Below are positions 1 to 64,000 of a DNA stretch of 64,000 nt, piece by piece. Under the pieces are notes generated by a model. The model was given only the letters and a program-made list of their open reading frames with translations. It was not told the DNA's origin and searched no databases. Position 1 is the stretch's first letter; each line of letters opens with the position of its first letter. The position numbers and the translations under genes are program-made. This stretch comes from Astropecten irregularis (taxonomy: Eukaryota > Echinodermata > Asteroidea > Paxillosida > Astropectinidae): contig OZ020259.1 in NCBI GenBank assembly GCA_963971285.1, positions 5,642,001 to 5,706,000 of the forward strand. The letters are read 5' to 3'.

Positions 1-131
1 CATTTTTGTTTGCATGCGATGAGATCCTCATATCCCTAATTGTTTGTAACCATTCCCAATATGACGTGATATTATAGAAATAATTGAACATTTTTGAACT
101 TTTATTTGTAGCAATTTGATAATTCCTTCAC

Positions 132-345
132 CTTTTGCCTTCTTTCCTTTTGGGCTTTTCTTCCCCACGGCTTTCGGATCGTAACCCGGTCTCAGAATCT
201 CCGGGAACTCGTTCCGTGCGAAATCCGCGAGGGTTCGGCGTCTTGCATCGGACAGTTCCAGTACCTTCAACTGGAGGGTGTTGGACTTCTTGTAGAGGTT
301 GTCCAGCTGGAACGCGAGCTTGTCCAAATAGTCGTCTGCTGCAAA
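132..345 (-). CDS. Gene 1 exon 20 (last in window)
   Basis: Starts in phase 0 after TGTCAACAG and ends AAA-G before the donor GTGAAG (126-131). It encodes FAADDYLDKLAFQLDNLYKK, then a helical, charged stretch with SDARRRTLADFARNEFPEI, and a basic tail KKSPKGKKAKG. This is the most ordered part of the protein and the best query for finding homologues. Reading past the donor gives only 24 unremarkable codons to a stop, so splicing is preferred to a terminal exon here, but termination at 28-30 cannot be excluded. Confidence 0.8.
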
Positions 346-3300
346 CTGTTGACAGTATAAAGATATTGAAAGGTGAACGGAGACAAATCAACTGGAGTGG
401 GATTCGAACCTGCAAAACCCGGAATACCATACCACAATATCCCAAGGATCATTTAATATTAGATATGCGCAACATTAGAAATGCTGCAACCTGAGAAATG
501 GTACATGGGGGAATACTCAAAGAAAAGTGAACAAAGGAAAACTGACTTGAGTGGGATTCGAACCCCAGACCCCTGGAATACCGTACCGACGCTCTACCAA
601 CTGAGCTACCCAGGCATAAGTCTTTAAATTTATCCAGGCAGTTGCCCTTGTGGTTATTTTTAAAAATCAAATCCGGTTTATGTAAAACTCTTCCAAACTT
701 AAAGTTCACTGACTAAAAGTATTTGATTTACCGTACTTAAAAACTTCCATCTAAAACATTTCATGAAAAAAAATGTATGAGAGATTTTATTCCAATGTTA
801 TTATTTTATATGGCATATATTAAAATCATCAAATAACCACATGGAAAACAAGTTAAGTCATTGAAAAGTGAACAAAGAAAAATTGACTGGAGCGAGATTC
901 GAACCAGTGACCTTCTTAATACCATACAGGCACTCTACCAACTGAGCTATCCAGCCCTACGTTGGTGGTGTACCTGGAGGTTGCTGGTTAGAATCCTGCT
1001 ACAGTCAATATTTCTTTGTTCACCTTTCAATGGCATAAACACCATTGGCATTCCCAGATGAGGTTCGATAGAGTACATCTATACTTTGATTCGAGTAAAA
1101 CAAAATGTTCTTGTTGAAGAAACGATTTTTTAATTTCATCGACTTACCATGTCTCTGCCAAAGAAATTACTTGGTTGGACTGCACCATTTTCAACCCTGT
1201 TCCCATTACTATCCTCCTCCCCAGAGCCTGTGAGGTCCATTGGACTGATGTAGTCTTCCTCGTTGATCGTCGCCGACACTCCGAACGAGCTCACGAATTC
1301 ATCCCCCGCGCCTACAACTGTGGGCTCGTCATTCACGCCGCTGGCATACCCGGATGTTTCCGTGGTAACCGAGATGTTGTCAGGGTCGGGCTTGATGCTG
1401 CCTCGGTGCGTGGTCTGCGCCACCCTGTTGTCATGTGCCTTGAGGTTGGCCACCGTGGGAACACTAGGGGGCGCTGTGTCGTTGATCTGGATGCCTTTCT
1501 TACGGAGCGCCGCGTTGAAGACGTGTTGGTAGTGGGGGATTCTCTGCTTGCTGTGTTCACATAATAGAAAAAACCAAGATGGAAAATAAGCATAAAACAG
1601 CCAATCAAATTTGAATTTTGAAAAATTTGAGCCATTGTTGCTATTTTTTATTCTCCCTGTTGGTACACAGAAAACAATAACCACTTTTCCCAATAATTAA
1701 GCACGATGCCTAGGTGAAATAGCCTTCTAGGAAAAGAGGCAGTTCTCAGTTTTGAGAAGAGAAGTGTATCCTTGAAGTGTGGGGCAGCTATAGCTCTAAA
1801 CGTATTGAGCATCTCATTGTGACTAGATAGTGAAGTCATATTAATTGTCACTCATTGAGTATTATTATGACTCATTGACAAAATAGTTGTTGTCACTCAG
1901 TAACAGCTCACTAAGTACTATCACTGGAGATACTCAGTCACTCAAATTTGGTTCTCCTCATTCATCGTAACAATGAATGATGTTGATACTAATGAGTAAC
2001 AAATGTTACTCAACATCCACAGTGACTCACTGATGAGTATTGTCACTTTAATAAGTAACTATCTGCTGTCAGTGACTACTCACTATTGTCACTCGTGATA
2101 TTGGCACTCGAGACTAACCCTTATCGCTCATGATTTATTCATTGTTACTCACTGATGAGTATACTTGTGAATGATAATGATGTGTGACTTACTGGACAAT
2201 GCAGTATTTGGCTAGATAATCTAATGCATCCACCATTACAGGCTCCGGACTTCCTGCATCGGTGGGCGTGGCCTCGGTCTTACGCCATTTCCTCCTCTTA
2301 GGTCTGTTAAAAGAATCAAGTAAATCAGCAAATGAATATAAACAATGGAAAACCCCATTTCCTTCTCCTATTTCATTTATCAGGCAGACTTGTAGACTCA
2401 AGTCAGTGAAAGATTTGAGGCTTTGCATGGTGACAATTGGTATGTGGATCGGTTTGCGGAAACACCATGTATAATTATCGTTCGTACTTTCGCACTTCTA
2501 TATCGTTCGCACTTCTCGCAATTAGGTCTCAACATTTCGACTAGTCTGCTCTAGTCCTCATCAGGAGACCTCAAGTTCAGTTACTTGGCATGGACTTGAA
2601 ATGACTGAGACTTGACTTGAAATGACTGAGACTTGACTTGAAATGACTTGACTTGACTTGAAATGACTTGACTTGACTTGAAATGACTGAGACTTGACTT
2701 GAAATGTCTTGACTTGACTTGAAATGACTTGTGACTTGACTTGAAATGACTTGACTTGACTTGAAATGACTTGACTTGACTTGAAATGTCTTGACTTGAC
2801 TTGAAATGACTTGTGACTTGACTTGAAATGACTTGACTTGACTTGAAATGACTTGACTTGACTTGAAATGTCTTGACTTGACTTGAAATGACTTGTGATA
2901 TGACTTGACTTGACTTGAAATGACTTGACTTGAAATGACTTGACTTGACTTGAAATGACTTGACTTGAAATGACTTGACTTGACTCGACTTGAAATGACT
3001 TGACTTGAAATGAAATGACTTGTGACTTGACTTGAAATGACTTGTGACTTGACTTGAAATGACTTGACTTGACTTGAAATGACTTGATTTGACTTGAAAT
3101 GTCTTGACTTGACTTGAAATGACTTGTGATATGACTTGACTTGACTTGAAATGACTTGACTTGAAAAGACTTGACTTGACTTGAAATGACTTGACTTGAA
3201 ATGACTTGACTTGAAATGACTTGACTTGAAATGACTTGACTTGAAATGACTTGACTTGACTTGAAATGACTTGTGATATGACTTGACTTGACTTGACTTG

Positions 3301-6300
3301 ACTTGACTTGACTTGAAATGACTTGTAACTTGACTTGCGATTTGAAATGACTTGTGATTTGACTTGTGACTTGAAATGACTTGTGACTTGACTTGCGATT
3401 TGAAATGACTTGTAATTTGAAATGACTTGTGACTTGAAATGACTTGTAAGACTTAAAGCTATGCATGGTGGAAGTACTGAAAGAAGGTAGGTTTGCGGTG
3501 ACACTATGTAATCTCTTCTGTGAGAGTGTGTGGTTCTGAGAAGAACCGTTGGTATTATCTCAACATTCCGAACATTGTGCTTTGTTCGTCCTCAGGAGAG
3601 TGACTTTTGGGGGTGATGCCTGTACTCTCCTGAGGACAAACAGAGCACACTGTTCGGAACGTTGAGATAATACCACCGGTTCTTCTCAGAACCACATACT
3701 CTCACAGAAGAGATTACATGGTGTCATCGAAAACCTGCCTTCTTTTGAAATGACTTGTAATTTGAAATGACTTGTGACTTGACTTGCGACTTGAAATGAC
3801 TTGTGATTTGTAATGGCTTGTGACTTGAAATGGCTTGTGACTTGAAATGGCTTGTGACTTGAAATGGCTTGTGACTTGAAATGACTTGTGATTTGAAATG
3901 GCTTGTGACTTGAAATGACTTGTGACTTGAAATGACTTGTGACTTGAAATGACTTGTGACTTGAAATGGCTTGTGACTTGAAATGACTTGTGACTTGAAA
4001 TGACTTGTGACTTGAAATGGCTTGTGACTTGAAATGACTTGTGATTTGAAATGGCTTGTGACTTGAAATGGCTTGTTACAATTTACAAGTTCAGGTCAAA
4101 GTTCTCTTTTCGCTTAGCAGTTTTTCTGTGAAAAAGTTTACCTATCCATTTTGGATCTTAAAAACTGAAAGAATTATTCAAAAATTATTCAAAACTTACT
4201 TGTACTTGGGGCGCCGTCTTCTCATAATAATTGGCTCCATACTCTGGGGCGGAGTCAGTGGAGGGGGCTCGGGCGTGGGTTCCTTAGCAGGCTCTGGGGT
4301 GGGTGGAATGGGCGCCGGCAGTGCCTCTATTTCGGGTTCCACGATGGGCCCGACGGGTTCGGGAGTGGTGGGGAAGGCTGGGGGTTCTTCGGGCTCTGCG
4401 AGCTTCTGGATAACTGGCATGACGAAAGGTTTGGATTTCTGTTGGAATATTTAGGGAAAAAACGGGAAATGGGAAAGAACGTGGTTAATATCAACATACA
4501 AAAACAATTAAAACGATGAAAATTGGGGTTAAAGGTACTTTCGGTTTTGTCAAAGAAATGCAGATTCATGGGAAAAAATTTCAAGGAAGATGCAGTAACA
4601 GTCATCTGTGAAATTGTCAGTCCCATACGTTTTTGAGAAAACAATGAAAAATGCTCACAGTATTTAAAAATCTTTTCACCATTATTTTTGATCTTTAAAA
4701 GATCAAAATTATCTTTGGTCATTTGTTTTATACTTTTTTCTGGATTAATACAGCATTTCAGGCAAAAAGATATTAACGGTATGTTTCTACCATCATCATC
4801 TTTATACCCTGTACGTTACAGGTATTAAATCTGTGAAGATTTCTGTATCAGTATGCTACCAAAGTATGATAGTACATTCTAAAAAAAAATGTCTGTCATA
4901 CAGAAATGCTCAAATTATCTTCTTAATTGTCCCCTTGAAAAATTGCTACACCTCCAGTGTGTCTTCAAATAAGGCTTGCCCTTCACCGACGTGGATGAGC
5001 ATTGTATACTCAGTGCTTGTGTGTGCACGTGAAAAAATCACATGCTGGCTCAGGTGGGATTCGAACCCACGACCTCCTGCTTACTAGTGCAGATGCCATA
5101 CCGCTAGGCCACCAAGGTAGCTGGGGTCAGCGGGGTGAATCGAATCCAATAGCTAGCTAGCTCAGTGGCCTATAGCGGTATGGCATCTACACCAATAAGC
5201 AGGAGGTCATGGGTCCGAATCCCACCTGAGCCAACATGTGATTTTTTCACGTGCACTCACAAGCACTGAGTATACAGTGCTCATCCACGTCGGTGAAGGG
5301 CAAGCCTAGTTTGCATTTTATCTATTTCACGACCAAAATCATTTATAATATTCATGCTCCAGCGTGTCGACTCAGAAGTTTGACCCTACTGGAAGTCACC
5401 GTACCTTCTTGGGTTTTTCCGGGATTTTCTTGGCTTTGACAGCGATGGCTTTCTTGGCGGGGGCAGGCTTGGGCATCTTGGCATTTCTGGTTTTCTTGGA
5501 CGGTTTGATGATCGGAGCAGGCTGCTCTGGTTCTGGAGGATAAATTCGGCGCAGAAATAGAAAATGACAGATTTGAGTCTTTCTACAATTCGACTGATCT
5601 ATATTTCCTTCCGATATAAAGCTTTTTTCCCCCAATATGAAGTGGTATATCACAACTATCAGACTTTAGGGAGAGAAATTTTGATACTGGTCGGGAACTG
5701 CCATTGAAAAGTCTGGCCAGGCCTGGGTCTTCTGGCCTAAAATCCTTCTTTTATAATAGTCCTGAAGTTTCATAGCTCAAAATCATTTAAAGCTTTAAAA
5801 GCCAAACTTCTGATCTAGGACACAGCAGGGGCTTGAAAGTTTAGAGTTCAGGGCTGTTGATTATAGAAGTCTAAGACCACATGCAAAGCCCAGGCCTGGC
5901 CTGGCTTTTCAGCGGCTGGGCCAAATAACCAGCATTACGGTTTTTCTCCCTTAAAGGGCATGTACAATATTGGTAAAGGTGACAGAGCAGCTGCAGGCTG
6001 CTCATAATTTGATTTGTCATGGAATAAAAACAAACCTGTGAAATGTTCAGCTCAATTGATCATTGGAAACAGTAGAAAATGGCAAAATATTGTTGCAATG
6101 GGAGACTTTTGAGAACTGGTCAACAGTGCACGCAATTGTGAGCATGCGCACGTTGTTTTGCGCCTGCGCTGTTGTGCGTGCGTGTTGCTGTTGACTTGAA
6201 GACCGGTTCTCAAAAGTCTGCCATTGTTTTGCCAAATTGTCTGAGAATAGCATAAAAAATGTTTTGGTGTATGGTTTTACTCTTTTCTGGATAAAATACA

Positions 6301-9300
6301 GCATTTCAGGCCTAATGATGTTGCAAATTTACAAAGAAAGTTCTTTTTGCATTTTGATGGCAAATTTATGGAATTAGACATGGAGACTGAGGTGCAAGTG
6401 TGTGGAAGATCCAAAACTTAAGTTCATAAATCAAAGGTCAAATGTTTTCATTGCCTCATTCTCATGCACACATTCAACTTGTGAAATCATGAATATGCAT
6501 GAATGTCATGAATATGCATATCAACATGAAGCAGGGAACCAATCAGCAGCTGTTTTACCTTTTGGTGGAGGAGGTGTAGGGGGTGATGGCTCAGGGGTTG
6601 GTATCCTGGGAGGTTCGGGCTCGGGTTCCGGTTCAACCTCTGGTTCCGGTTCCGGTTCTGGAGTCGGTTCTTTTGGCGGCTCTGGCTCCGGTTCAACAAC
6701 TTTCAAATCAAGGGAGGATATACGGTCTTTCGTTTAGAACATTGGAGGTAATATTTTCATGTTGTATTTATGATTGGAATGTGGAAAAAGACGGATATAC
6801 TTTGTGAACACAGCACAAAACTCAAACTATACTCAGTGTATAAAAAGTAAAATATTCCAAGAATCATATAAAAAACCGACTACCTTGAACAAAGACTATA
6901 GCTGTGCTTTGAACAAAGACTATGTGCGACTACAGTTTATGTGACTTTACTTCACATAATTACGTCAAGAAAAATGAAAAACATTTGAAAGAACAAAATT
7001 ATGAGGTGTTTAAACTAATATTACTATGGTGAATAAATGTATATGCTTACAAAGGCAAAATGATGAAACATTCAAAAGTGAAAGTGTTGTTAAAAATGGA
7101 TGTTAGTCAGAAAGAGAAGATATTTTTATGCTGGGATTACACTTTCTTGTAAAGTTTACTTTTAAATGGCAATAGTAGTTATGAGGTCATTGTTCCACAA
7201 GTGGAAAGTGAGCGGAAACTTCAAATTCATTGAAAAGTGAACAAAGAAAAATTGACTTGAGTGGGATTCCAACCTGAAACCTCTGGAATACCTTATGCCA
7301 CTGGGCCGACGCCAGTTGGTGCCAGTTTGCGCCAAAGATTATGTGATTGGCGCGTAGTGGCGCAACTTGGCGCGTGTCATTACATTTAAGTGGGTTCCAA
7401 TAGGCGGATTGTTTGCGCCATTTAGTGCCACTTGGTGGATACTTCGCGCTGGTTGCTCGATGCAAGTGGCGCGACGAAAATTTCAAACATTTTGAAATTT
7501 TCTTGCCGCCAAATTCAATTTTTGGTGCTGTTACGGGCCAACACGAGCCAGTTGGGAGGCAGTTTGAGCCACTGCACACCACTAGGCACCTTATTGGCGA
7601 CACTAGCAGCCACAGCAAATTGCATTGGCGCGAACTGGCACCAACTGGACTCCAGTGGACTCCTAGCATTACCGGCGCTCTTACCAACTGAGCTATCCAG
7701 CTCTACATGTTGAGGGTGTCTGTAATAGTCAATTATCTTAATTCATTTTGCCAGTCAGAAGCCAAATCAGTTCAAAATGTTACTGAGCCACAAATTCTGC
7801 CTTTTCCATCACTGTAGCACTTCATTTTTCTTGACGGCTGTAAACTGGAGTTACCACAGAAGGCCATGTAACTTGTGGCACTACATTGCGATAACGGCAC
7901 CATACTGGGCCAAATTTCATGGCTCTGCTTAACATAAGCACAGAATTGGCTCTTACATGAAAGCAGAAAACTTTTGTGCTTACAACATCCTATTTCATGG
8001 ATTAATTGGAGGATAATTCTGTTGTTGGCACCCGTAGTTCGCGTAGCTAAGGATATCTCGCTTTATACTCGGTTTCGGTCAGCGTTGACATTTGGCGCTA
8101 TAGCCCTGCCAAGAAGCCAAGAATGAGAATCATAAGCACAGAATTCTGTGGTAAGCAGGGCCATGTAACTTGCGCTAAAAATAGCACCGAACCTCAGACA
8201 AACATTGCAACCGGCCATGCAGTGAGTTGGGGTCTGTGTGCACGTGCATGCATGGTGTGATATCATTAGTGCGGAACGCTATTAGGCCATGATTGTTCCT
8301 AGAATTGGTTCTTGGTTCTTGGTTCTTGGTTTGGTTCCCTCCTAAATACTCCTAAAGGAGTTTAAACTGGAGGTTGATGAGAGCCTTTATAATAATAATT
8401 TGGGCGGCTAATCATCCTTACTCGCAGCTGGGGTGCTGAATTGCGAAGGATGCGACTTCAACGTGATCAAGTAGCAGGCTTTCATGGCAGCCCTTGCCTG
8501 CCAGCCACATCAACCCATATATGATCACGGAGTACAACCTGAGTTTGAAAGTGTTTGATTTTTGTGGAGGGAGGAAAACCGGAGAACCCGGAGAAAAACC
8601 CTCGTAGCATAGTAGAGAACCAACGCACAACTCTACTCACCATAGGCCGGATTCGAACCCGGGACACATTGATAAGCGAGTGCCTAACACACTTGACACC
8701 TATGCCACCTTTAGGCTAGTCCTTTAATACATGAAAGTGTGATCCCGTCATTAAACAATCATTCATTGGATACATGTAGAACAGAGAAAAAAAGATATTG
8801 AGTGAGTTTTAAAAGAATATAAAGCGGGTGCAGTATGATCCAGTGAGTTAGTACATGTTGACTTGATGTATCTCTACCCAAGCAGGTGTCCAATTAAACA
8901 TACCAGGCTGCCTGAATGGAACCTGGGGAATGTCCATGTAAGGTCGGGCAGATTTTGTCATTTGCTCTGTGAGGCGGACGGACGTATGGATGGTGTTACG
9001 TAAGCAAGCAGTAATTAAAAAGCAGAAATAAATTAAGGGAAAAGTTAGGTTAATTGGCATTAAAACTGTGGTTTTTTACAAGTTAAGTACACAACTTGCA
9101 AGATTTTAATAATATACATTGTACATTACATCTAGCTGATGAAGTAGTTGTTACTACAAAACCTTATGTAATTGTTCCCCGAGGTAATCTTTAAGTGCTA
9201 CCTTAATTTCTTTATTATTTGTCACTATTTCTATTGTCGAAGAGTGTCAGTTTCAACTGTTGAAAGCAAGAAGTGAACATTTTCTGCCGTCAAAAACATC

Positions 9301-12300
9301 ACAACTAATAGAAAGTTGAACAACAACTTTGTTTGGCAAAAATCTAAAAGGTGTTATGTTAATATTTCTAAATATTGCATTTTAGGGAGACACTTTAGCG
9401 TCTAAAAGTGAACATTTGGGAGACATCTGCAAATAGGGAGACTTTTCGGTGTCTCCCTATTATACCAGCTACCTTTTAAAGAAATATTTTTAATATTATA
9501 ATAGAAGACAGAGAATGCGCTCAATATGAACATGTGTCAATTTCAAGTTCATTGGTTTGGAGGATGTTTAGAAATAGGTAAGTAAAGTTTGTGCACGACC
9601 CAATGAGAAAGTCTCCCTAATGTCCCATTCCCGGTAATATAATAATGTTAACATTATATGCAGTATAAGTTGGCCACATCTATATAGCATGCAGCTCATT
9701 AGTAATATGCAAGTTAATGAATGCATTTTATGTTAGCAGCAGATTGTTATCATATTAACAACAATACAAATAGTAAGTTTCTGATTTTATGGAAAACAAT
9801 TTTACAGACTAGCCCCAATATTGGTCAAGTTAGTCAAGCTATAAAATTACCTAAAACTGCACAAACGAGCATTAAATAAAATGATTTTGTCGCCTCAGTA
9901 CTTTAAGCTAATTTTTGAAAAAAGGTTTAATATTTAAATTAGGCTTGCCCTTCACCAATGTGTATATCAGCAGCACACGATCAGTGGAAAAAGGTTGTTA
10001 GGTATGTATCAATCTTTATCATACATCTGAAAATGCTAAAAAATCCCCTACAAATTGGATAGAAAAAGCTTGTGTAGGCTGAAGAGCTTGCTATAAATGT
10101 AGTAACCTTACCTGGCTCCTTTTTCTTTGTCTTCTTCTTGATTGGTTTAGGAGGTTTCTTACGCTGGGGTTTGGGTCTAGGCTGTCTCTTGATCTCGACT
10201 GAGGATCGTTCAATCGTTGACCACAATGGATGAACATGATCGGTAAGCAAGAAGTATGAGGATGATGAAGTTAGGATGAGAAATTTTTGGGAGACTTCAA
10301 AAGAATTACAAAACTTGGAAGGATGAATTCTTGAGAATAGCAAGGTATCTTAGTGAAAATCTTATGTCCACGAAATATTGTAATAACTTGGCCTTGGTGC
10401 CCCCTTCAAATATCTCCACAGACATTGAATGATTTTCCAATGGAAGTGCCCCTTGCAATGGAAAAGGGGCAAGACTTTCAGAACCAAATCCAAGGCCTGT
10501 GATGGTATTAGCATTCACCATCCGAGGAACACAGTAGAATACTATCAAAACCTTTACAATCGTTTGGATTTGTGATTACTAAGAAATTATTTTTGAAATG
10601 TTATTAAGTTAAAATTGTTCATACTTGTATCATGCTTGTTTCTTAAGCTAGTTCCCTCAAATCATTTTTTTTATTTTCAGTGATTTGAGCTCAGAAAAGT
10701 TTACCTGACACATAAAAAAGAAAATTTCAGAGGCACATGCAGCTTACTCCAGCCCAGGAAAAACAAATTTGTAAATTTTTCAAGAGTTTTGGGAAGATCT
10801 TATCATGCTATTAATAAAAAGGAACACAAGATGACATTATTGCAAGAAATTCTTTATCTTAGATTTGCATATTCCATCATTTTTGCAATCTCATGACAAA
10901 TTGGAGGGAAACTATTGTCAGTGTCCACAAGGAATGACGTTTTGCTAAAAATATTTTTGGACAATAATTTAAGGCATAATTATTAAGAAAATATATGTTT
11001 AGAGGAGACTGTTAAAAGATGAAAATGGATGGAAATTGTCAGCTTAAATTTTGCATGCAAATAGAAAAAGAATTTGGTTTAAATCTTGTCGAAAATGAAA
11101 AATTTGACATGAAACATGCAAAGAAGGATGGAAACTCCACAACTATATCTTAAAAAATGTGGAAGTGATCAGAAGATGGAAAAATGGATCGTGTGATGTG
11201 ATTTAAACTAGTTTTATTGAAAAGGCTCTGGATTTTATTTTTCGTTTAGGTAAAGTACAGGATTGGTAACATTACCCAAACAGAAATGTTCACAGATTTA
11301 CCTATAACTTTCAGGTTAAAGATGGTGCTGGTGGAAACATAACGTGAAAATATTTTCTGCCTGAAATGGTGTATTTATCCAGAAATTAGTAAAGCAACGA
11401 CCGAAAACAGTTTTGATCTCGGGGTAAGATCAAAACTCAAAACTGTGAATTGATATATTTTAACGGTATTTTTCTACCAGCACCATCTTCATACCCTGAA
11501 AGTTATACGTAAATCTGTGAACATTTCTGTTTGCATACAGTAACCAATCCTGTACTGTACCTTTAGGAATGACTGATTTTTCTTTCACTTTTCCTCTCCA
11601 AAAGTTGGAGGGCCTTCAACCAATTTTGTGTCATCACTTACCAGGTTCAGGCTCGGGTTCTGGTGGAGGGGGCGTCAGCTCTCTGGGTGGAGGCGTGGGT
11701 TCCCTGGGTGGAGGCGTAGGTTCCCTGGGTGGGGGCATGGGTTCTTTAGGTGGGGGTGTGGTTTCCTTTGGTGGGGGTGTGGGCTCGTTTGGTGGTGGGG
11801 TGGGTTCTCTAGGTTGTGGCGTGGCTTCTCTTGGTGGGGGCGTCGGTTCCTTGGGTGGGGGCGTTGGTTCTTTGGGCGGGGGTGGTTCCGGGGTAGGATC
11901 TTTAGGCGGGGGCGGTGGGGTGATTGGTTTGACTTGGGCTGGTTCCTTTTTAACTTCTGTTGGGGGAAAGACAAAATACCTTTTATAACATTCAGTTTTA
12001 TGAATCGGTTTTAAGCAATGGAAGACTTTGGAGAACCGGTCTTGAGTCAACAGCGCACGTGCAAACCATGCTTGCGCAATTGTGAGCAATAGCATGCGCG
12101 TGTTGTTTTGCGCGTGCGTGCGCTGTTGACTTTAGACCGGTTTTCCAAATGAGTCTCCCATTGCATGTGCTGCATGCATAAAAAGGTTTCCTGTGTGGAA
12201 AAAGTGTATGTGCTTTGGCATCTCAATCCATTTCCGTGATCGACTTTTGCACACAACATTTTGCAGAATATCTCACAGTGATTTAAAACGTTGCAATTGG

Positions 12301-15300
12301 TGTGCTGTGAGTGCTGCCGAGAGGAAAAGAATCCCCTTTTGAGTATGTGTATATGGAATGCAGGCTGAATGTAAGAAATGGTACATTGTACAGATGGTAA
12401 AGAAATATTGGTGGGGGCTGTTGCTGCCTCAAAACAAGAACTATGCAAGAAATCCATAGAAAGCCATAGAAACCATAGAGAACCACAGAAGCCCATAGAG
12501 ACCCATAGAAACCCATAGAATCCCATAGAACTCCAAAGCAACCCATAGAAAGCCATAGAACTCCATAGGAACCCATAGAAAGCCAACGAAATCACAGAAA
12601 CCCACTGAAGGACATAGAAAGCCATAGAAACCATAGAGAACCACATAAGAAACCCATAGAACCCATAGAACTCCATAGAACTCCATAGGAACCCATAGAA
12701 AGCCAACGAAATCACAGAAACCCATATAAACCCATATAAGCCCGTTGAAACCCATAGAAACCATAGAAACCCATAGAAACTCATAGAATCAATATAAACC
12801 AAAAGAAGCCCATCATGTATAAACCCATAGAAGCCCATTGAAACCCATAGAAACCAACAGAAGGCCATTGAAACCCATATAAATCATAGAAACCTTTAGA
12901 AGCATACAGAAGCCCATAACCTATAAAAACCCATAGAAGCCCATAGAAACCCATAGAAATCCATAGAAACCAAAGGAACCCATAGAACCCCATAGAACCC
13001 CATAGAAGCCCGGCTTTCACAGCATTTTCATCAGTATAAGAGGATACCCGATCCTCAAATGCACACACAGCCAAAACAAATCTTTGAAACAATAAAATCA
13101 TTTCCCCCTTCTCTTTAACAAAGCAAAACACACATAAAAACAAAACATCTGCGGTGATAACAAAATCCGAAACATTTGTGGAAAAATTCTTTGCAGAACA
13201 CACGGCAAAGGTACTGTGTTTTTTGCCAGCGTACCGTCTTCCTGAGATAGTGTACTGTTAACTGGAGGTTCCTCCTGCTCTGTTACATAGGAGGCTATGG
13301 AGAGAACTGAGTTGCTTCTAATGATGCCCTTCTTCTGCTTAGTCTCTTCAACTGATGAGCGATAAAAATTTTAACTATAATTTATTCACAGTTTTGTACT
13401 TTTGCAACTGGTAGGCTTTTGAACACTAAGGGAAAGACACTGTAGTAGTTTCATACTTTGGTTTTTATCAAAGAAGTACAGATTCATGGGCAAAAATATC
13501 AAGGAAGATACAGTAACAGTCATCTGTGAAAATTTCAGTCCCATACGGTGCCAACTTTTTGAAGAAAACAGTGAAAAACAGCCACAGTATTTCTTAATGT
13601 TTTTTCTCTTTTATTTTTGATCTTTTCAAAGATCGGTCGTTGTTTTACTAATTTCTGGATAAATACACCATTTCAGACAGTTGTTTCTACCAGCACCATC
13701 CTCATACCCTGTAAGTTATACATAAACCTGTGAACATTTCTGTTTTGGTTCACAGTTTTGTACTTTTGCAACTCGTAGGAATTTGAACATATTTCTTATT
13801 TAAGGAAAGACACTTTAAAAGTGGTCAGGCCAAGCCAATGAAAAACTTGGCAAGGTCAAGAGGCATTCAGGCCTGTAATCCTCCTCTAGTCAGCCATGAA
13901 ATTCATTACAATAGAGCTGCTCAAAACCAATCAAGCCTGGCTTCTGGATACTGTCCATGATCAATGTGCACTCAATCTGTCAATCACATTAGTGCCAACG
14001 ATGATCCAGGACGCAGCAGAGACTTGAAGTTCAAGTTTAAGGGTTTATAGAAGCCCAATCACCCCAGGCAAAGTCCAGGGGCCAATTTCACAGCCCTGCT
14101 CAGCACAAAACTTTGGTAACCATGTAATTTCTGTAAAAACTGGATCAACAACCAAATGTCCATGTGTTGTGTATCACTTGTGATTGTTCTTTGGCTGTTG
14201 TTCGCTTACCATGAATATCAAATTGAATTTTCAATGGTGGTTTGTTTTATTGGGCAAGACATTTTTGTGCTAAGCAAATTTTTGTTGTGCTTAGCAGCTC
14301 CATGGCCTGGCCTGCTTTTCAGTGGCTGGGGCCCAACCAGCATTAAAGTTTCTTATGGTTCATTTAGCAAACAATAATTTGTACAAAATTTGACATATTT
14401 TTGTTCTTTAAATAGCATTACCTTTCTTCGGTTCTTTTGGAGGTTGCTTCTTTTTTCTGTAATACAAATAAAGAAAACACAAATTATTTTAAGGAAGCTT
14501 TTCAAAAATAATTTGATCAAATGCTGGTGAAGTGAAACACTGCACAGACAGCAGAGAGCAATGTATGCGTGTGCGAGGTTTTCTTCTGTTTTCATTCTGA
14601 TGTGGAAATAGTCCATTTCCTTGCCCTGGTCTAGTGTTGTTAGTTTTTGTCATGGAAGAATCCACAAATAAGATGCTTATTATTTCAAGATGCCGACTCT
14701 TCTCTTTTTCCAGGAGGTAAATGGGAACTAAGGGCCTGTTTGTTTCACGCAAAGGATCATGAATCCTTCGGATCCAGATCCCATTTTAGCGTACCCTGCA
14801 CAGGAGGTGGATCCGAAAAATGGGATCCGGATCCGCAGGATTTGTCCGAAACAAACAGGCCCCTAGTGAGGGTAGAGTTGGATGTTTGTTTCACGCAAAG
14901 GATCATGAATCCTTCGGATCCGGATCCCATTTTAGCGTACCCTGCATAGGAGGTGGATCCGAAAAATGGGATCCGGATCCGCAGGATTCGTCCGAAACAA
15001 ACAGGCCCCTAGTGAGGGTAGAGTTGGATGTTTGTAAGAAATTGACATGAATTTGACTGGATGCGGGTTCAAACCCAGCCCAGGATTGCAGTGCTTGTCT
15101 CCCTGATTAAGACTCGATCTTCATTCAAAATACTGCCTCTTCTCAACCCAGGAGTAAATGGTTACATGTGATCGTGTGATGGCATTCAAAAAGCACTGAG
15201 TATATGCAGTGCTAATACACGTTGGCGAAGGGCAACCCTTATTTAAATCATTCTATCACACTGACAAGTGCAATGATTGGTGAAGATATGAGCTACATGT

Positions 15301-18300
15301 ATTTAACAAGGGGTCGATTTCACAAAGCCCTGCGATTGATCGCAGCTTGAGTTACGATGGATAACCCATGCTGCAGTGCAATGCATCACAAGTCCTACGA
15401 TTGACAGTAAGTTACGATGAGTTTGGTGAAATCGACCCCTGTTTATTTTGTAACTTCAATCTCTGTTATCATACAGGTGCCTGTAGAATGCAATTAAGTG
15501 AATCAACACATTGACAAAGTATTAAGCATAATAATGCAATGTGTGAAACTTGCAACAAAATAATATGATGTGCAATGATTGTGCATCTTCAAAGCGTGTT
15601 TAGTAGAAAAACTGCAAATTATGGATGATGGGAACTTTGCACAATGCAAATAGCTGATGACGGGATTACTGGAAAACTGAAAAAAAAGTAAATTTATTGG
15701 CTTAGCAGATTTGAAGACTAAATACAGCTTCTATTGGAAAACATGCATTTGTTTTATTCAGGAGGCTTATGGCTGCAGTGTAATGTTCTTGGGCCAATTT
15801 CAAGGAGCTGTTTAAGCACCAAAATTTGCTTAAGCATGAAAAGTCTTCCTCGATCAAACAGGATCACCAACCAAATTTTCACGTGATGTTTACTGCTTTT
15901 GACTTGTATTCGGCCATTGTTTGCTGAGCATAAAATTCACAAGGAGTTTTTGGCTGGCATACTGATTTTAATTACCAAGGTTTTTTGGTGATTACACTAA
16001 TTTTTGGTACTTAAGCAGCTCTATGAAATTGGAATCAGGTAATAAAGAGGTATCAGGGGCGGATGCAAGATTTTTCGTAACGGGGCGGGGGTGTGGGGGG
16101 GGGGGGCTGTCAGCTGGCAGGCACCAAAGGAAGCTTGAGATGTGATTTCCTGCTATTTCCTGTCAAATTTGTTTGAAAACAGACATCTACTGACAAAAAA
16201 CAAACACTAAAAATAACTTTTTTTTGGTTGACCAGAAGAGGGTGGGGGAAGGGGGGGGGGGGGGGTTATCAACCCAACCCTTCCCCTTGGTCTGCCCTGG
16301 GGGTATATATTTAAATATTTATTTTTACAGTATAAGTAATGATATGAGGATTTGTGTTCAGGAAGCTCACACGGTGAAATGTGAACCAATCTTTGAGGAC
16401 TTTTTTAACACAACAAGCTGAAATATTTTTCTGAAACAAAAATGACGACAGTGATAACAGCCATAGAAATAATGCGCTCAATTTGTGCAAAGGGATGGGG
16501 AGGATTAGGACGAAATCATTGCAATGGTCTTTTCATAACCATGAACCGATGCAAAAAAGTGAATGGATGGTTGCTATGGTAACTCAGCAATCGTGCAATT
16601 GCAAATGCACTGATGATGACACAACCGTGAAAGAGGATGCAGGGTACCGACTTACACCACTGGTTCCCCTTCCGACCGTCTCTTTTCGTCCCTTTGAACG
16701 ACCACCGGTTTTCGCTCGACTTTGCCCGTTTTCTGGACCGGTTTCGGAGGCTCGGCCGGAAGCCTTTGCTCTTTCTTGACCGGTTTGGGTTTTTCCTTGA
16801 CAACGGGTTTGGTTTTCTCTATAACCCTAGGCGGGGCCTCGATTGGTTTGGGAGGCGGTGTTTTCTCTCTTTCAACAGGTTTTCTTGCGTTGGGAGGAAA
16901 ATAGTCAAACTTTCAGTATAACCTTAAGCTATAAATTTCAATTTTTGCACCAGAAATATTGAGAAAGAAATTTGAATTGTTAGACATGTAGTTAAATCTC
17001 ACATATGCAAAGAATCAGCAGTCCTCATTTGTAACTTTTCTTAATGTTATCCAACTTGAAATTTTTTTAAAAACTTAATTAAAAACAAATTATGCCTATT
17101 ATTTGAAAGGCATATCTACAGGTTTTCAGTGGTGATAACAAATTACATATTCATACTGAAGTCTGAAAGTCGAAAGGGATATGAAGAACAATTTTGATAA
17201 AAAAAAATATATACAGAATAATGTTTCAACCGTTTTTATCAGAAAAAACACAGTTTTTGGAACATGATTTCTGATAAATAAACTAGGATCAGCAAATAAT
17301 CAACCATTTAAAAAAGCAAACTTTTCAAAAATTTCTTGCATCACAGAAAGTGGTCCATCTACTTTCAGCAAATTTCATTGTGTGGGGTCACAACTTTAAT
17401 AATACAAAGTGTAATGGAAGAATATTGCCAAGAATAAAAGTCTCACAATGACTTAAAGGTATACTACATGATTGGTAAAGGTCACAGGACAGCACCCATG
17501 CTTTGTCTGATCAAACATGTACATGAAATAATAAACCTGTGAAAATTTGAGCTCAATCGGCCGGATATCTGAGTCCCGAAAAAATAGTGAAAAAAAAACA
17601 ATTTATTTTTTCTTATAAAACATAAAGAATATTTTTGATATCGCCAAGACTTAAATTATTTGTCTGAAACAAAAATAGCATTCAGGCAGAAATATTTGAG
17701 CAGGGGGTTTATATCATGTCCATCTTTATACTGTGTAGGTTATAGGTAAATCTGCAAACATTCAAGTACAGTACCTTTAAGAAAAAAATAAAATGATATG
17801 TAAAATGTCAATTGTTCTTAAATGTTAGCTAAGGAATTAATTACTGTTAATGAAAATTTCTAGTGATGTTTTCTTTGGAGTTTCTTACGAATACGATGCA
17901 TTGAAAAAGTGAATGAATAAACTATGACACCACCCAAGTTCGTATACTTACTTCTTAGAGGGCGGAGTCTTGGCTCTAACTGGCTTTGGTGGAGTGGGAG
18001 GTGGTGGCAAGGGTTCCTTCTCAACCTTCTTAACAGGAGGCTTGACAAACTTGGTCTTCTCCAGCTTCTTCTTGGGAGGTGCCTCGAGTGGCTCTCTCAA
18101 CGAGGCGATCTGTTCGGGCTCCTCTCTTTTCTTGGGCTTGATGGGGACCGTCGGTTTCTTAGCGACGGGAGGAGGGGGTGGAGGCGGTGGCGTCTCCGGC
18201 CGGAGCCGCTCTTTCCTCTCCGGCGGTTTCCGGTCCGTGGCCGTCGTCTTGGGAACCGGTTTCTTCAACTCGAAGCGCTCGGGCTCTTTCCAGTTCTGCT

Positions 18301-21300
18301 CTGGATGTTTGGTCTCAATCGTCTTGGTGGGGGACTTGGTGGATTTGTTGACCTTAAAGCCGTCTGTCTTGGGCACGTCTAGCTTCCGGTCGGAGCTGAA
18401 GGGATCTTTAGACTCGGTCGTCTTCGATTCCGTCTTCTTGGGTTGGAAGGCTTTTGGAGCTGTCATTCAAAACACATCGAGGAATTGTACAATGCAATCA
18501 ACTAATCTTTTTCAATAGAAAAATGCTTGGAGTTAGGAGGGACTGAGATTTCATTCATCTGAGGATTGAAACGTCAGGCTCTTCTAACTCCAAGCATTTT
18601 ATATACCGGTATGTCAGGTCATTATTATGATTGATGAGCAGTTTGCAGCAGTTTATTACTTGTACTGAAAGACAGCTGTAGAGGACAACATTTATTAACT
18701 GTATGCATGTAAAAACAGTATGCATATCTTATAATTTGGTCGCCTTAAAGTTGTGTTTTTCAGTTGATCAAAATAGCACATGAAGATAATAACTTCACAC
18801 TGGAAATACAGTCTAAGATTTAGTATCACCATTAATAGTTCGGGAGAAATTCTAGACCCCAAAATGCTATTCATAAATTGGAAGTCAAACGATTTGTTAT
18901 ATACAGGTGTAACTATGGTAACATGCAAAGTTTATTCACCCATTCATGTTTTTTCCATAAAATGCAAAGTAGACTACAATCAAGAAACTTATAAGTGTTA
19001 ATAGATAATCTTTGCATGATATGGAAAGTGATTCATAAGCAGAAGACATTTATGAAAAATAAGCAAATGGAAGCACATTCACGGGCTTGCACAGAAATAC
19101 AACAGAATCTAGAACAAGTAAAACATAATGTTGTGAACACCTCGTCTGGGGAAAGGATACCTATAGTCTCACCACTGTGAAAACCTAAAAAAACTAAAAT
19201 TTATCTTTATAGGCTTTGACAAAGTTTGAAGTTAAGTTTAAGAGAGGTTTAAATGAACCGTGAGGAATTAAGCTGACAAATCCCCATACTGTAAAGTGTG
19301 GTATGTCTTTATCAAACCTGAGATTAAGACACAAACTAGTGAGCACTAAATCTCCATTAGACCTACATGTACACCCTGACTGAGTGAGATTGAACATTAT
19401 TTTGAAAACTTAGAAACAATCCATTTTTTCTATGAATATTGATCACTCCAGGGGCCGCCTCTTCCTCTCACCTTTGTACAGATGCTTCCGTCTTTCCCTG
19501 TCATACTCCTCCCTCCTCAGTCGCTCATCTTCCAGCCTCTGTTTCTCTCTGGCTCTTGCCTCCATCCTCAGTCGAGCCTCCTCTTCCAATCGAGATTCCT
19601 CCTCCAACCTTGCCGCTGCAAAACCAAGACAGCAATGAAGACAAAACATGAACATCTTCTGCCAAGAGTCTAGAGGCCTGTGCCCAATTTCATGGAATCT
19701 GTTACCGTAAGCAACAATTCTTCGCTTACGGTTAGCGTATTTTACAGGAGAGTTTTCTTTCTGGCAATGGTAAGCAAGGACTTTCTGCAGAATGCATGAA
19801 TTATGACTGCGTATTAGCAGAAAATAATCAAGGTTTTTTAGCCTAGAAACTCTTCACTTTAATACCGATTAAGCGCTGAAAGTCATTAGATTCCACGCGA
19901 AGCAGTGCCCGTTAGCAAAAATAAAAGAGGCCGTAACAGGATCCATGTTCACACTACCAATAATTTCTGAGTAATACATGGGTTCCACCTATGTAAAAGT
20001 GACTGATGACATGTTCACACTATGGGACTTAGCACGGCATGGACCCATGTCAAGCGCATGACCCATGTTGAAACCAACAAATTCTCTGGTGCAGAGAATG
20101 TGTAAGACTTGCGGAGACACCATGTATAATACTCTGTTTGGAAAGTGTGTGGTCCTGAGAAGGACCGATGAGAGTAAATTCTTGACGTTTCGACTATAGT
20201 GTGCTCTGGTCATCCTCAGTAGAGAGAGTGTGATTCGGAAAGAAAGGAGGTACTGTACTTAACTTTACTTTCCTCCGTTTACTTTGCTAGTTATCTGTCT
20301 GTAAAACATTCTTTCTGATGTTTACAAAATCAAAAATGTATTCATCCTTTTCCTCAGAGCAAAATGGAGCCTGTGCTCTCTGGGCTTGCAAAGACAACTT
20401 GCACAAACTTACCTGACTACATATATAGGAATGGGAAAGCTTCTTCACAAAAGAGTCTTCAAAATTATTAGGCAAAGATCACTAGGAACTATTTGGCACA
20501 AATTGGTCGAGGTTTTTTAGCCAGCAAACGTCGCATTAACCACACACAATGAAAAGATCCATTCACTTAACTCAGAGGCATCTTATTCAAGTTATTGCAT
20601 AGTGCATACATTCCTAAACCGATTGGGATCACAGATTTCTGTATCTTATTCAAATCTACATTGATCTTTTCTTGTAATTCCACCCTAAATCAGGATAACC
20701 ACAGAAGCTGACTGTGTAGAGGACAGGCCACATACAATGTCCAAGAGGGAGTTTATCTTTTAAGAGAATTTCAAATGGCCTTGGTTGCCACAGGGTTAAC
20801 CATGTGAAACCACGAATGCTTAAGTTAGTCTTGGATCATATATAAGCCAACAAAAAGCCAACGAATGAATATTCATATGATGGAATAATTATAGTCATGA
20901 ATATTGATCAAACTTTTATAAATTCGAAATAAAATGTGACAACCTTTATTGGTAATATCATACTTTGGTTTTTATCAAAGAAATACAGATTCATGGGCAA
21001 AACTATCAAGGAAGATACAGTAACAGGCATCTGTAAATTTCAGTCCCATACGGTGCCAATTTTTGAGAAAACACTGAAAAACGCCCACAGTATTTTTAGA
21101 AACTTTTCAAGGTTATTTTTTATCTTTCAAAGATTAAAATTGTTTTTTTTTATTGGTTTTACTTTTTTCTGTATAAATACAGCATTTCAGCCAGAAAAAT
21201 GTAACAGAATGTTTCTACCATCACCATCTTTATACCCTGTAAGTTAAAGGTAAATCTGTGAAGATTTCTGTTTCGGTATGCTACCAAAGTATGGTATAAC

Positions 21301-24300
21301 ATCTTTAATAAGTGTATAAAGCTTCAGTTTTTTTGTTTGATCCATCAGACCAATTCTTCTCACCTTCCGACATGATGGATGTTCCGATTCCAGAGGAGGA
21401 ACAGTCCGAGCGGTCCTTGGGATTGTAATCTGGCAAGAGCTGTTTCAAAACTGAAAAGACGAGAGGAAAAATAATGTTTACTCATTGAAAGATGTACAAA
21501 GAAAATTGACTGGAGTGGGATTCGAACCAGCTACCTCCGGTATACCACACTTGGGGGGTCACGAAGTACATAAGATTGATCTTAAGTGTGAATCAATCTG
21601 AATTGCTAAGCAAAGTTTGATGTCACAATACGAATAACTATGGTGATACTGACAACTCATCTTAAGATTAATCTAAGTATTTGGTGAAATCCAGCCCAGT
21701 GCTCTACCAACTGAGCCATCCAGCCCTATGTTGGCGGTGTCCCTAATAGTCAAATATCTTTGTTCGTTTGGCGCTGTCAGAAGCCATGAAACCACTCACA
21801 TACCTCTATATCCCAAGGATCATTAATATGTGCAACATTAGCAATGCTGCAACCTGAGAAACAGCATCTGGTGGATCACTCAAAGAGGATCGATGCAGCT
21901 TTTTATATTGAAATCAATACGAAATTATGAATTAACCTAAAATAGATCAAATTGTCACTCAGGACTTTCTATGGGCAAAGAAAATCTATAAAGGCTGAAG
22001 TTCAAATCAATTTTTTTTTTCATTTAAAATATCAATTTCTCACACAACTCCTCTTTGTATTAACCCATAGGCCTATATGACAAAGACTTGGTATCACCAT
22101 GGCAATGTTGGTTGCCAAGGTGGTCATGGTGTATTCACAAGAATCACAAGAAGAGAAGGCTTATCACAACCACAACAATTTTTTTTCTAATTTGTGCAGG
22201 AGTAAAATTACTAATCCTTATAGTTTATGCTTGGAGTTAGGAGGTCCTGACATGTTTCGGTCCTAGCAGGATCTTTATCGAAGCCTTTGAGAAAGATCTT
22301 GCTACTATCGAAACGCGTCAAGCACTCCTAACCCCAAGCATTTCATAAACTTCGGGTCATTTTTTGGCTGATGAGCAGTTTGCAGTGCAGCAGTCTATTA
22401 CTTGTATTGACATTCTGAAATTATGTTGGGGTATGACTGTGGTATGTAGCATAATCAAATATTTATCCACTAAAAATGCATGGTATTTCTACAACTATTT
22501 TGTAACTAATAAAATAACTTACTTTGTAAACATGCATAGCAATGATCTGCAGAGAAAAAAAGAAGAAGAATTATTATTACATCATTCTATTTAGATATAA
22601 ATAATTTCGTCAACAAAACAAACAAGACATGTTTTTAAAAACTGTTTCTAAAGTAGTTTGAGACCTAATGTTGAAACCTAACCAGGGGTCGATTTCACCA
22701 AACTCATTGTCACTTACTATCAATCGTAGGCATCTGTAATGCATTGCAGCCCCACATAAGACAGGCCATCTATGATGGGTTATCGTTTGTAACTCGAGTT
22801 ACGATCGATCGTAGAGCTTTGTGAAATCGACCCCAGAAGTGCGACAAAATAAGAGGTGCGAAAGTACAAACAAATGGTGTTTCTGCAAACCGATCCACAT
22901 ACAAATCAAGAATTTTCCAATAATATATCCTTTTTCAGAACAGTACCACTTCAAATATAAAGATACTCGACAAAATGGAAATAAAAAAAAAATGAACTTC
23001 AATTACGTTGGTAATTCTTGGCTTTATGATTCTCGTCGCCGTGGTGATGCACCAAATCTAGAATCCATTCTGGGATGACGGTAGGCTTCTCTCGAGGAAC
23101 GGTCATCTCACGGACCGGCCCGAGGGGCTCGGGAAGTTTCTCCACCGACATGCACAGGTCATCGTCAATGGGCAAGTTTTCAGCTGAAAAGATCACAAAG
23201 AACAACATTTTTTAGAAGGATTAAAAGTTTACTATAATAAAAACACATAATAAGATAAATACATCTGTATTGTTATAAAACTCAACCTGTCTATCTCTAT
23301 TTACGCTAAAAAATATTGTATACAGAAAAAGGAGGGATTTTAGACCCATAATTAAGCACCCCACTTTTCGCGACAAAAACCCTTGCTTACGTCACATGCA
23401 GAACGCCGCGTAGTATACTGTGGTTCGAGCCTATACTAGTTCCGTAGGTGACGTCACAAGCTATTGTTGTGTGGATCGGTTCCAAGGGTATCGATTTTGT
23501 AACTTTTTCGTCAAAATTAAGCACTTACATACAAATTATAATTTATATTGTCATTTATTATGTATTAAGCAATAATTTGAAAGCACTTTCATTCCTTTCC
23601 AAAATTTGATTACAGTAAACCTTTAAGCCTGAATATCTGGGTTGGACAGTGGCAAAACTAGGGTGGAGCAACAGGGGCACGTACCCCGGGGGCCACTTTT
23701 TAGGGGGCGCAAAAAACGGGAAGCTGTTCTGTTGAATTTATTGGAAATCTAATCCGATGAAGTTTGAACAAAGAAAGAAAAATTTCAATTTCTAATTGTC
23801 TGATTTTCTTTTGTCATTGGAATCAGAAGTTGGAATTAGGGGTGCAATTTTAGCACTTGTCCAGGGCGCCGTTTTCCCTACTTTCCCTACAAAGCACAGA
23901 GATCAATCTTTCAATTGTCAGTATCACCACGGTGATTTGCATTGTGACATCACACATTGCTTAGCAACTAGGACTGGATTAAACTTAAGATCAATCTAAG
24001 TGAATTGTGAAATCGACCCCAGAACGAACAAATTAAAACTCAGGCCCAACTCAAGGATCTGGTTAGAAAACTTCATATCAGATAAAAAGCAGTTGCATAC
24101 CGGTCAAAACCAATATAAATTACATGATAGGTCTTCGTTCAGGCCAATTTCATGGAGCTGCTTAAGCACCAAATTCGCTTAAGCAAGAAAACTCTTCCTC
24201 GATCAAACAGGATTGCCAACCAAATGCTCATGTGATGTTTACTGCTTTTGACTTGTATTCGGCCATTGTTTGCTGAGCATAACATTCACAAGGAGTTTTG

Positions 24301-27300
24301 GCTGGCATACTGATTTTATTTACCAAGGTTTTTGGTGCTTAAGAAGCAAATTTTGGTGCTTAAGCAAATTTTGGTGATTAAGCAGCTGTATGAAATTGGC
24401 CCCGGCCTGGTAACCTGCATTTATAAATGCAAACCTTTCTTGTGGTCAGCATATTGATTCATGACACCAGTGCCAGATTAGCATATATTAATGAATATTC
24501 ATATTACATGTATCTATGTAATGAATATTTTGATTTAGAACTTAAAGTTCCATACATGAATATATGAATATTTAATAGGTCATTCAATATCAGGAAATAG
24601 AAAGCATACACGAATAGAAGGCTGATGAATCTGGCTCCCTCGTTTCCTTGGCAACTGCTTGCTCTTTAGCGATGAATGCATATTTCTGAGGTTCCTTACT
24701 GAAGAATGTAAAACCGCCTCCAATCCTTCGAGGTTTACTGTGGTGGTAACTAGGCAACAAAGGAAAGACAATTGAAAATTGTTTTCAAAATGAAGAAAGC
24801 TCTTTGTTTATTTTTCAAACCTCTTTCACTTTTATAAAGCGAGCAAAATGTTAAAGGTACTATCCTACTTTGGTAGCATACTGAAACAGAAATCTTCACA
24901 GATTTACCTATAACTTACAGGGTATAAAAGATGGTGATGGTAGTAACATACCGTTAATATTTTTCTGCCTGAAATGCTGTATTTATCCAGAAAAGAGTAA
25001 AACCAATCAACCAAAAATAATTTTGATCTTTTAGAGATAAAAAATAATGGTGAAAAGATTGTTTAAATATCGTGAGCGTTTTTTTCACTGTTTTCTCAAA
25101 AAGTGGGCACCGTGAAAATTTCACAGATGACTGTTACTGTATCTTCCTTGATATTTTTGCCCATGAATCGGCATTTCTTTGACAAAAACCAAAGTATGAT
25201 ATCAGTTTAATCAGAAAAAAAATTCTGAACACTTACTGGGGCGTTCTGCTGAATGAACAGCCAAAGCACACACTATGAGGAAGCTGACTTATGGCAATCT
25301 CCTTGACTAATTTCACCTCCTCATCCTCCTCTTCACCATCCTGACCTTTGACCTCATGGCTCTCCACCTCAGACCCGATACCCTCGTCCTTGTCTTGGCC
25401 GACGTAGCCTTTGACCTCGGTGACCCTGACGTCGCTTCGGCAACCAGGGCAGAGGGCCGGTAGGACATAGGGTTTCTCTCGTATCTCGGTCTCCGTGAGG
25501 GCCTTCGGGTGGAGAGAGGCGGTGCCCACGAAGGGGAAGTACGTCGGGCGGGCCGGGTCATTCTCGTTGACGGATTTTAGTTTTTTACTGAGGAGCGTTG
25601 ATGGGAAACTGGACGAGAGGTCATGGAGGATATTCTGGTACAATCTGTGTAGGGAAATCAAACAGGGTGTGAAGCAGGGGTGTATCTAGGGGGCAAGTGG
25701 GGGGGGATGTGACCCGAGTGCCACTTTTTAGGGGGTGCAAAAGACACAGAGGCAAAAAAATGTACTGTTGAAGTTATTGGAAATCTAATCCAATGCACAA
25801 AGAGAAAAGATTCCAAATTGATTTCAAAAGATTTCAAATTTTCTGATTTTTGGCATCATTTTGATCATTGGCATCAGAAGTTGGAAATAAGGGTGAAATT
25901 TTGGCACTAGCCCCAGGCGCAGTTTTCCCTAGATACAATGCTGGTGAGAAGTGAGTAATTCTAGGCAAGTTTGATTGATGACCATTTTTCCAAGGTCACT
26001 TTTTCAAACCTAAGCTCAGGCTCTGCCTCGGCTCTGTCATCCATATGCTGAAAATATAGGTTGTGGTTTTTCATTGAAGCTGAAGCTCTGTTTTCCTTTT
26101 CAAACCAGAAAATCTTCTTCCGAACTGCAGCTAAAAGCCTCTATTTTTATGCCAATTTGTTTTAATGGATTCACAAAATGGAGCCGGAGCCGGAGCCAAG
26201 GTTTGGTAAAGTCAAAAAGTGCCCAGATATTGAAGGTTTGGCCTGGTTTGCTGGGAACCTCTACATACAATGGTCTGTAGAGGGCGCTATAATGAAGTAC
26301 TGGTCTAACTTTTTGGCTACAGTAAATTGTATCATACATTTAAAGTGTAGCATGTAAAGTACATGTAGGCCTACTACTTAGTCAATAATACAAGTACTAC
26401 AAGTCACAGAAATTTAACTTAAAGCAATATTTTTGAGTGAAAAATCTTGAAATAAATACATGTACTCACGTATTTACAGGTAGTGGCGGTAGAAACGTAA
26501 CTCTTGATTCAGCCTCGAAAGTATCCTACACGGAAAAATAACAAGAAATTATACTCACATTAAAAATCCTGAAAACATTTACCGGTAGCCTGAGGGGAAA
26601 AGTTTTTATTGTCAATTAAATAACCACAAGGGAAACTAAATAATGTTCAAGTCATCGAGAAGTGAACAAATTCGATTCGATCCTTTTGAAGTCATCATAA
26701 TGACTATGAAGTCATCTTTAATAATGCAGGCGCGAAAAGAAAAGTTTGGTCAGCAAAAAAGTTAAAAACAATGCCTGGAATTATAGGAGGGCCTGACACA
26801 TTTTAATCTCTTTAGCCTTTAAGAGAACGATCCTGCTCATATATCGAAACGTAAGGCCCCCTAACCGTAGCATTATATGTAGTATAAAATTCAGTTTGGT
26901 TGGTGAGCAGTTTCCAGCAGTTCATTACCGAATTGTTGTATAAGTTAACACAAACAGTCATCAAGCTTGGGGTATTATTTATCATTTTATTTCAGAATTT
27001 TGCCTATTTGGGTTGTTTAGTTAACACGATTCTCGAATCTGTGGTCAAGAACATTTAGAGGAATTAGGCCCTGAAAAATAATGTCTTCTAAATCAGGCCA
27101 TGAAACAGGCCTACAATTGCCATGCCAATAAAAAAAAACCTCTTTCCTGTCTCTGGACTTTTTAACCATTCATCTGTTATTGAAAACTTTTTCACTGCAA
27201 TTAATGAGCAGCACCCTTGGCTTTACCAAGTTTGCCCAAAAGTGTGTCTTGAAAACATTAATCATTATTATCAACATACACTCGAATACATGTAGCCGAA

Positions 27301-30300
27301 TTGTTTTTATGGCTGACCCAGTACTTGGGTCTTCGAATCTCAGAGTATTTTAAAGACAACTATTTGACTATAGGCCTACACATTTCCCTAAATTTACAGG
27401 ATTTCGGGCAGTATCTAAACGGGAGAATATGACCATCAACAAGACAACATCTTCATCATCTTTACACATTTTGAAACGAAGAATGATTCGCACGCTAACA
27501 TTTTGCTTTGTTAACAGCAGTACCGAAATAATGTCATGCAATTACCATAAATTGTCACTTTTCATGTGTAACTTTTTCAGCAATACGCATGCGGAACAAA
27601 CTCAGCACGGTGCAGTTTCATCACGCTAACTGATAAGCCTATACCGTTATTTTCTCGGTATGCCGTTATGTCAATATTGAATGCTTACCTTTTTGCTTAG
27701 GGCAATCTCATTTTTAAACAATGCTGTGTGGAAATCGATAAGGCGAATTGATCGGGAGGGATTTGGGGGAATTTTTCTCAGTGGCTCTGTGTTGTTTACT
27801 GTCGGATCGAAGGACCTCGTAGGGGTGCGTGTAAATAAAGGTATATCGAATAAAATAACGTCGTAACGAGTTTAGGGGAGTTGTAACTAGGCAATAAAAC
27901 TCGCAATGACTTTAAATGTCGCATCATACTTTGGTAAGAGACCAAAACAGAAATGTTCACAGATTTACGTATAACTTACAGGGTATGAAGATGGTGCTGG
28001 TAGAAACATACTGTTAACATTTTTCCGCCTGAAATGGTGTATTTATCCAGCAATTAGTAAAACAACAACCGAAAATCTTTTTGATCTTTTAAAAGATCAA
28101 AAATAAAAGAGAAAAGACTGGCCGTTTTTCACTGTTTTCTCAAAAAGTAGGCAACGTATGGAACTGAAATTTTCACAGATAACTTTTACTGTATCTTCCT
28201 TGATATTTTTTCCCACGAATCTGTATTTCTTTGACAAAAAACAAAGTATGATACTACCTTTAATAATTTGAAGAAAAGGGAAAGGGGTTGGGTGGGTTTT
28301 TTTAGGGGGACCTAACGAAACTTCGGCAAAATCACTTGTAAAACACCGTGACTGACTTTGCCAACAGATTTCAGCCTATATGATCTCAAACTAATTAGTT
28401 ATAGGCCTATTCTTGTGCGCGTCAGTTAGTGATAGTTTCGTGTAGCCTCATGGTGAAATATCCTGACAAAATAATGGGGAATATTTTTAGGCTAAGAGCG
28501 GCGTTCAGTTTAGGGCGAGCATTATTTCAGTTTTCTTTTAGAGTTTACACAATCAATTTTGTAGGCCAATAGGCCTATCTTAAAACGTATGACGTGCCTC
28601 TAATGTATAACCATTAAACTTTGTACCAACATGTGGCAGGTTTTTCTGCATTATTTTAATCTTCGTATTATCGTAGTTACGCATCACTCACATGAAATGT
28701 CCATCAATTTGGATTGCTATCTGAATACTATTGCGCTGATCAAATAGTGCCACGATTATATCGGTGATATACCAATGCAGGATTCAATTGCGAAACCCGT
28801 TAACTTAGCCGAGCTGTCATTCTTGCCAATATCACAGCATTGTCTGTAAGTTGTGCCTCCAAATCTATGCACAGCAAATTTTGAAAACGGATGTGCATTT
28901 TAAAGATAATCGTACTTTGGCTTTTGCCACTGCGAAATGTAAAGTTCATGGGGAAATAATCATGAAAGATACGGTCATCTGTTACATTTTCAGTCCCGTA
29001 CGGTACCCACTTTTTAAAGAAAAAAAAAGAAGAAGAAAAACGCTCACGGTAGACCTATTTTCAAACCTATTTACGGGAGGTTTGATCTCCCTGAGATCAA
29101 AACTGTTTTCAAAAGTGTTGTCTGTTTTCAAAAGTTTTGTCTTTAGTTGTACTCTTTTCTTGATAAATAGGCCTACAGCATTTCAGGCAGAAAACAGTCA
29201 ACGGTATGTTTCTATAGCATCATCATCATCTATATACCATGTAACTTAGGCCTAGGCCATAATAAATATGTAATGATTTCTGTTTCGATATGCTACCAAG
29301 TGTTACCTTTAGGCCAGCGTAAGTCTGAAAGAAAGTTTTGTGACAACTTTTTCAAACCACGATCAGACAAACCCCGTCATATGAATTGATTTAATAGGAG
29401 TATCGGGTGTGTTCCGAGGGCGCTGGAAGAAAAAAATCAATCATCGGGAAACTTGGGCGAAAATCCTCGCCCGCAGCAATTACCAAACGCCGGTATAGGC
29501 CTACACCACAAGACGCTATACGCCATGGACTACCCATCCCTCATAAACAAAACAATCTTCAAATATTTGCTCATGTCATTTCAAATACAGCTGACTTTTA
29601 TGTTACAACTGAATACAAGCCTTCTGGAGACAGACAACATCATAAAACACAATACAATATGCCACCGCAAAGAACTAAATGCCATTTGTTGCACAAAAGA
29701 TGGACGCATAAAATTGATTGATACGCTCTACTTTACTATTGACTGAGCATTAAATGTAGTATCATACTTTGGTACCGTAAGAAACCAAAACAGAAATGTT
29801 CACAGATTGACCTATAACTTACACAATGATGGTGATGGTAGAAACATACCGTTAAGATTGTTCCGCCTGAAATGGTGTATTTATCCAGAAATGAGTAAAA
29901 CAACGACCGAAAATCTTTTGATCTTTTAAAAGATCAAAAATGAAAGAGAAAATTCTTAAGAAATACTGTGGCTGTTTTTCACTGTTTTCTCAAAAAGTGG
30001 CACCGTATGAGACTGAAATTTTCACAGATGACTCTTATTGTATCTGTCTTGATATGTGTACCCATGAATCTGTATTTCTTTGATAAAAACCAAAGTATGA
30101 TAAGTACCTTTAAGCAGAATGTACACTGTCAACATTTTCGGTAAAATCTCGGTAATAATTATGTTGCACAGGTATACCTTGATGCTGAAAATGTTGGCAG
30201 TGTACACTCTGCTTTATACAGGAAAATGTAATAGGATACTATTCTGGGAGACAAAAAACAAACACGTGAAATCATAAACTCAATGACCAGACATCGGTAA

Positions 30301-33300
30301 CATCAAAAGCGATCAATGGGAGTTATACCACACGCCGTACCGTCTAGACTTCGCCTCAGGCAAAATCCATAAACATTTAAACTGTCCGTAGAGACAGTTA
30401 TAAACATACACATGCACCGTTATTTACTCTTCTTAATCCTTTAAGAACGTTGATAAATGTCGGTAAGTGCCCAAAAGGGCCCTTAATGATAAATATAGAA
30501 GCAAGAGGAATTCACGGGCGTAGTTATTTAAAAATGAATGTTAGGTACCGGATTGTGTAACATACCCAAACAGAAATGATCACAGATTTACGTATAACTT
30601 TCAGGGTATGAAGATGGTGGTGGTAGAAACATAACGTTAAAATATTCCACCTGAAATGGTGTATTTATCCAGAAATTAATTAGTCAAACAACGACAGAAA
30701 ACAGTTTTGATCTCGGGGTAAGATGAAAACCATTCTTAAGAAAAATTGAGTTGGGTTTTCGCTATTCAGTTCTCGTGACCGAGTGACTCAGATATCCGAT
30801 TGAGCTCAAATGTTCACAGGTGTGTTATTTTATGAACATCATGGATTAGACTTTTACCAATCATGTATCATATTACCTTTAATGGTATAAGATATACTAC
30901 GGGGACATGAATTTGTGTCTGCGCGTCGAAATGCGAGCTCTGTTCAAAATTAGCCTAAAGTTGTTACTCGATGCCAGTTTGCGAAATAAGTTCCAGTCCG
31001 TGTTTTGTCTACTTTGTTCTCGAGTTCCAATGCGACGTGCAAACCTCGGGTAGGCCTACTTTTTTCTACATCATCAAGTTCTTACGAATGTTGGAACACT
31101 GATGAAAAACATAAACAGTGGCATTATGTGTATCATGTTACATGATACATGTCAGTGAAGGGCAAGCCTAAGTAGAACGGCATAATGAGTACGGGCCTAT
31201 TAATATACCATGAATGTTAAATAATTACGTGGTGTAAATGTTGTGACGCGACGGTAGTTGTGTTACGTGGCAACCAATACGTTCCACTATCACATAAATT
31301 ATATTCCTTTTAAAGGTAGAATCATACTTTGGTTTTTGTCAAAGAAGTACAGATTCGTGGGCAAAAATATCAAGGAAGATACAGTCACATTCACCTGTGA
31401 AAATTTCAGTCCCATACGGTGCCCACTTTTTTAGAAAATCGTGAAATCTTTTAAAAGATCAAAAAGATTTTCGGTCGTTGTTTTACTAATTTCTGGATAA
31501 ATACACCATTTCAGGCGGAACAATTTTAACGGTAGGTTTCTACCAGCACCCTCTTCATACCCTGAAAGTTATAGGTAAATCTGTGAACATTTCTGTTTTG
31601 GTTTGTTACCAAAGTATGATACTACCTTTAAGTTGTATTGAGGAAAATTAGTTATTCACGGCCGTATATATTTTAATGAATATGCCACACTGTAAAAAAA
31701 GAAAGAAGGTTTTTAATGTGTGATAATTATCAACATGTTACAACGCTTAGGTCAATTGTTAAACAATTACTTTTAGATTTTCCATTGTTATAAAAAATGA
31801 CCACAGATTTTGAAATTATTGACTTAAACGCTGTCACCATAGTAAACTTAGAACAGATTTGTGCAATGAAAGATGCCTCCAAAGTTTTCTACCTATTGGT
31901 AAAAAAAATTGTACCAACAATTTGGGCATTTTGTTTAACCTAAATTTTGTAAAACCTAAAACATTGCAAGTTGTGACAAATTGACCAATCATTATACAGC
32001 CTGCTGGTTTGGTATAACCGATATGATAATATATAGAATCACGTTTCATAGCAACTTAAAATTCCAACCACTTTCTTGTGACTGCACTTTTATCATAACT
32101 TCACTCCAAGCTTACCTGAGGTTACAGTAAACAATACGTTAATTGGATATATCCCCGTTCGAACGGTAAACGACATAGAACCCTTTTTTAACGAACGATG
32201 AGCCTTTACGAAATGAGGCTTGAGGCTAAGCTTGGCAATCATTTTGCTGCCGCCAGTTTTGTGTGCAAGTGAAGGGCTAGAGATACATGACGAAGCTGGA
32301 GCCTTTATTCATCTTCGTCATGTGGCCCAATCCCTTCGTCAGGCGCGGTTCTACGGGGGGGCTAGGGGGGGCTGTAGCCCCCCAAAAATTTTGTCTAGCC
32401 CCCCCCAAAAAAATGCAAGTGAAAAAAAAAGTCTTGAAAATACTGCATTTTTTCAGTTATTAAGCGCCAATTACATAAAAAACGCGTTGTGTGGCCTATA
32501 ATGTGCATGTTTTTCGACCCCTTATAAGACATAGCAGAAGCGAGTGTTAGAAGAACTCAAAATATTGGGTCTTCTAGCCCCCCCCAAAAAATAATGGCTC
32601 TTCTAGCCCCCCCCCCCCCCCCCCAAAAAAAAAATTTTGGCTCTAGAACCGCGCCTGCCCTTCGTTTCATTTTGTGGGCCTCACAAATGGCGGTAGCGAA
32701 ACAAATCCCAAATCTAGCCTCAAGTCAGGTTTCCTATAAAGGACCGATGAACTTACAACAGTTGACGAAGGTAAAATAGACCTCCCCAGCACTTGAAGAG
32801 AACACATTGTGATATAGTTACAACTTCAAAAGTATAACTCCAAGTCCATCCTACGAAAAGTTTTTATTTTAAATCCACGGGATTTGTTTCATTCGCTCTG
32901 AACAAACGGGCAACTAATGTGGTCACGCAAACAATGACTACTTATGAAGTTATGGCCCATAACTTCCTCCAAAACCAATTCAAGTGACCAATGACCAAAT
33001 GACCAGTGACCATTGCTTTTCTTTATCACTGAATGATATCGCCAACATATTTGGTTCCCAGCCTTCAATATGTCAGTCATCACATGAAACGGATTTCAGT
33101 AACAGTATTATCGAGTAACGCCACTTCATTATTTGCCAAGCACTTAGTCCATACATCACCTCAGTATATCACTTCACGCGATGATTGTTTTAGCACCGCG
33201 ATGCTAAATGCTAAAACCGGTACAGCCAACGCGTCGCGCGCTGCGCGGCTGACAATACAAATGAAATCATCGTTGGTTGTGCTAAAGTAAATTTGACGAG

Positions 33301-36300
33301 CTTTCGACTTGTGAAGTGCGGACATTGTGCTTGATGTTTAATGAGTGGGTTTATTCTTTTATTGTTCGGCTCGTGTGTATAAAAGATGCAACTCATGTTT
33401 ATAAAGGTGGACACAAAATGTAGCCTCTTCTGCAAACATTGAGTTCTAGTCCAGCCCGATCTCTAAAAAAAGATTCTGACGTACAATTTTATTGCTTAGA
33501 CAGGGCTCGACCTTAGCGGTCGCCCGGGTGCCAAATGCGACTCAAAAAAGCGGCGGGCGAGTCAAAACCCTTCTCTTGGTAGTCCGGCGGGCGACTCAAA
33601 TTTTGTTGAAATAAAGTGTAGAAAAAAATATTCCTATGCCCGGCCGCTTATTTTTTAAACATTGACTAAAAAAATACGCGGCCGAAAAGAAAACTTACGC
33701 TGCCCGGCCGCGATATACATTTTCCGTACCGTCCAAAAATCGCAGCATACTTCCGGGTTCTTGATTTCTTATAATATTATGTATTATACCCGGCATATAC
33801 TCGTTTTACAAGTAATCTTCTAATATTTCCAATAAACTGATTTGTATTAATTAAACCAAAATAAACATATAATTAATGGTTTTAGATAAAAAAAAAAATT
33901 CAAGTGCAAGAAAACATTTGCTAGCGCAAAACTGAAGCTGATGTGCACTTGTGTTCATATATAAGTGTTGACTTCCAACTTTAGTTGTGATTGCGTAATA
34001 TATTTGCAATTAGCGTACATTTTTATCAAACAAATACTGACATTTGGTTGAATGATTCAACTAGCTATGAACTCTGAAGTATAACGTAGTTACCAGTAAC
34101 ACTGTCTTGTTTGCCGAAATTGCAAAAAACAATGTCTTTTTATCAAAAAATAGCATAAAACATAATGCGGGCGAGTTAAAAAACTGGCGGACTACCCAAA
34201 ACTCTGGCTGGGTAGTCCGGCTGGCGGCTGACAAAAAAAAAGTTAAGGGAGAGCCCTGAGTTGGGAGGGTCTGATGTTTTGATCCAAGCAGGACCTCTCT
34301 CAAAGGTTAAATGGCTTGCTAGGATGGAAACGTCAGGCCCTCCTAACTCCAAGCATTTTATGAGCATATTGCAGCAGTTTACGTTAACATGCATGAGTCC
34401 TTACAAAAATGGGGCCAAATTCATGAAACTGTTAAGCACAAAGATTTGCTTAGCACAAAAATGTATCGCCCAATAAAACAAACCACCATTGAAAATTCCA
34501 TCTGATATTCATGGTCAGCGAACAACAGCCAAAGAACAATCACAAGTGATACACAACACATGGACATTTGGTTGTTAACCCTGTTTTTATTAAGACAGAA
34601 ATGTCATGCTTAGCAAATTTTTGTGCTTAACAGCTTTATGAAATTGGCCCTGGGTTAGCAATACTCGTTGAAGAAGCGGCTTCGTTTTATCGATATTACT
34701 TCAAAAACCGTAGCCAAAGCCTCTTATTTTGATATCTACTTCAGAATCAGATGAACGAAACCAAAGCCAGAGCTAATACAAGCCCACGGCTATGACATTA
34801 CCTACATCGCACGCCCTCAACGTCCAATCCCAGTCTGGCTGATTCTCACGGACCGAACCACCATGAATATTTCAGACCTCTTTTACGACCATACAGCGCG
34901 GCGCTTGAAAATTTAATGCGACACCTTTAGAAACGAATCAGCCAAAATTGTGTTCAGAAAGCCCAGGCGTTCACTAATGACATATGTAAACTTTAAATTA
35001 TTCAGCCATTCATTCGATCCATGGTTCGGGAATTGACGAACACAATGAGAAGGAATTCTAAATGATCATTATTATTAATCTATCTCTTTGGCTCATTTTT
35101 GTGTCAAAGTGAAACCGAGCAGAAAGACAATCATTAATAGCATTTGTTAGGATGAAAAGACGAGATTTGTTTTCTTTTCCAACGTACTGGAAAAGGCCTA
35201 TACCTTTCCAGGCTTTTGTTCCGAAGGTAGGCCTATAAGCTTTTAAGAAACGTGTAATTTGGTTAGGCCTGTGTGGGTCAGATGCGTTTGTCAGGCCGCG
35301 TGTCAGTTGCGCTTATGCCGTGTCTTTCAAAAGGACACGCACACATGAAAGTGCCCACTTTTTGAGAAAACAGTGAAAAAAGCCCACGTTTAAAAAGATC
35401 AAAATTGTTGTTGGTCATTGGTTTTACTCTTTTCTGGATAAATACAGCATTTCAGGCAGAAAAAAAAATAAATTTCAATTAAAGTTTTTTTATTCTACCA
35501 TCACCATCTTTATGCCGTGTAAGTTATAAATAAATCTGTTTCGGTATGCAAATACTACCTTTAAGAATACAGTTCCAAACTTCAATAAAACCATTAAACC
35601 TGCTCGATTTCACAAAAGGGTAAGACGGATCGTAACATGCGTATCAATCTTAATTGCTAAGCAACGCGTGATGTCACAATACTAGCTGCTATGGAAACAT
35701 CAACAACTCATCTAAAAGATGAATCGCAAATCTTTGTGAAATCGACCAATGTGGGCTCCAACGATTTCGAAAAATAAAAAGGTTCATCTAAAATCAAATT
35801 GTGTTCACCTCATTAACCCTCACTATTTGAAGTTTTTTTGATGTGAATTTTAGTTCCGCGTTCGTCAAGAATAAGCAATTTTCTTTCGAAATTTGCATGG
35901 CAGTTGTCTGGTTCATTTACATATCATGAATATTCATGTTTTCCTCAAGTTGCAGAGAAGAAATCACGAGCAGACTGACTGACGACAGACGACCTTCCCA
36001 GCCACAATAACCCAGTGTCACTGTGTCGTGTAAAATGTTCACCAAATTTTCTAATCAACTCCCAATTAGCTCAACGGGAACATAATGAGCGCTTCCAAGA
36101 AGCATGCGAAGTGTCACAATTGTCTGGCTGCGACCGCAAATAACACACAAGTCTATGGAAATGGCTGCAGTCACTGGCTAGTGGCTGCCATAGGTCCATG
36201 CGTAATTTGCAGCCGCAGCCAGGGAATTGGGACATGGGCTTAGCTGTTGGACCACTACGGAGGGCCTTTTGTGTCCTAATGATGGATTATTGGCCGTATT

Positions 36301-39300
36301 GAGGTGTGGTTATCTAGCGTGGGCAGCGAGAATTATTGATTTCAGGGCTTTTTCGGGCAGTGGTTAGGGAGGGAGATTAGACGTCAATAAATAATAGCAA
36401 CCGATGTTTGGATCAGAGGTCACGACCGGAGCAGAAATTGGAAAACTTGATGATGATGATGAGTTTTTAGTGATTCATTTCTAATTATTTTTATCATTTC
36501 CTTGAAAATACCACAATTTCTTACATTCATCCATTAGCCTATTCAATAAATAATGTTAAGTGTATAATTCTCACAACCACGCTAGTTGGGGCGGAAACCA
36601 GACATAATTTTGTCTTCAGACTTTAATGATGGGATTTTACGAAAGGAAGCTTGAGCTTGAGGAGACCTCCTGATGATGATTAGAGCAGGCTTGTCGAAAC
36701 GTTGAGACCTTACGAGAAGTGTGAACGAAATAGAAGTGCGAAAGTACAAACGGATATCCACATACCAATTGTCTCTATGCAGCCTCAAATCTTATTTAAA
36801 GGTAATATCCTACTTTGCTATTTGTCAAAGAAATGCAGATTCATGGGCCAAAATATCAAGGTAGATAACAGTAACAGTCATCTGTGAAAATTTCAGTCCC
36901 ATACGATGCCCACTTGTTGAGAAAACAGTGAAAAACAGCCATAGTTATTTTTGATCTTTAAAAGATCAACAATAATTTTGGTCACTGGTTTTAATCTTTT
37001 GGATAAATACAGCATTTCAGGCAGAAACATTTTAACGGTAATAGGTAAATATGTGAACATTTCTGTTTTGGTTTGTTACCAATACCAAAGTATGATACTA
37101 CCTTTAATGTATTTTGATACCCGTTAAATGTCAGAATGGATTCACAAAGTGAAGCCGGAGCCCGAGCATCCGTTTCGTTAACGCCCTGATCTACATTTTG
37201 TGTTGACAAGTCCTATATGAATATGTCTCCTCCCTATTGTATACCAAAAAGTACCAAGTTATATATTTCAATAAATATAATGTTCAATAGGTGAACAACA
37301 AAATATGGACATAATAGTCCCATGATTCTAATGAATTATATGGTTAATGGTTGAAGTAACACCTGACGATTTTCAGCCGGATCATAAAAATATGGATCTA
37401 TTGTAAGAAAATCCCCCACAATGATCACAACACCCTTCAGATGGTACGCTCTCGGCCTCCATAAGCCCCAAGGATTAGGCTAATCTTTGAAGCAGGACTT
37501 ATCCGATCACACCAAGGCTATTACAGACATTGATGAAACGTCGACGGAAAATCCGGAGACAAATTCGACTTATGCAATCACTTCAAGCATGAAGATGGAT
37601 AGGATTAGAAAAATAACATCTCGCATTTTGTTGTCAAAACAACTGGGGCCTTCTGAATAATGAGGAGTAAGAGGGTTAAGTTGCAGATTTACACAGATGA
37701 AGGGTTGTGTTTTGGAAATAAAAGGGATGTGTTTTGAAAACATGTATGGGCAAACACATATTTAACTAACTATAAGGACGATACTAAGTACTTACTGTGC
37801 AACAGTGGAAGGTTTTGTTGGAGAAGTGAAAAAGAGCATGTTTTTTATTTGGATCATTCCGTCTGTTTTGTATGACAGTGTTACGCTGCAGTTATACGGG
37901 GTTTTATGAATGTACATTTGTACTTGTAGTTGTTCTCCAGATTTAGACGAAAATTAATCAGTATAGAATTATGACATGGTTACAAGTTACAGTCATAATT
38001 CATGATTACAAGTCTATAAACATTATACCTGTGCAACAAAGTAAATTGTGGGGGGAAATGTGCAGATGTGCAGATGTGCACAGACTTGTATATTAATAAG
38101 TCATTAGTTCGAAGCAATGTTTATACTTGTCCATTCTGAATTGATAACATATACGCATTTATCAACCGTTTACTTTAGAATCCGAATTTATCACGGTAAA
38201 TTCATACTTTGAATTTTGTTAAAGAAAAACAGATTTATTTGTACAAATATCAAGGCAGATATAGTAGCAGCCATCTGTGAAATTTTCAGTCCCATACGGC
38301 GCCCACTTTTTAAGAAAACAGTGAAAAATGCTCACGATATTTTCAAATCTTTTCACATGAGTTTTGATCTCCCGGGAGATCAGATGATAGTTTTTGGTCA
38401 ATGGTTTTACTCTTTTCTGGATAAATACAGCATTTCAAGCAGAAAATTTTTAACGGTACGTTTTGCACTAAACAATATCCTGTAAGTTACAGGTAAATCT
38501 GTGAAGATTTCTGTTTCGGCTTGTTACCAAAGTCAGATAGTACCTCTACAGGCGTTCTCCGGGGTAATGATTACAAGCCAACTTTAATACAATGTCCAAT
38601 GTTAAACTTGAAGTAGGCCTAGATCATAATTCATGTTGCGTGTTTTGTTTTGGAGGAAAACTTTCAGCCCAATCATATATAGGTTTCAAAACAAACATGT
38701 TAAAAGTCTAAGCTATGCTATTTGCTAAGCTGAGAAATTGTCATCAAAATGGGCGTTTACGGTATCGAGAAACCCCCTGCTTGCCAACCGCACAAACGCA
38801 TTTTGGTTATTTTTTGGCCCAAGGCTGAAACTGACCGGGTCAGCAGTGTTCCTTTACAAAGTGTAAACTGAGCAAATAAAATGGCCAATTACGTAGGCAT
38901 GCAGTTGCTATGTATGTTCATGAAGGTATAGAAATAGACTTTTGTTGGTTCACCGAGTTTGTTGAGTTCGTATAGCCTTGCACAATTGCCAATACGCGCA
39001 GAATATTACTGAAGTGCATGCGTATAGTGTTTTCTGTCAAGTTTTCCAAAAGGTTTTTGTGGATGAAATTGATCGGAATGCAATAAGTAATTCTTCATTT
39101 CATAGCAAAGAAAAGGTTGGGGCTATGGATAGATATAGAAGAGATATAAATGGCTTACTTAAAAGTAGTATCATACTTTGGTAAGACACCAAAACAGAAA
39201 TGTTTACAGATTTACGTATAACTTACAGGGTATGACGATGGAGGTGGTCAACCTACCCTTTAAAATGTGTACGACTGAAATGGTGTATTTATCCAGAAAT

Positions 39301-40616: not shown

Positions 40617-41799
40617 TTATGGCGTTAATTTCGTCAGTTTTCCATGATTACATACCGCTGATCAAGATCTCCTCGTGTTAACAGAAGGTTAGACTCCTTT
40701 GGTCAAAATAATGATAATCTTCAGACGACTTTACGCAATATGTTATAGGTTAACCATTGACCAAGGACCATTCTCTATGGGTTAACAGGCTTATCCGTAA
40801 ACGTTTGAGACTTGAGAACTATGGGACCAGCTCCATGTCGATGGGACAAAGTCAAAGCACGAAGAGGCAGACACCATAAATCATTGTTTGTGATCGTCAC
40901 ATACCGCGGTTCTGAGAAACCTCTTGAAGCTTGATTGTTATCGACACCGATATCAGCAATTCGTCATCCAAACAATGTGCGATTATTTACTCTTCCAGTA
41001 ATGAACAACGTGTACTACAAGTCATATACTGAACAACATTCAAACCCAGCAACTATACACGACTTCGAACTTTGCCCCCGATATCACTCAGTCAGTTCCG
41101 GGTTCATGCGACGCGATCGCCCCGTTGCTGAAGCCGTGCCAGCCCCGGTCAATTTATCCCGTCGTCTCGGCGGTGTAACATTCACCTCGGTAATCCTATC
41201 CTGGCTTTCGTGTTAGATCCTGATGACACCGATCCGTTGTTTATAGTCCTCGGTTATCATGATTAAAACTCGAACAATGGTGACTGTTGTTTTTCCATAA
41301 TTGGTTCAGGAATACGACCGATATCTTGTGGTTGGGCAGAGAATTCTGGAGAGAATTGCTAAGAGCTAGCGTCAGCATGCAGTGTTGTGTTGTTGAATAC
41401 AGAACATAATCCTTTCAGTATTGAACGGTATTTTTGTGCCTTCCCAACCAAGCAACTAGTTCACAGATCCTGTATAGTACACTGTGTGTGGTAGAGATCC
41501 CTTTGTCGTTCAACAGGCGGTGGTCACTAACACACAACCACAGCGGTGTCCCTTTCATCCACATTATTCAGATTATTAAATCATCTATTCAGAATATCTT
41601 ATCACAATGGCGGCATCATTATAAGGGCTGCCTTACTTTGAAAGTGTTGGAGTTTTATAGATTCGTGCAGTTGGTCTTTTCCAGGGAATTAATTAGGGCC
41701 CTATTCAACAGCAAAAAATTGACAAAGCTGGAGAAATTTCAAGCTATCCTGCCCGAGGAGATAATAGAGAAAGTTCATAAGTAGGAATAATTGTATTTT
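40617..41799. promoter_or_regulatory. Presumed 5' flank of gene 1
   Basis: The stretch lacks the repeat families that crowd the rest of the window, as expected near a promoter. I see no clear TATA box or CpG island. A plus-strand frame at 41434-41784 has no recognisable product. Confidence 0.35.
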
Positions 41800-41802
41800 G
41801 CT

Positions 41803-41915
41803 GGGAGTTGATAGGAGGGCCTGACGTTTCGATCCTAGCATGATCTTTCTCAAAGGCCTTATTTTGGATGATGAGCTTTGTTTGCAGCAGTTTAATTACT
41901 TGCATCAATTTTATT
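41803..41915. mobile_element. GGAGTTAGGAGG element, left part
   Basis: GGGAGTTGATAGGAGGGCCT-GACGTTTCGATCC, TAGCATGATCTTTCTCAAAG and GATGAGCTTTGTTTGCAGCA-G. The mirrored right arm is deleted. Confidence 0.65.
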
Positions 41916-42029
41916 TTACCATTGAATTAAAATACAATTTTTTTAAATGTGTTTTCATTTCAGTAAAAGATTCAGCTTGCCTATTTTTTTTTTATGCAAA
42001 ATTGCTAATGTATTTTCCATGTAAGTAAC

Positions 42030-42160
42030 AAATTAAAGGTAATTTCATAATTTATTTTAATTTGACGCGACGTTTCTACCATCACCACCCTTATATTCCG
42101 TATAACTTATATTAAATCTGAGTGTGAAGATTTCTGTTTTAATATGCTACCACATGAGTA
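42030..42160. mobile_element. MITE family A, eroded fragment
   Basis: ACGTTTCTACCATCACCACC, AACTTATATTAAATCTGAGT and GAAGATTTCTGTTTTAATAT-GCTACC keep the right-half pattern only. Confidence 0.55.
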
Positions 42161-42553
42161 TAGTGTTAGTAGGCCTGTTTTCCCTTTTATCCGTTGCAAC
42201 CACCAAATTCATTGGGATCTCCTAAAATATTGTGGGCAAATGAATGGTTAATTATAACTAAAATAGTGACAATACAAAACAGAAATAGCTGTTTCCAATC
42301 TAAATTAATTCTGCTTTGATCCTAGCAGGATCTTTATCGAAGGCTAATTAAATTAATTCTCTAATTTCTATTGACGTAACGCTTTTACAATTTTGTGTCA
42401 TTTTTTAAGTGAAAGGTACCGTCTTTGAAATTAATGTTAATGGGTCAAAATTAGGTCTAAGGAAGTTGGAAAGAGATCAACGTCATATTTCCTTTCTGTA
42501 ATTCGGCAATATAAATTAAAACAAAATACAAGTAGCACTTTATTGACTAAATT

Positions 42554-42594
42554 CGCATGAGCTTTCGTAGCAACAACTACTTATAATCAGATGT
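42554..42594 (-). ncRNA. Hammerhead-like motif, damaged box (monomer 1)
   Basis: ACATCTGATTATAAGTAG-TTGTTG-CTACGAAAGCTCATGC: stem II GTAG/CTAC, GAAA and the GCTC cleavage region are present, but CTGATGA has become CTGATTATA. Confidence 0.5.
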
Positions 42595-42724
42595 AATTCT
42601 GCAATCATTAAGTTCTTCAATCATATAATTTCAAATATTTCGACATTAGGTAGTCAGTATGTCTCATTTTATGGTGATGAAGAAATACAAGTAGCACTTT
42701 ATTGACTAACTACAGTTTAAAATG

Positions 42725-42764
42725 TGCATGAGCTTTCGTAGCAACAACTACTTCATCAGATGCA
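42725..42764 (-). ncRNA. Hammerhead-ribozyme-like motif, intact core (monomer 2)
   Basis: Minus strand: TGCAT (stem I), CTGATGA, extra A, GTAG-TTGTTG-CTAC (stem II), GAAA, GCTC, ATGCA (stem I return, 5 of 5 pairs). A15.1-U16.1 and G-C can form a two-pair stem III, with C at position 17 before the predicted cleavage site. The unpaired A between the box and stem II is non-canonical but occurs in every copy of this family in the window. Confidence 0.58.
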
Positions 42765-43134
42765 ATGAAGATGGTGATGATAATTGATTGGAAATCTTGG
42801 TTTGTTCAGGAGGGCTATCTATAATAGGGTCTATGTAAATCTGGAATGTCAGGCTGATTAAGATACACCAAAGACCGTCCCTGGAATGTCAGGCAAATAA
42901 AACACAATGCATCTTATTTGCAGCGCCCAACAAAAGTAAAAAATACCACAGTAGGGGTACAGGTGAGTATGTAGGCCAGTGTACATGTACATGTCCCAGC
43001 GTGGATCACTGTTGCCTAGTGACCGTCCCGTCGGTTTAGCGCCCTCTATAGGCAGTTCGTCGCGCATCGCCAATCTGGTAAAAAAAACCCTGAAAATTAT
43101 AAAGTCTCGAACATTTCCATTTTCACAAACTATA

Positions 43135-43360
43135 TGGGGGTTTACGAAACGGAAGCCCAGGCTCCGGCTCCATTTTGTGAAATCCATTATAAAATAATGG
43201 GAATCAAAATAGAGGCTTTTGACTGCGGTTCGGAAGTATATTCTCTGGTTTTGAAAAGGAATTCAGAGCTTCAGCTCCAAGAAAAACCACAACCTATATT
43301 ATTTTTTAGCTTATAGTGACTGAGCCGGAGCCTGAGCCCCGTTTTTTAAACCCCCTCAAT
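43135..43360. mobile_element. GGAGCC-ended element with GGGGGTTTACGAAACGG ends
   Basis: Left TGGGGGTTTACGAAACGGAA-GCC, right GGAGCCTGAGCCCCGTTTTT-TAAACCCCC. The body is the same as at 50010 although the outer ends differ. Confidence 0.75.
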
Positions 43361-44037
43361 ATTGGCCCAAAATATCAACTTCGGAACAATGAGTTAAACA
43401 AAGTATAGGAAATGGTGCGACTTCACTCATAAAAACAATTTTGTTGAATGACTTTTTTAAAAACCCACTTCATCCCAACACCGCCCCATCTATTTTGAGA
43501 AACTTTTTCGTTTTCCAGCACCTACAGTCATAAAGATAATGCATGTAAATGGAGTGTGAAATACAAGACGTTTAGAGAACAATCAGCTTAAACTCCAAGA
43601 TTCGAAACATCAGCCTATCCAAAAATAAGGAAAACCATAAATTTTTCAGTCAAACTATCTTCTAAACGTACTAACAAAAAAAAAGCCACGAAAGAGATTT
43701 CAAACTTCTGTGCGGCTTTATAGTAAAATTTTATTACAAACTTCGTTACTTGTCTTAACGGCAAGTGTTTTTTTTCATACTTAGGCATTTATTCATATAA
43801 ATTTTGATAACAATAACTTGACACGATCATTTTAAACTGACTAAAACCTTTTTATGTTAAATCGCCACTGATTTTATTTTTTACAAATCATCAAAACAGA
43901 ATTTGACACTGTAATGACAAGTAATAGAAGTTAATGCCAAAGTTGAGAAATTATGTGTTTAAAGTTTTCCACAATATGAAAATATTAAGCTCATAAAAAT
44001 GCCCATTTCCCCAGTTTAAACTGTACTCGAAGCAAAG

Positions 44038-44385
44038 TTAAAGGTACTATCATACTTTGGTAGCATACACAAACAAGAATCTCCACAGATTTACCTATAA
44101 CTTTCAGGGTATAAAGATGTTGATGGTAGAAACACACCATTGAAATGTTTTTACCTGAAATGCTGTATTTATCTAGAAAAGAGTAAAGCCATTGGCCAAA
44201 AAACAATTAGGATCTTCGAAAGATAAAAAAAAACACATGGGCGTTGTTCACTGTTTCCTCAAAAAGTGGGCAACGCATGGGATTGAAATTTTCACAGATT
44301 ACTGTTATTGTATCTTTCTTGATATTTTTTGCCCATGAATATGCATTTCTTTCACAAAAACCAAAGTATGATATTACCTTTTAAA
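44038..44385. mobile_element. MITE family A, copy 13
   Basis: TTAAAGGTACTATCATACTT-TGG to CCAAAGTATGATATTACCTT-TTAA. Full length, intergenic. Confidence 0.87.
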
Positions 44386-44452
44386 AAATGACCAAGACTA
44401 GAAACTGGTGTTTCCGAAGCAAAATGGGAACTACGGAGTGCTTTAACCATAG

Positions 44453-44905
44453 TGTTTCTGGTAGGATTCGAACCAGGTACACCAATCAAATTGGGAAAAG
44501 AATAACATCCGAATCCATATGGTGCCCCATGGTTGGGGTTCGAACCAGTACATCATTTGAGTAGGAGATGACAAACCCAATGCACATGGTGTTCCTGGTG
44601 GGATTTGAACCAGGTACACCAACCATGTTGGGACTGATATTCAATCAATAAGGTGGCTCCTTGTGAGGTTTTGAACCAGGGACCCTAATAAAGTAGGAAC
44701 CGACAGCCTGATTCATATGATGATCCTGGTGGGATTAGAACCAGGTACAGTACTAACATTAGGACTGATGCATTCCAATGCATAAGGTCACCCCTGGTGG
44801 GAATTTGAACCAGACACTCTTACAGAGTAAGAGCCGACAGCCTGATCGAAATACCATTACTGGTGAAATTAGGACCAGTGACCCCAAGTGGGGATTCGAA
44901 CCATC
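44453..44905 (-). repeat. Tandem array of tRNA-like units
   Basis: Eight B-box-like complements (GGATTCGAACC, GGGTTCGAACC, GGGATTTGAACC, GGTTTTGAACC, GGGATTAGAACC, GGAATTTGAACC, GAAATTAGGACC, GGGGATTCGAACC) start at about 44464, 44536, 44600, 44667, 44731, 44799, 44865 and 44892, so units are 64-72 bp. On the minus strand a unit reads CACCATATGNATTNGG, TGTCAGTCCCAACATG, GTACCTGGTTCNAATCCCAC-CAGG. Units diverge by 20-35%, and an anticodon arm cannot be aligned with confidence. Clear A boxes are missing, so transcription is doubtful. Confidence 0.7.
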
Positions 44906-45242
44906 CCCACAGAATTGCACTCAAGTGCTACCCCGGCCGACCAGCAAATATTGCATTCTTGTTTTAGTTTTTTGCACTTTCTTAGACACAGTATCAACTC
45001 TTTAAATCTATCAAGCGCCAGATGGCGCAACGGCAGTCTAAATAATTGGAACTTATGTACATCAACAATTCCACAAATACAACTGTTGAAATAAATTACT
45101 ATAAAACATGAACTTTTTTTAATACAATAATTACAATTCAGTTGTGTACATACAATCAGCCATTTTGTCAAAAAAAGGTTCTTGTCTATGTACAAAAGAT
45201 ATGTTGCACCATTTATCATGCCTAATTGGTTTAATCCACTTC

Positions 45243-45614
45243 TTAAAGGGTGTGTACAACATTGGTATTAACAAACCAAACAGAAATGCTCACAGATTTA
45301 TGTATAATTTTGGTATAAAGACAGTAATGGTAGAAACATACTGTGCAAATGATTCTGCGTAAAATGCTGCATTTATCCAGAAAATAGTAAAACCAAACAC
45401 CAAAATATTTTTCATCTTGGCAAGATAAAAAAAGACAGCCATTCCCACACAACTTGTCGTAACAATTGTAACGGTTTTTCATCGTTTTCTACTGTTTCCA
45501 ATGATCAATTGAGCTGAACATTTCACAGGTTTGTTTTTATTCCATGACAAATCGAATTATGAGCAGCCTGCAGCTGCTCTGTCACCTTTACCAATGTTGT
45601 ACATGCCCTTTAAA
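45243..45614. mobile_element. MITE family D, full length
   Basis: TTAAAGGGTGTGTACAACAT-TGGTA and CTTTACCAATGTTGTACATG-CCCTTTAA. The left body matches family A (CAGAAATGCTCACAGATTTA); the right half (TCAATTGAGCTGAACATTTC, GAGCAGCCTGCAGCTGCTC) is its own. Confidence 0.85.
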
Positions 45615-45626
45615 AAAAAAGACATA

Positions 45627-45627
45627 A

Positions 45628-45665
<38 letters not shown>
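45627..45665. repeat. (CAA)n microsatellite
   Basis: Thirteen or so perfect CAA units. Confidence 0.95.
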
Positions 45666-46352
45666 GTTGTATAAACGGTGTAATTACATTTGTTCCCCTA
45701 TTGTATCGAAAGATCTCAATAAAATAAAGCCCCATAAAAATAGCAATTTGAAGTACACAAAGTCAAACTAGTAAAATTCTTCCACCCAACAAATTCTAGG
45801 GATTCTTTCAAAAGGGTAATTTATTATACAATTTTCGTTCAACATTTTGTGACATTTTTGTTAAACACGTCGTCCATGTATGTACAAAATTTGTGTTAAT
45901 AGAATTTTGAGCATGAAAATATACACGTTTTATTTATAATAATTATGATACAGGTTATACATATATATTGCATATTTCTCTGGATTTAATTAGGTCATAA
46001 AATTCCCACCCTTTCCCAATTTGTTGTTGTTTTTGGAAAGCACTGGTTACTATAGTAATTAAGTTAATGTCTATATATACAAATGTACTTGCACAAGTTT
46101 TTATGAAAAACTTACGCATATGTCATAACTTTTACCACTTCTGCATTCAACGATAAAGTGGAAGACAAAACATTTGACCTTCTCCAACTCGCGACAACAA
46201 ATATATTCTCAGTCAGTTTTGCAGAATAATTTGGAGCACCCAAATTTTTTCTGTATTATGTTTATATGAGGTTTTCTTCAACTGGGCAGCAGAGAATCTT
46301 CGTCAATAGAGGGCAGCAGACGCTGATAACAGCTGCTCTTTTTTTAATGATC

Positions 46353-46592
46353 TAAGGGTTTACGAAACGGAAGCTCAGGCTCTGGCTCAGGTTCCGGCTC
46401 CATTTCGTGAAACCATTCTAAAAATCAAAATAGAGGCTTTTGGCTGCCATTCGGAAGTAGATTCTCTGGTTTTAAAACGAAAACAGAGGTTTTTTTTCAG
46501 AAAAACCACAACCTATATTTTCAGCATATGGATGACAGAGACGAAGCCGGAGCCGGAGCCGGAGCCTGAGCCTGAGCCTCCATTTTGTAAAC
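46353..46592. mobile_element. GGAGCC-ended element
   Basis: Left AGGGTTTACGAAACGGAAGC-TCAGGC, right GAGCCTGAGCCTCCATTTTG-TAAACC. The stretch GAAGCCGGAGCCGGAGCCGG is close to a pure hexamer repeat. Confidence 0.75.
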
Positions 46593-47580
46593 CTGCTAAG
46601 AGAGCGACACAAACAAAATGTACGATAAGACAAATTGCTAACCCCAAAGTTCTTGGGAAACTATGTGAACACGTCGGGACTAACAAATTGACCTATAACA
46701 ACTCCTTTGTGGGATTCTAACCACGGACCACAGAGTGAAGGGAAGAAAAAGTGCCATGACAGTGGGACAACTTTATAACCAAACTCCGGGTAGTCACAAA
46801 GTTTATACCAAAGACTAAAATGAAAATACTGTGCTCCAAAGATTCCATTAACCTTCAATGGTGATGTACGTTCTACCTAACTACCTAAATGGTATACCCC
46901 TGGTAGGATAGCTTAAACCGACTTGAACATTTTCCAGAAAATTCCTGTGCAGATGGATACGCTATGGGTTGTCCATATGCTGAACTTTTTACTCAAGCAT
47001 TTTCAAGGAATATCATTTTTAAATGCTCGTCAAACATGAAGAAATCATCCTCGACGTATGCTCAATGTCTTTCTCACAGTCCACCAAGCGAGGGCGCTGT
47101 CCTCACAATCAGACTACAGTCCCTATATAGGGTGCATTAGTTTAGCTCCCCGGGTCGACACGAGTCAACCTCGTCCCCATTCTCTCGCTTGTTTTGTGCA
47201 GTAAAACATGACCATTCCCAGTAAGGGCTGACCCGTGTTAGCTACACGAATGCACCCATAATATGAAGAGTAGCCACTACCACAGAGTTTGGATACAAAA
47301 TGGCCGCTTGATACATCCACCATGTTTAGCTTGCAGTGCAGCCGGCTGATCCTCCGAGCACACTGATGCATGAACGACCACAATGTATCCAACTTTTGCA
47401 CCTCTTATGACGCTACCTTCTCTACAGCGGGACTCTTAATGTAACTTCTGCACGTTATCAGTCGATGGTTGCAAGGATTTCTCATCTTCTCTCAATGGAC
47501 ACAACAAGAGGTCTGAGGTTGGAGCTGAGAATGCGTTGGATTGAGTTCTGGAGGGCTGGACTGATCGGGATCAGCCTACA
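46593..47580 (-). other. 3' flank and presumed 3' UTR of gene 2
   Basis: Directly downstream of the gene 2 stop. A short inverted pair CTGATGTAGGCTGATCCCGA-TCAG follows the stop on the minus strand. No confident polyadenylation signal is called within the first kilobase. Confidence 0.35.
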
Positions 47581-47672
47581 TCAGTTGGTCTTTGCGTTGA
47601 TGACCCAATCGGCATTGGGATTGACTCTAAGCAGTGACAGCATGTTGGTATCAGGGTCCAGGCACCGGCCAC
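47581..47672 (-). CDS. ARHGAP18-like: Gene 2 last exon with TGA stop
   Basis: Acceptor GTCTGGTTTTAG. Encodes GRCLDPDTNMLSLLRVNPNA-DWVINAKTN and stops at 47581-47583. The order CLD-DTN-L-NPNAxWVI is the conserved C-terminus of the ARHGAP18 subfamily, so the protein end is intact. Confidence 0.92.
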
Positions 47673-50600
47673 CTAAAACCAGACACAAATAAAAATGACA
47701 AGACGTCCATTTCAGTTTTCAGTATTTCACTCACCGACCGACTGGCTGGTCAGTTTCAAGGCCTATGTCACACGAGGCAATTTGTCCAGGCAACTTGGAG
47801 GCAACCAAGTACACCGAGTGCAAAAGGAAAGTCTTGGTAGAACAAAAGTCATTTTTTTCTGTCAGTTTCTCACTATCCCCTATAAAGTTAAATCGAGATT
47901 TAAAGATGAATGTTATTTCTTCTCGGAGATTGCCTGGAACTGGTTGCCTGTAAATTGCCTCGTGTGACATGGGCCATACAGGGAAAAAAATCCTTCCAAA
48001 AATATCCTGTTATCTGACTACACCACACTTTGGCAAATAGTCACCATATCGTGGCTTTTTATGATTTTTCATCAGGGAGATAGAAATATGCAAATATGCG
48101 ATATTGGATTCGATTCACCCTGCTGGCTCAGCTGTTGAAAGTTTGACATGTCTTGCCGCTTTTATAAAAGCAGAAGAGCGGCACGGCTTCAAACGTTGAT
48201 TTTCTGCCGTATCCAATTCAATTAAAACATCCAAAGTCAGTATCGTTTTAAACTACGCATTTCCACTCCCGACAGCTATTGCAGGAGAAAAGCACCACCT
48301 TCTCGCAATAAGAATATATTGCAACATCATAACTCTCTCTTGATTCGCTATCTTCCACTGCTTTGATATGTCGATTGATATGTATTGAATTAGACACGGC
48401 AGAAGTTTAATGTCTGAAGCGGACCTTACACAATACATGTACATCTTTTGTGTTCTTAAAAATGGTACAATACCAGGGAAAGATTTAGGAAAATTTGGGG
48501 TTGCGTAAGTTTAAAATAAGAATTTGTGACCTTTTTTGGTTGGCAGAAATTCCTCTGTTACTCACCGATATTACCGCCGACCTCGTACAGGAAGTACCTC
48601 GTTCTGTTTGGTGTGAGCTGGTTCATCAGACCGGACATTCCCCCATTTCTGTTGAGAGAAGTCAAAGATATTTAACATTGGTACGGTATTCCGGAGATTG
48701 CTGGTTCGAATCCAACTCCAGTCAATTTTTCTTTGTTCACTTTTCAAAAATACTTTGCTATGTTACAAAGACAAAAGGTTTTCCATTGTTTTTCCTTATC
48801 ACTAAATTATGATCAAGCTTCAAGATGCAGAGATCCAAATTTACAAAACATGTCCAAAAAATATTTGTTATAATCATATTTTTTCCCACTTGTGTTTTTT
48901 TTCTTTTGCTTGGAGTTAGGAGGACCAGACGTGTTTCTTTATCAAATTTTCATTTTTTTGGTGTAAGGTTATCCCTCTTTCTTTGTCATATAAAATGGAG
49001 GCAAAATGATTTTTAAAATCGGAAGCCAGTTGTGAAAACATACATCATTCATTGGATTTAGTTAATTTTTTTTCACTTGGTCTTATTTAGGGAGAGAAAC
49101 TTTGGTACCGGTACTGGTCGGGCCCAGCCACTACAAAGTATGGCCAGGCCCAGGGCCTGAAATCCTCCTCTTGTCAACCCTGAGCTTTGCTACAACATAG
49201 CTGCTCAACTTCAATAAAAGCCTGGCTTTTGGATACTGTCAATGTGGACCCAACCTGTCATTTTAAAGACTTATGCCAAAAATGACCCAGGACACAGCAG
49301 GGACCTGAAGTTGATAGCTCAAGACAAGGGATTATAGAAGCCCAAGACCTAGGGCAGAGCCCAGGCCTTGCTAGGCTTTTCAGCAGCTGGGTCCGGCAAG
49401 TTTCTTTCCTTTTGTGTATCAAACAACAACCTCCAAATTTCTTGAATAGTTCTGCCTCGATAGAATAAAAAAGTATCAAATCTACCTCTCAATGGTTTTC
49501 CTCTTGCTTCTTCGTCGGATACTCGTCCTCTTGAACGGTACCTCTTGAGGGGGTGGAGCTACGTGCTGCGTGAACTGTGACACGATGTCCCCTGCCGTCG
49601 TGGACTCGTTCAGCTGCACCGTGTTGGAGATCTTCTCCGATCCAGGCATCTGGATTCGGATGATTCCTTCCTGAGCATCGGCCTGCAAAGAAGACAAACC
49701 AAGTTTATTTCGAATTTTTTTAAGGAAGATGATGACTAGAGCAGGCTAGTCGCAACATTGAGACCTGACGAGAAGTGCGACGAAATAAGATGTGAAGTAC
49801 CAACGATTCTTATATGGTGTTTCCACAGACAAAATTGTTTTTATAGAAGGAACCAAGAGGTTCTATGAACCTTTATTGTCTCAAAAATCCACTCATTGTG
49901 GTACATTCACCCTCCCTTGATTTGCATTTGAATAAATCTGCCTTTTCGAGCTGACCGCAGTCTTGGAGTTTTGAACAAAGGTGCCCGCATGGATTAGAGT
50001 TCACAAGGGGCCATTCTCAAAGCTTGGCTCTGCCTCAGGCTCAGGCTCGGCCTCCATTTTGTGAATCAATTCTAAAATTACGGGTATCAAAATAGAGACT
50101 TTTGGCTACGGTTCGGAAGTAGATTTTCTGGTTTGAAAAAGAAAACAAGAGTTTCAGCTTCAATGAAAAACCACAACCTATATTTTCGGCACATGGATGA
50201 CAGAGACGAAGCCGGAGCCTGAGCCGGAGCCGAGCTTTGAGAATGGCCCCTGGTCGGAGTTGGGGCTAATTTTGTGTGGCAGTATTTTAACATTATGTAT
50301 CCGCACTTTTCATTATGCAGAGCTCCCTGCGCACATAGCCGGGCCAGATAACCTCTATTTGACCGGTGACTGATGAGGTCGGTACAAGCAAAGCAAAAAA
50401 TAATCTCAACCTGAAGGGGTTAATTTCCTCAAGTTCACACTCCAAATTGGCACCTTTGAGTGATTAAGGTATGGGGAAGTCTATGAATAAGTGTTACTAT
50501 TTTTAGGTATGATGTCATCACTCACCTCAGGCGATATGCTTTTCCTGTCTTTTTTTCTAAACAGGGTCATGACCTTTGAAGAGAGAGAGAGAGACAGAGA

Positions 50601-53600
50601 GAGAAAAGAAGGCCGTTAGTAAATTTCGTGGTCCTTTTTGATTCTGCTAAGTTTGATGTCAAGCAACTCTTCGTCTGAAAGCGGATTCCAGGGCGATCAA
50701 CAAGAAATTTCAGGAAATTCAACATGTCCACATGGGCTTACCGATTTTGAATCCTTGGATTTCTTGACTTCAAGCTCGCACATCCGCCGCACCTGTTCCA
50801 TCATTCGAAATGGGACCTGTTGGGGGAAAAAAACACAATTGAAGATCAAAAAACGATTAAGGCCCTCTTGCATCGGCTCCGGCTCAGGCTCCAGCTTTGG
50901 CTCCATTTCGTGAATCCATTCTAAAATAATGGGTATCAAAATAGAGGCTTTTGGCTGCGGTTCAGAAGTAGATTCTCTGGTTTGAAAAGGAAAACAGAGC
51001 TTCAGCTTCAATGAAAACCACAACCTATGGTTTCAGCATATGGATGACAGAGACGAAGCTGGAGCCAGAGCCGGAGCCGGTTGAACAGCCCGGTTGATAT
51101 GTCTGTTAGAAATCCAATGACTTGGGTATTTCTGCTTTAATGTGGCTAATTCTGACTGCCAAACGAACAAATATAATTGACTGTTAGGGACACCACCAAC
51201 ATAGGGCTGGATAGCTTAGTTAGATATCGCCATTTTGTGTCCTTAATGAAATAAAGGGCTTGAGATACATGGCGAAGCTGGAGCCTTTCTTCTGCTTTGT
51301 CGTGTGGCCCAATCCCTTTATTTCATTTTGTGGGCCTCAAATGGCGGTACAAAAGAAGTCTGAAGCCTAGCCTCAAGCCTGGTTTCATAAAAGTCCCCAA
51401 ATCTAGCTAATTCACAAGCCATACATGTATACAGCTATGGCTAGACAACTCTAGACCATCATGACCACCATAGCTAAACCACCAAGTTGCCCAACTGGAC
51501 GGATCTGAACCACTCTATCAAAGCGACCCCCACGGTTTCTATTGCCACGCAATCGCATTGCATGACGACAACGAGAGACTCACGACACACCCCTCTCTCT
51601 AACGGTCCTAATTCACGGAGACAAGCAACTAAAGAGAGAGAGAGGGTGGGGATGAGGGGAGGGGGAGGGGATTAAAGGAGGAGGGTGAGGACGGTAACCG
51701 TGGGGATTACGTGACCAGAAAGGGAAGGGCGGGGGCAGACTTCTCGTTCCTATCGCAGGATTCCTCCTCCCAAAAATATCCACAAGAGCACTTTTTTACA
51801 TGCTATCAAAGTGCAAGCCTTCTCCAATATCATTCTCTGCCCTTTCGGGGGGCTTTTTCCAACCTCAGCTCTGGCTCAGGCTCTGACTTCGTCTCTGTCA
51901 TCCATATGCTGAAAATATAGGTTGTGGTTTTTCATTGAAGCTGAAGCTCTGTTTTCCTTTTCAAACCAGAAAATCTACTTCCGAACTGCTGCCAAAAGCC
52001 TCTAATTTTGGCACGTTATTAGACAGCACACTGTATCCATTTGAAGCTGAAAACTAGCCACGTGTCAGACAAGTTGATGTGGGCAGGACTTCAGTCCAGC
52101 TAGGCAATCCAGGGGCCTGCGGTCAATTTCACGTCCCTGCTTAGCACAACAAATTTGCTAACCATGAAATTTCTGTCTTAATAAAAACAGGATTAACAAC
52201 CAAATGTACATTTGATATTCATTGTCAGCAAACAACAGCCAAAGAACAATCACGAGTGATACACAACACATGGACATTTGGTTGTTAATCCTGTTTTTGT
52301 TAAGGCAGAAATTTCATGGTTAGTAAATTTTTGTGCTATAAAGCAGGGACGTGAAATTGGCCCTTGGGTTTCAAGCAGCTTTATTGTACTTTTTTACTGA
52401 AGTTCAGAGCAAACAATAGGAGGATTTCAGGCCTGAAGGCCCAGGCTTTTCAAAGGCTAGGCCGGACCAACATTAAAGTTTCTCTCTCTAAGCGTAAAAA
52501 TGTATCGAGTTCCACTCACCACCCAGAGTATGTTGTGGTACTTGACCAGCATGCGCATGACGTTGCACGTCCCCGCCGCAAACTGCAGCTCCGCGTAGTC
52601 GGGCACCTTCTTCCTCGTGGACTGCGCCGTGAAGAGGTTCGGGGCCATGATCATGGCGATGTTGTTCAGAGACATCTTGTTCTTGGCTTCGTGGTCCACC
52701 ACTTTGCCCAGGAATTTAAGTACTAGCTGAAAATTTAGATTTTTAAAAAGACGAAGAAGAAGAAGAAGAATAAATGATAAGGTTTAATCAAATGTATTTC
52801 ATGGTGTTTTTAATGAGCTGTAAAAACACAGTGCCTTCTCCTGAAGAATGCCAGAGTATAATGACCGGAACGTAGAGTTAACCGGCTCTTTTCAGACTCA
52901 GAGCCACCCCATACTCACAAAAGAGTTAAATATATGTCACATGGTGTTCCCACAAATCCTTTTACTTTAACTTGACTTTACAATGTAAGTGCCTTTTTAA
53001 AGGTACAGTACAGGATTGGTAACATACTGAAACAGAAATGTTCACAGATTTACGTATAACTTACAGGGTATGAAGATGGTGCTGGTAGAAACATACCGTT
53101 AAAACATTTCCGCCGGAAATGGTGTATCTATCTAGAAATCAGTCAAACAAAGACCGAGTTTTGATCTCGGGGTAAGATCAAAACCTATCTTTATGATTTA
53201 TAAGAAAAAAAGAGTCGCTATTTTCTTGTGACTCAGATGTCTGATTGAGCTCAAATTTTCATTGTTTTTATTATTTCGCGAACATGTTTGATCAGACAAA
53301 GTGTCAGTCTTGTTCTGTGACCTTTACCAATCATGTATTATACCTTTTAAAATGAATCCAGTCAGTTTCATTTGTGGTCATTTGATGATTATTAAAAAGC
53401 CACCCAGATATGGCCAACTCTCTAAAGGCCACGGATGCACCCTGCTCTTAAAACAAAACCAAAACCTGACTTTCATCGAGTAATTACCGCAGTTTAATAC
53501 CAAAAGGCCCCTCGATCTTAGTTCAAATTCTCGTTTTGCATATATCCTCCGGCACTAGCAAGGCGCCTACCGAGGAAACTGAGGTTTTGGGTAGTCAGTG

Positions 53601-56600
53601 AAGTTCAAAGGGAAGGCCAGGATAAGTGGTTAGGGCAGAGATTTAGGACTAATTGATGGCTTTGGCCTTTTTTTTAAGGCGCAACGAGTCCCCTCTCTCC
53701 CACACGTCTTCAATTGTGTACACATCCCCCGAGGAAATGGCTGAAATGCGATCGAGCAAAGATCAGCCGGGTAAGGGTCCATTAGATTAGAGCCAAAGTT
53801 AAGGTTAAGGTCGCGTCTGGACGTTACGAGATATACATTTCCGGCATTACAACACCAGGTGCCGATTTCATAAAGCTCTGCGATGCGTCGCAACTCGATT
53901 TGCGACGCGTCCTAGCTGTGACGCGTCGCATCTATGCGGTGAGTCCATAGAGAAAGGATGCGTCTTAACTCTGCGACGCGTCGTACGTTTTATGAAATTG
54001 GCCCCAGGATTCCCAATACCACTTATATCAATCAAGCGTGACCTAATTTCACACTGACAGATTCACAGTGTTATTTTTAGGACTTATCCAATATTACTTG
54101 CTCAGGCCCTCCCAATTTTTTTTTTGTGGGGGGATTTCGAAACCTTAAAAGGAACCGGAACTGGGAGGGATCTACTGGAAGTGGATGTGATGGATTCTAA
54201 ATAAAAACCCCGATTGATTGATTTCATGCGGAAACGCTCTTAGCGCGAGACTTAACAGCGAGATGCACAAAGGTCAGCTTCTATTAAAATCTGAGGATAT
54301 TTCACCCAGTCATCGGGGATGTTAAAAACCACACAGGATTAATTAATCTTATGGATGTGCCTCTTTAGGGAACAATGGCGCATGCCAAAAATACATATGC
54401 TGCTTTAACATAATATCATACTTGGGTTTTTGTTAAAGAAATGCAGATTCATTGACAAAATTAAATTCCCAGTCCCATACGGTGCCCACTTTTTGAGAAA
54501 ACAGTGAAAAACACTCATGGTATTTTCAAATCTGTTCACATGCAGGAGTTTTGATCTCCGAGATCAAAACTGTTTTTTGGCCTTTGATTTTACACTTTTC
54601 TGGATAAATACAGTTTTTCAGGCAGACTAATATTAACGCTATGTTTCAACCAGCATCATCTTTATAACCTGTAAGTTATAGGCAAATCTATGAAGATTTC
54701 TGTTTTGGTATACCTTACTACAAAGGTATGATAGTACCTTTAAACCAAACTTTGAGGTTTTGTAAATATTGTCAGGAGAACTGGTTTTAATTCTTCAGAC
54801 AAGGTTGGAGCCACCCCAGACTGGGACTAAATATTACAGCAAGTTTACATTTATATTACCAAGGGGATGATGAAGAACCCATGAACTTTAAGCGCTGGGA
54901 AGGAGGTTGCTATTTATATACACAATGCACACATGTACTGACCTTAAGAGTAGCTCTGTGAACGTCTGGAAGAACCAGGATAAGCAGATTGAGACACTGT
55001 AGCTGCTTCTTACGATCTTGAATCTCTGCAAAGAACAAGATGAGGAACCATTTTAAGTCAGCTTACTTGCTCTCCAAGTATGTTAATATAAATAGGTCAG
55101 AAGGAGAATAAGTGTACATGGAATTTTCAAAAGAAGGGGGTCCGTTCAAGAACTTGAAGAATAATGAAGGCAAAGCATGCTCAGACGCCCCTCTGACGTC
55201 AAAAACCAACATCGAGCGCTCGCATGCTTCTTTCTTCCAAGGTCAGAGCTCAGTCAAGAAGACCCTCTTCTCACCCTCCCCTAGTCTATCCTGTTATCGT
55301 CGGGAGATCATCGCCATTGACGGATCCCATCTCCCATAGGATGTATCACTGAGGATCTAGCATTAATCAGGAGATTAGCAAATGAAAGTCCAAACCTCTG
55401 AAGTAGAGTGTCTTATTTCGGGAGAGGGGTAATTAATACTATATGCCCCCTTTTTTTGTCTGGATTCGGTTTCCGGTGTTGGATTTCACGTCCAAATCCT
55501 GTAGCGTAACTCAAGAGGTTTGACCCTGTGGTTTTCAACCGCAGTTTAACGGCAGGATTCTTATGTTTCGTCTCTTCGTAGAAGGGTAGTTTCTCCCCCC
55601 CCCCAAAAAAATAAATAATGCTGGAAAATACTAGATCTTTTCGAGTTTTGTAGGCTAAAGGTTCTTCTAGCCTCCAAAATATTGGCACTAGAACTGCGCC
55701 TGCAGGTTCTGTGTCAACGTTTTGAAATTTTCTGCTTGTGGCTTGTGCCTAGGATAAAAATGCGAGACAGTCAAAATATTGTCCGAATTCTGACAACCAT
55801 ATTTAAAGGTAATATCATACTTTGGTTTTTATAAAAGAAATACAGATTCATGGGCAAAAATATCAAGACAGATACAGTAACAGTCATCTGTGAAAATGTC
55901 AGTCCCATACGGTGCCCACTTTTTGAGAAAACAGTGAAAAACAGCCACAGTATTTCTGAAGTCTTTTCTCTATTATTTTTGATCTTTTAAAAGATCAAAA
56001 AGATTTCCAGTCGTTGTTTTACTAATATCTGGATAAATATAACATTTCAGGCGGAAATATTTCAACGGTATGTTTCTACCACCACCATCTTCATACCCTG
56101 TAAGTTCTGTGTATATCTGTGAACATTTCTGTTTTGGTTTCTTACCAAAGTATGATACTACCTTTAAGCAGGTTATTTAGATATGGTGTCCACTGTAACT
56201 TAAAAGAGGTTAGCCTCATTTTTATTTAAGGAACAGTGATTGGGAAGTGAGGGACTTACTTTCGACCATGGCAAACGCATTGATGTAATCCAGAGTGAGT
56301 ATAGGCGTCGGTAGGTCTCGCAGAAACTGCTTCAGAAGCCCCACCACGTCGTTGATGCGTAAATCTTCAAATTTGAACTTCCCCTCGTAAAAAGAACTCT
56401 CAATTTCCTCCCGTAGTTGCTGCGGAAAACAGAGAGATAATAAATCATATTTTCCTTCAGTTTTTTTTCAATAATAATAAAATAATCCCATTTGGCGTTC
56501 ATAAGGTGGGTACTAATTATGATTTACATTTTTTTGTCTTAAAGTAAACAACAACCCTGGGATCGGAGCCGGGTAGAGATATATAAAGTAGAAAGTGAAA

Positions 56601-59600
56601 GTTCACAATTTTATTGTTTTTCCGAGACTAAATTTGTTTTTCCATCCTCGTTTTTTTTTTATCATAGCTGCCAACCTATATTTAAGGAAATTAGGAATAC
56701 TTCTGCTAAAAACGGAGGAATCACAGAGAAAACTACATAGGAATACATGTGTATTTCCAAGCCAAAAATCGGAATCTGTTGTCAAGAGCTTGTAAAAAGT
56801 TCTAATTTTTTTACCCAAAAAGAGGAACGATTCCTCCAAAAAAAGGAACGGTTGGCAGCTATGTTTTATGCCTCTTTACCGACTTTAACACTTTAAACTC
56901 ATCAGTAAAAGGTCCGTTCTTTTTAACAAATTTGGTCAATGTCACTAAAGATTTTCCATCTGAAATTGTGACTGCACAACTTTGACAAAAAATCATCCAG
57001 TGTTTTTCCGGTGAACTTTTCGTGAAAATAATTACTAGAGCTTCACTGATTAAGTTGAAAGGGCAAAAATAAACTAGCAGCCCGTAATCTTGATGAGATG
57101 CAAACTGAAAAACAAATTTTGGCTGTCTCTTTTTTGTTGTTGTTGAAAATTCAACCGAAATGCATATAATTTTCACTCGTCTTCCCGTATGTTTGGTCGG
57201 ACCCCCCTCCCGCCCCCTCTCAACCCCCTCCCTCCGCCTAAATTATGACATCCTGCTCTGTACCGACGACGGCCAGTACAATAACAGAATGGGTGTCGTT
57301 ACTAATTTGTATTCCAAACAGCCCTGAGCTTTTTTTTTTTTGGTTCAAATCCGTTATAAAAGATGTGGCCACAACAGGAACTACATTAATCATTTATTCA
57401 CAACTGTGGGGGGCGGGCTAAAAAGTGATCTGACTTCTGTAATCAGCTTTTTATAGACTTTTCAACGAGAGGGGGGTTTAAAGGTAATATCATACTTTGG
57501 TTTTTATCAAAGGAATACAGATTCATGTGCAAAAATATCAAGGAAGATACAGTAACAGTCATCTGTGAAAATTTCAGTTCCATACGGTGCCTACTTTTTG
57601 AGAAAACAGTGAAAAACAGCCACAGTATTTCTGAAGTCTTTTCTCTTTTATTTTTGATCTTTTAAAAAATCAAAATGATTTTCGGTCGTCGTTTGACTAA
57701 TTTCTGGATAAAAACACCATTTCAGGCGGAATTATTTCAACGGTATGTTCCTACTATCATCATCTTCATACCCTGTAAGTTATAGGTAAATCTGTGAACA
57801 TTTCTGTTTTGGTCTTTTCCCAAAGTATGATACTACCTTTAAGGGGTGGCTAGAGAAGGGAAAGGTTTCAAGCCTGGAATTTATAATCTTGGAGCTTGCG
57901 GTTTCCATTTACTCTGATCCTGGGGCCTATCTCATAGCTGGGCTTCGGCTCAGGCTGTGGCTTTTATTTTGGAGTTTGTACCCCAAAGCTGGGCTTCGGC
58001 TCAGGCTCTGCCTTTTATTTGGGAGTATGTACCTTTATTCTGGCCGTGGAACCTGGGACTCTCAAAACGCCTTCCTCGTCAAGTCCGTTTTCCTCCAAGT
58101 AGCTTATGACCTGTGTTAAGAACGAAAACAAATTGAGTGACTTTAAACTAGAAATCTTTAGGAAAAGAGAAATACAATTTCAGAATCAACGGTATGAATG
58201 TAATAAAAAATGAATACATTTTTTTTTTTTTTTTATTCATTGAAGATAATGCTTGAAAATCCTAAGAAGTTTTTAGGTTGCAGCAATGCTAATGCTGCGC
58301 ATATCTTCAATGATCCTTGGGAAATAGAGGTATGTTTGTGGTTTCATGGCTTCTGAAGTTCTGGCTGCCAAACGGGACACCGCAAACATAGGGCTGGATA
58401 GCTCAGTTGGTAAGAGTGTCTGTATGGTATTCCGGTGGTTGCTGGTACGAATCCCACTCCACTAAATTTTTCTAAATTAGTCTTTAGACACTTAAGTGAA
58501 CAAAGATGAAAGTTTACCTTTTGTAATACCAGTGGTGTGTCAGTGTCCGGCCTCCACTGTCGGTCATTCTCAACGAGGGTCGTCAGGGGAACACCAAAAA
58601 TACCGGTATCTACATGAAAAACAACATTGCTAAATTCAAGTTGTCATTTCGAACTCCACAAAAGTACCAGAAGACACAGATTGCAATGAAAAAGGAAAAA
58701 CAAATGTAACTATTAAAGGGGAAGAGCAAAATCATACAAATACTGAAAAGAGTTTTGATCTCCTAGATCAAAACCTCACAATGGGAGACTTTTGGAGAGT
58801 CAGTCTTGAGTCAACAGCGCACGCGCACGCACTCGCAATACAACACGCACATGCTCACAATTGCGCAACCATAGTTTGCGCGTGCACTGTTGACTCAAGA
58901 CCGACTCTCCAAAACTCTCCCATTACAATTAACTCACAATTTTGTGTTAACAATTGCAACGGTTTTTCACTGTTTTCTACTGTTTTCAATGATCAATTGA
59001 GCTGAAAATTTCACAGGTTTGTTTGTTATTACATGACAAATCAAATTATGAACAGACCGAAGCTGTTCTATCAATTTAAAGGCATTGCATACGTTTGGTA
59101 ATGACTCTGAAAATTTATGGCAATAAAAACTTACTTGGTGAGAACTACAGCTGCTTTGGATAGTATAATGCATATTGAGAAACTTTCAATTCGAAGTACC
59201 GCGGTTATGGAAAAATATGTCACTTTTTATCTCCAAAAATTACGAATCTGAGAAGCGTTATAGCCGTAACGCTTCTCAGCTATTGACTTACTGTTATCTG
59301 GCGTGAAATAACCGCTCTAGTTTGTCGCCAAAATCTCAAAAACGCTACCACCTTTTGAAGTGAAACTTTCACAGGTTAGTTTTATGGTATATATACACAA
59401 TTATATTGGTTTGAAACAAAGAGTAGGCTCAAATTACCAAACGTATGCAATCCCTTTAACCAAAGTATGACAATACCATTCATCATCATCATTTACATTT
59501 ATTTCAATGTTGCCATAGTGGTACATGGTATGTTTTACCCAATCAAAATTTACAATACATAAACAGAGATTAATGCACGATTTATATAATAACGATAATC

Positions 59601-62600
59601 ATTAAGGGCAACATCTAGGATCGGGGTGAAGCAAAAGCTTTTGTTCCCCAAACCTATGGACAGACAAGACAAATATGACAGACATACATGAAAGGACAGA
59701 AGACAGACACAGGTGTAAGACAACATAAATCATGAACTGTTAGTATCCACATAGTCTTAAAGGTAGTAACATACTTTGGTAAGAAACCAAAACAGAAATG
59801 TTCACAGATTTACGTATAACTTTCAGGGTATGAAGATGATGCTACAAAAGTAGAAACCTACCGTTAAAATTGTTCCGCCTGAAATGGTGTATTTATCCAG
59901 AAATTAGTAAAACAACGACCGAAAATCTTTTTGATCTTTTAAAAGATCAAAAATAAAAGAGAAAACACTTCAGAAATACTGTGGCCGTTTTTCACGATTT
60001 TCTAAAAAAATGGACTGAAATTTTCACAGATGACTGTAACTGTATCTTCCTTGATATTTTTGCCCATGAATCTGTACTTCTTTGACAAAAACCAAAGTAT
60101 GATACTACCTTTAATTTAGTAATGCAGTTATAAAAAAGAGTTTTTAGTTTTTTTGCAAAAAAACAACAGCACGGCCATTGACTACCACTCACTCACCTTT
60201 GTACTTCTTGCGGCTCGATTTGCGGACGGGCTGGAAGGACAAGCCCAGCCGGTCAAACATGGCGGTCAGCTCGATCAGGGCAATCTGTCGGACCCGGTCA
60301 ATATCTCTGGGAGACAGGAAGTGGACAGGGGTGATGCCCAGCTTGTCCCGAGCGATGGTGATATTCTAGAAGTACAAAAACAGTTCCACCAATCAGTACG
60401 GACACATCAAGACTTATAAACAAAATAAAAAAAGCCTTTAGCCTTCGATTAAGTTCCAGCTAGGATCAAAACTTGTCAGGCCCTCGTATTAACTCCAAGC
60501 ATTTTATAAATTTCAGGTCATTATTTTTGCAGATGAGCAGTTTGCAACAGTTTATTACTTGTATTAAAAATATAAAATAAGACTCAAATTTGTCGAGAGA
60601 CAATAACTAATCAAGACTGTTCTGCCGCTCTGAAAGAAAGAACAAATCATAAAACCCCTTCATCTAGACTGACGACAGACAAGCTGTATGTCACAACACT
60701 CAAACTCCACTCATTCCGCAATTGAATATTTCCCCTTCAGGAGTCAAACAACAATCGAAAACAACCACGAAAAAAAGAAGAAGAAGAAAGTTCCCCCTGT
60801 CCTCCCTCCGCAAAAGAAAGCTCTTCATCCTGAGCCCAAATTGGCCCGACTTTCTCCCAAGTCCCTCGAGGGAAAACCTCCGGGACAAGGGGCAGCTACG
60901 AGCCTCTTATAAAGCTAGTATCTCACTGAGCGGCGAATGCTTACGAACGTTGCAAATTTTGGATTCGACAAATTCTGACGAATGTTGGCGAGTGGAGGGA
61001 AGGGATGATGGTGATCTGTTTCGGCCGGGGCCTTGGCATGGACCTCCCCTGTCCCCCGAGGGGTCTTTGCTCTCCTACCTTGTTTTCTCGGCATGACGAT
61101 CTATTATGGCACATTTCTCTCAATGGGTCGATTTTATTTTGGAACCATATGGTCATGTGGTCGCTAGCATATTAGCGAATCAAAAAGAACTTCAGCGACA
61201 CCGTCTTACAACCGTTTGCAAAGGCTTGCGACTGTTTTGCAAACGGAAGCAACTGTTTGCGGAAAAATAGATTCGCAAAGGATGTTCAAAATTTCTTTGC
61301 GACAAGTAAAACAGTTTGCAACAACGAAAACTGTTTACAAACTTTCTTGCAACCTTTTACAAACCCTGGCCAAATCTCAAATTTGCTACGTTCCCAAGCA
61401 TTCGTCGCTCAGTGAGATACTAGCTTTAGGAAGATCATGGTATCCTGGCCACGAATAGTAGTCACTCTCCCTAACTCTCCACCCCTCTCTGGCCCTCTTT
61501 CTCCCCCATGCAGAATCCATGTCCTGCTTATACACCGACTGCCGATGGTAATTCATAAGTTCCGCATTCCTAGTTGGAGAGTTCCGTGCCTATATTCGTC
61601 GATTTTTTTTTTCTGTTTCTTAGTCCTGAATGTCATGATCATGTTTTTTTTTGGCCTCTTTCTTCTTCTTCGTTTTATCATGGATGTATTCAAAATATTC
61701 AGACGTTGTTGCTGCGTGTTAAATATATGTGCCCAAGGGGGGAGGGGGAGGGGGTGGGGAGGATTGGAAAGGGGAGTGGGTTTGCACAAATCATCCAAAA
61801 ATGTGATATTACTATGGCTGAATGAAGTTGGAGGAAGGAAAAAGTCTTTTCTTCTGTTTTTAAAAAGTCATAAATGTCTAGTTTTTTCTTCTTCTCCTTC
61901 CTCTTCTTGTCGTCTATAAATCCCATAGACTTTAATACAGGATTGCTCTTCTGTTCTGTATAAACTAGTCCAAGTCCGTATGACTCAATTATTAAAATAG
62001 TACTCACAAACAAACAGGCTTAGTAATGGACTCAACCATTCTACATCATCAGTGCTTGTTAAAAAAAGAAATTGGACTAGGTACGGACTCAGCTTCGTGT
62101 ACTTCAACTATGTACCACAATCTCAGAGGTCAGGGGTCAATTTCACAAATCCTTACGATCAATCGTAACTCGAGTTACGAAGGATAACCCATCGTAGAGG
62201 GCCTATCCCATGTAGGGCTGTAATGCATCAAAAGTCCTACGATTGATAGTAAGTTACGAAGAGTTTGGTGAAATCGACCCCTGGTACCATATTTGACCCA
62301 CACATACTCGGACAACCATAATATAAAATACTGCCATGGGTCCTGATAAAAATAACTATTTATACTATAAACTTTGTTGTGACAGAGGGAGGCTACGCAA
62401 AAAACATTCTCTAATTGGTACGGACAACAAAAAGCCTCCGTCTCATGGGCAGCCAGCACGTCATACTTTTGATCCAAAGTTCCTGGCTATTGTTCAAAAT
62501 ATAGAATACTGGTCTCCTTATAAAAATAGAAGTCCTACACTTTGTTTTGTCACAGTGGGAGGCAATATGGCAACAAAGCGTACTCTAATTAGTCCGGACA

Positions 62601-64000
62601 ACAAAAACCCTCCGTCTATTAATTGCCAGCTAGCCAGGTGGACTCTTGACCTAAAGTCCCTAGTTATTGTTCAAAATATCGAATACTGGCGTCCTCATAT
62701 AAAAATAGCAGTCATTCACTTCATTCTATATTCAGAAGGAGGTTAGTATTTAATAAAATCCATGTTCCAATGGGAGACTTTTGAGACGTTGGTGGCAGCA
62801 GACTGGAGTATCTTTTATGCTAGCTCTGAGCATGTGTGCGCAATCGTGAGCATGCACGTGTTGTTGTGCGCTTGCGCTATCAAGTTGAAGACCCAGCTCC
62901 AAAGTCTCCCATTGGACCCCCTTCATCTAATGGCCAGCAGCCCTGTTTTTTCTCTTGACCTCAAGTCCCTGGCTATCACTCGTCACCTTCTTTGCAACTC
63001 ATTTCTCCCTCCCCTGCACCCATCAACCTCCGTCACCCTCTCTCATTGTTTCCTGGCTTCTTACAGCCCTTCACCCCTTCATCTTTATCAACACCTTAAT
63101 AAGATCATGATCCGGACCTCCATTGTCCGTCGCCAGACATACAGGTGTATCTTCCTCATACTGATTCAATAATCATCACATATTTTGATGCCTTCCTTTT
63201 CTTGAAAACAAAAACAAAACTCCCCGACCATCCACCAAAACCTCTCAAAGAAGAAAAGCAGGGAAGAAGAAGAAGAAACGGAACAAAGAGGAAAAAAGAA
63301 AAGGAGAAACAATACAAGTAATAAACTGCTGCAAACTGCTCATCAGCCAAAATAATGACCTGGAATTTATAAAATGCTTAGAGTAAGGAGGACCTGACGA
63401 GTTTCGATCTTAGCAGGAAGCCCTCGATAAAGAAGTCTGAGTATCACCCATTCTACTCTGTGTCACTACGTATGAACGTCTGATACATGCGTGCATGCAA
63501 ATTTTATGCAACGCGGCACATCAGCCAATCAGATCTGCTTGGTTTGGAGAACATTTCCGTCAGAATTGTGACGGAGGATGTTGATTGGTCAATTTCGCGC
63601 GTCCGCGTGGCAGCAGCTATCTACGTGATAGACATGCTCCCAAAATGGTATGATAGTAGATGTCCCCTGATTGGTCAAAACTTAGACAGATCAGTGCTGG
63701 GTTGGCTTGCATAATTAATCAGGAAATCTGCACGCATATCTGCACACATTATGTGATATACATGTAGACGCTTGCTCACTGTACATCAAGTGCGTCTATC
63801 ACATAGACTATCGATAAAGATCCTGGCACTAGGATCAAAATGCATCAGGCCCTCTTAATAACTAAAGCCGTCGATAAAGATCCTGCTAGGATCAAAAACA
63901 CGTCAGAGGTTCTCCTAACTCTTGAGCAAAAGGAGAAACAAACATAAATTCATCATCATCATCGTCTACTCACCGGAAGAGCAGCAGACAAACTCCGAAG
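47581..64000 (-). CDS. ARHGAP18-like: Gene 2: Rho GTPase-activating protein, ARHGAP18/28/40 type (5' end outside window)
   Basis: Joined exons 64000-63974, 60365-60197, 58609-58518, 58110-58033, 56419-56260, 55025-54943, 52726-52520, 50816-50742, 50573-50526, 49682-49486, 48603-48566 and 47672-47581 give 1,266 bases, 421 codons plus TGA, with all phases agreeing. The product has the segment preceding the domain (DKLGITPVHFLSPRDIDRV, IALIELTAMFDRLGL), a whole RhoGAP domain with FGVPLTTLVENDRQ, the arginine-finger loop EEGVLRVPGS, LLKQFLRDLPTPIL and NKMSLNNIAMIMAPNLF, and the C-terminal extension (EGIIRIQMPG, RYFLYEVGGNIG, NPNADWVINAK) that marks this subfamily. RhoGAPs speed GTP hydrolysis by Rho-family GTPases; ARHGAP18 acts mainly on RhoA and Drosophila conundrum works with moesin. 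Which of 18, 28 or 40 it corresponds to cannot be decided; an invertebrate single copy is likely. Confidence 0.93.
48566..48603 (-). CDS. ARHGAP18-like: Gene 2 exon, 38 bp
   Basis: Acceptor CTCACACCAAACAG, donor GTGAGTAAC. Encodes TRYFLYEVGGNI with split codons at both ends. The FLYEVGGNIG block is diagnostic of the subfamily, and the exon is needed to join 49486 and 47672 in frame. Confidence 0.92.
48668..48755 (+). mobile_element. SINE family 1, 3' half
   Basis: GGTACGGTATTCCGGAGATT, GCTGGTTCGAATCCAACTCC (B box) and AGTCAATTTTTCTTTGTTCA-CTTTTCAA tail. Confidence 0.7.
49090..49405. mobile_element. TTTAGGGAGAGAAA-ended element
   Basis: Left TTAGGGAGAGAAACTTTGGT, right CAAGTTTCTTTCC. GGCCAGGCCCAGGGCCTGAA and GCCTTGCTAGGCTTTTCAGC mark the body. 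Confidence 0.68.
49486..49682 (-). CDS. ARHGAP18-like: Gene 2 exon, C-terminal extension
   Basis: Acceptor TTTGTCTTCTTTGCAG, donor GTAGAT. Encodes ADAQEGIIRIQMPGSEKISN, TVQLNESTTAGDIVSQFTQH, then VAPPPQEVPFKRTSIRRRSK-RKTIER. An in-frame TAG lies two codons into the intron; splicing is preferred because the next exon continues the conserved family sequence in phase. The RRRSKRK cluster is specific to this protein. Confidence 0.9.
49726..49766 (+). ncRNA. Decayed hammerhead-like motif
   Basis: GATGATGACTAGAGCAGGCT-AGTCGCAACATTGAGACC. Stem II GACTAG/CTAGTC is intact, but CTGATGA has lost its first bases and GAAA reads GCAA. Confidence 0.45.
50010..50252. mobile_element. GGAGCC-ended element with GGGGCCATTCTCAAAGC ends
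   Basis: Left GGGGCCATTCTCAAAGCTTG-GCTC, right GAGCCGAGCTTTGAGAATGG-CCCC: a clean inverted repeat of about 25 bp extended by GGCTC units. Confidence 0.85.
50526..50573 (-). CDS. ARHGAP18-like: Gene 2 exon, 48 bp
   Basis: Acceptor CTCTCTCTTCAAAG within a (CT)n tract, donor GTGAGTG, phase 0 both ends. Encodes VMTLFRKKDRKSISPE, a basic linker after the GAP domain. As a phase-0 cassette it could be skipped without loss of frame. Confidence 0.85.
50742..50816 (-). CDS. ARHGAP18-like: Gene 2 exon, 75 bp
   Basis: Acceptor TTTTTTTCCCCCAACAG, donor GTAAGCCC. Encodes VPFRMMEQVRRMCELEVKKS-KDSKS, the helix that leaves the GAP domain. Phase 0 both ends. Confidence 0.9.
50868..51085. mobile_element. GGAGCC-ended element
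   Basis: GGCTCCGGCTCAGGCTCCAG at left and GCTGGAGCCAGAGCCGGAGC-CGG at right; same body as 50010. It starts about 50 bp from the exon at 50742-50816. Confidence 0.75.
51250..51415. repeat. Uninterrupted copy of the repeat that hosts the hAT element at 32340
   Basis: GGGCTTGAGATACATGGCGA, AGCTGGAGCCTTTCTTCTGC, GTGTGGCCCAATCCCTTTAT-TTCATTTTGTGGGCCTC and AGCCTCAAGCCTGGTTTC run without a break where the 32-kb copy carries 318 bp plus an 8-bp duplication. Confidence 0.8.
51845..52012. mobile_element. GGAGCC-ended element, truncated
   Basis: CAGCTCTGGCTCAGGCTCTG then CATCCATATGCTGAAAATAT to CTGCTGCCAAAAGCCTCTAA. The right terminal part is missing. Confidence 0.7.
52114..52364. mobile_element. GTCAATTTCACGTCC hairpin element
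   Basis: GCGGTCAATTTCACGTCCCT-GCTTAGCACA and AAAGCAGGGACGTGAAATTG-GCCC are the ends; ACCAAATGTACATTTGATAT and TCACGAGTGATACACAACAC lie inside. Confidence 0.82.
52410..52490. mobile_element. Fragment of TTTAGGGAGAGAAA-ended element
   Basis: GATTTCAGGCCTGAAGGCCC, AGGCTTTTCAAAGGCTAGGC and TTAAAGTTTCTCTCTC. It ends about 25 bp from the donor of the exon at 52520. Confidence 0.55.
52520..52726 (-). CDS. ARHGAP18-like: Gene 2 exon, C-terminal half of the RhoGAP domain
   Basis: Acceptor AAATCTAAATTTTCAG, donor GTGAGTGG, 69 codons in phase 0. Encodes LVLKFLGKVVDHEAKNKMSL, NNIAMIMAPNLFTAQSTRKK, VPDYAELQFAAGTCNVMRML and VKYHNILWV. The N...A...P.L pattern (NNIAMIMAPNLF) is a RhoGAP signature, where the Asn helps position the arginine finger and GTPase. 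Confidence 0.95.
52995..53350. mobile_element. MITE family B/C, copy 3
   Basis: Left TTTAAAGGTACAGTACAGGA-TTGGTAAC, right GACCTTTACCAATCATGTAT-TATACCTTTTAAA. Centre TTTTGATCTCGGGGTAAGAT-CAAAA. Confidence 0.82.
53858..54006. mobile_element. Hairpin element rich in GCGACGCGTCGC
   Basis: Ends GGTGCCGATTTCATAAAGCT and GTTTTATGAAATTGGCCCC. Inside, GATGCGTCGCAACTC, TTGCGACGCGTCC, GTGACGCGTCGCATC and TCTGCGACGCGTCGTAC are repeated self-complementary blocks. The CpG density is far above the surroundings. Confidence 0.78.
54406..54743. mobile_element. MITE family A, copy 14
   Basis: TAACATAATATCATACTTGG to AAGGTATGATAGTACCTTTA-A. The segment with CTGTGAAA is shortened. Confidence 0.78.
54943..55025 (-). 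CDS. ARHGAP18-like: Gene 2 exon, 83 bp
   Basis: Acceptor TCTTGTTCTTTGCAG, donor GTCAGTAC. Completes a Lys codon, then IQDRKKQLQCLNLLILVLPD and VHRATLK, the helix before the NKMSL block of the GAP domain. Ends in phase 0. Confidence 0.93.
55575..55705. mobile_element. Fragment of the hAT MITE family of 32340
   Basis: TTTCTCCCCCCCCCCAAAAA, TTCTTCTAGCCTCCAAAATA and CACTAGAACTGCGCCTGCAG resemble the right half and end of 32340-32657. Confidence 0.6.
55803..56167. mobile_element. MITE family A, copy 15
   Basis: TTTAAAGGTAATATCATACT-TTGG to CCAAAGTATGATACTACCTT-TAA. Full length, and close to consensus. Confidence 0.88.
56260..56419 (-). CDS. ARHGAP18-like: Gene 2 exon, central RhoGAP domain
   Basis: Acceptor GTTTTCCGCAG, donor GTAAGTCCC. 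Encodes QLREEIESSFYEGKFKFEDL, RINDVVGLLKQFLRDLPTPI and LTLDYINAFAMVE. LLKQFLRDLPTPIL is the conserved K-xx-LR-xLPxPL helix that contacts Rho. Ends with one base for the next Lys. Confidence 0.95.
56420..57476. other. Intron sequence, nothing recognised
   Basis: A+T-rich. A run CCCCCCTCCCGCCCCCTCTC occurs near 57200. No exon or repeat family is supported. Confidence 0.4.
57477..57842. mobile_element. MITE family A, copy 16
   Basis: TTTAAAGGTAATATCATACT-TTGG to CCAAAGTATGATACTACCTT-TAA. Full length, TTTAA on both sides. Confidence 0.88.
58033..58110 (-). CDS. ARHGAP18-like: Gene 2 exon with the arginine finger
   Basis: Acceptor TTCGTTCTTAACACAG, donor GTACATAC, 26 codons in phase 0. Encodes VISYLEENGLDEEGVLRVPG-STARIK. 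The Arg of LRVPG sits at the arginine-finger position that RhoGAPs insert into the GTPase active site, so the domain should be catalytically competent. Confidence 0.95.
58360..58510 (+). mobile_element. SINE family 1, sense copy
   Basis: GGCTGGATAGCTCAGTTGGT (A box), GGTTGCTGGTACGAATCCCA (B box, one change) and CTCCACTAAATTTTTCTAAA. It ends next to the exon at 58518 without touching its donor. Confidence 0.75.
58518..58609 (-). CDS. ARHGAP18-like: Gene 2 exon, start of the RhoGAP domain
   Basis: Acceptor TTTTTCATGTAG, donor GTAAACTTTC. Encodes TGIFGVPLTTLVENDRQWRP and DTDTPLVLQK. FGVPLxxL opens the RhoGAP fold in this family. Confidence 0.94.
58778..58925. mobile_element. CAATGGGAGAC MITE, copy 3
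   Basis: Arms CAATGGGAGACTTTTGGAGA-GTC and GACTCTCCAAAACTCTCCCA-TT, with GTCAACAGCGCACGCGCACG and GCGCGTGCACTGTTGAC inside. Confidence 0.87.
58926..59076. mobile_element. MITE family D, right half only
   Basis: TTTTTCACTGTTTTCTACTG, TCAATTGAGCTGAAAATTTC and GAACAGACCGAAGCTGTTCT. It is cut at the junction with the next element. Confidence 0.65.
59077..59460. mobile_element. MITE family E (single copy here)
   Basis: TTTAAAGGCATTGCATACGT-TTGGTAA and AATTACCAAACGTATGCAAT-CCCTTTAA are matched ends. The centre AGAAGCGTTATAGCCGTAAC-GCTTCTC is a strong hairpin. AGTGAAACTTTCACAGGTTA recalls the right half of families B/C and D. Confidence 0.85.
59757..60114. mobile_element. MITE family A, copy 17
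   Basis: TTAAAGGTAGTAACATACTT-TGG to CAAAGTATGATACTACCTTT-AA, with a GATCTTTTAAAAGATC centre. Ends about 80 bp from the exon at 60197. Confidence 0.88.
60197..60365 (-). CDS. ARHGAP18-like: Gene 2 exon before the RhoGAP domain
   Basis: Acceptor TTTTTGTACTTCTAG, donor GTGAGTGAG. Encodes NITIARDKLGITPVHFLSPR, DIDRVRQIALIELTAMFDRL and GLSFQPVRKSSRKKYK. The DKxGIT...LSPxD...ALIELTAxxDxLG pattern precedes the GAP domain only in the ARHGAP18/28/40 group. Ends with one base for an Asp codon. Confidence 0.95.
60445..60570. mobile_element. GGAGTTAGGAGG element, right part
   Basis: AGCTAGGATCAAAACTTGTC-AGGCCCTCGTATTAACTCC, then GCAGATGAGCAGTTTGCAAC-AGTTTATTACTTG. Confidence 0.68.
60571..62137. other. 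Intron sequence with simple-sequence tracts
   Basis: Holds GAAAAAAAGAAGAAGAAGAA near 60770, the poorly conserved pair CTAGTATCTCACTGAGCGGC (60915) and GTCGCTCAGTGAGATACTAG (61402), which bound a 500-bp stretch, and a G-rich tract at 61736-61770. No exon is supported. Confidence 0.5.
62138..62283. mobile_element. GGGGTCGATTTCAC hairpin element, copy 3
   Basis: GGGGTCAATTTCACAAATCC and TTTGGTGAAATCGACCCC ends; CTTACGATCAATCGTAACTC-GAGTTACG and GGGCCTATCCCATGTAGGGC inside. Confidence 0.87.
62320..62745. repeat. Two diverged tandem units of about 185 bp
   Basis: GACAACAAAAAGCCTCCGTC and GACAACAAAAACCCTCCGTC, ATTGTTCAAAATATAGAATA-CTGG and ATTGTTCAAAATATCGAATA-CTGG, and ACTTTGTTGTGACAGAGGGA and ACTTTGTTTTGTCACAGTGG-GA recur about 185 bp apart. 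A third partial unit (CTTGACCTCAAGTCCCTGGC-TAT) appears at 62957. Confidence 0.72.
62769..62917. mobile_element. CAATGGGAGAC MITE, copy 4
   Basis: CAATGGGAGACTTTTGAGAC and CTCCAAAGTCTCCCATTGG ends; the arms are more diverged than in the other copies. It separates the second and third tandem units. Confidence 0.78.
63306..63440. mobile_element. GGAGTTAGGAGG element, reverse orientation
   Basis: ACAAGTAATAAACTGCTGCA-AACTGCTCATC, AAAATGCTTAGAGTAAGGAG-GACC and TGACGAGTTTCGATCTTAGC. Confidence 0.7.
63795..63935. mobile_element. GGAGTTAGGAGG element, two arm fragments
   Basis: Two successive arms: CGATAAAGATCCTGGCACTA-GGATC with CATCAGGCCCTC, and CGATAAAGATCCTGCTAGGA-TC with CGTCAGAGGTTCTCCTAACT-C. 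Confidence 0.65.
63974..64000 (-). CDS. ARHGAP18-like: Gene 2 exon, partial at window edge
   Basis: Donor GTGAGTAG at 63973. The visible 27 bases read LRSLSAALP in the phase demanded by the next exon. The acceptor lies beyond the window, so this is a fragment supported only by its donor and frame. Confidence 0.7.

Follow-up and report, generated by a model that had tools for sequence, protein, structure and literature searches.

The two hammerhead-like motifs on the minus strand between positions 42505 and 42770 of the window, the whole 64,000-nucleotide stretch of Astropecten irregularis DNA analysed here, are very probably type I hammerheads of the minimal form without helix III, of the kind carried by the pLTRs of Penelope-like elements (PLEs), and lie in two separate 5′-truncated inserts. 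The original prediction had taken them for a possible retrozyme made of tandem monomers, a reading that does not hold, as the copies are best explained by independent Penelope-like insertions with their own target-site duplications. Hammerheads of PLEs have already been published, and the motifs of the window belong to this known kind; being known PLE hammerheads in two separately inserted remnants, they constitute ordinary repeat debris and no new circular-RNA element.

Two copies of the motif are present, as predicted, in the form of a 34-nt block repeated on the minus strand at a spacing of 171 nt with 94% identity. A second block of 27 nt is shared by the two copies at 100% identity and at a spacing of 159 nt, the difference arising because the second copy lacks 12 nt. 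The intact copy (42767-42720) consists of a CTGATGA box, a single A, a stem II of GTAGT and GCTAC closed by TGTT, then GAAA, GC and TC, together with a stem I formed by TGCAT and ATGCA. The predicted box, GAAA, GCTC segment and stem I are thus all there, and stem II is likewise present, its four pairs becoming five in RNA folding when U-G is counted; stem I folds too. The succession GAAA-GC-TC leaves no space for a helix III hairpin, and helix III is accordingly absent from the motif, its place being taken by a self-complementary AGCU segment. Under the rules of hammerhead cleavage, the intact motif would be expected to be cut between 42730 and 42729. The GC content of the two motifs is 0.32-0.40, and the fold energy of the intact one shows no excess stability relative to shuffles (z -0.63); nor does that of the 266-nt pair folded as a whole (z 0.15), in which stem II of the first copy forms and its stem I does not.

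A covariance model (CM) matches the intact motif (42720..42767, minus strand) with 80.4 bits and an E value of 2.3e-19, this motif's own sequence being part of the model, and the motif of the other insert (42549..42598, minus strand), whose sequence is outside the model, with 54.5 bits and an E value of 2.9e-12. The latter had been described as damaged, and indeed its core is broken, with CTGATTATAAG in the core's place. Elsewhere in the window, the same model recovers one more remnant of a Penelope-like hammerhead, the third (9124..9175, plus strand; 51.7 bits, E 1.7e-11), which carries four additional bases ahead of TGATGA and more closely resembles the motif of a sister family, termed family B below. 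Rfam includes hammerhead families, and none of them was matched across the window at the gathering score, over 501 nt at E values up to 10, or in five further loci. Some microRNA-like Rfam matches in locus L003 overlap the long inverted repeat of that locus, and a search of a phage collection was negative and uninformative.

The first insert (42681..42770, minus strand) is the 90-nt 5′-truncated 3′ end of a Penelope-like element, here called family A, and comprises the hammerhead motif and a tail; its best dispersed copies have 94-98% identity. It is bounded by a 10-nt direct repeat, TCATCACCAT, the 5′ copy of which lies at 42771..42780 and the 3′ copy at 42671..42680, both on the minus strand. 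The second insert (42505..42591, minus strand) is an 87-nt 5′-truncated 3′ end from an element of this kind; it has lost 12 nt internally compared with the first insert and has its own flanking direct repeat, the 8-nt GAATTACA at 42592..42599 (5′ copy) and 42497..42504 (3′ copy), again on the minus strand, which matches at 12 of 13 positions if extended to TTGCAGAATTACA. Both flanking repeats were first spotted by eye and checked afterwards; allowing for 49 offsets and for the base composition of the region, the chance of such a repeat at a given pair of junctions is about 1e-4 for TCATCACCAT and about 2e-3 for GAATTACA. A blind script recovered the TCATCACCAT repeat, and for the second copy returned a longer, 9-nt match inside the first.

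Between the inserts lies unique host sequence (42600..42670, minus strand), inside an 89-nt stretch (42592-42680) that has no similarity above shuffled sequence to insert 1, whose score was equalled or exceeded by 284 of 300 shuffles, or to either outer flank, where 42 (3′ side) and 111 (5′ side) of 300 shuffles reached the score. The directly repeated monomers of the original prediction therefore dissolve: only the inserts of about 90 nt match each other, and the spacer between them is unrepeated. With a direct repeat of its own around each copy and no repetition of the spacer, the most plausible reading is that each copy is an independent 5′-truncated Penelope-like insertion, apparently with its own target-site duplication, and that the two came to lie 171 nt apart by happenstance.

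The same arrangement could have arisen as a partial tandem PLE (pLTR-pLTR), inserted in one event and later eroded, with both motifs belonging to one element. Such tandems are known for PLEs from passages of PMC11167929 and PMC3846280 and the two motifs share an orientation, but direct repeats stand at all four junctions and the inserts break off at different 5′ points, which makes this origin very improbable. A metazoan retrozyme, in which tandem monomers of about 171 nt with one hammerhead each would yield small circular RNAs, must be considered highly improbable. It would account for same-strand motifs at a spacing of 171 nt, and published animal retrozymes have type I hammerheads in repeats of about 150-300 bp, according to part of PMC7761336. 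As the portions of PMC7229834 and PMC7761336 on metazoan non-LTR retrozymes describe them, these elements resemble the window in having a non-coding repeat of low GC that contains a type I hammerhead-like motif; unlike those elements, the window has neither tandem monomers nor helix III, each copy has a flanking repeat, and the motif is linked to PLE coding sequence. The unrepeated spacer contradicts the tandem-monomer form, as do the separate direct repeats, and the 100 genomic places listed, out of 374, include no direct pair of motifs at a spacing of 100-500 nt, the damaged copy of the window being outside that list. The absence of comparable tandem copies among the listed places and the silence of the Rfam hammerhead models, two outcomes that the original prediction had named as refuting, count against a retrozyme as far as both were tested.

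The PLE reading is further supported by the distribution of the motif in the genome. The 34-nt motif is found within three mismatches at 374 places in 476 Mb and its pattern read backwards at none, placing it above chance. Judged by eye, the fetched copies share their right-hand (3′) end and vary at the left, and some continue for about 33 nt beyond the common 3′ end, an optional extension. Head-to-head inverted pairs of the motif occur in L003, L007 and L008, and no complete copy with a pLTR on both sides of the ORF was present among the fetched loci. Flanking direct repeats of 10-16 nt were seen in L002, L006, L007, L008, L013 and L045. A flanking repeat of at least 10 nt accompanies 14 of 46 motif copies, compared with 2.2% of 2032 mismatched pairs, while 6 of the 46 have none of 6 nt or more; as some of the long repeats are internal repeats of the motif or of a palindrome (L040, L011) and L008 is counted twice, this statistic is supportive only. 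In L040 and L011 the motif or pieces of it are clustered on one strand about 37-60 nt apart, and these clusters are perhaps products of template switching during PLE insertion. Elsewhere in the window, a 146-nt direct repeat (14737-15035) consists of two near-identical copies (98%).

The proposal of a hammerhead-related motif carried by a retroelement was correct, and the motif has GIY-YIG endonuclease coding sequence beside it. Among the 100 listed motifs of the 374, 14 have a GIY-YIG endonuclease fragment 55-107 nt upstream on the same strand, a count made with 45 of 149 endonuclease matches, namely the family A-like ones chosen by identity. In L046, L047, L050 and L052, sequence encoding the C-terminus of the GIY-YIG endonuclease lies directly upstream of the motif, mostly with frame breaks, and in L054 an open frame of 218 aa, with a GIY-YIG match slightly under the Pfam cut-off, ends at a stop codon inside the CTGA of the motif. 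Over 169 aa, this frame shares 69% identity with the C-terminus of L053, a sister element of family B with an open frame of 914 aa in which RVT_1 is matched at E 1.6e-11 and GIY-YIG weakly (19.0 bits against a Pfam cut-off of 22.6, E 0.0018). A reverse transcriptase (RT) and a C-terminal GIY-YIG endonuclease are thus found in one frame in this autonomous relative, whereas the fetched loci include no complete family A element that unites RT and motif. A PDB search with the L053 frame found nothing. By eye, 6 of 10 family B loci (L056-L060 and L062) show the sister motif TACATCTGATGAAGTAGTTGTTACTACGAAAGCTTATGTA, or a similar or degraded version of it, some 90-110 nt past the endonuclease end; the remaining four (L053, L055, L061 and L063) lack it at that position. 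The 35-nt core of family B occurs within three mismatches at 277 genomic places, in a list that overlaps the 374 places of family A.

A third PLE family, represented by the 918-aa frame of L029, has a GIY-YIG match over the Pfam cut-off and an RVT_1 match just under it, and 309 of 831 aligned positions are identical between this frame and L053. It was considered as the parent and dropped, the motif being absent there in a strict scan that covered the 12 loci L029-L040, fetched round GIY-YIG matches, and gave no motif in any of them; frames were read in three of the 12 (L029, L031 and L032). Motif fragments do occur in L040, about 2.4 kb from the GIY-YIG match. L032 (G000:C24:2740000-2749900) contains two open frames that combine RING/B-box-like sequence, of TRIM type by eye, with a C-terminal PLE-like GIY-YIG domain and are possible fusions of host genes with a retroelement endonuclease. 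L031 (G000:C94:6000-15900) belongs to a 24-kb contig of bacterial-looking genes, where by eye one frame is UvrC-like and has a GIY-YIG domain and another resembles a transporter, and this contig would appear to be a symbiont or contaminant in the assembly.

The unpaired A before stem II had been counted against the motif. The A is indeed present, but it is a trait of the family and not damage, since a genome search with the A removed from the pattern gives no exact match and a single match with one mismatch, explained by loss of a different base. This genome search is the independent evidence for the extra A. Loci L001-L063 contain 46 motif copies, 40 of which carry TGATGAAGTAG and reduce to 34 distinct rows; leaving out nine rows that break off within stem I or close to it gave alignment A1 (25 rows), and excluding five additional rows with indels gave alignment A2 (20 rows). 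Because the rows were selected by TGATGAAGTAG, the core and the extra A are invariant in both alignments by construction. One of ten pairs is compensated, a G-C to A-U change in stem I in 3 of 20 rows, all of the sister family, which probably reflects one event, and this count is not above chance (280 of 500 shuffles reach it). One pair of stem II changes from U-G to U-A in A2, the outermost pair of stem I is not formed in 9 of 20 rows, and alternative pairings with slid partners score lower. The support that covariation lends to the structure is therefore modest to weak, and core and stems are retained in the two sister families A and B. Although the weak covariation and a fold no better than shuffles would suit a chance origin, in which inverted repeats resemble a hammerhead core and never had a ribozyme past, this retention in two families, at the position where PLEs are reported to carry hammerheads (part of PMC6155905), leaves such mimicry with next to no likelihood.

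The motif of the window fits what has been described for PLEs. Canonical PLEs encode RT and GIY-YIG in one frame and have short terminal repeats and a tail (sections of PMC11167929), and the hammerheads they conserve are of a minimal type I, as a rule with neither helix III nor loop contacts, as set out in parts of PMC6155905 and PMC7761336. The RT and GIY-YIG frame seen in relatives, the hammerhead in the terminal region, the short tail, the target-site duplications and the inverted copies are all shared with elements such as PAc of Anolis, as far as passages of PMC11167929 describe them. In contrast to such elements, the window copies are only remnants of about 90 nt, with GTAGT/GCTAC as stem II and AGCU as the stem-III segment; and while the PAc ORF starts at stem II (same source, in part), here ATG AAG TAG closes that frame immediately. 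For rotifer PLEs, portions of PMC3846280 report head-to-head inverted pLTRs, a 31-bp tail and target-site duplications of 8, 9 or 10 bp, some insertions having none; those of the window measure 10 and 8 nt. According to the relevant part of PMC11167929, reverse transcription of PAc begins at an internal point some 111-118 bp into the ORF, and this accounts for the optional tail.

On this reading, reverse transcription of a PLE RNA would have begun inside the tail, copying would have stopped early, at or just upstream of the hammerhead, and the truncated product would have been inserted twice, at neighbouring sites. In the full element, the hammerhead may cut the RNA of the PLE, probably in dimeric form or assisted by the PLE protein. 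The key papers on PLE hammerheads are Cervera and De la Pena 2014 and Lunse, Weinberg and Breaker 2017, the latter reportedly, by its title, on small PLE-associated variants that cleave as dimers; these variants have the minimal PLE hammerhead in common with the present motif, a likeness drawn from that title. The self-complementarity of AGCU would suit the proposal, made in a passage of PMC7761336, that hammerheads of PLEs may act in dimeric form. The Anolis PAc hammerhead, for its part, requires the PLE protein for cleavage and is dispensable for insertion in vitro, as stated in part of PMC11167929. The copies of the window themselves are most likely inert debris, because the core of the second one is broken.

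A false retrozyme candidate is thereby removed, and a simple test for retrozyme claims follows, which is to seek a target-site duplication round each motif before calling tandem monomers. For this genome, a minimal PLE hammerhead is now on record with an extra A before stem II and with AGCU replacing helix III, the latter in keeping with the dimer action or the protein help described in portions of PMC7761336 and PMC11167929, respectively. There is a very slight chance that the two neighbouring, separately inserted PLE hammerheads, lying on one strand, accidentally pair through AGCU, so that a read-through transcript would fold as a dimeric hammerhead and be cut, an accidental proto-retrozyme which, if true, would suggest how PLE debris can give rise to retrozymes.
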